DNA of 41,515 nucleotides from a virus (IMGVR_UViG_3300027659_000073:1-41515); one strand, 5' to 3'; positions 1-41,515 are shown, counted from the stretch's first letter. The notes: generated by a model from the letters alone, not told the origin. Program-made: numbers and translations.

Positions 1-208
1 TGATGATGTATGACCCCTCATCACCGTCCACCCATGTCCACACATTGTTGTCTGGCTGTTGGCAGATGAAGTCGTACTCGGCACCGTGGGTTTCAAACAT
101 AAGTCCCTCACCCTTGTCGTTAGTCCAACTTGCACCAGAGTCGATGTGGTTGGTAATGGGCTTGTACTTTTCTTCCCATTGGTCGACAGTTAATTCTGTT
201 GCGCTCAT
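1..208 (-). CDS. hypothetical protein, partial at window edge; matches gene 38792-39250
   Basis: The ATG is at 208 and the frame runs off the left edge after 69 codons. The visible part is acidic and Trp-rich, with a QWEEKYKPI motif near the start and a WTWVDGDEGSY motif near the edge. It is close to the N-terminal half of the protein at 38792-39250, and bases 1-63 are identical to 39043-39105. If the genome is circular, this fragment joins in frame to 38792-39042 and gives a complete 152-residue protein. The function is not recognised. Its start overlaps the stop of the gene to its right (TAATG). Confidence 0.75.
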   Translation of the reverse strand, partial: MSATELTVDQWEEKYKPITNHIDSGASWTNDKGEGLMFETHGAEYDFICQQPDNNVWTWVDGDEGSYII

Positions 209-381
209 TATTCAACACCTAACCTCTCTGCTGATTCATGGTCTGATGGGAAAGTGTCGTTTTCATCACAAGTGTATTTCCATATTTTGTCGTCACCTGT
301 GGCTTGCATATCTGCCCACCCCGTAGGTGTTGCGGTAATTGTGCGTTCACAATGAACACACTTTGTTGTTTCTTTTCTCAT
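208..381 (-). CDS. small Cys-containing hypothetical protein (57 aa)
   Basis: This 57-residue ORF begins at ATG 381, inside the stop of the upstream gene, and ends in a TAA overlapping the ATG of the next gene at 208. A CVHC motif at residues 8-11 and a further Cys near residue 38 suggest a partial zinc-binding knuckle, but a fourth ligand is not evident. The C-terminal half is acidic. Tight overlaps on both sides support translation as part of the leftward array. I do not recognise a family. Confidence 0.6.
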   Translation of the reverse strand: MRKETTKCVHCERTITATPTGWADMQATGDDKIWKYTCDENDTFPSDHESAERLGVE

Positions 382-527
382 TCTGTTCCTTCTGTATCAG
401 AAAAATAATATTCTGCTTCATCAAGTGAGTCGTACCATGTAACGGAACCATCTTCAAAAACTATTCCCCATGCTGTTTCTTTGTCGGTGTCCTCATCTTT
501 GTAAACAATAATGTCTATCTGTTTCAT
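378..527 (-). CDS. small acidic hypothetical protein (49 aa)
   Basis: The 49-residue product starts at ATG 527, directly after the motif GTCTTAAGTC, and its stop overlaps the next start by 4 nt. It is strongly acidic, with a short beta-rich pattern followed by a DSLDEAEYYF segment. The assignment rests on the motif-linked start and the tight packing, not on homology. Confidence 0.6.
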   Translation of the reverse strand: MKQIDIIVYKDEDTDKETAWGIVFEDGSVTWYDSLDEAEYYFSDTEGTE

Positions 528-691
528 GACTTAAGACCTTCTGTATTGTCAAGTCGTTCAAGTGTGATTAAGTATCCATCTCCGATGTCATCGTTCATGT
601 CTTTAATCATCGGGCTGAAGTAGTAAGTGATGAGTCCATCTACTGACCTATCTTCGGCGTGTTCAATGGTGATAAGTAACTGTGTCTTCAT
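524..691 (-). CDS. hypothetical protein (55 aa) with MKTQLLITIEH N-terminus and GLKS C-terminus
   Basis: It starts at ATG 691, directly after GTCTTAAGTC, and ends in GLKS with a TGA overlapping the next ATG. The first 11 residues equal those of the longer protein at 39253-39708. The two neighbours in that tail region also keep the same order as here, so this looks like a shorter homologue of that gene. The function is unknown. Confidence 0.65.
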   Translation of the reverse strand: MKTQLLITIEHAEDRSVDGLITYYFSPMIKDMNDDIGDGYLITLERLDNTEGLKS

Positions 692-694
692 GAC

Positions 695-958
695 TTAAGA
701 CCTCACTTGCTTATTGACAATGGTCTTGAATGTTGAGGTGTCGGTGGTCATGAACCCAGTACCATCGTCAATCAACGGGTACACAGTCACGCTCATCTGT
801 CCGTCACCTGCATACAGGTTCAGGTCGTAGCCAGCGTGTGAGTTCCACTCGTCATGCTCTTGGTCTGCGTGGTGCCACTTCGGGTGCGTCATGCTAAACA
901 GTAAAGCCCATGACTTGCCAAACATTTCTACGCTTTTAGGTATGTCAAATGTTTTCAT
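695..958 (-). CDS. hypothetical protein (87 aa)
   Basis: The ATG at 958 abuts GACTTAAGTC. The stop is the TAA inside the next copy of the motif, so the protein ends in VRS rather than GLKS. The 87 residues are rich in aromatics and His (a HPKWHH segment near residue 26) with a beta-strand-like C-terminal half. There are no membrane segments and no recognised family. It is a member of the motif-linked leftward array. Confidence 0.65.
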   Translation of the reverse strand: MKTFDIPKSVEMFGKSWALLFSMTHPKWHHADQEHDEWNSHAGYDLNLYAGDGQMSVTVYPLIDDGTGFMTTDTSTFKTIVNKQVRS

Positions 959-1146
959 GACTTAAGTCCTTTGTTATTGTGCTTGGTTTCAATGGTTACT
1001 GCCACGCACCAACGCTCGCTGTCGCTGGCATCTTCCACATCACGCCAGTCATCATCTGACCAGTCTGTCGTGACGATGCGTATGAGTTTCTTTGCTGAAC
1101 CATACGACCCATCTTCCGTGAAGTAATGTACTTCTCTATCTTTCAT
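955..1146 (-). CDS. hypothetical protein (63 aa) ending in GLKS
   Basis: The ATG at 1146 directly follows GTCTTAAGTC. The C-terminus GLKS is encoded by the next motif copy, and the TGA overlaps the following ATG. The middle is acidic and Trp-rich (WSDDDWRDVEDASDSERW). No family is recognised. Packing and the shared junction sequence are the evidence for a real gene. Confidence 0.65.
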   Translation of the reverse strand: MKDREVHYFTEDGSYGSAKKLIRIVTTDWSDDDWRDVEDASDSERWCVAVTIETKHNNKGLKS

Positions 1147-1149
1147 GAC

Positions 1150-1302
1150 TTAAGACTCCACTTCTTCTACGGTGCAAGCAAAGTTTTCTTGTGGGCAATC
1201 ATCATCACCGTACAACACCCACGCCTTGTCTTGCGCATCATCTTCATTGTCTGCCTCTACTCTTACCGAGTAGTGGAAGACCACATTGTATTCTTTCTTC
1301 AT
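1150..1302 (-). CDS. acidic hypothetical protein (50 aa), first gene after a non-coding gap
   Basis: The ATG at 1302 is preceded on the minus strand by AGAAGGGGAA, a strong Shine-Dalgarno of the kind used by operon-leading genes here (4309, 5009, 5857). The product has 50 residues: a beta-strand-like start, then an acidic stretch with two Cys. It ends with the TAA inside a GTCTTAAGTC motif. It lies just downstream of the structured gap at 1303-1408. Unknown function. Confidence 0.6.
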   Translation of the reverse strand: MKKEYNVVFHYSVRVEADNEDDAQDKAWVLYGDDDCPQENFACTVEEVES

Positions 1303-1353
1303 TTTGTATTCCCCTTCTAGGATTACCTACTGCTACACCCCTTCGGTGTTGCA

Positions 1354-1397
1354 TGGTGGGTGGTCAGGACTTGCACCTGACTGTCTGCTAGTCACCC
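1354..1397 (-). other. tRNA-like minihelix (T-arm plus acceptor-like stem with encoded ACCA)
   Basis: On the minus strand GGGTG (1393-1397) can pair with CACCC (1358-1362). Directly abutting is a 6-bp stem, GTCAGG/CCTGAC, closed by the 7-nt loop TGCAAGT. This loop matches the T-loop pattern at T54, C56, R57 and A58. The 3' strand ends A-CCA. The 5' strand has 11 unpaired bases where a tRNA would carry its D and anticodon arms. The whole is 44 nt, so it is not a normal tRNA. It could be a remnant, a tRNA mimic or chance. Confidence 0.35.
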
Positions 1398-1408
1398 TGT
1401 CTTAAGTT

Positions 1409-1609
1409 CTAAATGCAGAACTCAATTCCATCTAAGAACTTTAACTGAACTGGCTCGCCAGTCTTGGTATCTATGCCCTCTACTCTTACCGTACCCATTG
1501 CTTTGTGATGTGTCACCTTTGTGACTGTCATCGCATCGTCTCCGAATACTTCCGTCTTGATTACCATTCCGATAGGCAGTTTTGCCACCAATATCTTTTC
1601 TCTTGTCAT
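1409..1609 (-). CDS. hypothetical protein (66 aa), small beta-barrel-like
   Basis: The ATG at 1609 abuts GTCTTAAGTC, separated from the upstream gene only by the motif. The 66-residue protein alternates hydrophobic and polar residues throughout, as in small SH3- or KOW-like barrels, but no signature is clear. The TAG stop lies inside a perfect 6-bp inverted repeat (AGTTCT/AGAACT). It is followed by another CTTAAG and by the tRNA-like minihelix. Confidence 0.65.
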   Translation of the reverse strand: MTREKILVAKLPIGMVIKTEVFGDDAMTVTKVTHHKAMGTVRVEGIDTKTGEPVQLKFLDGIEFCI

Positions 1610-1619
1610 GACTTAAGAC

Positions 1620-1814
1620 CTAACCTTTATCTATTACTTGTCGTGCTAATTCTCTAATGCTTTTATTGTGCCTGAGTTGGCGAGCATACGCTTCGCTTCC
1701 ATCATTCTCTGTTAGATACACCCAGTCGCAAGCATCTTTGTATGTGTCGTTGGCTATTGCCCTGACCCAGTTCATCTGCTCCCTCGTGAATGTCACCGTT
1801 ACGGTATCTTCCAT
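1620..1814 (-). CDS. hypothetical protein (64 aa), first gene after promoter 1857-1886
   Basis: I place the start at ATG 1814 because AAGGGA lies a few bases upstream; a longer TTG-start form reaching 1835 is possible. The product is mostly helical with charged faces (WVRAIANDTYKDACDWVY, then RQLRHNKSIRELARQVI). It ends in TAG, exactly one GTCTTAAGTC before the next ATG. The promoter at 1857-1886 would give it a leader of about 35 nt. Unknown function. Confidence 0.65.
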   Translation of the reverse strand: MEDTVTVTFTREQMNWVRAIANDTYKDACDWVYLTENDGSEAYARQLRHNKSIRELARQVIDKG

Positions 1815-1856
1815 TGCTTCCCTTACTTTCTTCAAGTTGTTTAACTTGATACCTCA

Positions 1857-1886
1857 ACCGTATCACGGTTCATATTGCCTTGTCAA
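1857..1886 (-). promoter_or_regulatory. leftward sigma70-type promoter
   Basis: On the minus strand there is a consensus -35 TTGACA (1881-1886) and a -10 TACGGT (1857-1862), separated by 18 bp. Transcription would start near 1850 and lead into the gene at 1814. A TGTGA-N6-TCACA dyad lies 10 bp upstream of the -35. Confidence 0.6.
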
Positions 1887-1896
1887 GTCTTTTCTT

Positions 1897-1912
1897 TGTG
1901 ACCTTCGTCACA
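1897..1912. promoter_or_regulatory. CRP/GlxR-type operator, TGTGA-N6-TCACA
   Basis: Exact palindrome TGTGAC-CTTC-GTCACA, centred about 54 bp upstream of the predicted start of promoter 1857-1886. It fits the published consensus of CRP-family regulators (CRP in enterics, GlxR in actinobacteria). The stop codon of gene 1908-2075 lies within it, and a GACTTAAGTC motif follows after a few bases. The same arrangement recurs at 3320 and 4395. Confidence 0.6.
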
Positions 1913-2075
1913 CCATCAGACTTAAGTCAGGTCTTACGACTCGCTCTATCTGAACATCACGATAACCTTCCGAGACAAACTCGCCCGCTATCGCAACCGC
2001 CTCTAACCATGAGAGGTAGAAGCCATTGACCTCTACACCCCCAACCCAGACCGTGTACTTCTGTACTCCACCCAT
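1908..2075 (-). CDS. hypothetical protein (55 aa)
   Basis: The ATG at 2075 overlaps the TGA of the upstream gene (TGATG), which supports this start over longer in-frame forms. The 55-residue product has an N-terminal beta pattern (KYTVWVGGVEVNGFYL) and then a short helix. The C-terminus is encoded across a GACTTAAGTC copy, and the TGA stop is the TGA of the TGTGA half-site. Unknown function. Confidence 0.65.
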   Translation of the reverse strand: MGGVQKYTVWVGGVEVNGFYLSWLEAVAIAGEFVSEGYRDVQIERVVRPDLSLMV

Positions 2076-2569
2076 CAGCCGTACACAACCTCTCCGAGAA
2101 GAATGAACTGCACCACGCTGTCTGCGTTGATGCAATCCCAGTCGTCAAAGGCATCGTCTAGCCCGTGATACATAGACAGGAGAGCCTTCAATGTGGTGGT
2201 GCTCAACTCTGTCTGACTTAAGTCAAGTTCTCCCTTGCCTACCTTCGTGATGAAGTCTGCAATCATTTCGCTGTCAATGTAGAGAGGCTTTCCGAACTTA
2301 AGCCAAGCACCAAAGTACCCGTCAAAACCTTTACCTTCCATGCCGTACTCAGGGTCGTCCTGCCCCACCTCTTCTAAGTCCTCTTCCTCGTAGAGCGTGA
2401 CGCTCGCATGAGTACCCATCTTGCCTAGTTCGTAGTCCTTGCCATCGTTCGCCCACTTGTAGGTGCCGTTGGCTACCGCCCATGATGCGATACCGCACGA
2501 CCCCCCTTCGTATGCGTCAATGAGGATAGAGCAGGCGTTGTCTATGAGTTGTTCCCGTGTTGCTAACAT
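2075..2569 (-). CDS. acidic hypothetical protein (164 aa)
   Basis: The start ATG 2569 lies 2 nt after the stop of the upstream gene, with a G-rich stretch ahead of it. The protein is acidic and globular, with an EEEDLEEVGQDDPEYGMEG segment near the middle and a C-terminal acidic helical region (DDAFDDWD). No catalytic motif, signal peptide or membrane segment is seen. It probably shares a transcript with 2571-3236. Confidence 0.7.
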   Translation of the reverse strand: MLATREQLIDNACSILIDAYEGGSCGIASWAVANGTYKWANDGKDYELGKMGTHASVTLYEEEDLEEVGQDDPEYGMEGKGFDGYFGAWLKFGKPLYIDSEMIADFITKVGKGELDLSQTELSTTTLKALLSMYHGLDDAFDDWDCINADSVVQFILLGEVVYG

Positions 2570-2570
2570 C

Positions 2571-3236
2571 TCACACCCCCACTTCTTGTTGTTCGTCACA
2601 CGAAATGCATTGACCGAAATTGTATGAGTCGGTAGCGTCACAATGCTTACACTTTGATTCTGTGACTGCTGACTTAAGTGCTGACACAAGGCGGGTAAGT
2701 GACTCGCCCTCAAACTGTAAGGTTGCCCGACCACCGTAGGAGATGGTGATACCACCATCATAGTTAAGGTTCATGTTGGTGATTCCGAGTGCACCGAGCA
2801 CCTCGTGTAGTTCAACGCCATCTGCCTCTGCTTTCGCTAGGTTGGCATCACGCTCGTCACGCTCTTTCACTCGTGCGATTTCTTGTTCAAGGTGACTAGA
2901 AACCATACTGTCTACTGTAAGTTCTGACTTAAGTACGAGGCGGGTAGGCATGGACTGGGTGCGCCCACGCTCTAGAACCGTGCGCTCTTGGACGGGGCGG
3001 GTGTCCTTGGTGACATGACCGTTCTCGTCACGGAGCCACTCGCCGTTCTCTTGTAGTAGGTAGTCGTGTGTTGTTGCGCTGACTGCCTGAATCCTGACAT
3101 AAGACTTGTCTCCTGTCATGCTTAAGACTTGGAAGTAGGTAGGGTACTCGCTGTACTTGCCTGCTTTCCTGCTTGCGTTCATGAACACCGCTTGCGGATT
3201 GTTCACAACTATCTCTAGTATCTCTGTTCTTTTCAT
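2571..3236 (-). CDS. hypothetical protein with C-terminal zinc ribbon (221 aa)
   Basis: The start at ATG 3236 is preceded by GAAGGGGGC and a CAACAACAACAA leader, both also seen at 4309. The N-terminal half is beta-rich with no recognised fold. The middle (about residues 110-150) is a charged coiled-coil-like helix. The C-terminus has CKHC and CISC pairs (about residues 194-213), a typical four-Cys zinc ribbon. It leads an operon behind promoter 3281-3309. A nucleic-acid or protein-binding role is only a guess. Confidence 0.75.
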   Translation of the reverse strand: MKRTEILEIVVNNPQAVFMNASRKAGKYSEYPTYFQVLSMTGDKSYVRIQAVSATTHDYLLQENGEWLRDENGHVTKDTRPVQERTVLERGRTQSMPTRLVLKSELTVDSMVSSHLEQEIARVKERDERDANLAKAEADGVELHEVLGALGITNMNLNYDGGITISYGGRATLQFEGESLTRLVSALKSAVTESKCKHCDATDSYNFGQCISCDEQQEVGV

Positions 3237-3280
3237 TTTGGTTTGCCCCCTTCAAGGACTTGTTGTTGTTGTTAGGTGTC

Positions 3281-3309
3281 ACCCTATCGTACTGTTAGAC
3301 AGTTGTCAA
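3281..3309 (-). promoter_or_regulatory. leftward sigma70-type promoter
   Basis: On the minus strand TTGACA (3304-3309) and a weaker -10 TAGGGT (3281-3286) are 17 bp apart, in the gap ahead of gene 2571-3236. The TGTGA-N6-TCACA dyad is 10 bp upstream of the -35, the same spacing as at 1857-1886. Transcription would start near 3274. Confidence 0.6.
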
Positions 3310-3319
3310 GGGTATCTTG

Positions 3320-3335
3320 TGTGAACTTTGTCACA
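3320..3335. promoter_or_regulatory. CRP/GlxR-type operator, TGTGA-N6-TCACA
   Basis: TGTGA-ACTTTG-TCACA, an exact match to the spaced consensus with a core different from the other two copies. This suggests that the half-sites and not the core are under selection. It sits between promoter 3281-3309 and a CTTAAG motif at 3343. Confidence 0.6.
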
Positions 3336-3343
3336 GTCCTTAC

Positions 3344-3547
3344 TTAAGACATATCTTCCATAGCCGAGGCGAGTCTCTCGCCTGCGAACTCGTCCCGTCC
3401 TGTCTTAAGACTTGCTAACTCCTCGCTCGTGTAGAGAATGAGACTGCGTAAGTCTGTCGCCAGTCGGGTGCGCCCACCGTGCAGGTCTACCTCTACTTCT
3501 AAGTCTGCCTCTAACATTCTTAGGTACGCCTCTAGTTCTTCTCTCAT
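3344..3547 (-). CDS. hypothetical protein (67 aa) with DEFAGERL C-terminal module
   Basis: The ATG at 3547 abuts GTCTTAAGTC and the stop TAA lies inside the next copy. The N-terminal half is an amphipathic, acidic helix (ELEAYLRMLEADLEVEVDL). The last 17 residues, DEFAGERLASAMEDMS, are nearly the same as the end of the protein at 3736-3912. Unknown function; it may be a coiled-coil protein. Confidence 0.65.
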   Translation of the reverse strand: MREELEAYLRMLEADLEVEVDLHGGRTRLATDLRSLILYTSEELASLKTGRDEFAGERLASAMEDMS

Positions 3548-3732
3548 GACTTAAGACCTACCGAACTACCAGATACCCACCGTGTACCAGACCCTGCGAC
3601 TGGGGCTACCAGATAATCCACCGCTCCCCACCGCAAGCGACTGTCCGTAATCATGACCTCGTACTTAAGACCTGACCCGTCCTCCCACTCGGCTACCTTC
3701 CCGATGTCTTTCATTAGTTCTTTCGTGCTCAT
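3544..3732 (-). CDS. hypothetical protein (62 aa) ending in GLKS
   Basis: The start ATG 3732 directly follows GTCTTAAGTC. The TGA overlaps the next ATG and the C-terminus is VGLKS. A second copy of the CTTAAG core lies inside the gene (3663) and also encodes Gly-Leu-Lys. The beta-rich sequence includes RLRWGAVDYLVAPV. No family is recognised. Confidence 0.65.
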   Translation of the reverse strand: MSTKELMKDIGKVAEWEDGSGLKYEVMITDSRLRWGAVDYLVAPVAGSGTRWVSGSSVGLKS

Positions 3733-3735
3733 GAC

Positions 3736-3912
3736 TTAAGACCTGTCTTCCATCTCGGCTGAGAGTCTTTCGCCTACGAACTCGTCGCCTTCTTCCCATG
3801 CCTGCTCCATGTCTGCCTGCCTATCCCATCGTAGGGCTAGTGCTTCGTCCCCGACTGCTCGGCATAGCCGTGCCTCCGCCCTGAACGCTTCGCTATTGGT
3901 TGCGTACTTCAT
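3736..3912 (-). CDS. hypothetical protein (58 aa) with DEFVGERL C-terminal module
   Basis: The 58-residue ORF has its ATG at 3912, directly after GTCTTAAGTC, and ends at the TAA inside the next motif. It is helical and charged, with an Ala/Arg-rich first half. The C-terminal DEFVGERLSAEMEDRS closely matches the end of 3344-3547. This suggests duplication or exchange of a C-terminal module between neighbours. Confidence 0.65.
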   Translation of the reverse strand: MKYATNSEAFRAEARLCRAVGDEALALRWDRQADMEQAWEEGDEFVGERLSAEMEDRS

Positions 3913-4118
3913 GACTTAAGACCTTCCCTTTCTTTAATGCTCGCCTCGTAATCCACAAGGTCAATGTTCCACGCCTTGAGGTAAAGACTTAGGCACTCGT
4001 CAATGAACTCCTGCCGTGTCGTGCTCGCCGCTAGGTCTAGTGACTTAAGAAAGGCATGGTCGTCCCGCTTGAGTTTGCGTGGGTTAATTACCCACCCCGT
4101 GCTACTTGTGTATTTCAT
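3909..4118 (-). CDS. hypothetical protein (69 aa), possibly DNA-binding
   Basis: The ATG at 4118 follows GACTTAAGTC; the C-terminus is EGLKS and the TGA overlaps the next start. Residues 10-45 (INPRKLKRDDHAFLKSLDLAAS, then TTRQEFIDECLSLYLKAW) resemble the strand-helix-helix layout of ribbon-helix-helix proteins, but a clear match cannot be claimed. The motif CTTAAG also lies inside the gene (4044). If it were ribbon-helix-helix, it would be a candidate binder of the palindrome. Confidence 0.6.
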   Translation of the reverse strand: MKYTSSTGWVINPRKLKRDDHAFLKSLDLAASTTRQEFIDECLSLYLKAWNIDLVDYEASIKEREGLKS

Positions 4119-4309
4119 GACTTAAGTCCCCAAGTCTCACGCCATGTGTTCGCAATAGCCTCGGCTTGCTCATCACTAAGGCACGGGATAGTGAAGGTGA
4201 AACTATCGGAACTATCACCCGTAGGGCTAGGCACCCATATCTCTACCCTTTTATTTACTGCGTAGGCGTGGGCTACGCTCCCCTTCTTTGTTGTTGCTGA
4301 TGTTGTCAT
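4115..4309 (-). CDS. hypothetical protein (64 aa) ending in GLKS, leads an operon
   Basis: The start ATG 4309 has GAAGGGGGAAACAAC upstream, the strong leader-gene ribosome site, and a CAACAACAA leader behind promoter 4346-4374. The 64-residue product has a Thr/Ser-rich start, a central beta region and a C-terminal helix (SDEQAEAIANTWRETW). The end WGLKS is encoded by the motif and overlaps the next gene by 4 nt. Unknown function. Confidence 0.65.
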   Translation of the reverse strand: MTTSATTKKGSVAHAYAVNKRVEIWVPSPTGDSSDSFTFTIPCLSDEQAEAIANTWRETWGLKS

Positions 4310-4345
4310 GTTGTTTCCCCCTTCAGAGAATGTTTGTTGTTGTTA

Positions 4346-4374
4346 ATTGTAGGGGTAGCGTGTAACGATTACAA
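4346..4374 (-). promoter_or_regulatory. leftward sigma70-type promoter
   Basis: On the minus strand TTGTAA (4369-4374) and TACAAT (4346-4351) are 17 bp apart, a good -35/-10 pair. It lies 37 bp upstream of the start at 4309. The TGTGA-N6-TCACA dyad is 20 bp upstream of the -35, about one helical turn further away than at the other two promoters. Confidence 0.6.
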
Positions 4375-4394
4375 CTACCGAACGGATATTTCTT

Positions 4395-4410
4395 TGTGAC
4401 CTTCGTCACA
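4395..4410. promoter_or_regulatory. CRP/GlxR-type operator, TGTGA-N6-TCACA
   Basis: TGTGAC-CTTC-GTCACA, identical to the copy at 1897. Its centre is about 63 bp upstream of the predicted start of promoter 4346-4374, near the classic class I CRP position. The stop of gene 4406-4681 overlaps it, and GACTTAAGTC lies five bases further on. Confidence 0.6.
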
Positions 4411-4681
4411 GTCCTGACTTAAGTCCTAACTCGTATGCTTCTTTAGGTGTTGGGATTAGGTACGCCTCGTACCGTTGCCCGCCGAGATTGTCCCGACAGA
4501 AGGAGCACGGACTCCATGAGAAGTGACCTTCTTGGTCATCACTTAGTGACGGCTCCTGTCCCTCTAGTTGTACTGCCTTGGCGTAACGCTCGGCGAACTC
4601 TGCACCTTGCTCCTCTGTCACTCCGTTAGCCGTTGCCATTAGGCACTCGGTACAGATTGTTATTTCATATTTCAGATACAT
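4406..4681 (-). CDS. hypothetical zinc-ribbon-like protein (91 aa)
   Basis: The ATG at 4681 abuts GACTTAAGTC. A CTEC pair (residues 10-13) and a CSFC pair (about residues 59-62) are separated by an acidic helical region, which fits a two-knuckle zinc site. The motif is translated as GLKS, but here the frame runs on two more residues and stops at the TGA inside the CRP-like half-site. No specific function is recognised. Confidence 0.65.
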   Translation of the reverse strand: MYLKYEITICTECLMATANGVTEEQGAEFAERYAKAVQLEGQEPSLSDDQEGHFSWSPCSFCRDNLGGQRYEAYLIPTPKEAYELGLKSGL

Positions 4682-4691
4682 GACTTAAGTC

Positions 4692-5009
4692 CTAACCGTG
4701 AATCTCTGACACGAATACTGCTACCGCTCCGTTATGCGTGGTTGCTACCTTCCAGATACCCCGCCACTTGGCACCGTCTAGGTATGTTTGTACCGCTTGC
4801 TCGTAGTTCCCACTAATACCGAGGGCATAATTCCATGACACGGTAATCTTGTGCGGGTCTTTGCCGTATGTTGGTGAGTCGTTGCGCTGTACCGTGATAC
4901 GGGTGCCTCGGTGATTGGTTACGGGTAGGTACTTGCATATGAGCGATACTCTCCCTGACTCTTGGGCGAGTGCTGTGCGCTCGCTCCATGTTGTTGTTGC
5001 TGTTGTCAT
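4692..5009 (-). CDS. hypothetical protein (105 aa), leads an operon
   Basis: The start ATG 5009 is preceded by CCAAGGGGGACAAC, the leader-type ribosome site shared with 4309 and 5857. The sequence has a Thr-rich start, a basic beta region with HRGTRITVQRND, then aromatic segments (GNYEQAVQTYLDGAKWRGIW). There are no membrane segments or catalytic motifs. The TAG stop is followed by exactly GACTTAAGTC and then the ATG of the next gene. Confidence 0.7.
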   Translation of the reverse strand: MTTATTTWSERTALAQESGRVSLICKYLPVTNHRGTRITVQRNDSPTYGKDPHKITVSWNYALGISGNYEQAVQTYLDGAKWRGIWKVATTHNGAVAVFVSEIHG

Positions 5010-5088
5010 GTTGTCCCCCTTGGGATTGTTGGTGGATACCTTGTGGCTCCCTAGAAGGCACCGCCTTAGCGATACCCCCTAGGCAACC

Positions 5089-5106
5089 CCCCGCCCGTAG
5101 GCGGGG
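5089..5106 (-). terminator. GC-rich hairpin downstream of the SprT-like gene
   Basis: CCCCGCC (5089-5095) and GGCGGGG (5100-5106) form a perfect 7-bp stem with loop CGTA, 20 bp past the stop of gene 5126-5857. No T-run follows in the leftward direction, so it could be a weak terminator or an mRNA stabiliser. Confidence 0.4.
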
Positions 5107-5125
5107 AGTGTCCTGTCTTAAGTCC

Positions 5126-5857
5126 CTACCCCTCTGCCTCTTCTGGTTCTTGTGCTACGAAATGCTGTTCGCACTCGTCACAAGTCACGCCACCCATGAA
5201 CACCTTGGCGCTGGCTCGTATCTTCTGTGGCTCTTCGCATGAGCACACACCCACTAGAAGGTTCTTGTTGCGCTTCTTCTCCTTGTCTCCTGTCTTAAGT
5301 ACGCAAGACACAAGAGAGATAGCCTTGTCTAGGCGGGCAATCATATCCGCCCAAGTCTCGGCGCACTCGTTGGACACCTCGGTGTGGCTCCACCCAATAG
5401 AGCGGGCTTCCGTAATGGTGAGACCGAACACACCCTCGGCGGTGTTCTTGAAGTGCTTGTTATGTCGTCCGTTACTATCGCAATCCTTAACACCCTTGGC
5501 AATGTTCACGGCGTGAGCCATCTCATGGAGCAAGGTGCCCGCCGTTTCTCTTCCGCCTCGGCGCAAGCCTTCACCCGTTAGGACTATCTCGTGGAAACCC
5601 TCGCCCGCCTCGGTTGCCCATGCGGGAGCGGTTGTTATGTGTCCATACTTGACGCTCCCCGCCTTGCTTGTCGTGTCTCGGTCAATCACGATAATGACAT
5701 TAGGAAGGGTTACCCCTGTCTTAAGTCTCACAATCTCGGCGGTCTCATAATAGAGAGCGGTCACCTCGTCAATAAGTGGAGCAAGTGTCAATCGTTCCAG
5801 AGTCTCGGCTATTGGTGCCTCGGTTGTGACCTTCTTGGTCTTGGTTGTTGTTGCCAT
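5126..5857 (-). CDS. SprT-like zinc metalloprotease (243 aa)
   Basis: The HEMAH motif (H111, E112, H115) is the zinc-metalloprotease HExxH signature. RHNKHF follows at about residue 131 and supplies a likely third ligand, as in SprT/Spartan proteins (HExxH...H). The C-terminus has a four-Cys zinc ribbon (CSC...CDEC, about residues 206-227), also typical of SprT. The family acts on DNA-associated proteins in other systems; the substrate here is unknown. It is the first gene of the leftward block, with AAGGGGGAAAC before ATG 5857, so it is probably expressed very early. Confidence 0.85.
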   Translation of the reverse strand: MATTTKTKKVTTEAPIAETLERLTLAPLIDEVTALYYETAEIVRLKTGVTLPNVIIVIDRDTTSKAGSVKYGHITTAPAWATEAGEGFHEIVLTGEGLRRGGRETAGTLLHEMAHAVNIAKGVKDCDSNGRHNKHFKNTAEGVFGLTITEARSIGWSHTEVSNECAETWADMIARLDKAISLVSCVLKTGDKEKKRNKNLLVGVCSCEEPQKIRASAKVFMGGVTCDECEQHFVAQEPEEAEG

Positions 5858-5933
5858 GTTTCCCCCTTGGGATTAGGTGGAGCGGGTGCCCCACTTGATG
5901 TTGATTTCATCTTATCGGCATATGTTCAACACT

Positions 5934-5949
5934 TGGTGGATTTCCACCA
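5934..5949. promoter_or_regulatory. perfect dyad, candidate operator upstream of the SprT-like gene
   Basis: TGGTGGA-TT-TCCACCA is a 7-bp inverted repeat with a 2-bp centre, about 77 bp upstream of the leftward start at 5857. The centre is too short for a good RNA hairpin, so a DNA-binding dimer is the simpler reading. Confidence 0.45.
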
Positions 5950-5985
5950 TATTTCTATTTGTAGTGTGCAAGTATTTTTTCTATT

Positions 5986-5997
5986 TCGTCATGACGA
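5986..5997. promoter_or_regulatory. 12-bp perfect palindrome TCGTCATGACGA, candidate operator
   Basis: A perfect 12-bp palindrome in AT-rich sequence about 130 bp upstream of the leftward start at 5857, in the zone where the leftward promoter is expected. No strong -35/-10 pair could be fixed beside it. Confidence 0.4.
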
Positions 5998-6120
5998 TAT
6001 TTTCATGGGTGGACATAGCGCAAGGGGGGTTACTCACGGGTAAGGTACCGTAGAACGCTTCTCATGGGATTCCCACATAATGAGACAGTAGACAAGTCTT
6101 AAGACATGATAGGCACACCT

Positions 6121-6236
6121 AACTAATAAACATAGGGAACACCAAGAGTCAACGACTGTTCCCAACAGACCCCGACTGTTAACAACTTGCACACAGCAAC
6201 TAATAAAGTTAGGGAGCCAACAGTCACCGACTCTCC
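6121..6236. repeat. two related stem-loop repeats with covarying stems
   Basis: Copy 1 is 6121-6163 and copy 2 is 6198-6236. Each begins with AACTAATAAA and carries an outer stem (GGGAAC/GTTCCC in copy 1, GGAG/CTCC in copy 2). In both, a 5'-side bulge containing CCAA leads to a constant inner stem AGTC/GACT with a 3-nt loop (AAC or ACC). The outer stems differ in sequence but keep pairing, which suggests selection on structure. Confidence 0.5.
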
Positions 6237-6424
6237 AACATGAGAACCATTCCCACTAGGCAGGATTGGGACGAGGGCACCTAGTTTTGTGATGAAACAC
6301 ACTATGGGGGGGTGGTGTTACGAGACTTGCCTACTGTTTGGTAGTTGTGCCTGCAAACTAACTGGTTAGTTAGTTGTGCTATGCAAGTACTGTCATGCAA
6401 CTGGGGGTGTGCCGAGGCTGGTAC

Positions 6425-6528
6425 CACTGTATATATGTATTATGTGCGAGTGACGGTTTCACTCTTTTGGTGTGTTGGGGTTTGGTTGGTCACTGTGTGT
6501 GGTGGGTTGTCACTCTGGGTGGTGTTAT
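6425..6528 (+). repeat. GT-rich stretch with CACT(G/C)T direct repeats
   Basis: CACT occurs at 6425, 6460, 6491 and 6511, each followed by a GT-rich tail. The last two copies share about 18 bp (GTCACTSTGKGTGGTGKK) at a 20-bp period. The plus strand is strongly G+T-rich from about 6440 to 6530, and a run of five or six GG steps follows at 6531-6551. This fits iterons or a strand-asymmetric control region, but function is not shown. Confidence 0.35.
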
Positions 6529-6984
6529 ACGGTTGGCGGAGGAGGGAGGAGTTTCCAAACTGGAAAACCACTAACTTAAGTTGGCAAGGAAAGAAAAAAA
6601 GTAATTCACCGACTTGGAAGTTGGCACTGGCTTCACTTCTTGCTTCTTTGCAAACAACCGCTGGCGTAGCCAAGGGCGTTAGCCGCTTTAGCGGAACAGG
6701 ATTACTGGCAGTCTGGGTTTAGCCTCCCCCACGGTTTAGGTATCACATTGATACCAAGGTCGCCGTAGCCAAATTCTTTTAGCCGACACCTGAAAGGTTG
6801 AACATATGTCGTTGTTCACGCTGCTTGAATCTCTTACACAATAGGGGAACAACCATCTGTTTCAGATGTTCTTGATTGCAGGATTCATCTACCCCAGTTC
6901 CCTGGTGTGAAATGCCCCGTACCATGCAAACGGTATACAGCCTTGCCTGCCTTGACGCTATCCCAGCGTGGAGGTCTTGTGAAG

Positions 6985-7017
6985 TTGACATCAGCATAGC
7001 ATGTGTTGTGTTACTAT
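6985..7017 (+). promoter_or_regulatory. probable promoter of the rightward virion block
   Basis: TG-T-TACTAT (7009-7017) is an extended -10. TTGACA at 6985-6990 is a perfect -35 hexamer, but the 21-bp spacing is long, so recognition probably relies on the extended -10. The predicted start near 7024 lies 28 bp before ATG 7052. Confidence 0.45.
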
Positions 7018-7051
7018 CAACCAATACTTCATAGTTATTTAAGGAATACCG

Positions 7052-7405
7052 ATGGCAGCAAAAAAATTACCCGCTAAGAAAATGGTGGCACCGTCTAAGC
7101 CTAAAGAAAAGCCACATGGTTTTAACCAGACTTTGCCATCGGTTGTGGAAAAAAAGAAGGCAGCCGAACGAGCAGGCGTTCTTGCATCCGATAAAAAAAT
7201 TCTTGCTGAAGCAGCAAAACTCAATCAAAGGTATCGTGCGCAAGACAAGAAAGATAATCTGGGTTTTGGCTTGATTAATGTTACCTATCGTGATAAAAGT
7301 GGCAAGTTAAAAAACTCCGTAGAAAACCGTGCGCCAGGAACCACTTTTCCTAAAGACGATGTGGTTTACCTGTACAACAAAGACAAACCAAAGAAGAAGA
7401 AGTAA
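7052..7405 (+). CDS. Lys-rich small phage protein (117 aa)
   Basis: The start ATG 7052 has AAGGAA upstream. The protein opens with MAAKK and is very basic at both ends (the last residues are Lys only), with a more ordered centre (NLGFGLINVTYRDKSGKL). It is the first gene of the rightward block and overlaps the next by one base. A DNA- or head-associated role is plausible for such a basic protein; no family is recognised. Confidence 0.7.
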   Translation: MAAKKLPAKKMVAPSKPKEKPHGFNQTLPSVVEKKKAAERAGVLASDKKILAEAAKLNQRYRAQDKKDNLGFGLINVTYRDKSGKLKNSVENRAPGTTFPKDDVVYLYNKDKPKKKK

Positions 7406-7569
7406 TGAAACAGAAGCCTGTTTGGGAAAAAGAAAACCCAAAGAAAAAGTCTTCTCCTCTTACCTCCTCTCAAAAGACAGCAGCAAAAGCACGGGCTAAG
7501 AAGGCGGGTCGTCCGTACCCGAATCTTGTTGATAACATGGCTGCATCCCGAAACAAAAAAGGAAAGTAA
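7405..7569 (+). CDS. small basic phage protein (54 aa)
   Basis: The ATG is formed by the last A of the previous stop (TAATG). The 54 residues are Lys/Ser-rich at the start and contain an AKKAGRPYPNLVDNMAASR segment. From memory this resembles short proteins encoded beside terminases in many environmental phages, so the gene is likely real. Its role is unknown. Confidence 0.65.
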   Translation: MKQKPVWEKENPKKKSSPLTSSQKTAAKARAKKAGRPYPNLVDNMAASRNKKGK

Positions 7570-7570
7570 C

Positions 7571-7687
7571 ATGCCACAGGTAGGAAAAAAGAAGTTCCCA
7601 TACACAGACGCTGGAATGAAAGACGCTAAAATGGTGGCTAAGAAGTCTGGCAAAAAAATGAAGATGGCTCCTAAGAAGAAAAAGTAA
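7571..7687 (+). CDS. very small basic phage protein (38 aa)
   Basis: The ATG at 7571 comes one base after the previous stop. The FPYTDAGMKDAK core between Lys-rich ends resembles a widespread class of tiny phage proteins next to head genes. Its TAA overlaps the next ATG. Function unknown; DNA or capsid association is a guess from charge. Confidence 0.6.
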   Translation: MPQVGKKKFPYTDAGMKDAKMVAKKSGKKMKMAPKKKK

Positions 7688-7953
7688 TGGCAGCAAAGAA
7701 GGACCCCCGACTTGAACGGGCTGGGGTGTCTGGGTTTAATAAACCAAAGGCAACTCCTAAGCATCCAACTAAATCTCATGTTGTTGTAGCCAAAGTTGGT
7801 AGCGAAGTGAAACTAATCCGTTTCGGACAACAAGGTGTGTCAGGTTCCCCTGACGGGTCTGCACGCAACAAAGCGTTCAAAGACCGTCATGCTTCTAACA
7901 TTGCTAAAGGAAAAATGTCTGCTGCGTATTGGGCTGACAAAGTTAAGTGGTAG
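7687..7953 (+). CDS. conserved small phage protein (88 aa)
   Basis: The product begins MAAKK and continues with DPRLERAGVSGFNKPKATP, then HPTKSHVVVAKVG, a KLIRFGQQGV strand, and ends with SAAYWADKVKW. I recognise this pattern as a small conserved protein found next to terminase genes in many environmental phages, but I know of no established function. Its stop lies 11 bp before the terminase start. Confidence 0.7.
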   Translation: MAAKKDPRLERAGVSGFNKPKATPKHPTKSHVVVAKVGSEVKLIRFGQQGVSGSPDGSARNKAFKDRHASNIAKGKMSAAYWADKVKW

Positions 7954-7964
7954 AATAAAACCCG

Positions 7965-9941
7965 ATGGGAACTAAACGCACAGTTTCCCCCGCTGACCAA
8001 GCAAAATTTTTTGCAGCAATTACAGCAGGGCAAACAATCACACAAGCGTCCCGTACTGCTGGCATCCATGTCAACACAGGTTCCAAATGGTTAGCAAAAG
8101 CCAGAGCCGCAGAAGCAGTCCGTAAAGAAGCAACCGCTAAAGCATCTAAGGTTCAACGCAACGAAGGTGGTAGCCAGCGTGATGATTACAACGCTTTTAT
8201 GGATGCTATTGATTTACCTTCTGCTGTCCCTGATGACAAACTGTGTGATGAAGCCCGCCGTGGTAAAGAAGACTTTGCTTTCTTTCGTGAGTATTACCTA
8301 GGACGGGTACCTTCCCCGTGGCAGGTTGAAGCAGCACTTACTCTTGTAAAACTGTTGGAGTCTGAAGAAAAAGAATTTGTTGTTATGAATGTCCCGCCAG
8401 GTGCAGGAAAATCAACCCTGTTTCACGATGTGGCTGTGTGGGCAATTATTCGTAACCGCAGGGTGCGTGTCATGATTGGTTCTGTATCTCAGAACATGGC
8501 AAAGATGTATTCACGCCGTATCCGTGAAACCTTAGAACGAGTACAACCAATTGAACCAGACCCAGGTATGGTACAAAAAGGATTAGCAGTAAATGCTGGA
8601 GGGTGTTTAACAATTGACTATGGAAGATTCAAACCAACCGATAAAGGTGCCCTATGGCGGGCAGAAGAATTTGTCGTGGAGCAACTTGACGGAAACGGTT
8701 TGGACAACAAAGAGCCAACTGTCCGTGCCTACGGAATTGAAGCAGAGTTCATTGGGCACCGAGCCGACCTATGTCTCTTTGACGATGTTGCCTCACCTGA
8801 CAATGCACGAGAAAGCGTGGCTAGGGACAAACTTCTGGAAAGATGGGACGGAGTGGCAGAAGCCCGTTGCGACCCAGGCGGGTTGTTGGCTGTTGTCGGG
8901 CAGAGACTCGGTTCGGGGGACCTTTACGCTCATTGTCTCGCCAAAGAAACCTACGACATTGAAGAAGATATCAATTACGATGGGTCAGATGTCCATACCC
9001 CTGAAGATGTATCTGAAGGTGTACCAGTACGGCAAAAAAAGTACCGCCATATCATCTATAAAGCGTATTATGAGGAACTTGACACGGGTAAAGAATCTCG
9101 TTCTTTCAAATCTTTACCGTATCCAGACGGACCGCTACTAGAACCCAAGCGTCTACCCTGGAAAGACCTATCATTTGTACGGTACAACAAACCAGATGTA
9201 TTCAAAGTTGTATATCAACAAGAAGACCTGGATTTAGACTCTAAACTGGTACAACGCACCTGGATAACAGGTGGCATAGGACTAGATGGGGTGGACTACC
9301 CAGGATGTGTAGATGCAGACCGTCAACCAGGGTATATCCCTGAAGGTTTAGCGCACCCGTGGGTATCTATCGTCGCTGTAGACCCCTCACCTACCATGTT
9401 CTGGGCATTTGTGTGGATTATCTACCAGCCAAATACAAACCTTTACCATGTTGTAGATATTGAACGAGTGAAACTATCCGCTGAAGAAGTCCTCGGTTAT
9501 GACACCATGACAGGTGAATACTCAGGGTTGATGGACAGGATGCAGGAACGCTCATACCAAATGGGCTACCCAATCTCGCATTGGATTGTTGAAATCAACG
9601 CAGCCCAACGGTTCCTTCTAGCCCACGACTTTGTACGCAAATGGCAAGCCCTTCACCGTGTCAATGTTGTGCCTCACACCACTAGCCGAAACAAACTAGA
9701 CGAATCACTGGGTGTGGAATCATTATTGCCGCCAGTTATCAGGTCGGGAGCCTTACGCCTGCCTTCTATGAAGGGTAACTGGAAGACTCTTGCCGCTTCA
9801 GACGAGTTAACTAAATGGTCTAGAGATAAGAAACATGGCACAGACATTGTTATGGCTTTATGGATGGCTCTACTTAACCTGCCGAACCTAACCGAATCCA
9901 AACCACCACCCCGCCAATGGCGACCATCCTGGCTTAAGTAA
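7965..9941 (+). CDS. terL: terminase large subunit with N-terminal helix-turn-helix
   Basis: This is the DNA-packaging motor and headful or site-specific nuclease. Walker A is VPPGAGKST (residues 143-151) and Walker B is LCLFDD (269-274). The RNase H-like nuclease has D473 (VAVDPS), E543 (VEIN) and D627 (HGTDIVMALW). Residues 8-50 (QTITQASRTAGIHVNTGSKW) read as a helix-turn-helix of the kind normally found in the small subunit. No separate small terminase is seen nearby, so the two functions may be fused. At 658 residues it is longer than the usual 450-600. Confidence 0.92.
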   Translation: MGTKRTVSPADQAKFFAAITAGQTITQASRTAGIHVNTGSKWLAKARAAEAVRKEATAKASKVQRNEGGSQRDDYNAFMDAIDLPSAVPDDKLCDEARRGKEDFAFFREYYLGRVPSPWQVEAALTLVKLLESEEKEFVVMNVPPGAGKSTLFHDVAVWAIIRNRRVRVMIGSVSQNMAKMYSRRIRETLERVQPIEPDPGMVQKGLAVNAGGCLTIDYGRFKPTDKGALWRAEEFVVEQLDGNGLDNKEPTVRAYGIEAEFIGHRADLCLFDDVASPDNARESVARDKLLERWDGVAEARCDPGGLLAVVGQRLGSGDLYAHCLAKETYDIEEDINYDGSDVHTPEDVSEGVPVRQKKYRHIIYKAYYEELDTGKESRSFKSLPYPDGPLLEPKRLPWKDLSFVRYNKPDVFKVVYQQEDLDLDSKLVQRTWITGGIGLDGVDYPGCVDADRQPGYIPEGLAHPWVSIVAVDPSPTMFWAFVWIIYQPNTNLYHVVDIERVKLSAEEVLGYDTMTGEYSGLMDRMQERSYQMGYPISHWIVEINAAQRFLLAHDFVRKWQALHRVNVVPHTTSRNKLDESLGVESLLPPVIRSGALRLPSMKGNWKTLAASDELTKWSRDKKHGTDIVMALWMALLNLPNLTESKPPPRQWRPSWLK

Positions 9942-9989
9942 GGCTAATATGTTATCGTTGCATTGTTTGAGTCACACTAAAGGTCACGC

Positions 9990-11819
9990 ATGAAATCAGT
10001 TGAAGAAATAGTTGACCTCTACCGCCAGCGTGTTACTGCCCAAGGTCCTATCCTTTCACAAATGCGCCAAGTACGCCAACTTGCTAACGGCGATGTGGTT
10101 GTCCCACTAAACGAATTAGACCGCAACACTAAGTCTTCTGTTGCAAACCTACTGGTACAAGGTCTTGACCAGATGAGTATGCGTGTATCAAGCACTATGC
10201 CAGTGCCTTATTTCCCTGCATTGCGTGAAGGTTCAGACCGTTCAATGCAGATGGCTCGTGACCGTAAGCGTGCAATGCTTTCTATCTGGGACCAGAACCG
10301 CATGAATATGAAGATGCGTCGCCGTGCACGACACTTACTTGCATACAGCAACTCACCTATCTATATCAAACCTAACTTTGATAAGCGTATTCCAGAGTGG
10401 CAGTTACGCAACCCACTAGATACCTTCCCCGCACCAGTTTCAGACATTGATAACCCAGTTCCAATGGATTGTATTTTCTCTTATAGCCGTACATACGCAT
10501 GGCTAACTCAAAACTTTGGTCCAATGATTAATGGCACGCTGCGTGTAGGGCAACCACAACCAGATGACATGTTTACTGTGTTGGAATATGTATGCGAAAC
10601 TGAAGTAGTTACCCTTGTTATGGGATACGAAAAAGAGCGTGACCCTATCAGCGGTAGTGCCTACTTTGGTTCCCCATCGGTAGAACTATCCCGTGTCAGC
10701 AACCGTGCAGGTATGCCACTTGTTATTGTTCCACAACGCATTACGCTTGATAAACCACACGGACAGTTTGACGGTCTACTTGGTATGTACTACACCCGTG
10801 CCCGTTTACAAGCCCTCACTGAAATCGCTATTGAGCGTGGCATCTTCCCAGATGAATACCTTGTTGCACGACCAGGCGAGAACCCAGAGATTATTCAAAT
10901 TGCTGACGGTAAATCAGGGCAGTTAGGTGTTGTTAAAGGTGGAGACATCCAAATACAACAGTCCAATCCTGGGTATAAAACAGACACAGCACTAGACCGT
11001 TTAGAGCGTCAAGAGCGTCTTGAAGGTGCAATCCCTGCCGAGTTTGGTGGAGAATCAGGAACCAATATCCGTACAGGTCGCCGTGGTGACAGTGTATTGG
11101 CAGCAACCGTAGACTTCCGAGTACAAGAAGCACAAGAAATCTTTGCATCATCCATGATTGAAGAAGACAAAATCGCTATCGCTATTGAAAAAGCCTATTG
11201 GGGTGCTAGTTCTAAATCATTCTTTATGCCAGGTATGGGCGGTGGAATCAAAGATTACACACCAAACAAACTATGGGAAACAGACTTCCACTATGTTGCA
11301 TATTCCGCAGCAGGTTCCGATGTGAACAGTCTCATTGTTGGTCTTGGTCAGCGTCTCGGTACAGGACTTATGTCTAAAGAATCAGCCCGTGAAGCAGACC
11401 CTCTCATTTCAGACCCAGAACTAGAGAAGGACCGTCTCGTTGCTGAAGGTATTGAAGCAGCATTGTTGTCTTCTATTCAGGCACAAGCAGCCGACCCGAA
11501 CGGTCCATACCAACCAGACGACCTTGCATACATCGCATCGCAAGTACAATCAAACAAGATGAATCTTTCACAAGCAATCATGGCTGCACAGAAGCGTGCG
11601 CAAGCACGACAGGCTGCACAAGCACCAGCGGGTTCACCTGAAACAATGCCAGGACTTGCTATGCCAGGTATGGGTGCCGAACAACCTATTGGTGGCGGTG
11701 GACCAGCATCATTAGAATCACTTTTAGGTGGTCTTGGTGGACCACCAGCAGGAGCAGAAGCACAACCAGGGTCACCAGGTGGTGTCTTAAGTCTTGCTAG
11801 TCAACTCGGAGGAGCATAA
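9990..11819 (+). CDS. portal protein (609 aa)
   Basis: Position directly after the terminase, size, and an N-terminal half rich in charged helices followed by a beta-rich core fit a podovirus portal, the dodecameric ring that the terminase docks on. The C-terminal 80 residues are Gly/Ala/Pro/Met-rich and probably flexible. The last codons contain the GGAGGA ribosome site of the next gene. No sequence-level signature is as clear as for the terminase, so the call rests partly on context. Confidence 0.8.
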   Translation: MKSVEEIVDLYRQRVTAQGPILSQMRQVRQLANGDVVVPLNELDRNTKSSVANLLVQGLDQMSMRVSSTMPVPYFPALREGSDRSMQMARDRKRAMLSIWDQNRMNMKMRRRARHLLAYSNSPIYIKPNFDKRIPEWQLRNPLDTFPAPVSDIDNPVPMDCIFSYSRTYAWLTQNFGPMINGTLRVGQPQPDDMFTVLEYVCETEVVTLVMGYEKERDPISGSAYFGSPSVELSRVSNRAGMPLVIVPQRITLDKPHGQFDGLLGMYYTRARLQALTEIAIERGIFPDEYLVARPGENPEIIQIADGKSGQLGVVKGGDIQIQQSNPGYKTDTALDRLERQERLEGAIPAEFGGESGTNIRTGRRGDSVLAATVDFRVQEAQEIFASSMIEEDKIAIAIEKAYWGASSKSFFMPGMGGGIKDYTPNKLWETDFHYVAYSAAGSDVNSLIVGLGQRLGTGLMSKESAREADPLISDPELEKDRLVAEGIEAALLSSIQAQAADPNGPYQPDDLAYIASQVQSNKMNLSQAIMAAQKRAQARQAAQAPAGSPETMPGLAMPGMGAEQPIGGGGPASLESLLGGLGGPPAGAEAQPGSPGGVLSLASQLGGA

Positions 11820-12190
11820 TGGCTGAATACCCAAACCGTTCCGACCTGCGTAACCCCGCAGGAAAAATTGCTGCAAAGGCTGCAACAGGTCAAACATACG
11901 GTGAAGCAGGAAAACAAATGGCTGCACAACAGTCAGTACCTATGGGGGCATCACCAAGTGCTGCGCCTCAGCCAACGCAACCAGTGAATCGTCCTGTTGC
12001 TGGAAGTGTTGTTGACATGATGGCACCAACTCAACGCCCTGAAGACATGATGGCTCCTATCATGAACAACAGACCGTCAATTCTTCCTATGTCTAACCCT
12101 GTTCTTGAAGAACTGGAAACCTTGTACCGCATGTATCCGAACGATGACCTTGCTAGTTTGTTATCTGCAATCAAGTACAATGGAATGTAA
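11819..12190 (+). CDS. small virion-associated hypothetical protein (123 aa)
   Basis: The ATG overlaps the portal stop (TAATG) and its own stop overlaps the next ATG. The sequence is low-complexity in the middle (Pro, Ala, Met, Gln), with repeated DMMAP segments. It ends in a short helix with LEELETLYRMYPNDDLASLL. It is likely a small structural or assembly protein by position; no family is recognised. Confidence 0.65.
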   Translation: MAEYPNRSDLRNPAGKIAAKAATGQTYGEAGKQMAAQQSVPMGASPSAAPQPTQPVNRPVAGSVVDMMAPTQRPEDMMAPIMNNRPSILPMSNPVLEELETLYRMYPNDDLASLLSAIKYNGM

Positions 12191-15100
12191 TGCAACCTGT
12201 TGAAAACGAAGATGCTATATGGATGACAATTGCGCAGGAAGCCGAACGCCGTCGCCAGATGGCTATTACTGGGACACCAGAACAGGCGTTGCGTGCAGGG
12301 CAACTACATAGCCAGTTCCCATCTTTATCTCCAGGTGTAAAACTTGCAGCCGCAAAAGCAAACCTTACTGACGAACAAGTCAAAGAGATTGCCCGCACTG
12401 CTGCCCCTTTAGATTTAGAACCTAAAACACCAAAGAAAAAATCTTGGATTGACCGCAATGTTACGGACAAAATTAAAACTGCTTCCCGTTATGGGATGGC
12501 TGGTTTAGAGTTCATACCTCAAACGGTTGTTGGTGCTGCAGCACAAATTGCTGACGCTGATGATGGTGGAGATATTGGCGGTTGGTTTATATCAACAGAC
12601 CTAGGCTCCCTTATTGCCAATGATGAGGAGGCTGGTGATGGTTTCTTTATTGGTGGTAAAGCAAAACAACTTCAATCAGACCGTGTGCGCAGATACCGTG
12701 GAACAATCAACGGTGAAGCATTTACCCTTGGTCGTGGTTTAGCATCAACTTTTCTTGAACCAAACACAAACGCATACCGTTTACTATCTGGTGCTGTTGA
12801 TGCAGCCACTGCAATTGCAATTCCATCTATCCCAATAGTAGGCGCAATCGGTAAAGCAGCCCGTGCGGTAGAAGAAGGCGCAGACATATCTAAAGGCTTT
12901 GGTCTTGTAGGCAAAGGTTTATCTGCAGTAAGCCAAACCGATACTGGTGCTGAGGTTCTTTCTAAAGTGGGTGCAGCCTCCCGTATCGTAGGCAAGGGCA
13001 GCAAAGAAGTCATGACTACTGCTGCGAACGCAACAGAACGAGCAGCCATGCGTGCCAATGTGGGCATCGTCGGTAACGATATTGACATTGCACAAAGCAA
13101 CAGATTCTTTAGAACAGATTTTGGTCGGCGTATCATTCAACGCACCGCAGAAACAAATGACTTTGCCGAGACACGCAAACTATGGGGTGGCAAGTTAGAC
13201 CCTGCAACAACCATGAGACTTGCTGCCGCCAAAACAGAAGAAGAAGTAATGGCTGGCGTACTTGATGTTTTAGGTACACAAGTTTCCAACATTGCAGGAG
13301 TTGGTGGTGGACGCAGAACATATAGGTCGCTCGCCCAGCGCAATAAACTTATTGAACTTGCACCTTTTGGTGAAGGAGTCTCACGAGCATTTTCAAAGAT
13401 GCCAATGCACAACATCAACTTGTTCCAGGCTGAAACCCCTCGTGACCAGATTACCCAACTTGACACTGTTGAAAGAGTATTAAAACTATTTAAGGCTGAC
13501 CCAGAAAAACAGGCTAGTTATATTAACCGTGCAGGTGAACTTTTACTTTCTAAAGACACAGGTAAAATCGCAGACTTTTACGATGACCTCATGTTTGAAG
13601 CAAAAGATTCAATGAAGTTTTTTGGTACACACCCAGACCTTGTTGACCAACTTTACAAAGTACATGGTGATTATGTAGAAGGTGCTAAAGCCAACAGTGT
13701 TGACATTTTTGGCAACAGAACTGACGATGGTTTGTACCGCACACTTCATGGTCTACCACCTGATGCGGATGCAAGAATATATGTTGGTGGTACTTTAACT
13801 TCTGAATTTAGTAAGAACGAATTTTTTATTCCAGACCCTAAACAAGTTCGTCGTTTAACAAACAACTTCAACTGGTTGTGGGTTAAAAATAAATCAGACC
13901 CTAACCTTATAAATCTTGACAAGGCTGGTGCATTGCGCATGCCTTTTGCTGCGTTGGATTTTGTTCAAGAACAAGTGTGGCGTAAATACATCACAACAAC
14001 AATAGGCAACTTTGTACGAAACACTGTTGACTCTCAAATTTCCCTTGCCTTGTCAGGCAAAACAGGAACAAGTCTTTTCTACCACCCGTTTCATTGGATG
14101 AGTTATGTCAACCATGAAGTAGGTCAAGAAACCTTGACAGGTAAAAGTTGGAAAATACCTGGTTCCGTAGATAATGTTGATGAATCATTGTCGGATTACA
14201 AGTCGGTTCTAGGTTCTCAAGTTTCTGCATACTATAAAGACCCCCTCATTGCCCGTCAAAGAGCGGCAAGGACTGGACAGTTCACCCAGTACGAACGCCG
14301 TCTTGACCAAGTAGATAACACTGTTGCCAGAGCGCATGGTGATGAGATTGGAAAACTTAACGCTGACTGGGATACCCGAAGAATGGCAGAAGGAAAAACT
14401 GTTGACGAACTTTATGACCTAATTAAACCTGCCGACCCTAAAGCAATCCCTGACCCAGAAGGACTTAAGTGGTTCAAGGAAGTTGAACAAGAATTTAAAA
14501 GAGGTAAGGAAATTTGGGACAACGCCACACAAACATACAGTTTTGAAAAAATTGATATGAATGTACCAGGCAACCTAAAGCGTTTGATAGAAGCAAACAG
14601 TGCCCGTCTTGAAAAAATAACAGGCAACCATCCTGAACTATTAGACATTGTTGCACAGGGTCGTCTTACCAAGCGTGCCCAAAGAGTTAAAGTTGGTGAC
14701 AAGATTGTTGGCGACCTTAAAATTGGTGGTCGTGTTGAAGTCACTAAAGACATAATCGTCTTCGGTAAAAAGAAAAAAGAAACATACCTGGCAAAAATTG
14801 TTAGTGAAACAAAAACTGCTAACGGTACAGAATACTTTGTTGAACCTTTTGCTTTTGTTGAGGGAAACATCACATCCAAACTTGAGTCAGTTTTAAGAGA
14901 CAAAAACATTTACATGGACAAACGCATGCCACGGTATGTTGTCGGTGAAGTTCGTGTTCCTAACACTTCAGCACAGGACCAAATTATTAAGTCAATGGAT
15001 ATGATGGTTGACAAGTTCCACACAACCCTCTATACGAAACCAATCTCAGAACTTGAACGCTCACCAGCCTTCAGAAGTTTCTATTACGAACGGATAGAAA

Positions 15101-16803
15101 AACTTGCTCAATCACTTGATGAAGTATCTCTAAACAAAATCATTGATGACCTAACAACTCGTGCTGCTTCAGATGGTTCTAAACCAGAAAATTATTTGAC
15201 ACCTCAAGTGTGGAACAAACTTCAAGACCTTAAAGCAAACCCAGACAAACTATACGGCACATTAAACGCCGACGAGGTATCAAGTTGGGCATCTGCCGCA
15301 GCAGTTGATGAATACAAAAAAACTTTCTACAACGCTGTTGAACGCCGAAACGGTACAGATGTTATGCGTCTTATCGCACCGTTCGCCCAGCAACAGGCTG
15401 AGTTCTTTGGTCGTATGTCTCGGTTCTTCTCAGTCCCAGTTGCAGGTGGTTCACTTGGTTATCTGCCTAACCCAGACAACTTCCGCAAACTGCAGTTCAC
15501 TGTTGAGAACGGGCGTGAAGCAGACCCAGACGGCGATGGTCGTGGAATTTTTTACAAGGACCCAAGCACGGGGCAATACACTATGTCCATCCCTCTTACG
15601 GGTTACCTAACAAAGATGGTTACAGGGGTAAACGCAGATTTTACTTTTGGTGTTAAAGGTTTGGCACCTGGTCTTGACTTCCGCCCAGGTCTTGGACCAT
15701 TCATGACAATGGCTACCAGTGTAATTTTGCGAAAAGTCCCAGAGCAAGACTTTGTTCGTAAAATGCTTTTGCCTTATGGCGAAAGAACAAACTTTGGTAG
15801 CACCTTCACACCAACATGGGTAACCAAGATATATGAGGGAATCACTGGCAATGGTCGTTTCTTTGCTAACACCTACGCTGAAACAATTCAAGCGTTGGCT
15901 GCAACAGGCAAGTATGACCTATCTAATGTGGACGATAAAGCCCGCATGGAAGATGAAGCAGAAGATAAGGCACGAGCATTCGCTATCCTTCGTGGCGTAA
16001 TACAGTTCACTGGTCCAGCAGCAGGAGATTTTGATTTCAGTGTTGTAACAAAAGAAGGAGACACCCACACAGTTGGGTTGGCGACAGCACTCCAGGCACT
16101 ACGGGAAAACAACCCCGACACAGCCGCTTTGCGCTTCATTGAAATCTTTGGTGAAAATGCGTTTATTTATTTGTCAAACAAAACAACCACCGAGATGGGT
16201 GGTCTTGGAGCGTCAAAAGAATTTGGTAATTTTGAAAGAAGCAACCCAGATTTAATTCGTAAATACAAAGAGATTGCTGGGTTCTTCGGTCCTTCAGGAA
16301 CAGACTTTGACTTTGAAGTTTACACCCGACAGTTAGAAACGGGTTTCCGTAAGAGACTTACTCCAGATGAAATGATTGATGCCTCTCAGAAAGCAATCGG
16401 CATGGCTTTCTACAATGACATGAAATCAGAGTTCGGTCCCAAGATGAACAAAGACCAACGGGCATATCTTGCTAACTACAAACTGGCAATCATCGCCAAG
16501 TACCCTGGGTTTGGCAAGATGAACCTTGACCCAGGTAAAACTTCTCGTAACATCAACCAGTTGTTTGAGGCTGCAAAAACCGAGGGATTGCAAAACAACG
16601 ATGTCGCAACTGCTGTTAAGTATTATGAGGAGATTCGTGGTCAAGCACTGGCAGAAGCAATCAGGCGTGGCTTCCCTTCTCTGGCATCTTCTGAACTTGG
16701 CGACCTTCACGAGTACCTTTACGATTATGCCAGCACGCTCACCGAGCAGACCCCTGACTTCGGTAAGGTATATGACAGACTACTTTCACAGGAATTGGAA
16801 TAA
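12190..16803 (+). CDS. very large virion protein, probable internal/ejection protein (1537 aa)
   Basis: By far the largest gene. A 1537-residue protein between portal and capsid genes in a short-tailed phage suggests an internal virion or DNA-ejection protein, in the way T7 gp16 is used. Visible features: a basic N-terminal region with a hydrophobic stretch at about 199-220 (AATAIAIPSIPIVGAIG), long helical segments, a Lys-rich beta insert near residue 860, and an aromatic-rich region around 1060-1220. No lytic transglycosylase motif was found. A packaged polyvalent protein is an alternative. Confidence 0.6.
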   Translation: MQPVENEDAIWMTIAQEAERRRQMAITGTPEQALRAGQLHSQFPSLSPGVKLAAAKANLTDEQVKEIARTAAPLDLEPKTPKKKSWIDRNVTDKIKTASRYGMAGLEFIPQTVVGAAAQIADADDGGDIGGWFISTDLGSLIANDEEAGDGFFIGGKAKQLQSDRVRRYRGTINGEAFTLGRGLASTFLEPNTNAYRLLSGAVDAATAIAIPSIPIVGAIGKAARAVEEGADISKGFGLVGKGLSAVSQTDTGAEVLSKVGAASRIVGKGSKEVMTTAANATERAAMRANVGIVGNDIDIAQSNRFFRTDFGRRIIQRTAETNDFAETRKLWGGKLDPATTMRLAAAKTEEEVMAGVLDVLGTQVSNIAGVGGGRRTYRSLAQRNKLIELAPFGEGVSRAFSKMPMHNINLFQAETPRDQITQLDTVERVLKLFKADPEKQASYINRAGELLLSKDTGKIADFYDDLMFEAKDSMKFFGTHPDLVDQLYKVHGDYVEGAKANSVDIFGNRTDDGLYRTLHGLPPDADARIYVGGTLTSEFSKNEFFIPDPKQVRRLTNNFNWLWVKNKSDPNLINLDKAGALRMPFAALDFVQEQVWRKYITTTIGNFVRNTVDSQISLALSGKTGTSLFYHPFHWMSYVNHEVGQETLTGKSWKIPGSVDNVDESLSDYKSVLGSQVSAYYKDPLIARQRAARTGQFTQYERRLDQVDNTVARAHGDEIGKLNADWDTRRMAEGKTVDELYDLIKPADPKAIPDPEGLKWFKEVEQEFKRGKEIWDNATQTYSFEKIDMNVPGNLKRLIEANSARLEKITGNHPELLDIVAQGRLTKRAQRVKVGDKIVGDLKIGGRVEVTKDIIVFGKKKKETYLAKIVSETKTANGTEYFVEPFAFVEGNITSKLESVLRDKNIYMDKRMPRYVVGEVRVPNTSAQDQIIKSMDMMVDKFHTTLYTKPISELERSPAFRSFYYERIEKLAQSLDEVSLNKIIDDLTTRAASDGSKPENYLTPQVWNKLQDLKANPDKLYGTLNADEVSSWASAAAVDEYKKTFYNAVERRNGTDVMRLIAPFAQQQAEFFGRMSRFFSVPVAGGSLGYLPNPDNFRKLQFTVENGREADPDGDGRGIFYKDPSTGQYTMSIPLTGYLTKMVTGVNADFTFGVKGLAPGLDFRPGLGPFMTMATSVILRKVPEQDFVRKMLLPYGERTNFGSTFTPTWVTKIYEGITGNGRFFANTYAETIQALAATGKYDLSNVDDKARMEDEAEDKARAFAILRGVIQFTGPAAGDFDFSVVTKEGDTHTVGLATALQALRENNPDTAALRFIEIFGENAFIYLSNKTTTEMGGLGASKEFGNFERSNPDLIRKYKEIAGFFGPSGTDFDFEVYTRQLETGFRKRLTPDEMIDASQKAIGMAFYNDMKSEFGPKMNKDQRAYLANYKLAIIAKYPGFGKMNLDPGKTSRNINQLFEAAKTEGLQNNDVATAVKYYEEIRGQALAEAIRRGFPSLASSELGDLHEYLYDYASTLTEQTPDFGKVYDRLLSQELE

Positions 16804-17549
16804 TGGCAGCAAAAAAACAAACACCTAGTACCCCTACAACTGGAACAACTGTTCCTGCTAACCCTTCTTTGGCTCCTGCAAACTATCAAGCAGCAGGAAA
16901 CACATTGCCTATAGGCACTGGGTATGCGGCAAACTCCAACACTGGTGTCTCCGAAAACTATTTTATTGAAGGCAACAAGGTTTCTGGAATTATTGAAAAC
17001 GGACAACCAATCCCTTTTTATAATTTAAGCACATTCCCTCGTGAACTCCTTGCTAGTTATGGCACGGATGAAGTCGCAAGAAAAACTTTTCTTAATAAAC
17101 TTTACTCCCGTGGATGGTATAAGGGCGACGACAAACCAGGCGGTGGTTTATCTGATGAAGACGAAACAGCAGTCTATAGACTCTTGTATGCTTCAAACCT
17201 GACACAAACACCGTTTACTAAAGTTCTTTCTTCAGTTAAGCAATCACCATTTGTAAGCGCATCAGGGAAGGGTGCAGGTTTTAGACCGTCATCCACTGAA
17301 GACCTTGTTGAAGTAGCAAATCGTACTGCCCTGTCAACTATCGGACGCAAGTTATCTGCTGAAGAATCATCCAGGTTTTCAAGGGCTTACCAAGCAAGCC
17401 AACAAACCGAAGCCTCTGGTGGTATGTCTGCTCCTAGCACTGAAGTATTTTTCAAGAACCGCATTGAAAAAAAGTACGGTGCTGAATCTGACGGGTACAA
17501 ATATCTATCTGCTATTAGCAATGTAGCAAAACTTATGGAGAACATGTAA
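16803..17549 (+). CDS. virion-associated hypothetical protein (248 aa)
   Basis: The ATG overlaps the stop of the giant gene and its stop overlaps the next ATG. It opens with MAAKK and a Pro/Thr-rich linker of about 30 residues, then a helical domain. The same N-terminal design occurs in the next gene. It sits in the block that in podoviruses encodes internal virion proteins, and that is the best guess. Confidence 0.6.
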   Translation: MAAKKQTPSTPTTGTTVPANPSLAPANYQAAGNTLPIGTGYAANSNTGVSENYFIEGNKVSGIIENGQPIPFYNLSTFPRELLASYGTDEVARKTFLNKLYSRGWYKGDDKPGGGLSDEDETAVYRLLYASNLTQTPFTKVLSSVKQSPFVSASGKGAGFRPSSTEDLVEVANRTALSTIGRKLSAEESSRFSRAYQASQQTEASGGMSAPSTEVFFKNRIEKKYGAESDGYKYLSAISNVAKLMENM

Positions 17550-19087
17550 TGGCTGCTAAAAAAAGAACCCCTGCCCCACCGCTTGCCCCGCTTGGACAAA
17601 CTCCTACTGCTACAACACCAACGACAACCGTTGTTCCAGGAACACTCACATACCCAACTGTTGCTCCTGCAGCCAATACAACTCCTCAATGGATAAAGAA
17701 GCGTGCTGCTGCATATGTAGTTGCTCTTGGTTTAAGTCCTGCTGCTGCAAAAAAGAAAGCAACGGATGAAACAAACGATAGAACTATTGATGCTGAAGCC
17801 AGCGACCCGTTCTTCATAATGGGGTCTGAACCTTTAGAAGGACCTGGTTCAGCAAAGAAATTCCTTGCTGCTTTGAATAAAGCAAAGGTGAACCAGGCAA
17901 CAAGCAGGTGGGCTGTACCTGGTTATGGTTTGTATACCGACCAAGAGTATTACGACCTTCGTGCTGCTGCTGTTAAGTCTGCTGCTGATGAGGCTGCCTC
18001 TGGTGGTGGCGGAGACGACAATGGCGGTTCCAGCGGCGGCGGTGGCGGTAGGGAACCAAGAGATTTTGGCGGAACAAAACCAGCAAGACCAGTTGAGGGT
18101 GACACATACACAAACTCTAAGAAGGTTAAGTTCACATTCAAAGGTGGAAAATATGTACGCACAGCAGTCATCGCTGGTGCCACTGACACAACTTCAGATG
18201 CGTGGAAAAAAAATGTTCAAGAAGAATTTGGTTCTTTATGGGATGTTTACAATAGTGACCCTGAAGTTAAAAAAGTAATTGACGATGCCGTCAAGGGTGG
18301 CTACCAAGACGATGAACAAAAGATGAATGCAAAACTTCAAAACACATCTTGGTATCGCACCACTCAACAGTCAGCACGGCAGTGGGCTGTTCAGCAATCA
18401 ACCGACCCTGCCACAGCAGAATCACGGGTTGTTAATTCTATTGAAGAATTAAGAGTTGACGCAAGCAACCTGGGTTTTACCCTCCCTGATGAAGCATTGC
18501 GCAAACTTGCTACTGACTCAATAAAGTTTGGTTGGTCACCCCAACAGAAATTAAATGCTTTAGGTTCGGAGCAGGTAGCAAACGCTCAACTCGGTGGTGC
18601 ACAGGGCATGGCTGACTTAAGACAGTCTTCTGTTGCCCGCAACCTTCGTGCTAAAGCAGCAGCCTTTTTTCAGAAACCATCAGAAGAAATGATTAGTAGT
18701 TTTACACAGCAAATTCTCACTGGTCAAAAGAGTGAGGTGCAGTTTGAAGAAGCAATGCGTGGTTCTGCCCGCACCCAGTTCCGTTCATTGCAGCCAGCCC
18801 TTGACAAAGGTGAAGATGTTGCTACTGCTATGTATGCCTATACACAACAAGCAAAGTCAATCCTTGGCAACGCTGTTGATACAAGCCAGATTGACTGGAC
18901 CCAGGATAAATGGAACAAGGCTTTGAATTTTCAGGATGCAAAGACTGGTGAATACCGTCAGATGGATTTGTGGGAATGGAATAAATATCTGCGTACCCTC
19001 CCTGAGTGGCAGAATACAAATGAAGCAAAATCGGCGTATGGTGACTTAGCCATATCGTTGGCTCGTGGATTTGGAAAGACGGCGTAA
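17549..19087 (+). CDS. virion-associated protein with Gly-rich hinge (512 aa)
   Basis: It opens MAAKK followed by a Pro/Thr/Ala-rich segment, then a helical region. A Gly/Ser/Asp hinge lies at about residues 150-170, next a short beta domain (about 180-212), and a long Gln-rich helical C-terminal half. Modular layout and location suggest an internal or minor virion protein delivered with DNA. No enzyme motif is seen. Overlaps with both neighbours indicate co-translation. Confidence 0.6.
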   Translation: MAAKKRTPAPPLAPLGQTPTATTPTTTVVPGTLTYPTVAPAANTTPQWIKKRAAAYVVALGLSPAAAKKKATDETNDRTIDAEASDPFFIMGSEPLEGPGSAKKFLAALNKAKVNQATSRWAVPGYGLYTDQEYYDLRAAAVKSAADEAASGGGGDDNGGSSGGGGGREPRDFGGTKPARPVEGDTYTNSKKVKFTFKGGKYVRTAVIAGATDTTSDAWKKNVQEEFGSLWDVYNSDPEVKKVIDDAVKGGYQDDEQKMNAKLQNTSWYRTTQQSARQWAVQQSTDPATAESRVVNSIEELRVDASNLGFTLPDEALRKLATDSIKFGWSPQQKLNALGSEQVANAQLGGAQGMADLRQSSVARNLRAKAAAFFQKPSEEMISSFTQQILTGQKSEVQFEEAMRGSARTQFRSLQPALDKGEDVATAMYAYTQQAKSILGNAVDTSQIDWTQDKWNKALNFQDAKTGEYRQMDLWEWNKYLRTLPEWQNTNEAKSAYGDLAISLARGFGKTA

Positions 19088-19935
19088 TGTCAGCAAGAGA
19101 TGATGCAATTGATTTCCTTCGGCAGTTTGGGTTGGACTCTTTGATTTCCAATCTTGATTCTGCTTTGCAGGATGACCCAACTATTTTTAGTGGTCAGTAT
19201 GGTCAGGAGCGTATGTTCCGTGCTATCAACACCACCGAGTTATACAAGAAGCGGTTTGCGGGTATGGCTTTGCGGGAGAAGAACGGTTACAAACCTATTA
19301 GCGAGTCTGACTATATTGCTATTGAAAAAGAGTTTGACCAGACCCTTCGTGTCAACGGCATGCCTAAAGGGTTTTACGATAAGCAAGAAGACTTTGCATC
19401 ATTTATTGGCAACGATGTCCGTGCAGACGAACTCAACACCCGTATCCAGCAAGGATACAAAGCAGTATATGAAACCGAACCAGGCACCAAGGAAGAACTA
19501 AAGCGTCTATACGGTCTTCAAGATAACGACATCGCAGCGTTCCTTATTGACCCAACCAGGTTTAAACAGTCAGAGGCTGTTACCAAGGCTGAGGCTGCAA
19601 GGCGAGCCAACGCTGCCCGTGAGCAAGGACTTCAACTTACTGCTGCCCAATCAGAAGAACTGGTCAACCGTGGTGTTGGTCAAGCAACAGCACAACAAGG
19701 TTTCCAGGCGTTAGCACAAACCCAAGAACTATTTGGTACAACCACAGCAGAAGCAGCATCAGGTGAACAAGCCATCACCCAAGAAGAACAAATTGCTGGG
19801 GTCTTTGGAACCAACGCTGAAGCCCGCCAAAAAATTGAAGCCCGTAAACGGAAACGCACCGCACAATTTCAACAGGGTGGTTCACTCCTTGCCAGTCAAA
19901 CAGGCAACATAGGTTTAGGCACAGTAGGGCAGTAG
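19087..19935 (+). CDS. helical virion-associated protein (282 aa)
   Basis: Almost entirely alpha-helical and rich in Ala, Gln and Glu, with a basic KIEARKRKRT segment near residue 257 and a Gly-rich tail. It is the last gene of the co-translated set before the intergenic region at 19936. The composition resembles internal virion or tail-assembly proteins, but no family is recognised. Confidence 0.6.
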   Translation: MSARDDAIDFLRQFGLDSLISNLDSALQDDPTIFSGQYGQERMFRAINTTELYKKRFAGMALREKNGYKPISESDYIAIEKEFDQTLRVNGMPKGFYDKQEDFASFIGNDVRADELNTRIQQGYKAVYETEPGTKEELKRLYGLQDNDIAAFLIDPTRFKQSEAVTKAEAARRANAAREQGLQLTAAQSEELVNRGVGQATAQQGFQALAQTQELFGTTTAEAASGEQAITQEEQIAGVFGTNAEARQKIEARKRKRTAQFQQGGSLLASQTGNIGLGTVGQ

Positions 19936-20084
19936 CACACAACAAAACAATGTGCTAACTTAAGTCTTGACCCCGATGGGGAGACATTGCTAACAGCCCC
20001 CCTAGTTAGCGATTGTAAAACGGGGTGTAAATATGTAGCCATCACAGCCCTCCGTTGTGATGTGGACTTAAGGAGAGTGCCATA
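19936..20084 (+). promoter_or_regulatory. structured intergenic region before scaffold and capsid genes
   Basis: It holds a CTTAAG copy (19959), the inverted repeat GCTAAC/GTTAGC (19989-19994 and 20005-20010), a 7-bp hairpin CATCACA/TGTGATG (20040-20062) and a GACTTAAGGAG that combines the motif core with the ribosome site of the scaffold gene. No convincing -35/-10 pair is seen. The gap probably allows separate, high expression of scaffold and capsid. Confidence 0.45.
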
Positions 20085-20543
20085 ATGTCAAACTTTGAAG
20101 ATGATTTCAACGAAGACGACTACGACCAGCCAGCAACTGAAACGAACCCAGTTCGTGCAAGGATGAAGCAACTGGAAAAGGAAGCCAAAGAACTACGCAA
20201 ACAAGTTGCAGAGTTCGCAGTAACCCAACGAGAGTTGGCTTTTGCAAAAGCAGGGATAGACCCCGCTTCACCACAAGCCAAGTATTTCGTTAAAGGATAC
20301 GACGGTGACTTAAGTCCAGAAGCAATCAGGGCAGCCGCAGAAGAAGCACAACTGATTACACCCCAACCTGTTCAAGCAGACCCAGACAAGGCAGCATGGC
20401 AGCAAACCAATAGGATTGCCGCTGGAGCCGAGACTGCTTCTGAAGGACCATCTTGGGTTAAACGAATCAGGGACGCATCGTCAGCAGAAGAAATTTCTAA
20501 CATTTTTGCAGAGGCACAAGCCCAAGGTATCAACCTTGGTTAA
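20085..20543 (+). CDS. probable capsid scaffold protein (152 aa)
   Basis: It lies directly upstream of the major capsid gene with a strong AAGGAG ribosome site. The protein is acidic at the start, has a charged coiled coil at about residues 22-50 (ARMKQLEKEAKELRKQVAEF), a Pro/Ala linker and a short C-terminal helix (ISNIFAEAQAQGI). Size, position and the coiled coil are typical of phage scaffolds, which guide capsid assembly and then leave. No homology was tested. Confidence 0.7.
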   Translation: MSNFEDDFNEDDYDQPATETNPVRARMKQLEKEAKELRKQVAEFAVTQRELAFAKAGIDPASPQAKYFVKGYDGDLSPEAIRAAAEEAQLITPQPVQADPDKAAWQQTNRIAAGAETASEGPSWVKRIRDASSAEEISNIFAEAQAQGINLG

Positions 20544-20578
20544 CCAAACCCCCCTCTAAAATTTAAGGAAAACCCCAA

Positions 20579-21562
20579 ATGGCTGATTATTACGCAGCAG
20601 AAACAGGCACCTCCAACCTCAATGTTGACCAGGTTGCCTTTGAGAAGTTGGCATATTTTGCCCTTCGTCCAGAAATGTACTTTGACCAGTTCGCAGATGT
20701 TCAAGCAACAAACGCAACTAACCCAGGTGCATCCGTCAAGTTCACAGTCTTCGCAGACCTTGCAGCAGCAACCACTGCTCTTGGTGAAGCAGAAGATGTA
20801 ACTCCAGTCGCCATGAGCGACGCTCAAGTTACTGTGACCCTTGAAGAATATGGTAACGCAACGGTAACAACCGCTAAGTTGCGTGCTTCATCCTTCCTCC
20901 CTGTGGACCCAGTAGCCGCTAACGCTGTTGGTTACAACGCTGGTTTGTCAATTGACACCATCGCTCGTAACGCTGTCCAGGCTGGAACAAATGTTATTTA
21001 CGCAACGGGTGGTACAGATACCGCTACGGCTCGTATTGACATGGATGTTGATGACACCATCACCGCTAAAGATGTCCGTCGTGCAGTGGCTCAATTGCGT
21101 GGAGCGAATGTTCCAACAATTGGTGGCAACTATGTCGGTTTCATCCACCCAGATGTTTCGTACGACCTTCGTGGTATTACAGACGCATCAGGTTGGCGTG
21201 ACTCATACAAGTACACCAACGCAATGCCTCTTTACAACGGTGAAATTGGTATGTTTGAAGGCGTTCGCTTTATGGAGTCGGCTCGTGCTCCAATCTTTGC
21301 AAACGCTTTCAACGGTTCAGGTGCCGCTGGTACAGGTGACTCATACGGAACACTCATCATGGGACAGCAGGCTCTTGCCAAGGCTGTATCTATGGGTGGC
21401 GAGTATGGCGCACAGCCAACAATCGTGTACGGAACAGTTACAGACCTCTTGCAGCGTTTCCGCCCAGTTGGTTGGAAGCACTTCGTTGGTTACGCAGTAT
21501 TCCGTCAGGAAGCACTTCGTCGTATTGAATCTGCTTCAAGCATCGGTTCAAACGCCGCCTAA
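20579..21562 (+). CDS. major capsid protein, N4-gp56-like (327 aa)
   Basis: It follows the scaffold and precedes a strong terminator, the usual setting of a capsid gene. The sequence matches my memory of the N4-gp56 family of HK97-fold capsids: a beta-rich N-terminal half, HPDVSYDLRG at about residue 192, then NGEIGMFEGVRFME and a C-terminal YGTVTDLLQRFRPVGWKHFVGY region. It forms the head shell. Ribosome site AAGGAAA lies upstream. Confidence 0.85.
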   Translation: MADYYAAETGTSNLNVDQVAFEKLAYFALRPEMYFDQFADVQATNATNPGASVKFTVFADLAAATTALGEAEDVTPVAMSDAQVTVTLEEYGNATVTTAKLRASSFLPVDPVAANAVGYNAGLSIDTIARNAVQAGTNVIYATGGTDTATARIDMDVDDTITAKDVRRAVAQLRGANVPTIGGNYVGFIHPDVSYDLRGITDASGWRDSYKYTNAMPLYNGEIGMFEGVRFMESARAPIFANAFNGSGAAGTGDSYGTLIMGQQALAKAVSMGGEYGAQPTIVYGTVTDLLQRFRPVGWKHFVGYAVFRQEALRRIESASSIGSNAA

Positions 21563-21581
21563 TTCCCGACAAGGAATTGCG

Positions 21582-21613
21582 AAAGCCCCTGCCGAAAGGT
21601 GGGGGCTTTTGCT
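21582..21613 (+). terminator. strong intrinsic terminator after the capsid gene
   Basis: A 12-bp stem (two G-T pairs) from AAAGCCCC to GGGGCTTT is closed by a GAAA tetraloop and ends in TTTT. It is the clearest intrinsic terminator in the window, 20 bp past the capsid stop. Confidence 0.85.
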
Positions 21614-21624
21614 ATTCTTAAGAC

Positions 21625-21882
21625 ATGACTACCTTTAAACCACCCACAGATAACTATGTGAACTGGGCTTTACCAGGCGAGCGTGGCATCCTTGCTGTCT
21701 TAAGACCTGGAAGGCGTGGACGCAATGTGTTCAAAATGAACGACGGTTCGTTCACTGAGTTCCAACCATCAGAACAAGAAGATGTTGCTATCACCTACCA
21801 CGGTGGTCATGTCCACACGATTGATGCCACAGAAGAAGCAGACCTGCGGGCTGCGGGATATGGAGACTACATTGAAGCATAG
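21625..21882 (+). CDS. small hypothetical virion-region protein (85 aa)
   Basis: The ATG 21625 follows CTTAAGAC, resembling the motif-linked starts of the leftward genes but here on the plus strand and without an AGG. The product is mostly beta (RGILAVLRPGRRGRNVFKM) with an acidic C-terminus. A second motif copy is translated inside it (21697). By position it may be a head-completion or neck protein; no family is recognised. Confidence 0.65.
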   Translation: MTTFKPPTDNYVNWALPGERGILAVLRPGRRGRNVFKMNDGSFTEFQPSEQEDVAITYHGGHVHTIDATEEADLRAAGYGDYIEA

Positions 21883-22144
21883 GGAAACACATCCAGGTTT
21901 GGATGTTGAGGGTTGTTTCGGATGCCGAGTAGCAGGGGTACAGATGGGGTCTAACTCCACCACCACCAAAGGTGAAGCGGTGTCTCATATTAACCAGCGT
22001 GAAAAGAACTGGTCTAAAGATATGCCTGCCTATAAGCGTTTACGGGCTGAAGGTTTGCAACCTAAAACGATTGACGGATGCCATGCTGTTGAACAACTGG
22101 CTACTTCTCGCCATCAAATTGAAGGAACGCCAGCACCTCTTTAG
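21860..22144 (+). CDS. small Cys-containing conserved phage protein (94 aa)
   Basis: It overlaps the previous gene by 23 nt in another frame, with start at ATG 21860. The segment HPGLDVEGCFGCRVAGVQ (about residues 11-28), with its CFGC pair, is familiar to me from small proteins of actinobacterial phages. Further His and Cys residues near the C-terminus could complete a metal site. The role is unknown. Confidence 0.65.
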   Translation: METTLKHRETHPGLDVEGCFGCRVAGVQMGSNSTTTKGEAVSHINQREKNWSKDMPAYKRLRAEGLQPKTIDGCHAVEQLATSRHQIEGTPAPL

Positions 22145-22162
22145 TGCTACAATCTTTGCTGT

Positions 22163-22501
22163 ATGGCTCAACCCGCTGACCAAGACCTAACCATCACTCG
22201 TGGTGATACTGAAACCCTCGTTGTGACTATCACGACTGACGGGTCTACAGCCGTTGATATCACAGGTCGCACCTACGCATCTCAGATTCGCACCCAGCAG
22301 GACTCCACAACTATCAAGGCTTCGTTCACTTGCACGGTTACTTCTGCTGCTACGGGTCAGGTCACTTGTGTCTTAAGTGCGACATCTTCTGCTACTTTGT
22401 CTGCTGGACTTTATTTCTGGGATTTGCAGGAAACCGCTTCAGGTGTTGTCTCTACTATCTTGTCAGGCAATGTCACGGTTCTTGCTGATGTGACGAGGTA
22501 G
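22163..22501 (+). CDS. Ig-like beta-sandwich virion protein (112 aa)
   Basis: The [21 protein letters not shown] opening and a [14 protein letters not shown] segment are typical of BppU-like or Ig-like baseplate and fibre accessory domains in phages. The sequence is Thr/Ser-rich and beta throughout with no signal peptide. It lies 2 bp before the collagen-like fibre gene, so a fibre-attachment or decoration role is likely. Confidence 0.65.
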
Positions 22502-22503
22502 CA

Positions 22504-24498
22504 ATGGCTACCACCCTTATCACGGTTAATCGTGGCGGTTCATCTTTAACCACTTACTTGATTGCTGTTACTCGTACTACTGAATCTGTTGGTGCGCTTG
22601 CTGTCCCTGCTGTTACGGCTACAACTGTTGACGCTCTTATCACTGTTGTTACTACGGGTAACTCTGGTCCACAGGGGGCGACGGGTCCTACGGGTCCGAC
22701 TGGTTCTACAGGGTCGCAGGGTGTAACGGGTCCTACAGGTTCACAAGGTATTCAGGGTGTTACTGGTCCTACTGGTCCAACTGGTGCTGCATCTACGGTC
22801 ACAGGACCTACAGGTGCGCAGGGAGTCACAGGTCCGACTGGACCTACAGGTGCCGACTCGTTCGTCACAGGACCTACAGGACCCCAGGGTGTTACAGGTC
22901 CTACAGGTGCAGCCAGCACGGTTACTGGACCGACAGGTCCTACAGGGGCGCAAGGCGTTACAGGTCCAACGGGAGCGCAAGGACCTACTGGTACACAAGG
23001 ACCACAAGGGGCTTTAGGAAATACTGGTCCAACTGGACCAACTGGACCTACAGGACCTACAGGACCTACAGGTTCAACAGGTGCCGCCTCAACAGTTACA
23101 GGTCCTACAGGACCTACAGGTGCAACAGGACCAATAGGTGTTACTGGTCCAACAGGTGCCGCTAGTACGGTTACAGGTCCTACTGGTCCGACAGGTCCAG
23201 GTGGACAATCATCTAGTTTCTATGACTATAAAATTGATACAGGGACAACAAGTGGCAACCCTGGAACTGGGTTGATTGCATACAACAACGCAACACAAAC
23301 ATCTGCTACACAATTACAAATAAACCATATTGACCAAGATGGTTACGACATTGACTTGTTCCTTGGGATTCTAAAAGCAAACGACACTATCTATATTCAA
23401 GATGCTGCTAACTCTGCCAACTACCAAAAATTTATTGTTAATGGAACCGTTGTAGATAACGGCAACTCTTGGCTTGATATACCTGTTGCTTACTCTGCTA
23501 GTGCAGGTACGGGCGCAACTGGTTTTGCCGATAATTTGAATGTCATTGTTGTTGTGGCTAACATCGGTCCTACAGGTCCTACAGGTGCTACGGGGGCTGC
23601 CTCTACGGTGACTGGACCTACAGGTGCGCAAGGTATCCAAGGTATCCAAGGTGTAACTGGACCTACAGGTGCAACTGGTGCAGCCTCTACGGTCACAGGA
23701 CCAACTGGACCAACTGGTTCTACAGGTACGGCAGGACCGACAGGTCCTACAGGGGCGCAAGGACCTACTGGTGCGCAAGGTATCCAAGGTATCCAAGGGA
23801 ACACGGGGGCTACAGGTCCGACTGGTGCAACTGGCGCAACAGGCATCCCTACTGCTTCACTTCAAATGTTTGCAGGGGCAGTAACACAAACAGTGCTTGC
23901 AGGGGTTGTAACAACAACAGCACCTAGCGGTTGGTTGTTATGCAATGGCAATGCAATTTCACGCACCACATATTCAACATTGTTTACAGCCATTGCCACC
24001 ACCTTTGGTGCTGGTGATGGAACAACAACATTCAATATCCCTGACATGAGTAGCCGTACTCCTATTGGTGTAGGAACAGGTACAGGACTTACAGCACGAA
24101 CTCTTGCTGGTACGGGTGGTGTGGAGTCTGTCACTTTGACTTCCGCCCAGTCTGGTGTTCCTGCTCACTCTCATGCAAACACCGCTTCTTTTACTGGTAC
24201 TGCTGCAAGTCATACGCATACACAAGATGCTCATACTCATACTCAGAATAACTTTGGTATTGCGCCAAGTGCGGGTGGTTATCCTTCTGCAAACGGTTTT
24301 GTTAATGGTGGTGCTGGCGTTGACGCTCAGGGAGGTGGTCGTGGGAACGCTAACGCTACAGCGACAAACCAAAATACTTCCATAACACCATCAGGAACAG
24401 TAGCGATGACCAACGCAAACAACACCGCTGCTAATGCGGCTTCTTCACACGACAACATGAGTCCATACTTGGGTGTGAACTTCATAATCAAAACATAA
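22504..24498 (+). CDS. collagen-like tail fibre with C-terminal collar domain (664 aa)
   Basis: Residues 1-53 form a beta N-terminal region. Two collagen-like Gly-X-Y blocks, mostly GPT and GAT triplets, cover about 54-238 and 352-448. A non-collagen beta domain (about 239-351) separates them. The C-terminal part reads as a phage tail-collar domain ([19 protein letters not shown], then [11 protein letters not shown]) followed by a His-rich [12 protein letters not shown] segment, which in known fibres binds iron between HxH pairs. It should form a trimeric receptor-binding fibre. The collagen blocks are internally repetitive at the DNA level. Confidence 0.88.
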
Positions 24499-24521
24499 AA
24501 ACAAATATAGAAGGGAAACAA

Positions 24522-25559
24522 ATGCGAATCGCTGTATACACAATCGCTAAAAACGAAGAAGCCTTCGTTCAACGCTGGTACGACTCCGCCAAAGAAGCCG
24601 ACCACCTCCTCATCCTTGACACAGGCTCAACCGATAACACCACCACCCTCGCCCACTCGCTCGGTATCCACACTGTTACTCGTGAGTTCAGCCCGTGGCG
24701 ATTTGACACAGCCCGCAACATGGCGCTATCCATGCTCCCCCAAGACATTGACCTGTGTATTGCTTTAGATATGGATGAACAACTGCAACCAGGCTGGCGA
24801 GAAGCACTAGAGGGGGTATCCAAAGAGATAACACGCCCCCGATACAAATACACATGGTCATGGAACCCCGACGGCACAGAAGGGCTTGTCTATGGTGGCG
24901 ACAAAATCCACAGCAGACACGGCTACACATGGAAACACCCCGTACACGAAGTTCTTAAACCCACCGATGGTGAAACCCAACACTGGGTAGACGGGCTACA
25001 AATTCACCACCACCCAGACAACTCAAAATCCCGCAGCCAATACCTACCCCTACTTAAACTTGCAGTAGAAGAAGACCCACGAGATGACCGCAACCAGTTC
25101 TACCTAGCACGAGAACTATTCTTCACAGGTGACCATGCCTTAAGTCAGTACCATTTCAGTCGCCATCTTGACCTGTCCACATGGAACCCTGAACGGGCAG
25201 CATCCCACAGGTACCTAGCCAAGATGGTCCCCAACGCAGCCGACTACCACCTGTACCGTGCCATCGCTGAAGACCCATCACGACGGGAAACATGGGTTGA
25301 CTTAGCCATGTACTACTACCAGCAACTTAACTGGCTCGGAGTTAGAAACGCAGCATCCTCGGCTTTAGCAATCACCGAAAAACCATTGGACTATTTATGT
25401 GAAGCAGAAGCATGGGGGTGGCTACCACACGACCTCATGGCTATCGCCTGCCATCACCTTGGTGACACCGACGAAGCGTTCTTTCACGGCTCCGATGCTG
25501 TGGCGTTAAACCCAACAGATGAAAGACTTAAGACAAACCTGTCCCATTATCGGCTATGA
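24522..25559 (+). CDS. family 2 glycosyltransferase (345 aa)
   Basis: A classic GT-A fold start: IAVYTIAKNEE, then LILDTGSTDNT (D33, D38) and the DXD-type LDMDE (D83, D85), which bind the nucleotide sugar through a metal. The C-terminal 150 residues look like helical repeats. It lies between a collagen-like fibre and tail genes with AAGGGAAAC as its ribosome site. An attractive inference is that it glycosylates Thr residues of the fibre; altering host surface sugars is the alternative. Confidence 0.85.
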   Translation: MRIAVYTIAKNEEAFVQRWYDSAKEADHLLILDTGSTDNTTTLAHSLGIHTVTREFSPWRFDTARNMALSMLPQDIDLCIALDMDEQLQPGWREALEGVSKEITRPRYKYTWSWNPDGTEGLVYGGDKIHSRHGYTWKHPVHEVLKPTDGETQHWVDGLQIHHHPDNSKSRSQYLPLLKLAVEEDPRDDRNQFYLARELFFTGDHALSQYHFSRHLDLSTWNPERAASHRYLAKMVPNAADYHLYRAIAEDPSRRETWVDLAMYYYQQLNWLGVRNAASSALAITEKPLDYLCEAEAWGWLPHDLMAIACHHLGDTDEAFFHGSDAVALNPTDERLKTNLSHYRL

Positions 25560-25587
25560 TTGCCTTGGCTGAACACAAGGAGTTTCT

Positions 25588-26475
25588 ATGTCCACAGTTG
25601 GAACAGTAGTAGACCGTACCGTACGCCAGTTAATGTCTGGCACGGTAGAGGAACGCAACAAAACAGTTGGTGCCTTGACTGCTACATCCACATCTATTGT
25701 GTTCCAGTACGACCTTAATGGTATGCGGGCTGGTGGTGTTATCCAAATAGATAACGAACTGATGTATGTATGGGAAGTATCCCAAGGTTCTAAAACGGCA
25801 ACGGTTGAACGGGCATGGAATGGCACGACTGCTGCTGCCCATGTCAGTGGTTCCGTAACTATTATTGACCCTAAGTTTCCTAGGGCACAAATCCTTGAAG
25901 CAATCAACGCCGAGATAGATGACCTGTCTAGCCCGATGAATGGTTTGTACCAAATCAAAAGCCTTGAGTTGAACTACAACGGTACTTGGAACATGATTAA
26001 CTTGCCAACTACAGACAAAATCATTGACCTTGTATCTGTAACGGTACGCTATATTGCTACTGACTACCCAAAGATTACTCGTTGTCGCCTCATCCGTGAC
26101 CTACCGAATGATGATTTCAACGCTGGGTACGCTATCCGTTTTGATGAACAAGTCCGTGCTGGACGCATGATTGTGGTATACAAAGCACCGTTCACTAATG
26201 TCACGAGCGAAGCACAGAACCTTCAAAACATTGCTGGCTTCCCTACCACTGCTGAAGACATCCTAATGATGGGTGCCCAGATTCGTTTAGTTTCCCCACG
26301 AGAAGTAAAGCGTAACTTCACTGAGTCACAGGGCGACACTCGCCGTTCAGAAGAAGTACCTACAGGGTCGGTGTCTAGTTCTATTAACAACATTATCCGT
26401 ATGCGCCGTGACCGTATCACTGCTGAAGCGGCACGACTTGCAAGGCAATACCCCACTTTTCTTAGCAGGGTTTAA
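25588..26475 (+). CDS. probable head-tail adaptor / tail protein (295 aa)
   Basis: It has a strong AAGGAG site. A small beta N-terminal domain (about residues 1-90) is followed by a mixed region (IDLVSVTVRYIATDYPKI) and a helical basic C-terminus (RMRRDRITAEAARLARQYP). Size and location between fibre and hub genes fit the adaptor or tubular A component of a short tail. The family assignment is by context only. Confidence 0.6.
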   Translation: MSTVGTVVDRTVRQLMSGTVEERNKTVGALTATSTSIVFQYDLNGMRAGGVIQIDNELMYVWEVSQGSKTATVERAWNGTTAAAHVSGSVTIIDPKFPRAQILEAINAEIDDLSSPMNGLYQIKSLELNYNGTWNMINLPTTDKIIDLVSVTVRYIATDYPKITRCRLIRDLPNDDFNAGYAIRFDEQVRAGRMIVVYKAPFTNVTSEAQNLQNIAGFPTTAEDILMMGAQIRLVSPREVKRNFTESQGDTRRSEEVPTGSVSSSINNIIRMRRDRITAEAARLARQYPTFLSRV

Positions 26476-26478
26476 CTA

Positions 26479-28365
26479 ATGGCGGTGACAACTTTCACCC
26501 TGCCGTATTTCGGTACGCCTCCGTTCTATTCTGGTACCGCAGTATCTTCACTGGTACCTAATGTTTTCCCTGTCGCTATTGATGGTCGCCCGTTTATGGT
26601 TGACCAAAAATCAGGCAAGTTTCAACGGGGTTATGAGCAGCGGGTGCGTGACTCTACGGATGATTCAACTACCCCTGGTGAGGGTGCTATTAACCCTGGT
26701 GGTTTGTGGAGGCGTGGTCAGGATTCTTGGCATAGTGGTGCGGGGCAAGAGTATGCAGATATGAATGATTCCACACCGTTTAGGTTTTACAAATCTAAAG
26801 GTGTTAACCCTTGGGTCAAGGGACAGTTAAGTCTTCTGCCTGCTACTAAGTTGTCGTTGTCTAATGCTTCTACTACGCAACACATGGTTGTTTGTGGTAC
26901 TCGTGTGTATGTGGCGTTGGATGGTGATGTTAAATTCACTACTAATCCATTTGTTTCTAGCCCTACTTGGACTGCTGTTGTTGATGAGGCTGGAGGTACT
27001 GCTGCCGCCACAGGAACCGTTGCTGCTATGGCTACCGATGGTAACGATGTTTACTTGGCGTTTCCTTCCGATAGTGTCCGAAAGGTTGATACAAGCGTTG
27101 ACCCTGCGGTAATTAGCAACACAAAGTTTGTTACTGGAACACATAATTTTTATATACTTGGCTTTGCTAAAAACTATATGTTCGGTGCATACGACCAAGA
27201 CTTGCGTTTAATCAAATCAGACGGAACTCATGGCACTACACCTATCACTCCTGATGACACCAACTTCCGTTGGGTCGGAGTGGCATCAGGACAAAACGCT
27301 GTGTACGCAGCAGGGTTCTCAGGCAAGAAATCTCTTATCTACAAAATAACAATTGACAAAACAACAGGTGTTTTAGATAAAGGTATTGTTGCTCTTGAAC
27401 TACCAACAGGTGAAGTAGTCACAGCCATCAGTGGATACCTTGGGTTCATTCTTATCGGCACAAACAAAGGTGTCCGTTACTGTTCAACAGATGCAGACGC
27501 AAACCTTATAGCAGGAAAACTAATCCCAACATCAGGCGATGTAAAAAAGTTTGCATCAAACGACAGGTTCTCATATTTCACATGGTCAAACTATGACGGC
27601 ACATCAAGTGGGTTAGGAGCCTTAGACCTATCAGTCTTCACCACACCTAACACCCCAGCATTTGCCACCGACCTCATGTATACCAGCACTGCCGATGTCA
27701 ACAGTGTCGTTGTCTTTGCTGACCCAGTGACACCGTACGCCACCAAACGCATCTTTGCTGTCAGTGGTATAGGCATTGTCGTTGAAGATGCCGACAACCT
27801 AGTTGCTTCAGGAGAAGTAGAAACAGGCACATGGCGTTGGGGTATCCCAGACCGCAAGTTCATCGCCAAGGTAGACACCCGTTCCACCCCTCTTGTTGGG
27901 GCTATCACTTCATACCTTAAAATTGATGACGGCGCATACAATTCTGTGGGTAGATGGGCTGTTACTGACGATGTTGAAAACTCGTTTGACGGGTCAGATT
28001 CTAAAGCCATTGAAGCAGATTTTAAGTTCGTACTAGAACGAGCCACTGCCACCACTGGACCAACCTTCACCCGTTGGATGGCTAGAGCCTATGCTGCCCC
28101 GTTCCGTTCACAAGTTTTCTCTATCCCTATCATCCTGCATGAGTCAATAACGGTAAGGGGCAAGGAATACTATTACGATGTTGATGAAGAACAAACCTTC
28201 TTTGACGGGCTGATTGGGTCGCCTCGTATTGTTACCCTCCAGATAGGGTCTTTCACCCATAATGTTATTGTTGAGGATATTGTTTGGGAACCTGCCGATT
28301 CTGTGGGTAACAGTTGGGCATTTAATGGGACGCTTGTAGTAACCTTGCGTTCGGTAGAAAACTAG
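26479..28365 (+). CDS. probable tail hub / tubular protein (628 aa)
   Basis: A large, nearly all-beta protein with repeated short strands (about residues 130-420) that could form a propeller-like or nozzle fold. Its position after the adaptor and before the collar fibre parallels the tail tubular B or nozzle gene of T7-like podoviruses. There is no enzyme motif or signal peptide. It starts 3 bp after the previous stop, so the pair is probably translated together. Confidence 0.6.
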   Translation: MAVTTFTLPYFGTPPFYSGTAVSSLVPNVFPVAIDGRPFMVDQKSGKFQRGYEQRVRDSTDDSTTPGEGAINPGGLWRRGQDSWHSGAGQEYADMNDSTPFRFYKSKGVNPWVKGQLSLLPATKLSLSNASTTQHMVVCGTRVYVALDGDVKFTTNPFVSSPTWTAVVDEAGGTAAATGTVAAMATDGNDVYLAFPSDSVRKVDTSVDPAVISNTKFVTGTHNFYILGFAKNYMFGAYDQDLRLIKSDGTHGTTPITPDDTNFRWVGVASGQNAVYAAGFSGKKSLIYKITIDKTTGVLDKGIVALELPTGEVVTAISGYLGFILIGTNKGVRYCSTDADANLIAGKLIPTSGDVKKFASNDRFSYFTWSNYDGTSSGLGALDLSVFTTPNTPAFATDLMYTSTADVNSVVVFADPVTPYATKRIFAVSGIGIVVEDADNLVASGEVETGTWRWGIPDRKFIAKVDTRSTPLVGAITSYLKIDDGAYNSVGRWAVTDDVENSFDGSDSKAIEADFKFVLERATATTGPTFTRWMARAYAAPFRSQVFSIPIILHESITVRGKEYYYDVDEEQTFFDGLIGSPRIVTLQIGSFTHNVIVEDIVWEPADSVGNSWAFNGTLVVTLRSVEN

Positions 28366-28372
28366 GAGTTTT

Positions 28373-29731
28373 ATGGCAGTCAACGGTAAAAGCAGAAGGT
28401 CATATCGGGGTGCACCTGTATCTAATACGCTTGGTGCAACTCTAAATGCAGCAGCGACGAGCATCACCTTGGCTGTTGCCGTGTCTGGCTGGTCTACTGA
28501 TGCTGAACCTTTCTTTGTTGTGGTTGACCCTGGTACTACCAAGGAAGAAAAGATTTGTGTCAAGTACGCCAGTGCTACAACCCTCACTGTTGTAGACCCT
28601 GCTTCTACTTCTACATGGAGTGCGTCTGCTAATGGTCGTGGTGCTGATGCTACTACTGACCGTCAACATGAACAGGGTGCTGTTATCTACCCTGTGTTCA
28701 CAGCATTGGAAGCAAACCAGGCTAACGAATTAGTATCCAACTACGCCAATGCTGGTTCTGTTGTGTATCAAGGTTCAGGTACCCCAGGTACTTTCACTGA
28801 ACTTGTTGTTGGTACGGCTGGTCAGGCGTTAAAAGTTAACTCTGGTGCTACCGCCCCTGAATGGGGACAGTTGGCTGCTGCTGGTATTGCTGACGGTGCT
28901 GTTACTTCAGCCAAGATTCTTGACGGAACCATTGTTGCTGGAGACATTGCTGATGGTGCTATTACTTCAGCCAAAATTCTTGATGGCACTATTGTTGATG
29001 CCGATGTTAATGCTTCAGCCGCTATTGCTTTAAGTAAATTGGCTACAGGTGCGTTACCTACCAGCATCACGGTTGCATCAGCGAACCTTGTTGACCTTAC
29101 GATTGACACGGCAGACATTAATGCTGGTGCTGTGACGCTGGCTAAGTTGGCTGCTGCTGTTGCAAATGCTCTTGTGCCTGTAGGTACAATTGCTATGTAC
29201 GGTGGGGCTGCTGCCCCTACAGGATGGCTACTTTGTGACGGCACATCAACTACTGGCTACACAGCGTTGGCTGCCATTGTTGGTGCCAACACTCCTGACT
29301 TCAAGGGTCGTTTCCCTTTAGGTGACAATGCCTCGTTGAATTTGCGTGACACTGGTGGTTCATCCACTATTGGTACAACCAATCTTCCCGCCCACTCTCA
29401 CGCTGTTGGTACTTTGGCTACGGTTGCGAACTCCACTGGTGTTTCCACAACCAACAACAATACAAGTCAGCATTTCCACGCCGTCGTTGCTGACTTGTTG
29501 ACTTCCACAACGGCTCACGGTCATGGTCAAACAGGACAATTCATGGGTGGAACAAGTGCGACACCTGAAGGTACAAGTTCCTTCAATATCGGCACAGACG
29601 GCAATCATATCCACGACATCACAGACCCAACCCACAGCCACACAATCACTGGTTCTACGGCCGAGACAGGCGGGGCGCAGGCTTACTACCAGCCATACCT
29701 CGTAGTCAACTACATCATCAAACACGACTAG
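28373..29731 (+). CDS. tail fibre with repeat region and collar domain (452 aa)
   Basis: The middle holds short repeats of the type (G)AITSAKILDGTIV (about residues 177-225), common in trimeric fibre shafts. From about residue 265 there is a collar domain (GWLLCDGTSTTGY, then DFKGRFPLG) and His-containing strands (AHSHAVG, HFHAVV, HGHGQTG, HSHTITG). These resemble the iron-binding tips of long tail fibres. It is a second receptor-binding fibre alongside 22504-24498. Ribosome site TAGGAG. Confidence 0.8.
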   Translation: MAVNGKSRRSYRGAPVSNTLGATLNAAATSITLAVAVSGWSTDAEPFFVVVDPGTTKEEKICVKYASATTLTVVDPASTSTWSASANGRGADATTDRQHEQGAVIYPVFTALEANQANELVSNYANAGSVVYQGSGTPGTFTELVVGTAGQALKVNSGATAPEWGQLAAAGIADGAVTSAKILDGTIVAGDIADGAITSAKILDGTIVDADVNASAAIALSKLATGALPTSITVASANLVDLTIDTADINAGAVTLAKLAAAVANALVPVGTIAMYGGAAAPTGWLLCDGTSTTGYTALAAIVGANTPDFKGRFPLGDNASLNLRDTGGSSTIGTTNLPAHSHAVGTLATVANSTGVSTTNNNTSQHFHAVVADLLTSTTAHGHGQTGQFMGGTSATPEGTSSFNIGTDGNHIHDITDPTHSHTITGSTAETGGAQAYYQPYLVVNYIIKHD

Positions 29732-29746
29732 GATAAGATACCAACC

Positions 29747-29974
29747 ATGATTAAACTACAAACACTCATCCTCCGAATCTTTGGGGTATTCGGCTCATCC
29801 GCACTCGCAGCCGTAGCAGGTGGCGCAATCTTCGGAGTTGAACTCTGGAAATCAGCCGCCATCGCAGGTGTTGTAGCCGCAGGAAAAGTAACCGAAGCAT
29901 TGCTTCGTTCATGGTCTGAAGACGGAAACCTCACCAGAGAAGAAGTTGCGGCAGCCTTCGGCAAAAAGGCGTAA
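29747..29974 (+). CDS. holin-like membrane protein (75 aa)
   Basis: Two hydrophobic segments (about residues 8-28 and 32-50) precede a charged C-terminus (SWSEDGNLTREEVAAAFGKKA), the usual shape of a small two-helix holin. It lies a few genes upstream of an M15 endolysin. Its 3' end is overlapped in another frame by the next gene. Confidence 0.65.
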   Translation: MIKLQTLILRIFGVFGSSALAAVAGGAIFGVELWKSAAIAGVVAAGKVTEALLRSWSEDGNLTREEVAAAFGKKA

Positions 29975-30983
29975 CGGATACGCCCTCGTAGGGGTTGCAC
30001 TTTCCATTCTGTTTCTAGCTTCTAGTGCTAAAGCAGAAAATCCAATCATCACTGGTATCACTGATTACTGGTTTGAATACACCGAGCCGACACAGTTTGA
30101 AGCACGGACATACATGGTTGACGGGTTTAACTCTGACCCTCAGCTGTGGCTGTACGACGAGCAAGGCACGTTGATTGTCAGTGTTGACGACCACTTCGGT
30201 TTGCAGTCATACATATCTGTAGAAGTACAACCTGGCAAATACCGTTTACGGGCGGGTACTTGCTGTTGGCAACCAGATATTTGGCGTGGAGGCGGGGGCT
30301 GGAATGAACGGTATGAGTTGAGTTTCAATGGGCAACCAGCGAACACTACATCCACTACTGAGGAGCCGACGACTACTACATCGTCTACGACCACAACATC
30401 TACTACCAGTACTACCAGTACGACCACTACGACCACTACGACCAGCACTACATCTACCACCACCACAACAGTAGTGCCCACAACAACCACAGAGTTACCA
30501 ACAACCACAACATCTACTGTTCCCATTCCTCAAACAACTGTGCCTCCATCAACCGTGCCAACCACGACAACATCAACGCTGGCACCCACAACAACAAGTA
30601 CATCTACTACCTCCACTACGAGTACAACTTCAACGACGCTACCACCAGTAGTTGTACCTCCTGTCGTAAGTCCTGAAGAAGCAGTGGCTTTGGCTACCGA
30701 CCCTGAAGCGTTGGCTGTCATCACCGCTGAGGAAGCAACCCAAGTCTTTGATGCCCTAGTCCTTGACGACCTGACAGATGACCAACTAACTGAACTTGTG
30801 TCAGCCGTTCAAGATGCACCCGTTGCTGTCCGTGAATCCTTTGAGGCTTCAGTCAATGTATTCGGCGGGGCAGTAGACACCTATGTCCCTATTGGTTCAA
30901 CGGTACCTGTCAGCACCCGCCGTGCCCTCATCGCCATCACCATCATGACCTCACTCATGGTTATCCCAACTAAACGAAAGTGA
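29946..30983 (+). CDS. secreted Thr-rich, C-terminally anchored protein (345 aa)
   Basis: The best start is TTG 29946 because it yields a complete signal peptide (basic AKRRNGY, hydrophobic core, cleavage after ASSAKA, about residue 30). A beta domain (about 31-130) resembles pre-peptidase-type sandwich domains. A Thr/Ser mucin-like tract (about 131-235), an acidic helical region, and a final membrane segment followed by KRK complete it. This is the layout of a cell-surface protein, so it probably acts on or in the host envelope during infection or lysis. It could be O-glycosylated. Confidence 0.65.
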   Translation: MRQPSAKRRNGYALVGVALSILFLASSAKAENPIITGITDYWFEYTEPTQFEARTYMVDGFNSDPQLWLYDEQGTLIVSVDDHFGLQSYISVEVQPGKYRLRAGTCCWQPDIWRGGGGWNERYELSFNGQPANTTSTTEEPTTTTSSTTTTSTTSTTSTTTTTTTTSTTSTTTTTVVPTTTTELPTTTTSTVPIPQTTVPPSTVPTTTTSTLAPTTTSTSTTSTTSTTSTTLPPVVVPPVVSPEEAVALATDPEALAVITAEEATQVFDALVLDDLTDDQLTELVSAVQDAPVAVRESFEASVNVFGGAVDTYVPIGSTVPVSTRRALIAITIMTSLMVIPTKRK

Positions 30984-30996
30984 TAAAGTACAACCT

Positions 30997-31170
30997 ATGC
31001 GTAAATATCTAGGAGCCATCATCAGCCTGTCACTGTGGCTAACCAGCACTGGACTTATGCTTATCACCCTGTCTGGGGATACGCTCAACAAGGCTCTATA
31101 CATTAGTGCAGCAGCCTTCGTTATTAACATACTTGCCATCGCTTTTGGCATTGGCGTAGACGAAGAATAA
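30997..31170 (+). CDS. small two-helix membrane protein, holin-like (57 aa)
   Basis: The start ATG 30997 gives MRKYLGAIISLSLWL... with two hydrophobic segments (about residues 5-25 and 34-53) joined by a short polar turn, and an acidic tail. It lies directly ahead of the endolysin (1-bp gap), so it is a candidate holin or antiholin. No clear ribosome site is seen. Confidence 0.6.
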   Translation: MRKYLGAIISLSLWLTSTGLMLITLSGDTLNKALYISAAAFVINILAIAFGIGVDEE

Positions 31171-31171
31171 A

Positions 31172-31684
31172 ATGCGCAAGTACACAGGCTCATCTGATGG
31201 GGTATCAAAAACAAAAGCAGCCCGACCTGGCTTACTTAAATTAATAGATTTGTCCCAGCGTAGGTGGGGTTTCACCAATATGGGGTCGTTCTCCAATCGT
31301 ATGATGAATAACCCCAAGGCTGTGGCAGGTGACCCTAAGTGGTTGTCCGTCCATGCCACTGGTCGTGCCTGTGACCTCGGATACAAAGACCGCAAGGATG
31401 CAGTAGAGGCATGGGATTGGTTTGTCCTCCATGCTGATGCGTTAGAGATTGAAGAAATCCACGACTACGCATACGATGCAAATGTTAAAGACAAGGTACA
31501 AGGTTGGGGTCGTGGCTACCGTTGCCAGCGTAAACCAGGCGAGAAACTGGTCAAGATTTATAACGATAAAGACAATGCTGGTTCAAGGGGTGGACGGTGG
31601 TTGCACCTAGAACTTTCTCCTGCTATGGCTGACGACCCTGAACGCTTTGAAGCGGCGTGGCGTTCGCTACCTAAACCTGCATAA
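31172..31684 (+). CDS. M15-type peptidoglycan peptidase, endolysin (170 aa)
   Basis: LSVHATGRACDLG contains the M15/VanY zinc motif SxHxxGxAxD (H61, D68). The second half has EEIHDY (about 94-99) and WLHLEL with H145 as the third zinc ligand. It cleaves peptide bonds in peptidoglycan and so releases progeny. There is no signal peptide, which fits holin-dependent export. Flanked by two small membrane proteins, it forms the lysis cassette. Confidence 0.85.
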   Translation: MRKYTGSSDGVSKTKAARPGLLKLIDLSQRRWGFTNMGSFSNRMMNNPKAVAGDPKWLSVHATGRACDLGYKDRKDAVEAWDWFVLHADALEIEEIHDYAYDANVKDKVQGWGRGYRCQRKPGEKLVKIYNDKDNAGSRGGRWLHLELSPAMADDPERFEAAWRSLPKPA

Positions 31685-31914
31685 TGGATATCGTCAGTGT
31701 TCTTGCCACAATTGCTGGGTCTATTGTTTCTATCGGTGTTATCTATCGTGGTGTTGTTAGACCTATTTTTCGGTGGGCACAACGACTAGATAAAGCAATC
31801 ACTACTGTTGAGATGCACATGAATAATAATGGTGGTACTTCATTGCGTGATGCTATTGACAGAATTGAAAATCGTATTACAAAACTTGAGGACTATGTAA
31901 CGAAACCTTGGTAG
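31684..31914 (+). CDS. small membrane protein with coiled coil, lysis-associated (76 aa)
   Basis: The ATG overlaps the endolysin stop (TAATG). One N-terminal membrane helix (about residues 3-25) is followed by a basic turn and a C-terminal coiled coil with SLRDAIDRIENRITKLEDYV. This one-helix plus coiled-coil design resembles proteins beside lysins in actinophages that are annotated as holins or of unknown function. It is a candidate second holin or a spanin-like factor. Confidence 0.65.
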   Translation: MDIVSVLATIAGSIVSIGVIYRGVVRPIFRWAQRLDKAITTVEMHMNNNGGTSLRDAIDRIENRITKLEDYVTKPW

Positions 31915-31933
31915 TGGTAGTGTCTTAAGTCCT

Positions 31934-32068
31934 ATGACTAACGAAGCAATTGAAACTCTCCTATATTTTCTTTCTAAAATCCATGTGCAACCAGCACAAC
32001 AAGACCAGTTCTTCTGGGCTGTTAAACAGTTAGAAACCTTACGCAGTAAGCAAACGCAAGCAGCCTAA
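31934..32068 (+). CDS. small hypothetical protein (44 aa)
   Basis: A 44-residue helical ORF starting at ATG 31934, two bases after GTCTTAAGTC (31922-31931), another start-associated motif but on the plus strand. There is no purine-rich ribosome site, so the motif context is the main support. Gln-rich C-terminus; unknown function. Confidence 0.5.
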   Translation: MTNEAIETLLYFLSKIHVQPAQQDQFFWAVKQLETLRSKQTQAA

Positions 32069-32088
32069 ACCTCTAGTATTATTAAGGC

Positions 32089-32214
32089 ATGGCAAATACC
32101 CGTGACCTTTTTATGTGCCCGCAATGCGGAGAGATGTGGCTGTCAAAGACGGGGCGGTACTGTGTTGAGTGCCGAGTGGAAGGGGAACCTCTTGATGACC
32201 CAACAGACGATTGA
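32089..32214 (+). CDS. small zinc-ribbon protein (41 aa)
   Basis: CPQC (residues 10-13) and CVEC (25-28) form a compact four-Cys zinc knuckle in a 41-residue protein with an acidic tail. AAGG lies 3 bases before the ATG, a close but usable spacing. Such mini zinc ribbons are common in phage early regions. The next gene starts inside its 3' end. Confidence 0.6.
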   Translation: MANTRDLFMCPQCGEMWLSKTGRYCVECRVEGEPLDDPTDD

Positions 32215-32476
32215 GTTCGCACCGCAAGAATACCCAGTCGCTCTCATCTACTGGGCTGATGCGTGTGGCGGTGATGCAGGCTGGCTAACACTGGATGAAG
32301 TGGAAGACGACGGCGAAGTTCTCGTGCAATCAGTAGGCTTTCTTGTGCCTGTCGGTGACGCTGGCTCTAAAGAAAACCACATGACTTTACTGCAAAGCAT
32401 CCACGATGGCGAAGGTATCAACCTGTTTTATATCCCTGTTGCAATGGTCAGGAAAATTGTTTTACTAAACGCTTGA
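32195..32476 (+). CDS. acidic hypothetical protein (93 aa)
   Basis: I choose ATG 32195 because GGGGAA lies 10 bases upstream and longer forms overlap the zinc-ribbon gene more. The product is mainly beta (YPVALIYWADACGG, then GEVLVQSVGFLVPV) with a short helix. No motif is recognised. Its last bases overlap the -35 of the next promoter. Confidence 0.6.
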   Translation: MTQQTIEFAPQEYPVALIYWADACGGDAGWLTLDEVEDDGEVLVQSVGFLVPVGDAGSKENHMTLLQSIHDGEGINLFYIPVAMVRKIVLLNA

Positions 32477-32501
32477 CATTGACGCACCCCACCTGTACTC
32501 T
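32473..32501 (+). promoter_or_regulatory. rightward sigma70-type promoter of the recombination block
   Basis: TTGACA (32473-32478) and TACTCT (32496-32501) are 17 bp apart, the best-spaced promoter in the window. A partial dyad, TGTG to CACA (32501-32523), covers the start region and may be an operator. The AAGGGGAA ribosome site and ATG 32540 follow. Confidence 0.7.
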
Positions 32502-32539
32502 GTGACGCAACAACTGTTACACAGAGAAGGGGAAGTTAA

Positions 32540-33490
32540 ATGACTTTCAATCGTTACCGTATCAACAAAGAACCACACGGTTCACAAGCGTGGCTGAATC
32601 AGCGTTACATGGATGAGCAAGGCAACCGCCGAATCTCAGCCAGTGCCGCAGCCGCTATCTATGGCTTGCATCCTTTCGTAAAGAAAGACCACTATGCAGC
32701 CGAACAACTATCAGGTGTGGCACCTACACCTATCACCCCTAATGCAGCGATGGAGACAGGCAACCGCCTTGAAGACACCATCATCTCATGGGCTGGTGAC
32801 AGACTCGGTGTTGAATTTGAAACACCTAACCAATTGTTCTGTTACGACACAGACAACGGGTGCCATCTCATCTCTACCCTTGACGGATGGAACAACGACA
32901 CTCGCCACATCCTTGAGGTCAAGACCACGAGCCGTGAGTATTCAGGTACTCTCCCTGATTACTGGCGCATCCAAGGCATCACACAATACATCTGTTCTGA
33001 TGCCGAGCGTGTGACTTGGGCAATCTTTGATAACACCTTGCGCCTCACATTGGTTGAGCAGGTCATCACTGAAGAAGAAGTCGCTGAACATATTGAAGCA
33101 GTGACCGAGTGGTTGAATAGTGTTGAGTTGGGCATGACACCATCAGGTGTTAAGTGGTCTTACGAAACTATCCAGACTAGGTATCAGCGTCCCGTGTCCC
33201 GCACGGTTGAGTTGCCTAGTGAAACTGCTGACTTAATACAGAGGTTGCGTCATGTACGCAGTGAACTTGCATCGTACAAGCAGATGGAAGATGAATTAAA
33301 AGCGGAGGTGTGCGAGTTGTTAGGCGAAGCAGATACCGCTATATTGAATGGTGTCACGGTTGCGACATGGAAGGGACAGAAGCGGGAGTCATTTGATTCT
33401 AAAGCACTGCGCCTTGCCCATCCTGACCTTGCCAAACAATATCTAAAAGAAGTACACACCCGTACATTTCTCTTGAAGGGAGAAAAATAA
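32540..33490 (+). CDS. YqaJ-type recombination exonuclease (316 aa)
   Basis: The YqaJ/lambda-exonuclease fold is readable: GNRLED (E78), STLDG (D115), LEVKTT (E126, K128) and the YxxQ-like helix YWRIQGITQY (Q145, Q149). Such enzymes resect double-stranded ends 5' to 3' and work with a single-strand annealing protein, which is the next gene (1-bp overlap). The C-terminal 100 residues are helical and include a coiled coil. It probably serves replication by recombination and concatemer formation. Confidence 0.88.
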   Translation: MTFNRYRINKEPHGSQAWLNQRYMDEQGNRRISASAAAAIYGLHPFVKKDHYAAEQLSGVAPTPITPNAAMETGNRLEDTIISWAGDRLGVEFETPNQLFCYDTDNGCHLISTLDGWNNDTRHILEVKTTSREYSGTLPDYWRIQGITQYICSDAERVTWAIFDNTLRLTLVEQVITEEEVAEHIEAVTEWLNSVELGMTPSGVKWSYETIQTRYQRPVSRTVELPSETADLIQRLRHVRSELASYKQMEDELKAEVCELLGEADTAILNGVTVATWKGQKRESFDSKALRLAHPDLAKQYLKEVHTRTFLLKGEK

Positions 33491-34152
33491 TGGAAAAGAA
33501 AACAATCGGACTTGATGAAGTCCTCACTAAATACGGGGTACCTGACCCCAAAATCATAGGCAAGTTACCTAAGGGCGGTCAGCAGTTGTCCTTTGTCGGG
33601 CACGCCGATGTGACAAAAATGCTTTTGGAAGTGGACAGTGCATGGACATGGGAGCCAACAGCGTTTGACTCTGATGGTCTACCTGCCTACCGTGTAGAGA
33701 ATGGCATGGCACACATGGCTGGATGGATGACAGTGCATGGTGTGCGCCGTCTTGGTATCGGTTCATGCCTACCCAACAAGCCCGATTTGCTGAAGGAACT
33801 TATCAGCGACCTAATTAGGAACTGCGGAATGAGGTATGGATTTTGTCTCAGTTTGTGGACTAAGCAGGAATGGGAAGACCTAGACCACAACCCAGCCCCA
33901 TCTAAGCCACGCCCGTCAGCACCCGCCAGTGCCCCTGAGCAGGCTCCTAAGCAGGCTAAACCCAAGACCCTAACCCCACTGTCACAGGCACAGATTGACC
34001 AGTTCAACACCGCCTGTGAAGCCAAAGGGATAACACCCCTAGCGGTAGCCCTCAACGCAGGCATCCCCGAAGGTACCCCTTGGATGGAGTCACACCTTCC
34101 AGCCCTACGGTCAGCGTTCAAGGAACTTGCATCATTCAAGGACGGCGAGTGA
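33490..34152 (+). CDS. Rad52-like single-strand annealing protein (220 aa)
   Basis: The N-terminal domain (about 30-140) has LSFVGHADVTKMLLEVDSAW, a middle beta segment, and ELISDLIRNCGMRYGFCLSLW, closely resembling the D(A/L)IRNxxMRFG signature of Rad52/Sak-type annealing proteins. A Pro/Ala-rich linker (about 145-172) leads to a small helical C-terminal domain. Paired with the YqaJ exonuclease, it would anneal resected strands. Its TGA overlaps the next ATG. Confidence 0.75.
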   Translation: MEKKTIGLDEVLTKYGVPDPKIIGKLPKGGQQLSFVGHADVTKMLLEVDSAWTWEPTAFDSDGLPAYRVENGMAHMAGWMTVHGVRRLGIGSCLPNKPDLLKELISDLIRNCGMRYGFCLSLWTKQEWEDLDHNPAPSKPRPSAPASAPEQAPKQAKPKTLTPLSQAQIDQFNTACEAKGITPLAVALNAGIPEGTPWMESHLPALRSAFKELASFKDGE

Positions 34153-34334
34153 TGGCTAACAAAAGAACAGTAGACCCCACCGCCAGTGAAGCATCAGCCC
34201 ATATCATTGGGTTGCGTGTCACACCGTCACAGTTAGAACAGATTGCTTTCTTATGTAAGCAACGCAACACGAAGCGTTCACAATTATTCCGTGACTTAAT
34301 CCGTCAAGAACTAGAAGCAGAACTGGCTAGGTAA
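34152..34334 (+). CDS. ribbon-helix-helix DNA-binding protein (60 aa)
   Basis: Residues 19-58 (HIIGLRVTPSQLEQIAFL, then NTKRSQLFRDLIRQELEAEL) follow the CopG/Arc pattern: a beta strand, helix, turn and helix. These proteins dimerise and read palindromic operators through the strand. It is the only clear small repressor-type protein in the window besides WhiB, and hence a candidate reader of GWCTTAAGWC or of the dyads near 5940. Overlaps at both ends tie it to the operon. Confidence 0.75.
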   Translation: MANKRTVDPTASEASAHIIGLRVTPSQLEQIAFLCKQRNTKRSQLFRDLIRQELEAELAR

Positions 34335-34552
34335 TGTCCAGTTACGAGGAACTTCTTGACAACATGGAAGAACGAAACAAACTGTTGAGCGTTCAACTCA
34401 AGCAAGCGAAGGCGGAGACACAAGAGTGGAGGCGCATAGCCAATGCGTTAGCCCACTCCAGTGCCCTGTCGTCAGGCAAACACACCCCGTTGGTGGAACA
34501 CGAGCACTACCGCAAGTGGGAGAAGAAGAACAGGGCGTGGTGGGGTGTCTAA
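34334..34552 (+). CDS. coiled-coil hypothetical protein (72 aa)
   Basis: The ATG overlaps the previous stop. Residues 1-40 form a charged coiled coil (EELLDNMEERNKLLSVQLKQAK), followed by a His- and Trp-rich tail (HEHYRKWEKKNRAWWGV). No family is recognised. The next gene starts 8 nt before its end. Confidence 0.6.
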   Translation: MSSYEELLDNMEERNKLLSVQLKQAKAETQEWRRIANALAHSSALSSGKHTPLVEHEHYRKWEKKNRAWWGV

Positions 34553-34850
34553 TGAACGCATACACGGACGCTCTACCTACCTGAAATACAAATGCCGATG
34601 CACTGTATGTGTTGAAGACGCAAGGAAATACCGTGTTGATAGAAAGAAGACTGTCTTAATGCTTGATGGTGAACCGTTGATTGAAAGGCTTGCTCGTGAC
34701 GGGCGTATGTTATCTATCAATACCAGCACCAGCCACAAGTGGAGGACTAGAGGGTTAAGTGTTTACTTAGCCGACAGGTGGGCAGTGAAACTTGGATACC
34801 ACCCATATGAAATATGGGGCAATGAATTTTACAGAGGATGTAATGAGTAA
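34545..34850 (+). CDS. hypothetical DNA-binding-like protein, GTG start (101 aa)
   Basis: I choose GTG 34545 because it gives SNERIHGRSTYLKYKCRCTVCVEDAR, an N-terminal HGxxSTYxxYKCRCxxC segment I recall from actinobacterial phage proteins. Upstream in-frame ATGs would overlap the previous gene deeply. The C-terminal SVYLADRWAVKLGYHPYEIWG resembles a helix-turn-helix recognition region of XRE-like proteins. A regulatory or nucleic-acid role is likely but not certain. Confidence 0.6.
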   Translation: MSNERIHGRSTYLKYKCRCTVCVEDARKYRVDRKKTVLMLDGEPLIERLARDGRMLSINTSTSHKWRTRGLSVYLADRWAVKLGYHPYEIWGNEFYRGCNE

Positions 34851-35181
34851 AGCAAAACAAAAAGGAACATCGGCTGAGACCGCCGTAGTTAACTGGCTTA
34901 AGACAGAAGGCTGGCTGTACGCAGAGAGGCGAGCACTTCAAGGCAATCTTGACAAGGGCGACATCAACATGGGTGCGCCAGTTGTTATTGAAGTTAAGAA
35001 CTGCAAGACCATCACACTCTCTGAGTGGCTGAAAGAACTGAAGGTTGAGATGGATAACGCTGGTGTCAGTGTTGGTTCGGTCATCGCAAAGAAAAGAGGA
35101 ACGACTTCTGTCGGGGATTGGTATGCAGTGATGCCCGCCTCTGTCTTTGCTGTCTTACTTAAGGAAGCAGGATACCAATGA
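34843..35181 (+). CDS. Holliday-junction-resolvase-like PD-(D/E)XK nuclease (112 aa)
   Basis: GTSAETAVVNWLKTEGW (E12), GDIN (D40) and VVIEVKNCK (E50, K52) make the E...D...ExK set of small Hjc/VRR-like nucleases, and the length is typical. Next to an exonuclease and an annealing protein, it probably resolves branched replication or packaging intermediates. It overlaps the upstream gene by 8 nt and the next by 4 nt. Confidence 0.75.
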   Translation: MSKAKQKGTSAETAVVNWLKTEGWLYAERRALQGNLDKGDINMGAPVVIEVKNCKTITLSEWLKELKVEMDNAGVSVGSVIAKKRGTTSVGDWYAVMPASVFAVLLKEAGYQ

Positions 35182-35348
35182 GTGAGTACATACACATGGA
35201 TGATGCTTACGAATGGCTTAGAGAAAAAGAAGTTCAGTTCGCAGAGCAAGACTTCTCCAGAGTGCAAGCAGAGCGTGACCAACTCAAACTTAAAGTGCAT
35301 GAACTTTACACTGAGGTTGAACGCCTATCAAGGGAACTCGCTAGATGA
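35178..35348 (+). CDS. small coiled-coil protein (56 aa)
   Basis: A 56-residue ORF from ATG 35178 overlapping both neighbours by 4 nt. Almost the entire length is a heptad-rich charged helix (VQAERDQLKLKVHELYTEVERLSREL). It could be an accessory subunit of one of the flanking nucleases, judged only from tight coupling. Confidence 0.6.
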   Translation: MSEYIHMDDAYEWLREKEVQFAEQDFSRVQAERDQLKLKVHELYTEVERLSRELAR

Positions 35349-35875
35349 ATCACGGGTCACGCTGGTCATACCAACTAACCGTTGCCGAAGAAGCCATCTG
35401 TGCGAGAGTCGGATGGCTACGCCAAGAACCCATGCTCGGACAACCACAACGCAACATGAACTACTCCGAAGGAGATGTTTGGGAATCTTTACAACACATG
35501 ATTTGTGCTGGAAGTGAACTGGCTTTCGCTCGGATGATGGGGATGAACGAGTTTGAACCTCATGTCAATAAGTTCAAGAGTGCGTTAGATATTCCTGGCT
35601 ATGGTGAGGTTCGTTATGCGTTCCCTCGTGGTTTCCCTACAAGTTCTGGTCAAGTGAACGGTCTACGCATGACCATCCATGATGACGAGACACTTAAGTA
35701 CGCACTGGTAGTCGGTGGTCTAGCGAAACGCACACGACGGGTGGCACCTGACTGGTTAGGCGAACCCTATGTTGCGGTTGGCTGGATGTATGGACATGAA
35801 GCGAAGCGTGACGAGTGGAAGTTCAATGACAAAACTTGGTACGCCCCAGTCAATGCGCTAAGACTTTTGCAGTAA
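35345..35875 (+). CDS. putative restriction-fold nuclease-like protein (176 aa)
   Basis: The order of segments, SELAFARMMGM (about 57-67), SALDIPGYGEVRYAF (79-93), LRMTIHDDETLKYALVVGG and AVGWMYGHEAKRDEW, matches a phage family I recall with a PD-(D/E)XK-like core. An acidic residue precedes the D-x(n)-EVR set. The usual Lys is replaced by Arg in EVR, so activity is uncertain. Unknown substrate; it lies in the recombination block. Confidence 0.55.
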   Translation: MNHGSRWSYQLTVAEEAICARVGWLRQEPMLGQPQRNMNYSEGDVWESLQHMICAGSELAFARMMGMNEFEPHVNKFKSALDIPGYGEVRYAFPRGFPTSSGQVNGLRMTIHDDETLKYALVVGGLAKRTRRVAPDWLGEPYVAVGWMYGHEAKRDEWKFNDKTWYAPVNALRLLQ

Positions 35876-35922
35876 CCCTGATAAACTATTCCAATCCGTT
35901 TAACACTTAAGACAGGAGACCT

Positions 35923-35937
35923 ATGAACCCTAACTGA
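35923..35937 (+). other. minigene-like 4-codon ORF with its own ribosome site
   Basis: ATG-AAC-CCT-AAC-TGA follows AGGAG at a spacing of 4 bp, directly after a CTTAAGAC motif (35907), in the leader of the next gene. Very short ORFs of this kind in phages can slow ribosomes or regulate the downstream gene. Whether it is translated is unknown. Confidence 0.35.
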
Positions 35938-35962
35938 CCTATCACTTTACGAAAGGACAACC

Positions 35963-36397
35963 ATGCGCAAACGCATCCTCACCTCTATCATCGCCCTATC
36001 CCTACTATCAGCGTCCCCAGTCCACGCATCCACAACGGACAAACACACCCACCGTAAATATCACGGTCTTATGTCAGATTATTTCTACGACAGGCTCGCC
36101 TCCTGCGAGACAGGCGGAAACTGGCAACACGCCACTCGCTCCTACACAGGAGGACTCGGCATCGCACGAGGCACATGGCAACGCTGGTCAAACAGCAGTA
36201 GTGCCAAAGGCAAAAGCCCCCGCTACCAAGTACAAGTGGCAGACAACATCGCTTTCATGGGACACACCAAAGACGGAGTGTTCAAATACCCAGTAGGTGT
36301 CTACGGTTGGGGCTGTGTCAAGAACACACCCGAACTACAAGCACTCATCTGCAAGTCAAAGAACCCGAAAGTATACCGCAAAAGGAGAAACTGCTAA
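35963..36397 (+). CDS. secreted Rpf-like lysozyme/transglycosylase (144 aa)
   Basis: A signal peptide (MRKRILTSIIALSLL, cleavage after VHA at residue 22) is followed by the resuscitation-promoting-factor-type domain: RLASCETGGNW with the catalytic E49, then YTGGLGIARGTWQRW. The family cleaves the glycan backbone of actinobacterial peptidoglycan. It is expressed with replication genes, far from the lysis cassette, so it may remodel the wall early or be a second lysin. Ribosome site AAAGGA. Confidence 0.8.
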   Translation: MRKRILTSIIALSLLSASPVHASTTDKHTHRKYHGLMSDYFYDRLASCETGGNWQHATRSYTGGLGIARGTWQRWSNSSSAKGKSPRYQVQVADNIAFMGHTKDGVFKYPVGVYGWGCVKNTPELQALICKSKNPKVYRKRRNC

Positions 36398-36427
36398 GGT
36401 AACAGTGACACGCATAGGGGTAAACCT

Positions 36428-36856
36428 GTGGACACAGCGACATACAAAGACAGCCAACGCTTCTGGCGCAAAGTAACCATTGGTACACCCGACGAATGTT
36501 GGGAGTGGCAAGGCTCACGCCGAGGCGACAGTTACGGACAGTTGTATGCACAAGGAAAACACAGGGCAGCCCACCGCTTCTCATTCTTTCTAGCCAACTG
36601 TTACTACCCACCTGTCGTAAGACACAAGTGCGACAACAGAGTATGTGTCAATCCCCACCACCTACAAGGCGGGACACAGACAGACAACATGAGAGATGTA
36701 GTAGAGAGAGGGAGACACTTCTATGCAAACAAAACCCACTGCCCAAGAGGACATGAATACACCAAAGAGAACACCTACACCCGACCCAAGGGAAGCCGAG
36801 AATGTCGGGCGTGTAGGAAAGAAAGAAAGAACACGCTGGTCTTGCACAAGTTGTAA
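36428..36856 (+). CDS. free-standing HNH endonuclease, GTG start (142 aa)
   Basis: The HNH core is visible as AHRFSFFL, then VVRHKCDNRVCVNPHHLQGGTQTDNMRD (about 48-92), with a C-terminal zinc-binding CPRGHEYTKENTY and CRAC. This is the layout of homing-type HNH enzymes found in phages. GTG 36428 is preceded by AGGGG. Its 3' third overlaps an out-of-frame zinc-ribbon gene, which hints at insertion beside an existing gene. Confidence 0.85.
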   Translation: MDTATYKDSQRFWRKVTIGTPDECWEWQGSRRGDSYGQLYAQGKHRAAHRFSFFLANCYYPPVVRHKCDNRVCVNPHHLQGGTQTDNMRDVVERGRHFYANKTHCPRGHEYTKENTYTRPKGSRECRACRKERKNTLVLHKL

Positions 36857-36968
36857 GACATCAGTAACATTGTTTGTCGCAGTAAAATATGCGCCAACAC
36901 ACACCTGCCCTAAGAAAGCAGGACGGGTAACACCACTTAAGAAAGAAGAAGCGGAACCAAATGAGTAA
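36723..36968 (+). CDS. small zinc-binding protein overlapping the HNH gene (81 aa)
   Basis: The ATG 36723 has AGGGAG upstream; ATG 36753 is an alternative. The last 50 residues (RWSCTSCKTSVTLFVAVKYAP, then HTCPKKAGR) resemble a small zinc-ribbon protein of actinophages. The first 134 nt lie out of frame inside the HNH gene. Its stop overlaps the ssb start by 8 nt. Either the start is further in and not recognised, or this is a genuine overlap. Confidence 0.55.
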   Translation: MQTKPTAQEDMNTPKRTPTPDPREAENVGRVGKKERTRWSCTSCKTSVTLFVAVKYAPTHTCPKKAGRVTPLKKEEAEPNE

Positions 36969-37365
36969 CCACATCACAATCAACGGCAAGGTAGGGCAAG
37001 AGCCTGAACTGCGCTACTCCCAAGGAGGCATGGCAGTCTTAACATTCTCCGTTGCTGACACATACGGCAAAGATGACAAGAAGAAAACAACATGGCACAA
37101 TGTCACCGTGTTCTCTAAACTTGCAGAGAATGTAGCCAACACCATCGCCAAAGGTTCAACTGTCATAGTCGTAGGTCGCTACGAACAAGACGAGTTCACC
37201 AAAAAAGATGGAACCAAAGGCAAGAGCCTGAAGTTAATCGCTGATGAAGTCGGTGCATCATGTCGTTGGAACTCATGGGTTCAAGACAACACCGAAGCAA
37301 CGATGCAACAAATCGGACAGGTATTTCCTACCGCCTCACAGGTAGCAGAAGACGAGTTCTTCTAA
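36961..37365 (+). CDS. ssb: single-stranded DNA-binding protein (134 aa)
   Basis: The OB fold is clear (ITINGKVGQEPELRYSQGGMAVLTFSVAD, KTTWHNVTVFSKLAENV, GSTVIVVGRYEQDEF), and the C-terminus ends in the acidic EDEFF tip that recruits partner proteins in SSBs. It coats single-stranded DNA during replication and recombination and fits with the YqaJ/Rad52-like pair upstream. Overlaps of 8 nt and 1 nt join it to its neighbours. Confidence 0.9.
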   Translation: MSNHITINGKVGQEPELRYSQGGMAVLTFSVADTYGKDDKKKTTWHNVTVFSKLAENVANTIAKGSTVIVVGRYEQDEFTKKDGTKGKSLKLIADEVGASCRWNSWVQDNTEATMQQIGQVFPTASQVAEDEFF

Positions 37366-37625
37366 TGTCTGACCCACTATCAATGTCATTTGATATGTGG
37401 ATGGAAGTTGGCTTAAGACAGGGGTGGGTAACACCACCCCTATGCCACACCCACGATGGTGTAGCCACCACACCCGATGAAGACCAAGCCTTTGAGGACG
37501 GTGACGACATCTGTATCCACATCATGCGTCTCTATGCAAACCCACAAGAGAAAGCAGATTGTGAAGAGAACCACTCGCCAACGGTATGGCGTAACCCATT
37601 CCCCGAACTTAGACCCATACCCTGA
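37365..37625 (+). CDS. conserved actinophage-type hypothetical protein (86 aa)
   Basis: The ATG overlaps the ssb stop (TAATG). The segment WVTPPLCHTHDGVATTPDEDQAFEDGDDICIHIMRLY, with two Cys and several His, is of a kind I recall in actinobacterial phages beside WhiB or SSB genes, function unknown. A CTTAAG copy is translated near residue 16. Confidence 0.65.
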   Translation: MSDPLSMSFDMWMEVGLRQGWVTPPLCHTHDGVATTPDEDQAFEDGDDICIHIMRLYANPQEKADCEENHSPTVWRNPFPELRPIP

Positions 37626-37758
37626 CCAGAAATCCTGCGACCATTGCGGGACAGTAGCCCGTGCCCTTGTGGTGTGGACACATGAACAGATAGCCGACTG
37701 CGGTTGCGCTTGCCATTGGGCAAGGCGACATGACTCAACGAAGAAGAAGAACAAGTGA
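37561..37758 (+). CDS. zinc-ribbon-like small protein (65 aa), start uncertain
   Basis: The C-terminal part has CDHC and CGCACHW, an evident metal-binding cluster, in a frame open from upstream. No ATG lies after the previous gene, so the start must overlap it: GTG 37561 (used here), ATG 37534 or ATG 37477. None has a strong ribosome site. Its TGA overlaps the GTG start of the WhiB gene, which supports coupling. Confidence 0.5.
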   Translation: MKRTTRQRYGVTHSPNLDPYPDQKSCDHCGTVARALVVWTHEQIADCGCACHWARRHDSTKKKNK

Positions 37759-38024
37759 AACGCTGGCAAGATGATGCGCATTGTAAAGGGTTAGATACCA
37801 ACATATTTTTTCCTGAAGTGTTTGGTGACCAACGAAACGGAATGATATGGGAGCAGGCTAAAAGAATATGCCGTGCGTGCCCTGTCACCGATGAATGTCT
37901 TAAGTCAGAACTTCCGTATGAGCAGGCAAGTGGTCGGCGCAACGGTGTGTGGGGTGGACTCACGCCTAAAGAGCGTGACCAGTTGGTGAAGTACAACCAG
38001 CCTGTACGCATGAAGAAGCCCTAG
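37755..38024 (+). CDS. WhiB-family iron-sulfur transcription regulator (89 aa)
   Basis: Four Cys in the WhiB arrangement (C10, C39, C42, C48) bind a 4Fe-4S cluster, and GVWGGLT (residues 64-70) is the family's turn motif, followed by a basic tail. WhiB proteins occur only in Actinobacteria and their phages, and they act by binding the main sigma factor. Here it is the last gene of the rightward block, GTG start, and may switch host or phage transcription. A GTCTTAAGTC copy is translated just after the cluster. Confidence 0.9.
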   Translation: MKRWQDDAHCKGLDTNIFFPEVFGDQRNGMIWEQAKRICRACPVTDECLKSELPYEQASGRRNGVWGGLTPKERDQLVKYNQPVRMKKP

Positions 38025-38054
38025 CCATCAGGAAGGGGGACTGACGACTAGGGC
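38018..38054. terminator. hairpin between convergent blocks
   Basis: GCCCTAG (38018-38024) pairs with CTAGGGC (38048-38054), with an inner TCAG/CTGA stem. It overlaps the WhiB stop and lies between rightward and leftward genes. AT-rich sequence with T-runs follows to the right, so a terminator acting on the rightward transcripts is likely. Confidence 0.5.
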
Positions 38055-38077
38055 AAATCAAGTGTATCAAATTAATT

Positions 38078-38341
38078 TTATCTGAGTTTTATTATTCTGT
38101 ACGACGACTTGTAATAAACCGAACACATACTTGCTGAGTGTTCTGCTGTCTTACGACTTGGGAATATCTCTGCCTTAGCCCGTGTGGGTGTCCACTTCCA
38201 TACTTCATACGGGCAGTACCGCAGGTACTTGTATGGTGTTCCACCATCACAGGTAGCCAACGCTATGACCCAGCGTTCACTTGTGTCTTGTGGTTTGGTT
38301 TCGTGTTGTGGGTGGAACAGTCTTGTTAGTGTCTGCCACAC
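38078..38341 (-). CDS. hypothetical basic protein, GTG start (87 aa)
   Basis: The GTG at 38341 overlaps the stop of the upstream gene (TAGTG). The 87 residues are rich in Trp, His, Lys and Arg, with a YCPYEVWKWTPTRAKAEIFPSRKTAEH centre. No motif is recognised. It is the last gene of the right-hand leftward array before the convergent hairpin. Confidence 0.6.
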   Translation of the reverse strand: MWQTLTRLFHPQHETKPQDTSERWVIALATCDGGTPYKYLRYCPYEVWKWTPTRAKAEIFPSRKTAEHSASMCSVYYKSSYRIIKLR

Positions 38342-38541
38342 TAGAACGGTTCGGCTGTCCAGTAGGTCAGGTCACGCCCGTTACATACAGGACACAAGTC
38401 AGTAGCGATAAGTTCCTTGAAGTCGTATGACCAGCCGTACTTGCGCTCATTGTCTCGTGCGTAGTTAGGCTTTGTTGCGTGATGGGCAAGCGATGATTCG
38501 CCCCCACACTTGTCGCACTTAAGTCTGATGATGACGCTCAT
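38341..38541 (-). CDS. small zinc-ribbon protein (66 aa)
   Basis: CDKC (residues 9-12) and CPVC (about 50-53) form a classic split zinc ribbon, with a His- and Tyr-rich loop between. It overlaps its neighbour upstream by 4 nt. A CTTAAG copy lies near the start (RLKCDKC). Likely nucleic-acid related by analogy to similar small ribbons; the function is unknown. Confidence 0.7.
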   Translation of the reverse strand: MSVIIRLKCDKCGGESSLAHHATKPNYARDNERKYGWSYDFKELIATDLCPVCNGRDLTYWTAEPF

Positions 38542-38795
38542 CGGTTGTACTCATTGACTGAACTAATCCAGCACCAGCCAGCCACACCCATGAGGGTGAT
38601 GCTTAGAAGGAACGAGGTGTCAAGCGTGAACAACGAACCGAGACAGAACATGAAGCCAGAGAATGTCCGTGCCTTGTAGTTCATCTGGCGTGGTGCGTGA
38701 CCGAGCCTGTCTCTCACCGCTTGGGTGCGGGTGCGTATGTCTAGTGGTTTGTCCCATGATTTTACTGCGGGGTGGTTAGGTGAATAGCGTTTCAT
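38538..38795 (-). CDS. small membrane protein (85 aa)
   Basis: The ATG 38795 abuts GACTTAAGTC, the same start-linked motif as in the left array. A basic 45-residue N-terminal part is followed by a hydrophobic region with two possible membrane helices (FMFCLGSLFTLDTSFLLSITLMGVAGWCW). It could modify the host membrane or exclude other phages; no evidence beyond topology. Confidence 0.65.
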   Translation of the reverse strand: MKRYSPNHPAVKSWDKPLDIRTRTQAVRDRLGHAPRQMNYKARTFSGFMFCLGSLFTLDTSFLLSITLMGVAGWCWISSVNEYNR

Positions 38796-39250
38796 GACTT
38801 AAGTCCTTCTGTTTCTGCGGTGATAAGTGCGGATAGTTGTTCGGTGGTTGTGATGGATGACAGTCTCCCGACCAGTATCTCTATTGCGTTTTCTTTTTTA
38901 CGCATGATTGTGGCGAGTTCGTTTTCTAGTTCTGTTCGGTTGTCGTCGCTGTCTTCGTATGTGTCGACCTGTATTTCGATATGGTCAGTCCATGGTTCGC
39001 TGGTCACGAAGTAACCAATGCGATTCACGAACGCCATGCCAGTGATGATGTATGACCCCTCATCACCGTCCACCCATGTCCACACATTGTTGTCTGGCTG
39101 TTGGCGGACGAAGTCTTCTTCGGCACCGTAGGTCTCGAACATAAGTCCCACACCATCAGTTGTCCAACTTGCGCCAGAGTCGATGTGGTTAGCGATGGGC
39201 TTGTACTTCTCTTCCCATTGGGTTATTTCGTCGATGTTTATATCGCTCAT
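38792..39250 (-). CDS. acidic hypothetical protein (152 aa) ending in GLKS; possible assembly junction inside
   Basis: The N-terminal half (QWEEKYKPI, WTWVDGDEGSY) matches the partial gene at 1-208. The C-terminal half is an acidic coiled coil (TYEDSDDNRTELENELATIMRKKENAIEIL) ending in GLKS through GACTTAAGTC. The 63-bp exact match to bases 1-63 lies inside it (39043-39105). I suspect that sequence right of 39105 comes from a relative and that the native 5' half is the one at 1-208. Confidence 0.7.
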   Translation of the reverse strand: MSDINIDEITQWEEKYKPIANHIDSGASWTTDGVGLMFETYGAEEDFVRQQPDNNVWTWVDGDEGSYIITGMAFVNRIGYFVTSEPWTDHIEIQVDTYEDSDDNRTELENELATIMRKKENAIEILVGRLSSITTTEQLSALITAETEGLKS

Positions 39251-39252
39251 TG

Positions 39253-39708
39253 TTACTTACCTTCCTTGAAGTTGGCGAACCATTGTTCACCGTTGATTTC
39301 TTTGAGTAACTCACTGAAGTTGAAGAGGTGCACACCTCGTGCATCTTCGATCTCGTTAACTAGTTCTGGATGTGACGACCATTCGTACTGCTCGTACACC
39401 AAGGCGTATGGAGAATCCTTGGCTGAGTTGGTCTTGCCATCTTCTACAAGAGCAAGGATGTCGGCAGGTGCAAGTCCTTCATCGATGAGTTCTTCAACAT
39501 TGCACAGGTGATGTTCGAGTGAGCACTTCAATGCGTAGTCCTGCAAGAACTGGTAGTTGCGTGGCTGAATGTCGGTGTACGACACTGACCAACCTTCTTC
39601 GCAATCTGCGTCGATGTCATTGAGCAGGCTCTTGATAGCGATGTCAATGAACTGGTTTGCAGGAACATCATCTGGATGCTCGATGGTGATTAGTAGTTGT
39701 GTTTTCAT
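39253..39708 (-). CDS. hypothetical protein (151 aa) with MKTQLLITIEH start
   Basis: The start ATG 39708 has a perfect AGGAGG upstream and no CTTAAG motif, unlike the left array. The first 11 residues equal those of 524-691, and the remainder is an acidic, helical extension absent there. Probably the orthologue or longer paralogue of that gene from a related genome. A GATC occurs inside (39349). Unknown function. Confidence 0.7.
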   Translation of the reverse strand: MKTQLLITIEHPDDVPANQFIDIAIKSLLNDIDADCEEGWSVSYTDIQPRNYQFLQDYALKCSLEHHLCNVEELIDEGLAPADILALVEDGKTNSAKDSPYALVYEQYEWSSHPELVNEIEDARGVHLFNFSELLKEINGEQWFANFKEGK

Positions 39709-39820
39709 GTGACCTCCTAGGTCGTGGTGGTTGCTTTGGGCGATGCCCTTACAAGGCTCAGGACGACTCCTAAGCCCTCTAAGGACACCACTGGCACCTG
39801 TGTGCCAGTGATGCCATTGT
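39709..39820 (-). other. intergenic region with a 9-bp hairpin
   Basis: CACTGGCAC and GTGCCAGTG (39789-39810) form a perfect 9-bp stem with loop CTGT, and a smaller GGGC-GAT-GCCC hairpin lies at about 39748-39758. No T-run follows leftward, so this may be a processing or stabilising element rather than a terminator. Confidence 0.45.
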
Positions 39821-40111
39821 CTATTCGTAGACGAGTGCGTAGCCCTCTTCGAGGTCGATGTACCACTCTTCTCCGAGGTGGAACTTGTCCTTGTCTTCAG
39901 CGATTGCTACGCCCAGTGCCTCTTGCTGTTCAGCGTTGAAGTAGTAGAAGATTCGATCGTCGGGCACGCCGTAGATGTCTTCCTCTGCTGTCTCGCCTTC
40001 ATGGTTGAGTAGTTCCTCCGAGAACGAGATGTACACATCTTCGTAACCGTCTGGACTGTCGTGGTATGTCACGGCACAATCGATACCGATAGGTGCTTTG
40101 TCTGTGCTCAT
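39821..40111 (-). CDS. acidic hypothetical protein (96 aa)
   Basis: The ATG 40111 overlaps the TGA of the upstream gene by 4 nt. A strongly acidic protein with a beta-rich N-terminus (GIDCAVTYHDSPDGYEDVYISF) and no Lys-rich tail or membrane helix. Such charge could suit a DNA-mimic or inhibitor role, but this is speculation. It lies in the suspected foreign tail. Confidence 0.65.
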   Translation of the reverse strand: MSTDKAPIGIDCAVTYHDSPDGYEDVYISFSEELLNHEGETAEEDIYGVPDDRIFYYFNAEQQEALGVAIAEDKDKFHLGEEWYIDLEEGYALVYE

Positions 40112-40341
40112 TTCTTACCCAACACTTCGAGTGTGACGATGCCTGCAATGACTTGGTTCAACAGTTGCTCAAGAGCCTGTCGGACTGTGTCACCGTCAGC
40201 AAGGAACAACTGAAAGCAAGTGCGTGCTCCCTCATCATCATGGACTGTGATGTCGAAACCACTACCTGACTCTTGAGTAGAAGAAACTCTTATTTTGATG
40301 GACTCTGCTTTTACAGAGTGTGTACTTATTCGTGTGGACAT
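40108..40341 (-). CDS. hypothetical protein (77 aa)
   Basis: The true start is ATG 40341, because AGGAGG lies 6 bases upstream; a longer in-frame form to 40404 reads through the leader. The protein has a beta N-terminal half (SIKIRVSSTQESGSGFDITVHDD), then a helix (GDTVRQALEQLLNQVIAG). No family is recognised. It is downstream of the helicase gene with two hairpins between. Confidence 0.65.
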   Translation of the reverse strand: MSTRISTHSVKAESIKIRVSSTQESGSGFDITVHDDEGARTCFQLFLADGDTVRQALEQLLNQVIAGIVTLEVLGKK

Positions 40342-40393
40342 TGGTTGCCTCCTTAGGCATTGGTTGGGTGCTTGTGGACTTGCGTCCCAAAGA

Positions 40394-40451
40394 CACTGTG
40401 GCACGGGGGGGTGTCACAGTGCCCTTGGCACGCCACGAGGTTGCCCTCGTG
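40394..40451 (-). other. two adjacent strong hairpins downstream of the helicase gene
   Basis: Hairpin 1 (40394-40421) is an 11-bp stem from CACTGTGGCAC to GTGTCACAGTG (one G-T pair) with a six-G loop on the plus strand, six C on the transcript. Hairpin 2 (40434-40451) is CACGAGG-TTGC-CCTCGTG. They lie between the helicase stop and the next ribosome site. Terminator, attenuator or RNA-stability role possible. Confidence 0.5.
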
Positions 40452-40481
40452 ACGCCCATGAGCACCACCTCAGATTGTTTG

Positions 40482-41515
40482 TTAACCGACCCAGTCGGAC
40501 AGGAGCGATGACAACAGTGAGTCGTTGTCAGCGTTCAAGTCTTCAGCGAATCCGTCGAGTACTGAACTCAGTACTTCTTGCTTTGAGTTGAGCAGTGCGA
40601 ACAAGCGCTCATCGATCGTGTCGACACCGTTGCTACGCACACCGAGCAGGTTCCAGCAGGTGACTGCTTCGCTCTGCCCGAATCGGTGGCAACGGTCTTC
40701 GGCTTGACTGAGTGAGGCAGGCGTCCATGGATTCTCCACAGACACCCACTGGTTCGCACGAGTGAGTGTGAGACCGACACCAGCAGACTCGTAGTTGCCT
40801 ACGAAGATTGACGCACGACCAGATTGGAAGTCGTCAACCGCTGACTGCTTGGCACTGTCAGTCATGCCACCGAGAACACTCACGACATTCCATCGTGGGT
40901 CTTCAACGGAGCGTGCACGACACTCATCGATGATTGCGTTGAGCACTGAGCGGTGATGACCGAACACCACCACTGGCTCGTCACCATCAATGATGGTCTC
41001 GATGTGGTTGATGGCGTGCTTTATCTTTGCCTTAGCAATTGACTGACGCAGTGCGGTGAGTTTGGTGATTGCTTCAGCACGGGATGCTTTCAGCACAGCC
41101 TCACGACCGCCCTTCTCGAACACCCAGCCAAGGAACTCATTCTCGATGTTGAGATATTCCTTCAACTCAGTGTCACTCAATTCGATCGCTACAGATGCAC
41201 GACGCTTCGCAGGCAACTCAGTGAGCACATCATTCTTGCGACGACGGATGTAACAGGTGCCACGCAACTTGGCGTGTAGTTCTGCGCTGTTCGATGAGCC
41301 AACGAATGTCCAACCGAAGTTGTTCTTCACTGGGTCGCAGTAGCGGAACTTGAATGAGCCAGCACTACCGAACACTGGGTCGAGCGTGCCAATGATGTCG
41401 AGCAGTGCCACCAGTTCGACTGGACGGTTGACTGCTGGCGTACCAGAGGCGAGCACAACATACCCATCCTGTGGGATGCCACGAGCGATGCCCTGAAGAG
41501 CAATGGTGCGCTTTG
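40482..41515 (-). CDS. SNF2-family helicase, partial (C-terminal part; runs off right edge)
   Basis: The frame is open to the right edge, so the 5' end and motifs I-II are missing. Visible: motif III region VVLASGTPAVNRP, an RRRKNDVLTELPAKRR segment typical of SNF2 enzymes, then the C-terminal RecA domain with VVVFGHHRSVLNAI, GGMTDSAKQSAVDDFQSG, SAGVGLTLTRANQ (motif V) and QAEDRCHRFGQ (motif VI). This is an ATP-driven DNA translocase as found in many phage early regions. It lies in the suspected foreign tail, so it may not belong to this genome. Confidence 0.88.
   Translation of the reverse strand, partial: KRTIALQGIARGIPQDGYVVLASGTPAVNRPVELVALLDIIGTLDPVFGSAGSFKFRYCDPVKNNFGWTFVGSSNSAELHAKLRGTCYIRRRKNDVLTELPAKRRASVAIELSDTELKEYLNIENEFLGWVFEKGGREAVLKASRAEAITKLTALRQSIAKAKIKHAINHIETIIDGDEPVVVFGHHRSVLNAIIDECRARSVEDPRWNVVSVLGGMTDSAKQSAVDDFQSGRASIFVGNYESAGVGLTLTRANQWVSVENPWTPASLSQAEDRCHRFGQSEAVTCWNLLGVRSNGVDTIDERLFALLNSKQEVLSSVLDGFAEDLNADNDSLLSSLLSDWVG

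Follow-up and report, generated by a model that had tools for sequence, protein, structure and literature searches.

What protein reads the three copies of the palindrome TGTGA-N6-TCACA that stand beside leftward promoters in this viral DNA, and does it raise or restrain the transcription that starts there? The window (i.e., the whole stretch of DNA that was analysed) is a record of 41,515 bases from an uncultured bacterial virus. An exact TGTGA-N6-TCACA occurs three times in all 41.5 kb, where the mean of shuffles predicts 0.15 and 1 of 100 shuffles reached three; the copies pointed out at 1897, 3320 and 4395 by the sequence-only reading are, in consequence, confirmed. That reading had also placed a leftward -35/-10 pair at 10, 10 and 20 bp from the sites, and the sequence bears this out. 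At P1, the CRP-type operator (1897-1912, no strand assigned; TGTGACCTTCGTCACA; found by pattern scan and in homologues) lies 10 bp upstream of the -35 TTGACA (1886-1881) of a minus-strand promoter (1857-1886) with an 18-bp spacer and the -10 TACGGT (1862-1857). At P2, the corresponding operator (3320-3335, no strand assigned; TGTGAACTTTGTCACA; pattern scan and homologues) is separated by the same 10-bp gap from a minus-strand promoter (3281-3309) composed of -35 TTGACA (3309-3304), a 17-bp spacer and -10 TAGGGT (3286-3281). At P3, the operator (4395-4410, no strand assigned; TGTGACCTTCGTCACA; pattern scan and one homologue) stands 20 bp from a minus-strand promoter (4346-4374) with -35 TTGTAA (4374-4369), a 17-bp spacer and -10 TACAAT (4351-4346). 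In two cases the TGA of a half-site is, as had been noted, the stop codon of the preceding gene (ORFs 1908-2135 and 4406-4681).

Whether such sites are maintained can be judged from 80 related loci of IMG/VR, gathered by terminase. In the window and these relatives TGTGA-N6-TCACA occurs 44 times, against 0-11 for other letter orders of the half-sites (near-identical loci counted separately). Six distinct homologues of the P1 site keep TGTGAC on the left and have GTCACA, GTCACG or ATCACA on the right, with GGAA, ATAT, CAAA, GAAG, AAGA and GAAG as their N4 cores; homologues of the P1 promoter are found in L008, L017, L020, L087 and L092. The P2 homologue sites (TGTGACGGAAGTCACA, TGTGACGAAAGTCACA and TGTGACGCAGGTCACA) likewise keep the halves and vary the centre, one of them with a gap of 11 bp, and the P3 homologue in L025 and L084 has the core GAAA, with a gap of 22 in L025. 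The description of exact half-sites around differing cores was, then, accurate, and it extends to the homologous promoters: the operators show selection-like conservation, in which the halves are fixed and the central 4 bp are free. Distance is kept as well. Half of the distinct promoter-like sequences of the form TTGAC[AT]-N16-18-TANNNT in the relatives (36 of 72) have a site, with at most one mismatch, at exactly 10 bp, and four have one at 11 bp; almost none have it at other distances. Some relatives (e.g., those of L072, L074 and L050) have similar promoters without a site, and several that lack it have both this kind of promoter and WhiB.

Other palindromes were seen in the same regions. 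A second one, CGTCATGACG, lies just upstream of the P2-type CRP site in L008, L025, L084, L087 and L091, and is present in the window at about 5990, close to the promoter region of an SprT-like gene. The parS-like sequences TGTTTCACGGGAAACA and GTTTCACGTGAAAC adjoin leftward promoters near CRP-type sites in L017, L020, L021 and L057. Two distant relatives carry tandem TGTGA-N6-TCACA-like pairs, namely Streptomyces phage Zeigle (L388; 292 and 347, 55 bp apart) and ct2KA10 (L389; 5065 and 5142, 77 bp apart); a -35 TTGACA at 10 bp was not found at these pairs.

The fixed distance was followed beyond the terminase relatives in three scans of IMG/VR. The first, for TGTGAC-N4-GTCACA-N(0-30)-TTGACA, gave at least 116 distinct sites, of which at least 48 had a gap of 10 bp, at least 8 of 11, at least 13 of 20-22 and at least 6 of 0-1. 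The second scan left positions 6 and 11 free and required a -10; among the matches listed, 44 of 115 were at 10 bp, and the 46 listed sites at 10-11 bp had C at position 6 in 36 cases and G at position 11 in 22. Several sites listed at 29 bp fall at 21 bp on re-reading, if an alternative TTGACT is taken as the -35. The E. coli-like form TGTGAT-N4-ATCACA, the object of the third scan, behaves similarly (among the matches listed, 31 of 99 have a gap of 10 bp, 10 a gap of 11 and 22 a gap of 19-21), whereas its reversed control, in a complete IMG/VR scan, gave only 25 distinct sites and no peak at 10. Since some of the TGTGAT-N4-ATCACA loci have no actinobacterial mark in the available DNA, the spacing may not be confined to actinophages. 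When the site-bearing loci were grouped by shared proteins with a strict cut-off (a loose one joined nearly all loci), one group of 43, which includes the window, was obtained, together with three smaller ones (7, 4 and 2 loci) and 12 singletons. Contigs that are related do not count as independent, and the P values are to be read as a contrast and not as tests on independent events. The peaks, in the relatives and across IMG/VR, support the helical phasing that had been proposed. A short-sequence BLAST for a cultured phage with this promoter returned chance matches only (T7 and others), and a literature search for CRP sites in actinophages yielded nothing relevant and no report of this arrangement of operator and -35.

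These data bear on one alternative, that the sites arose by chance or go back to the duplication of a single promoter. Identity over 22 bp between the sites of P1 and P3 is what duplication would predict; the peaks in spacing and the conserved half-sites, both seen in several lineages of phages, contradict this explanation, to which we give next to no credence.

Bacterial chromosomes offer a further comparison. In 257 Gb of bacterial genomes the layout with a gap of exactly 10 bp turns up 12 times, close to the approximately 7.5 expected by chance (our own estimate, with equal base frequencies); hence, it is mainly a phage promoter layout. Two of the 12, the only actinobacterial ones, belong to Actinomycetes MAGs (L213 and L222), and each precedes the gene of a secreted wall protein with a 3D domain, the two proteins being homologous. 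Between the phage-like promoter and the 3D gene, both MAGs have a conserved leader of no recognised type; a riboswitch was considered for this position and found no Rfam match. The operator by itself outnumbers its control in chromosomes: 199 sampled genomes of the actinobacterial phylum have about 58 copies of TGTGAC-N4-GTCACA and about 5 of the reversed control (our own sums). In a sample of these chromosomal copies, the position 10 bp from a -35 is not the general rule. An actinobacterial genome (G056; L322-L331) has 13 such sites and a single control match; several of the 13 are TGTGACGTGCGTCACA, and they possibly form a small regulon.

As to the host, a marker of actinobacterial hosts is present in the window in the form of a WhiB-like protein (37755-38024, plus strand; PF02467, E=8e-18). 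WhiB was found in 16 of the 18 contigs picked for a site at 10-11 bp. Where the gap is about 20-22 bp, 10 contigs out of 14 have it above the cut-off, versus 2 of 21 off-phase contigs. In a mixed set of 26 contigs, which combines 11 terminase relatives (some without sites) and the 18 contigs with a 10-11 bp site, three being in both, 24 encode it; C. glutamicum is the single genome that does so among 14 named controls. Given that in-phase contigs usually encode WhiB, their hosts appear to be actinobacterial, and for the phage family of the window actinobacterial hosts as a group are well supported, in agreement with what had been claimed. The capsid protein is closest to those of Streptomyces phages. 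A search of the genome contigs database for a prophage found no terminase relative; a 39% relative in 1 of 397 actinobacterial genomes, compared with 0 of 399 from a comparison phylum, is too little to weigh alone. The window also encodes a transglycosylase-like (Rpf-type) protein at 35963-36397 (PF06737, E=1.2e-8).

Which protein, then, would read the sites? All three fit, on at least one strand, the actinobacterial Crp consensus GTG-N6-G-N-CAC. The inverted repeat TGTGA-N6-TCACA is common to the phage sites and to the operators of M. tuberculosis CRP, S. coelicolor Crp and C. glutamicum GlxR, and the preference for C at position 6 and G at position 11 agrees with the consensus published for S. 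coelicolor Crp, which has G at position 11 (PMC10033298). Unlike actinobacterial operators, the phage sites are on early promoters, next to a near-consensus -35 and at an almost invariant spacing. From the half-sites and their phasing, we infer that host CRP is the reader: the three sites are probably host CRP/GlxR operators, placed at a fixed helical position upstream of strong sigma-A promoters and acting as activating sites. Several observations speak against this reading: a CRP homologue was found, at the strict threshold of E<=1e-30, in only 59 of the 199 genomes sampled from the phylum; relatives exist that have such a promoter and WhiB but no operator; the sampled chromosomal sites are not generally 10 bp from a -35; and the spacings depart by about 3 bp from the E. 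coli class I/II positions.

The sequence-only reading had left the choice between the host regulator and a phage mimic. The first is supported, in the form of an operator of CRP/GlxR type; the second is not, as no cNMP-binding domain was found. A phage-encoded CRP was rejected in this way, with no PF00027 match in a 41.5-kb record that is possibly incomplete. A phage protein of another kind could still be the reader, e.g., a ribbon-helix-helix (RHH) or WhiB protein or one that has not been recognised, given that both RHH and WhiB are encoded in the window along with many small proteins without assignment. The RHH candidate (34152-34334, plus strand; PF01402, E=4e-4) is disfavoured because its distribution does not follow that of the sites: proteins 60-80% identical to it occur in the long site-less contigs G014, G020 and G021, and it was not found in some site-bearing contigs, although, the records being fragments, the absence of a gene from a contig is weak evidence. 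WhiB, in turn, occurs in some site-less contigs too. Moreover, one half-site recurs in many phage lineages, unlike the fast-changing specificities that would be expected of phage repressors. A phage-encoded reader consequently seems quite improbable. Somewhat less probable again is that the reader is a different host regulator whose half-site is similar, e.g., a paralogue of the CRP/FNR family that does not sense cAMP. Paralogues of CRP are inseparable by sequence alone, and a second CRP-like protein exists in some genomes of the actinobacterial phylum; the best match, nevertheless, is the published Crp/GlxR consensus.

If host CRP is the reader, its position allows a prediction of its effect. 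A CRP dimer would cover about -61 to -46 at P1 and P2, centred at about -53.5 to -54.5, and at P3 it would sit one turn further upstream, at about -63.5. From there the dimer would reach RNA polymerase across the A-rich 10 bp ahead of the -35, and this contact would raise leftward early transcription. In M. tuberculosis, CRP sites at -44.5, -54.5, -57.5 and -59.5 activate, while those associated with repression are located at the start (PMC4117774). The predicted phage centres, -43.5 and -53.5 to -54.5, are close to those activating positions, and the activated M. tuberculosis genes, with CRP near -44.5, -54.5 and -58, resemble the phage promoters in this respect (PMC4117774).

The main rival is that host CRP binds as a repressor or brake, in which case cAMP-CRP beside a strong -35 would hinder the polymerase and fast infection would take place only at low cAMP. 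The consensus -35 boxes of P1 and P2 should need no activator, and the distance differs by about 3 bp from that of E. coli class I sites, both of which speak for a brake. So does E. coli phage T1, in which the pir, dam and recE promoters are repressed by cAMP-CRP (PMC6737242). As in T1, host CRP is proposed here to act on phage promoters; T1, however, has an E. coli host and is repressed, whereas the present case concerns many uncultured phages with a fixed spacing and predicted activation (PMC6737242). Against a brake, the M. tuberculosis sites between -44.5 and -59.5 are associated with activation, those at the start site with repression (PMC4117774), and plain occlusion needs no strict helical register. 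Repression is, on balance, unlikely, and activation by host CRP appears the likelier outcome at these promoters.

The sequence-only reading had attached a CTTAAG motif, within about 10 bp, to each site. This is true in the window, where CTTAAG lies 8, 7 and 7 bp from the P1, P2 and P3 sites (for a random 16-mer, a CTTAAG this close has a chance of about 5% each); nevertheless, CTTAAG occurs 49 times in the window, against 9.4 expected, with 27 copies in the first 6.6 kb. Most operators in the relatives have no CTTAAG alongside and, hence, the motif falls outside the regulatory unit. The junction element itself, GGTCTTAAGTCATGA and its variants, is found on the minus strand between 525 and 4691 (at 525, 689, 956, 1144, 1607, 3545, 3730, 3910, 4116 and 4679), and again at 38793, which makes 11 leftward gene junctions in all. 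It supplies a stop in two frames plus the next start codon: at ten leftward junctions of the first 6.6 kb, CATGACTTAAG on the plus strand corresponds to a start codon preceded by the stop-bearing CTTAAG, and the proteins at these junctions end in GLKS-stop or RS-stop, according to frame. It resembles the start-associated sequences of cluster K mycobacteriophages, i.e., a short repeat at the starts of non-structural genes, sometimes with the preceding stop codon (PMC3203893). Unlike these, CTTAAG is palindromic, lacks the AGGAG core, lies outside the CRP unit and also occurs inside genes; a start-associated sequence, asymmetric and with an RBS core, was ruled out because CTTAAG is palindromic and also intragenic. 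CTTAAG is, in sum, an element of gene junctions in its own right, belonging to the closest subclade.

We further infer that cAMP or carbon status modulates the response. Carbon-status control of P1-P3 would be a plausible consequence of activation by host CRP, and host metabolic state probably sets the strength of the start of infection in the site-bearing viruses. The phage spacings are offset by about 3 bp from the class I and class II positions of E. coli CRP. Tentatively, and with less confidence than for the window itself, the promoters may represent a specialised module in several phage lineages, with putative host CRP at about -44, -54 or -64, shifted by roughly 3 bp relative to the register of E. 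coli class I/II sites; this would amount to a CRP-polymerase geometry of its own, which phages use commonly and host promoters rarely, and which couples infection to host cAMP. The spacing raises a testable question on CRP-polymerase geometry outside E. coli, and the spacing rule could serve to locate promoters of this kind in metagenomes and give a clue to the host group. Should the CRP reading be true, a large number of uncultured phages, apparently actinobacterial for the most part, would read the cAMP/CRP state of the host at their promoters, and there would be a testable route from nutrient status to the tuning of infection.
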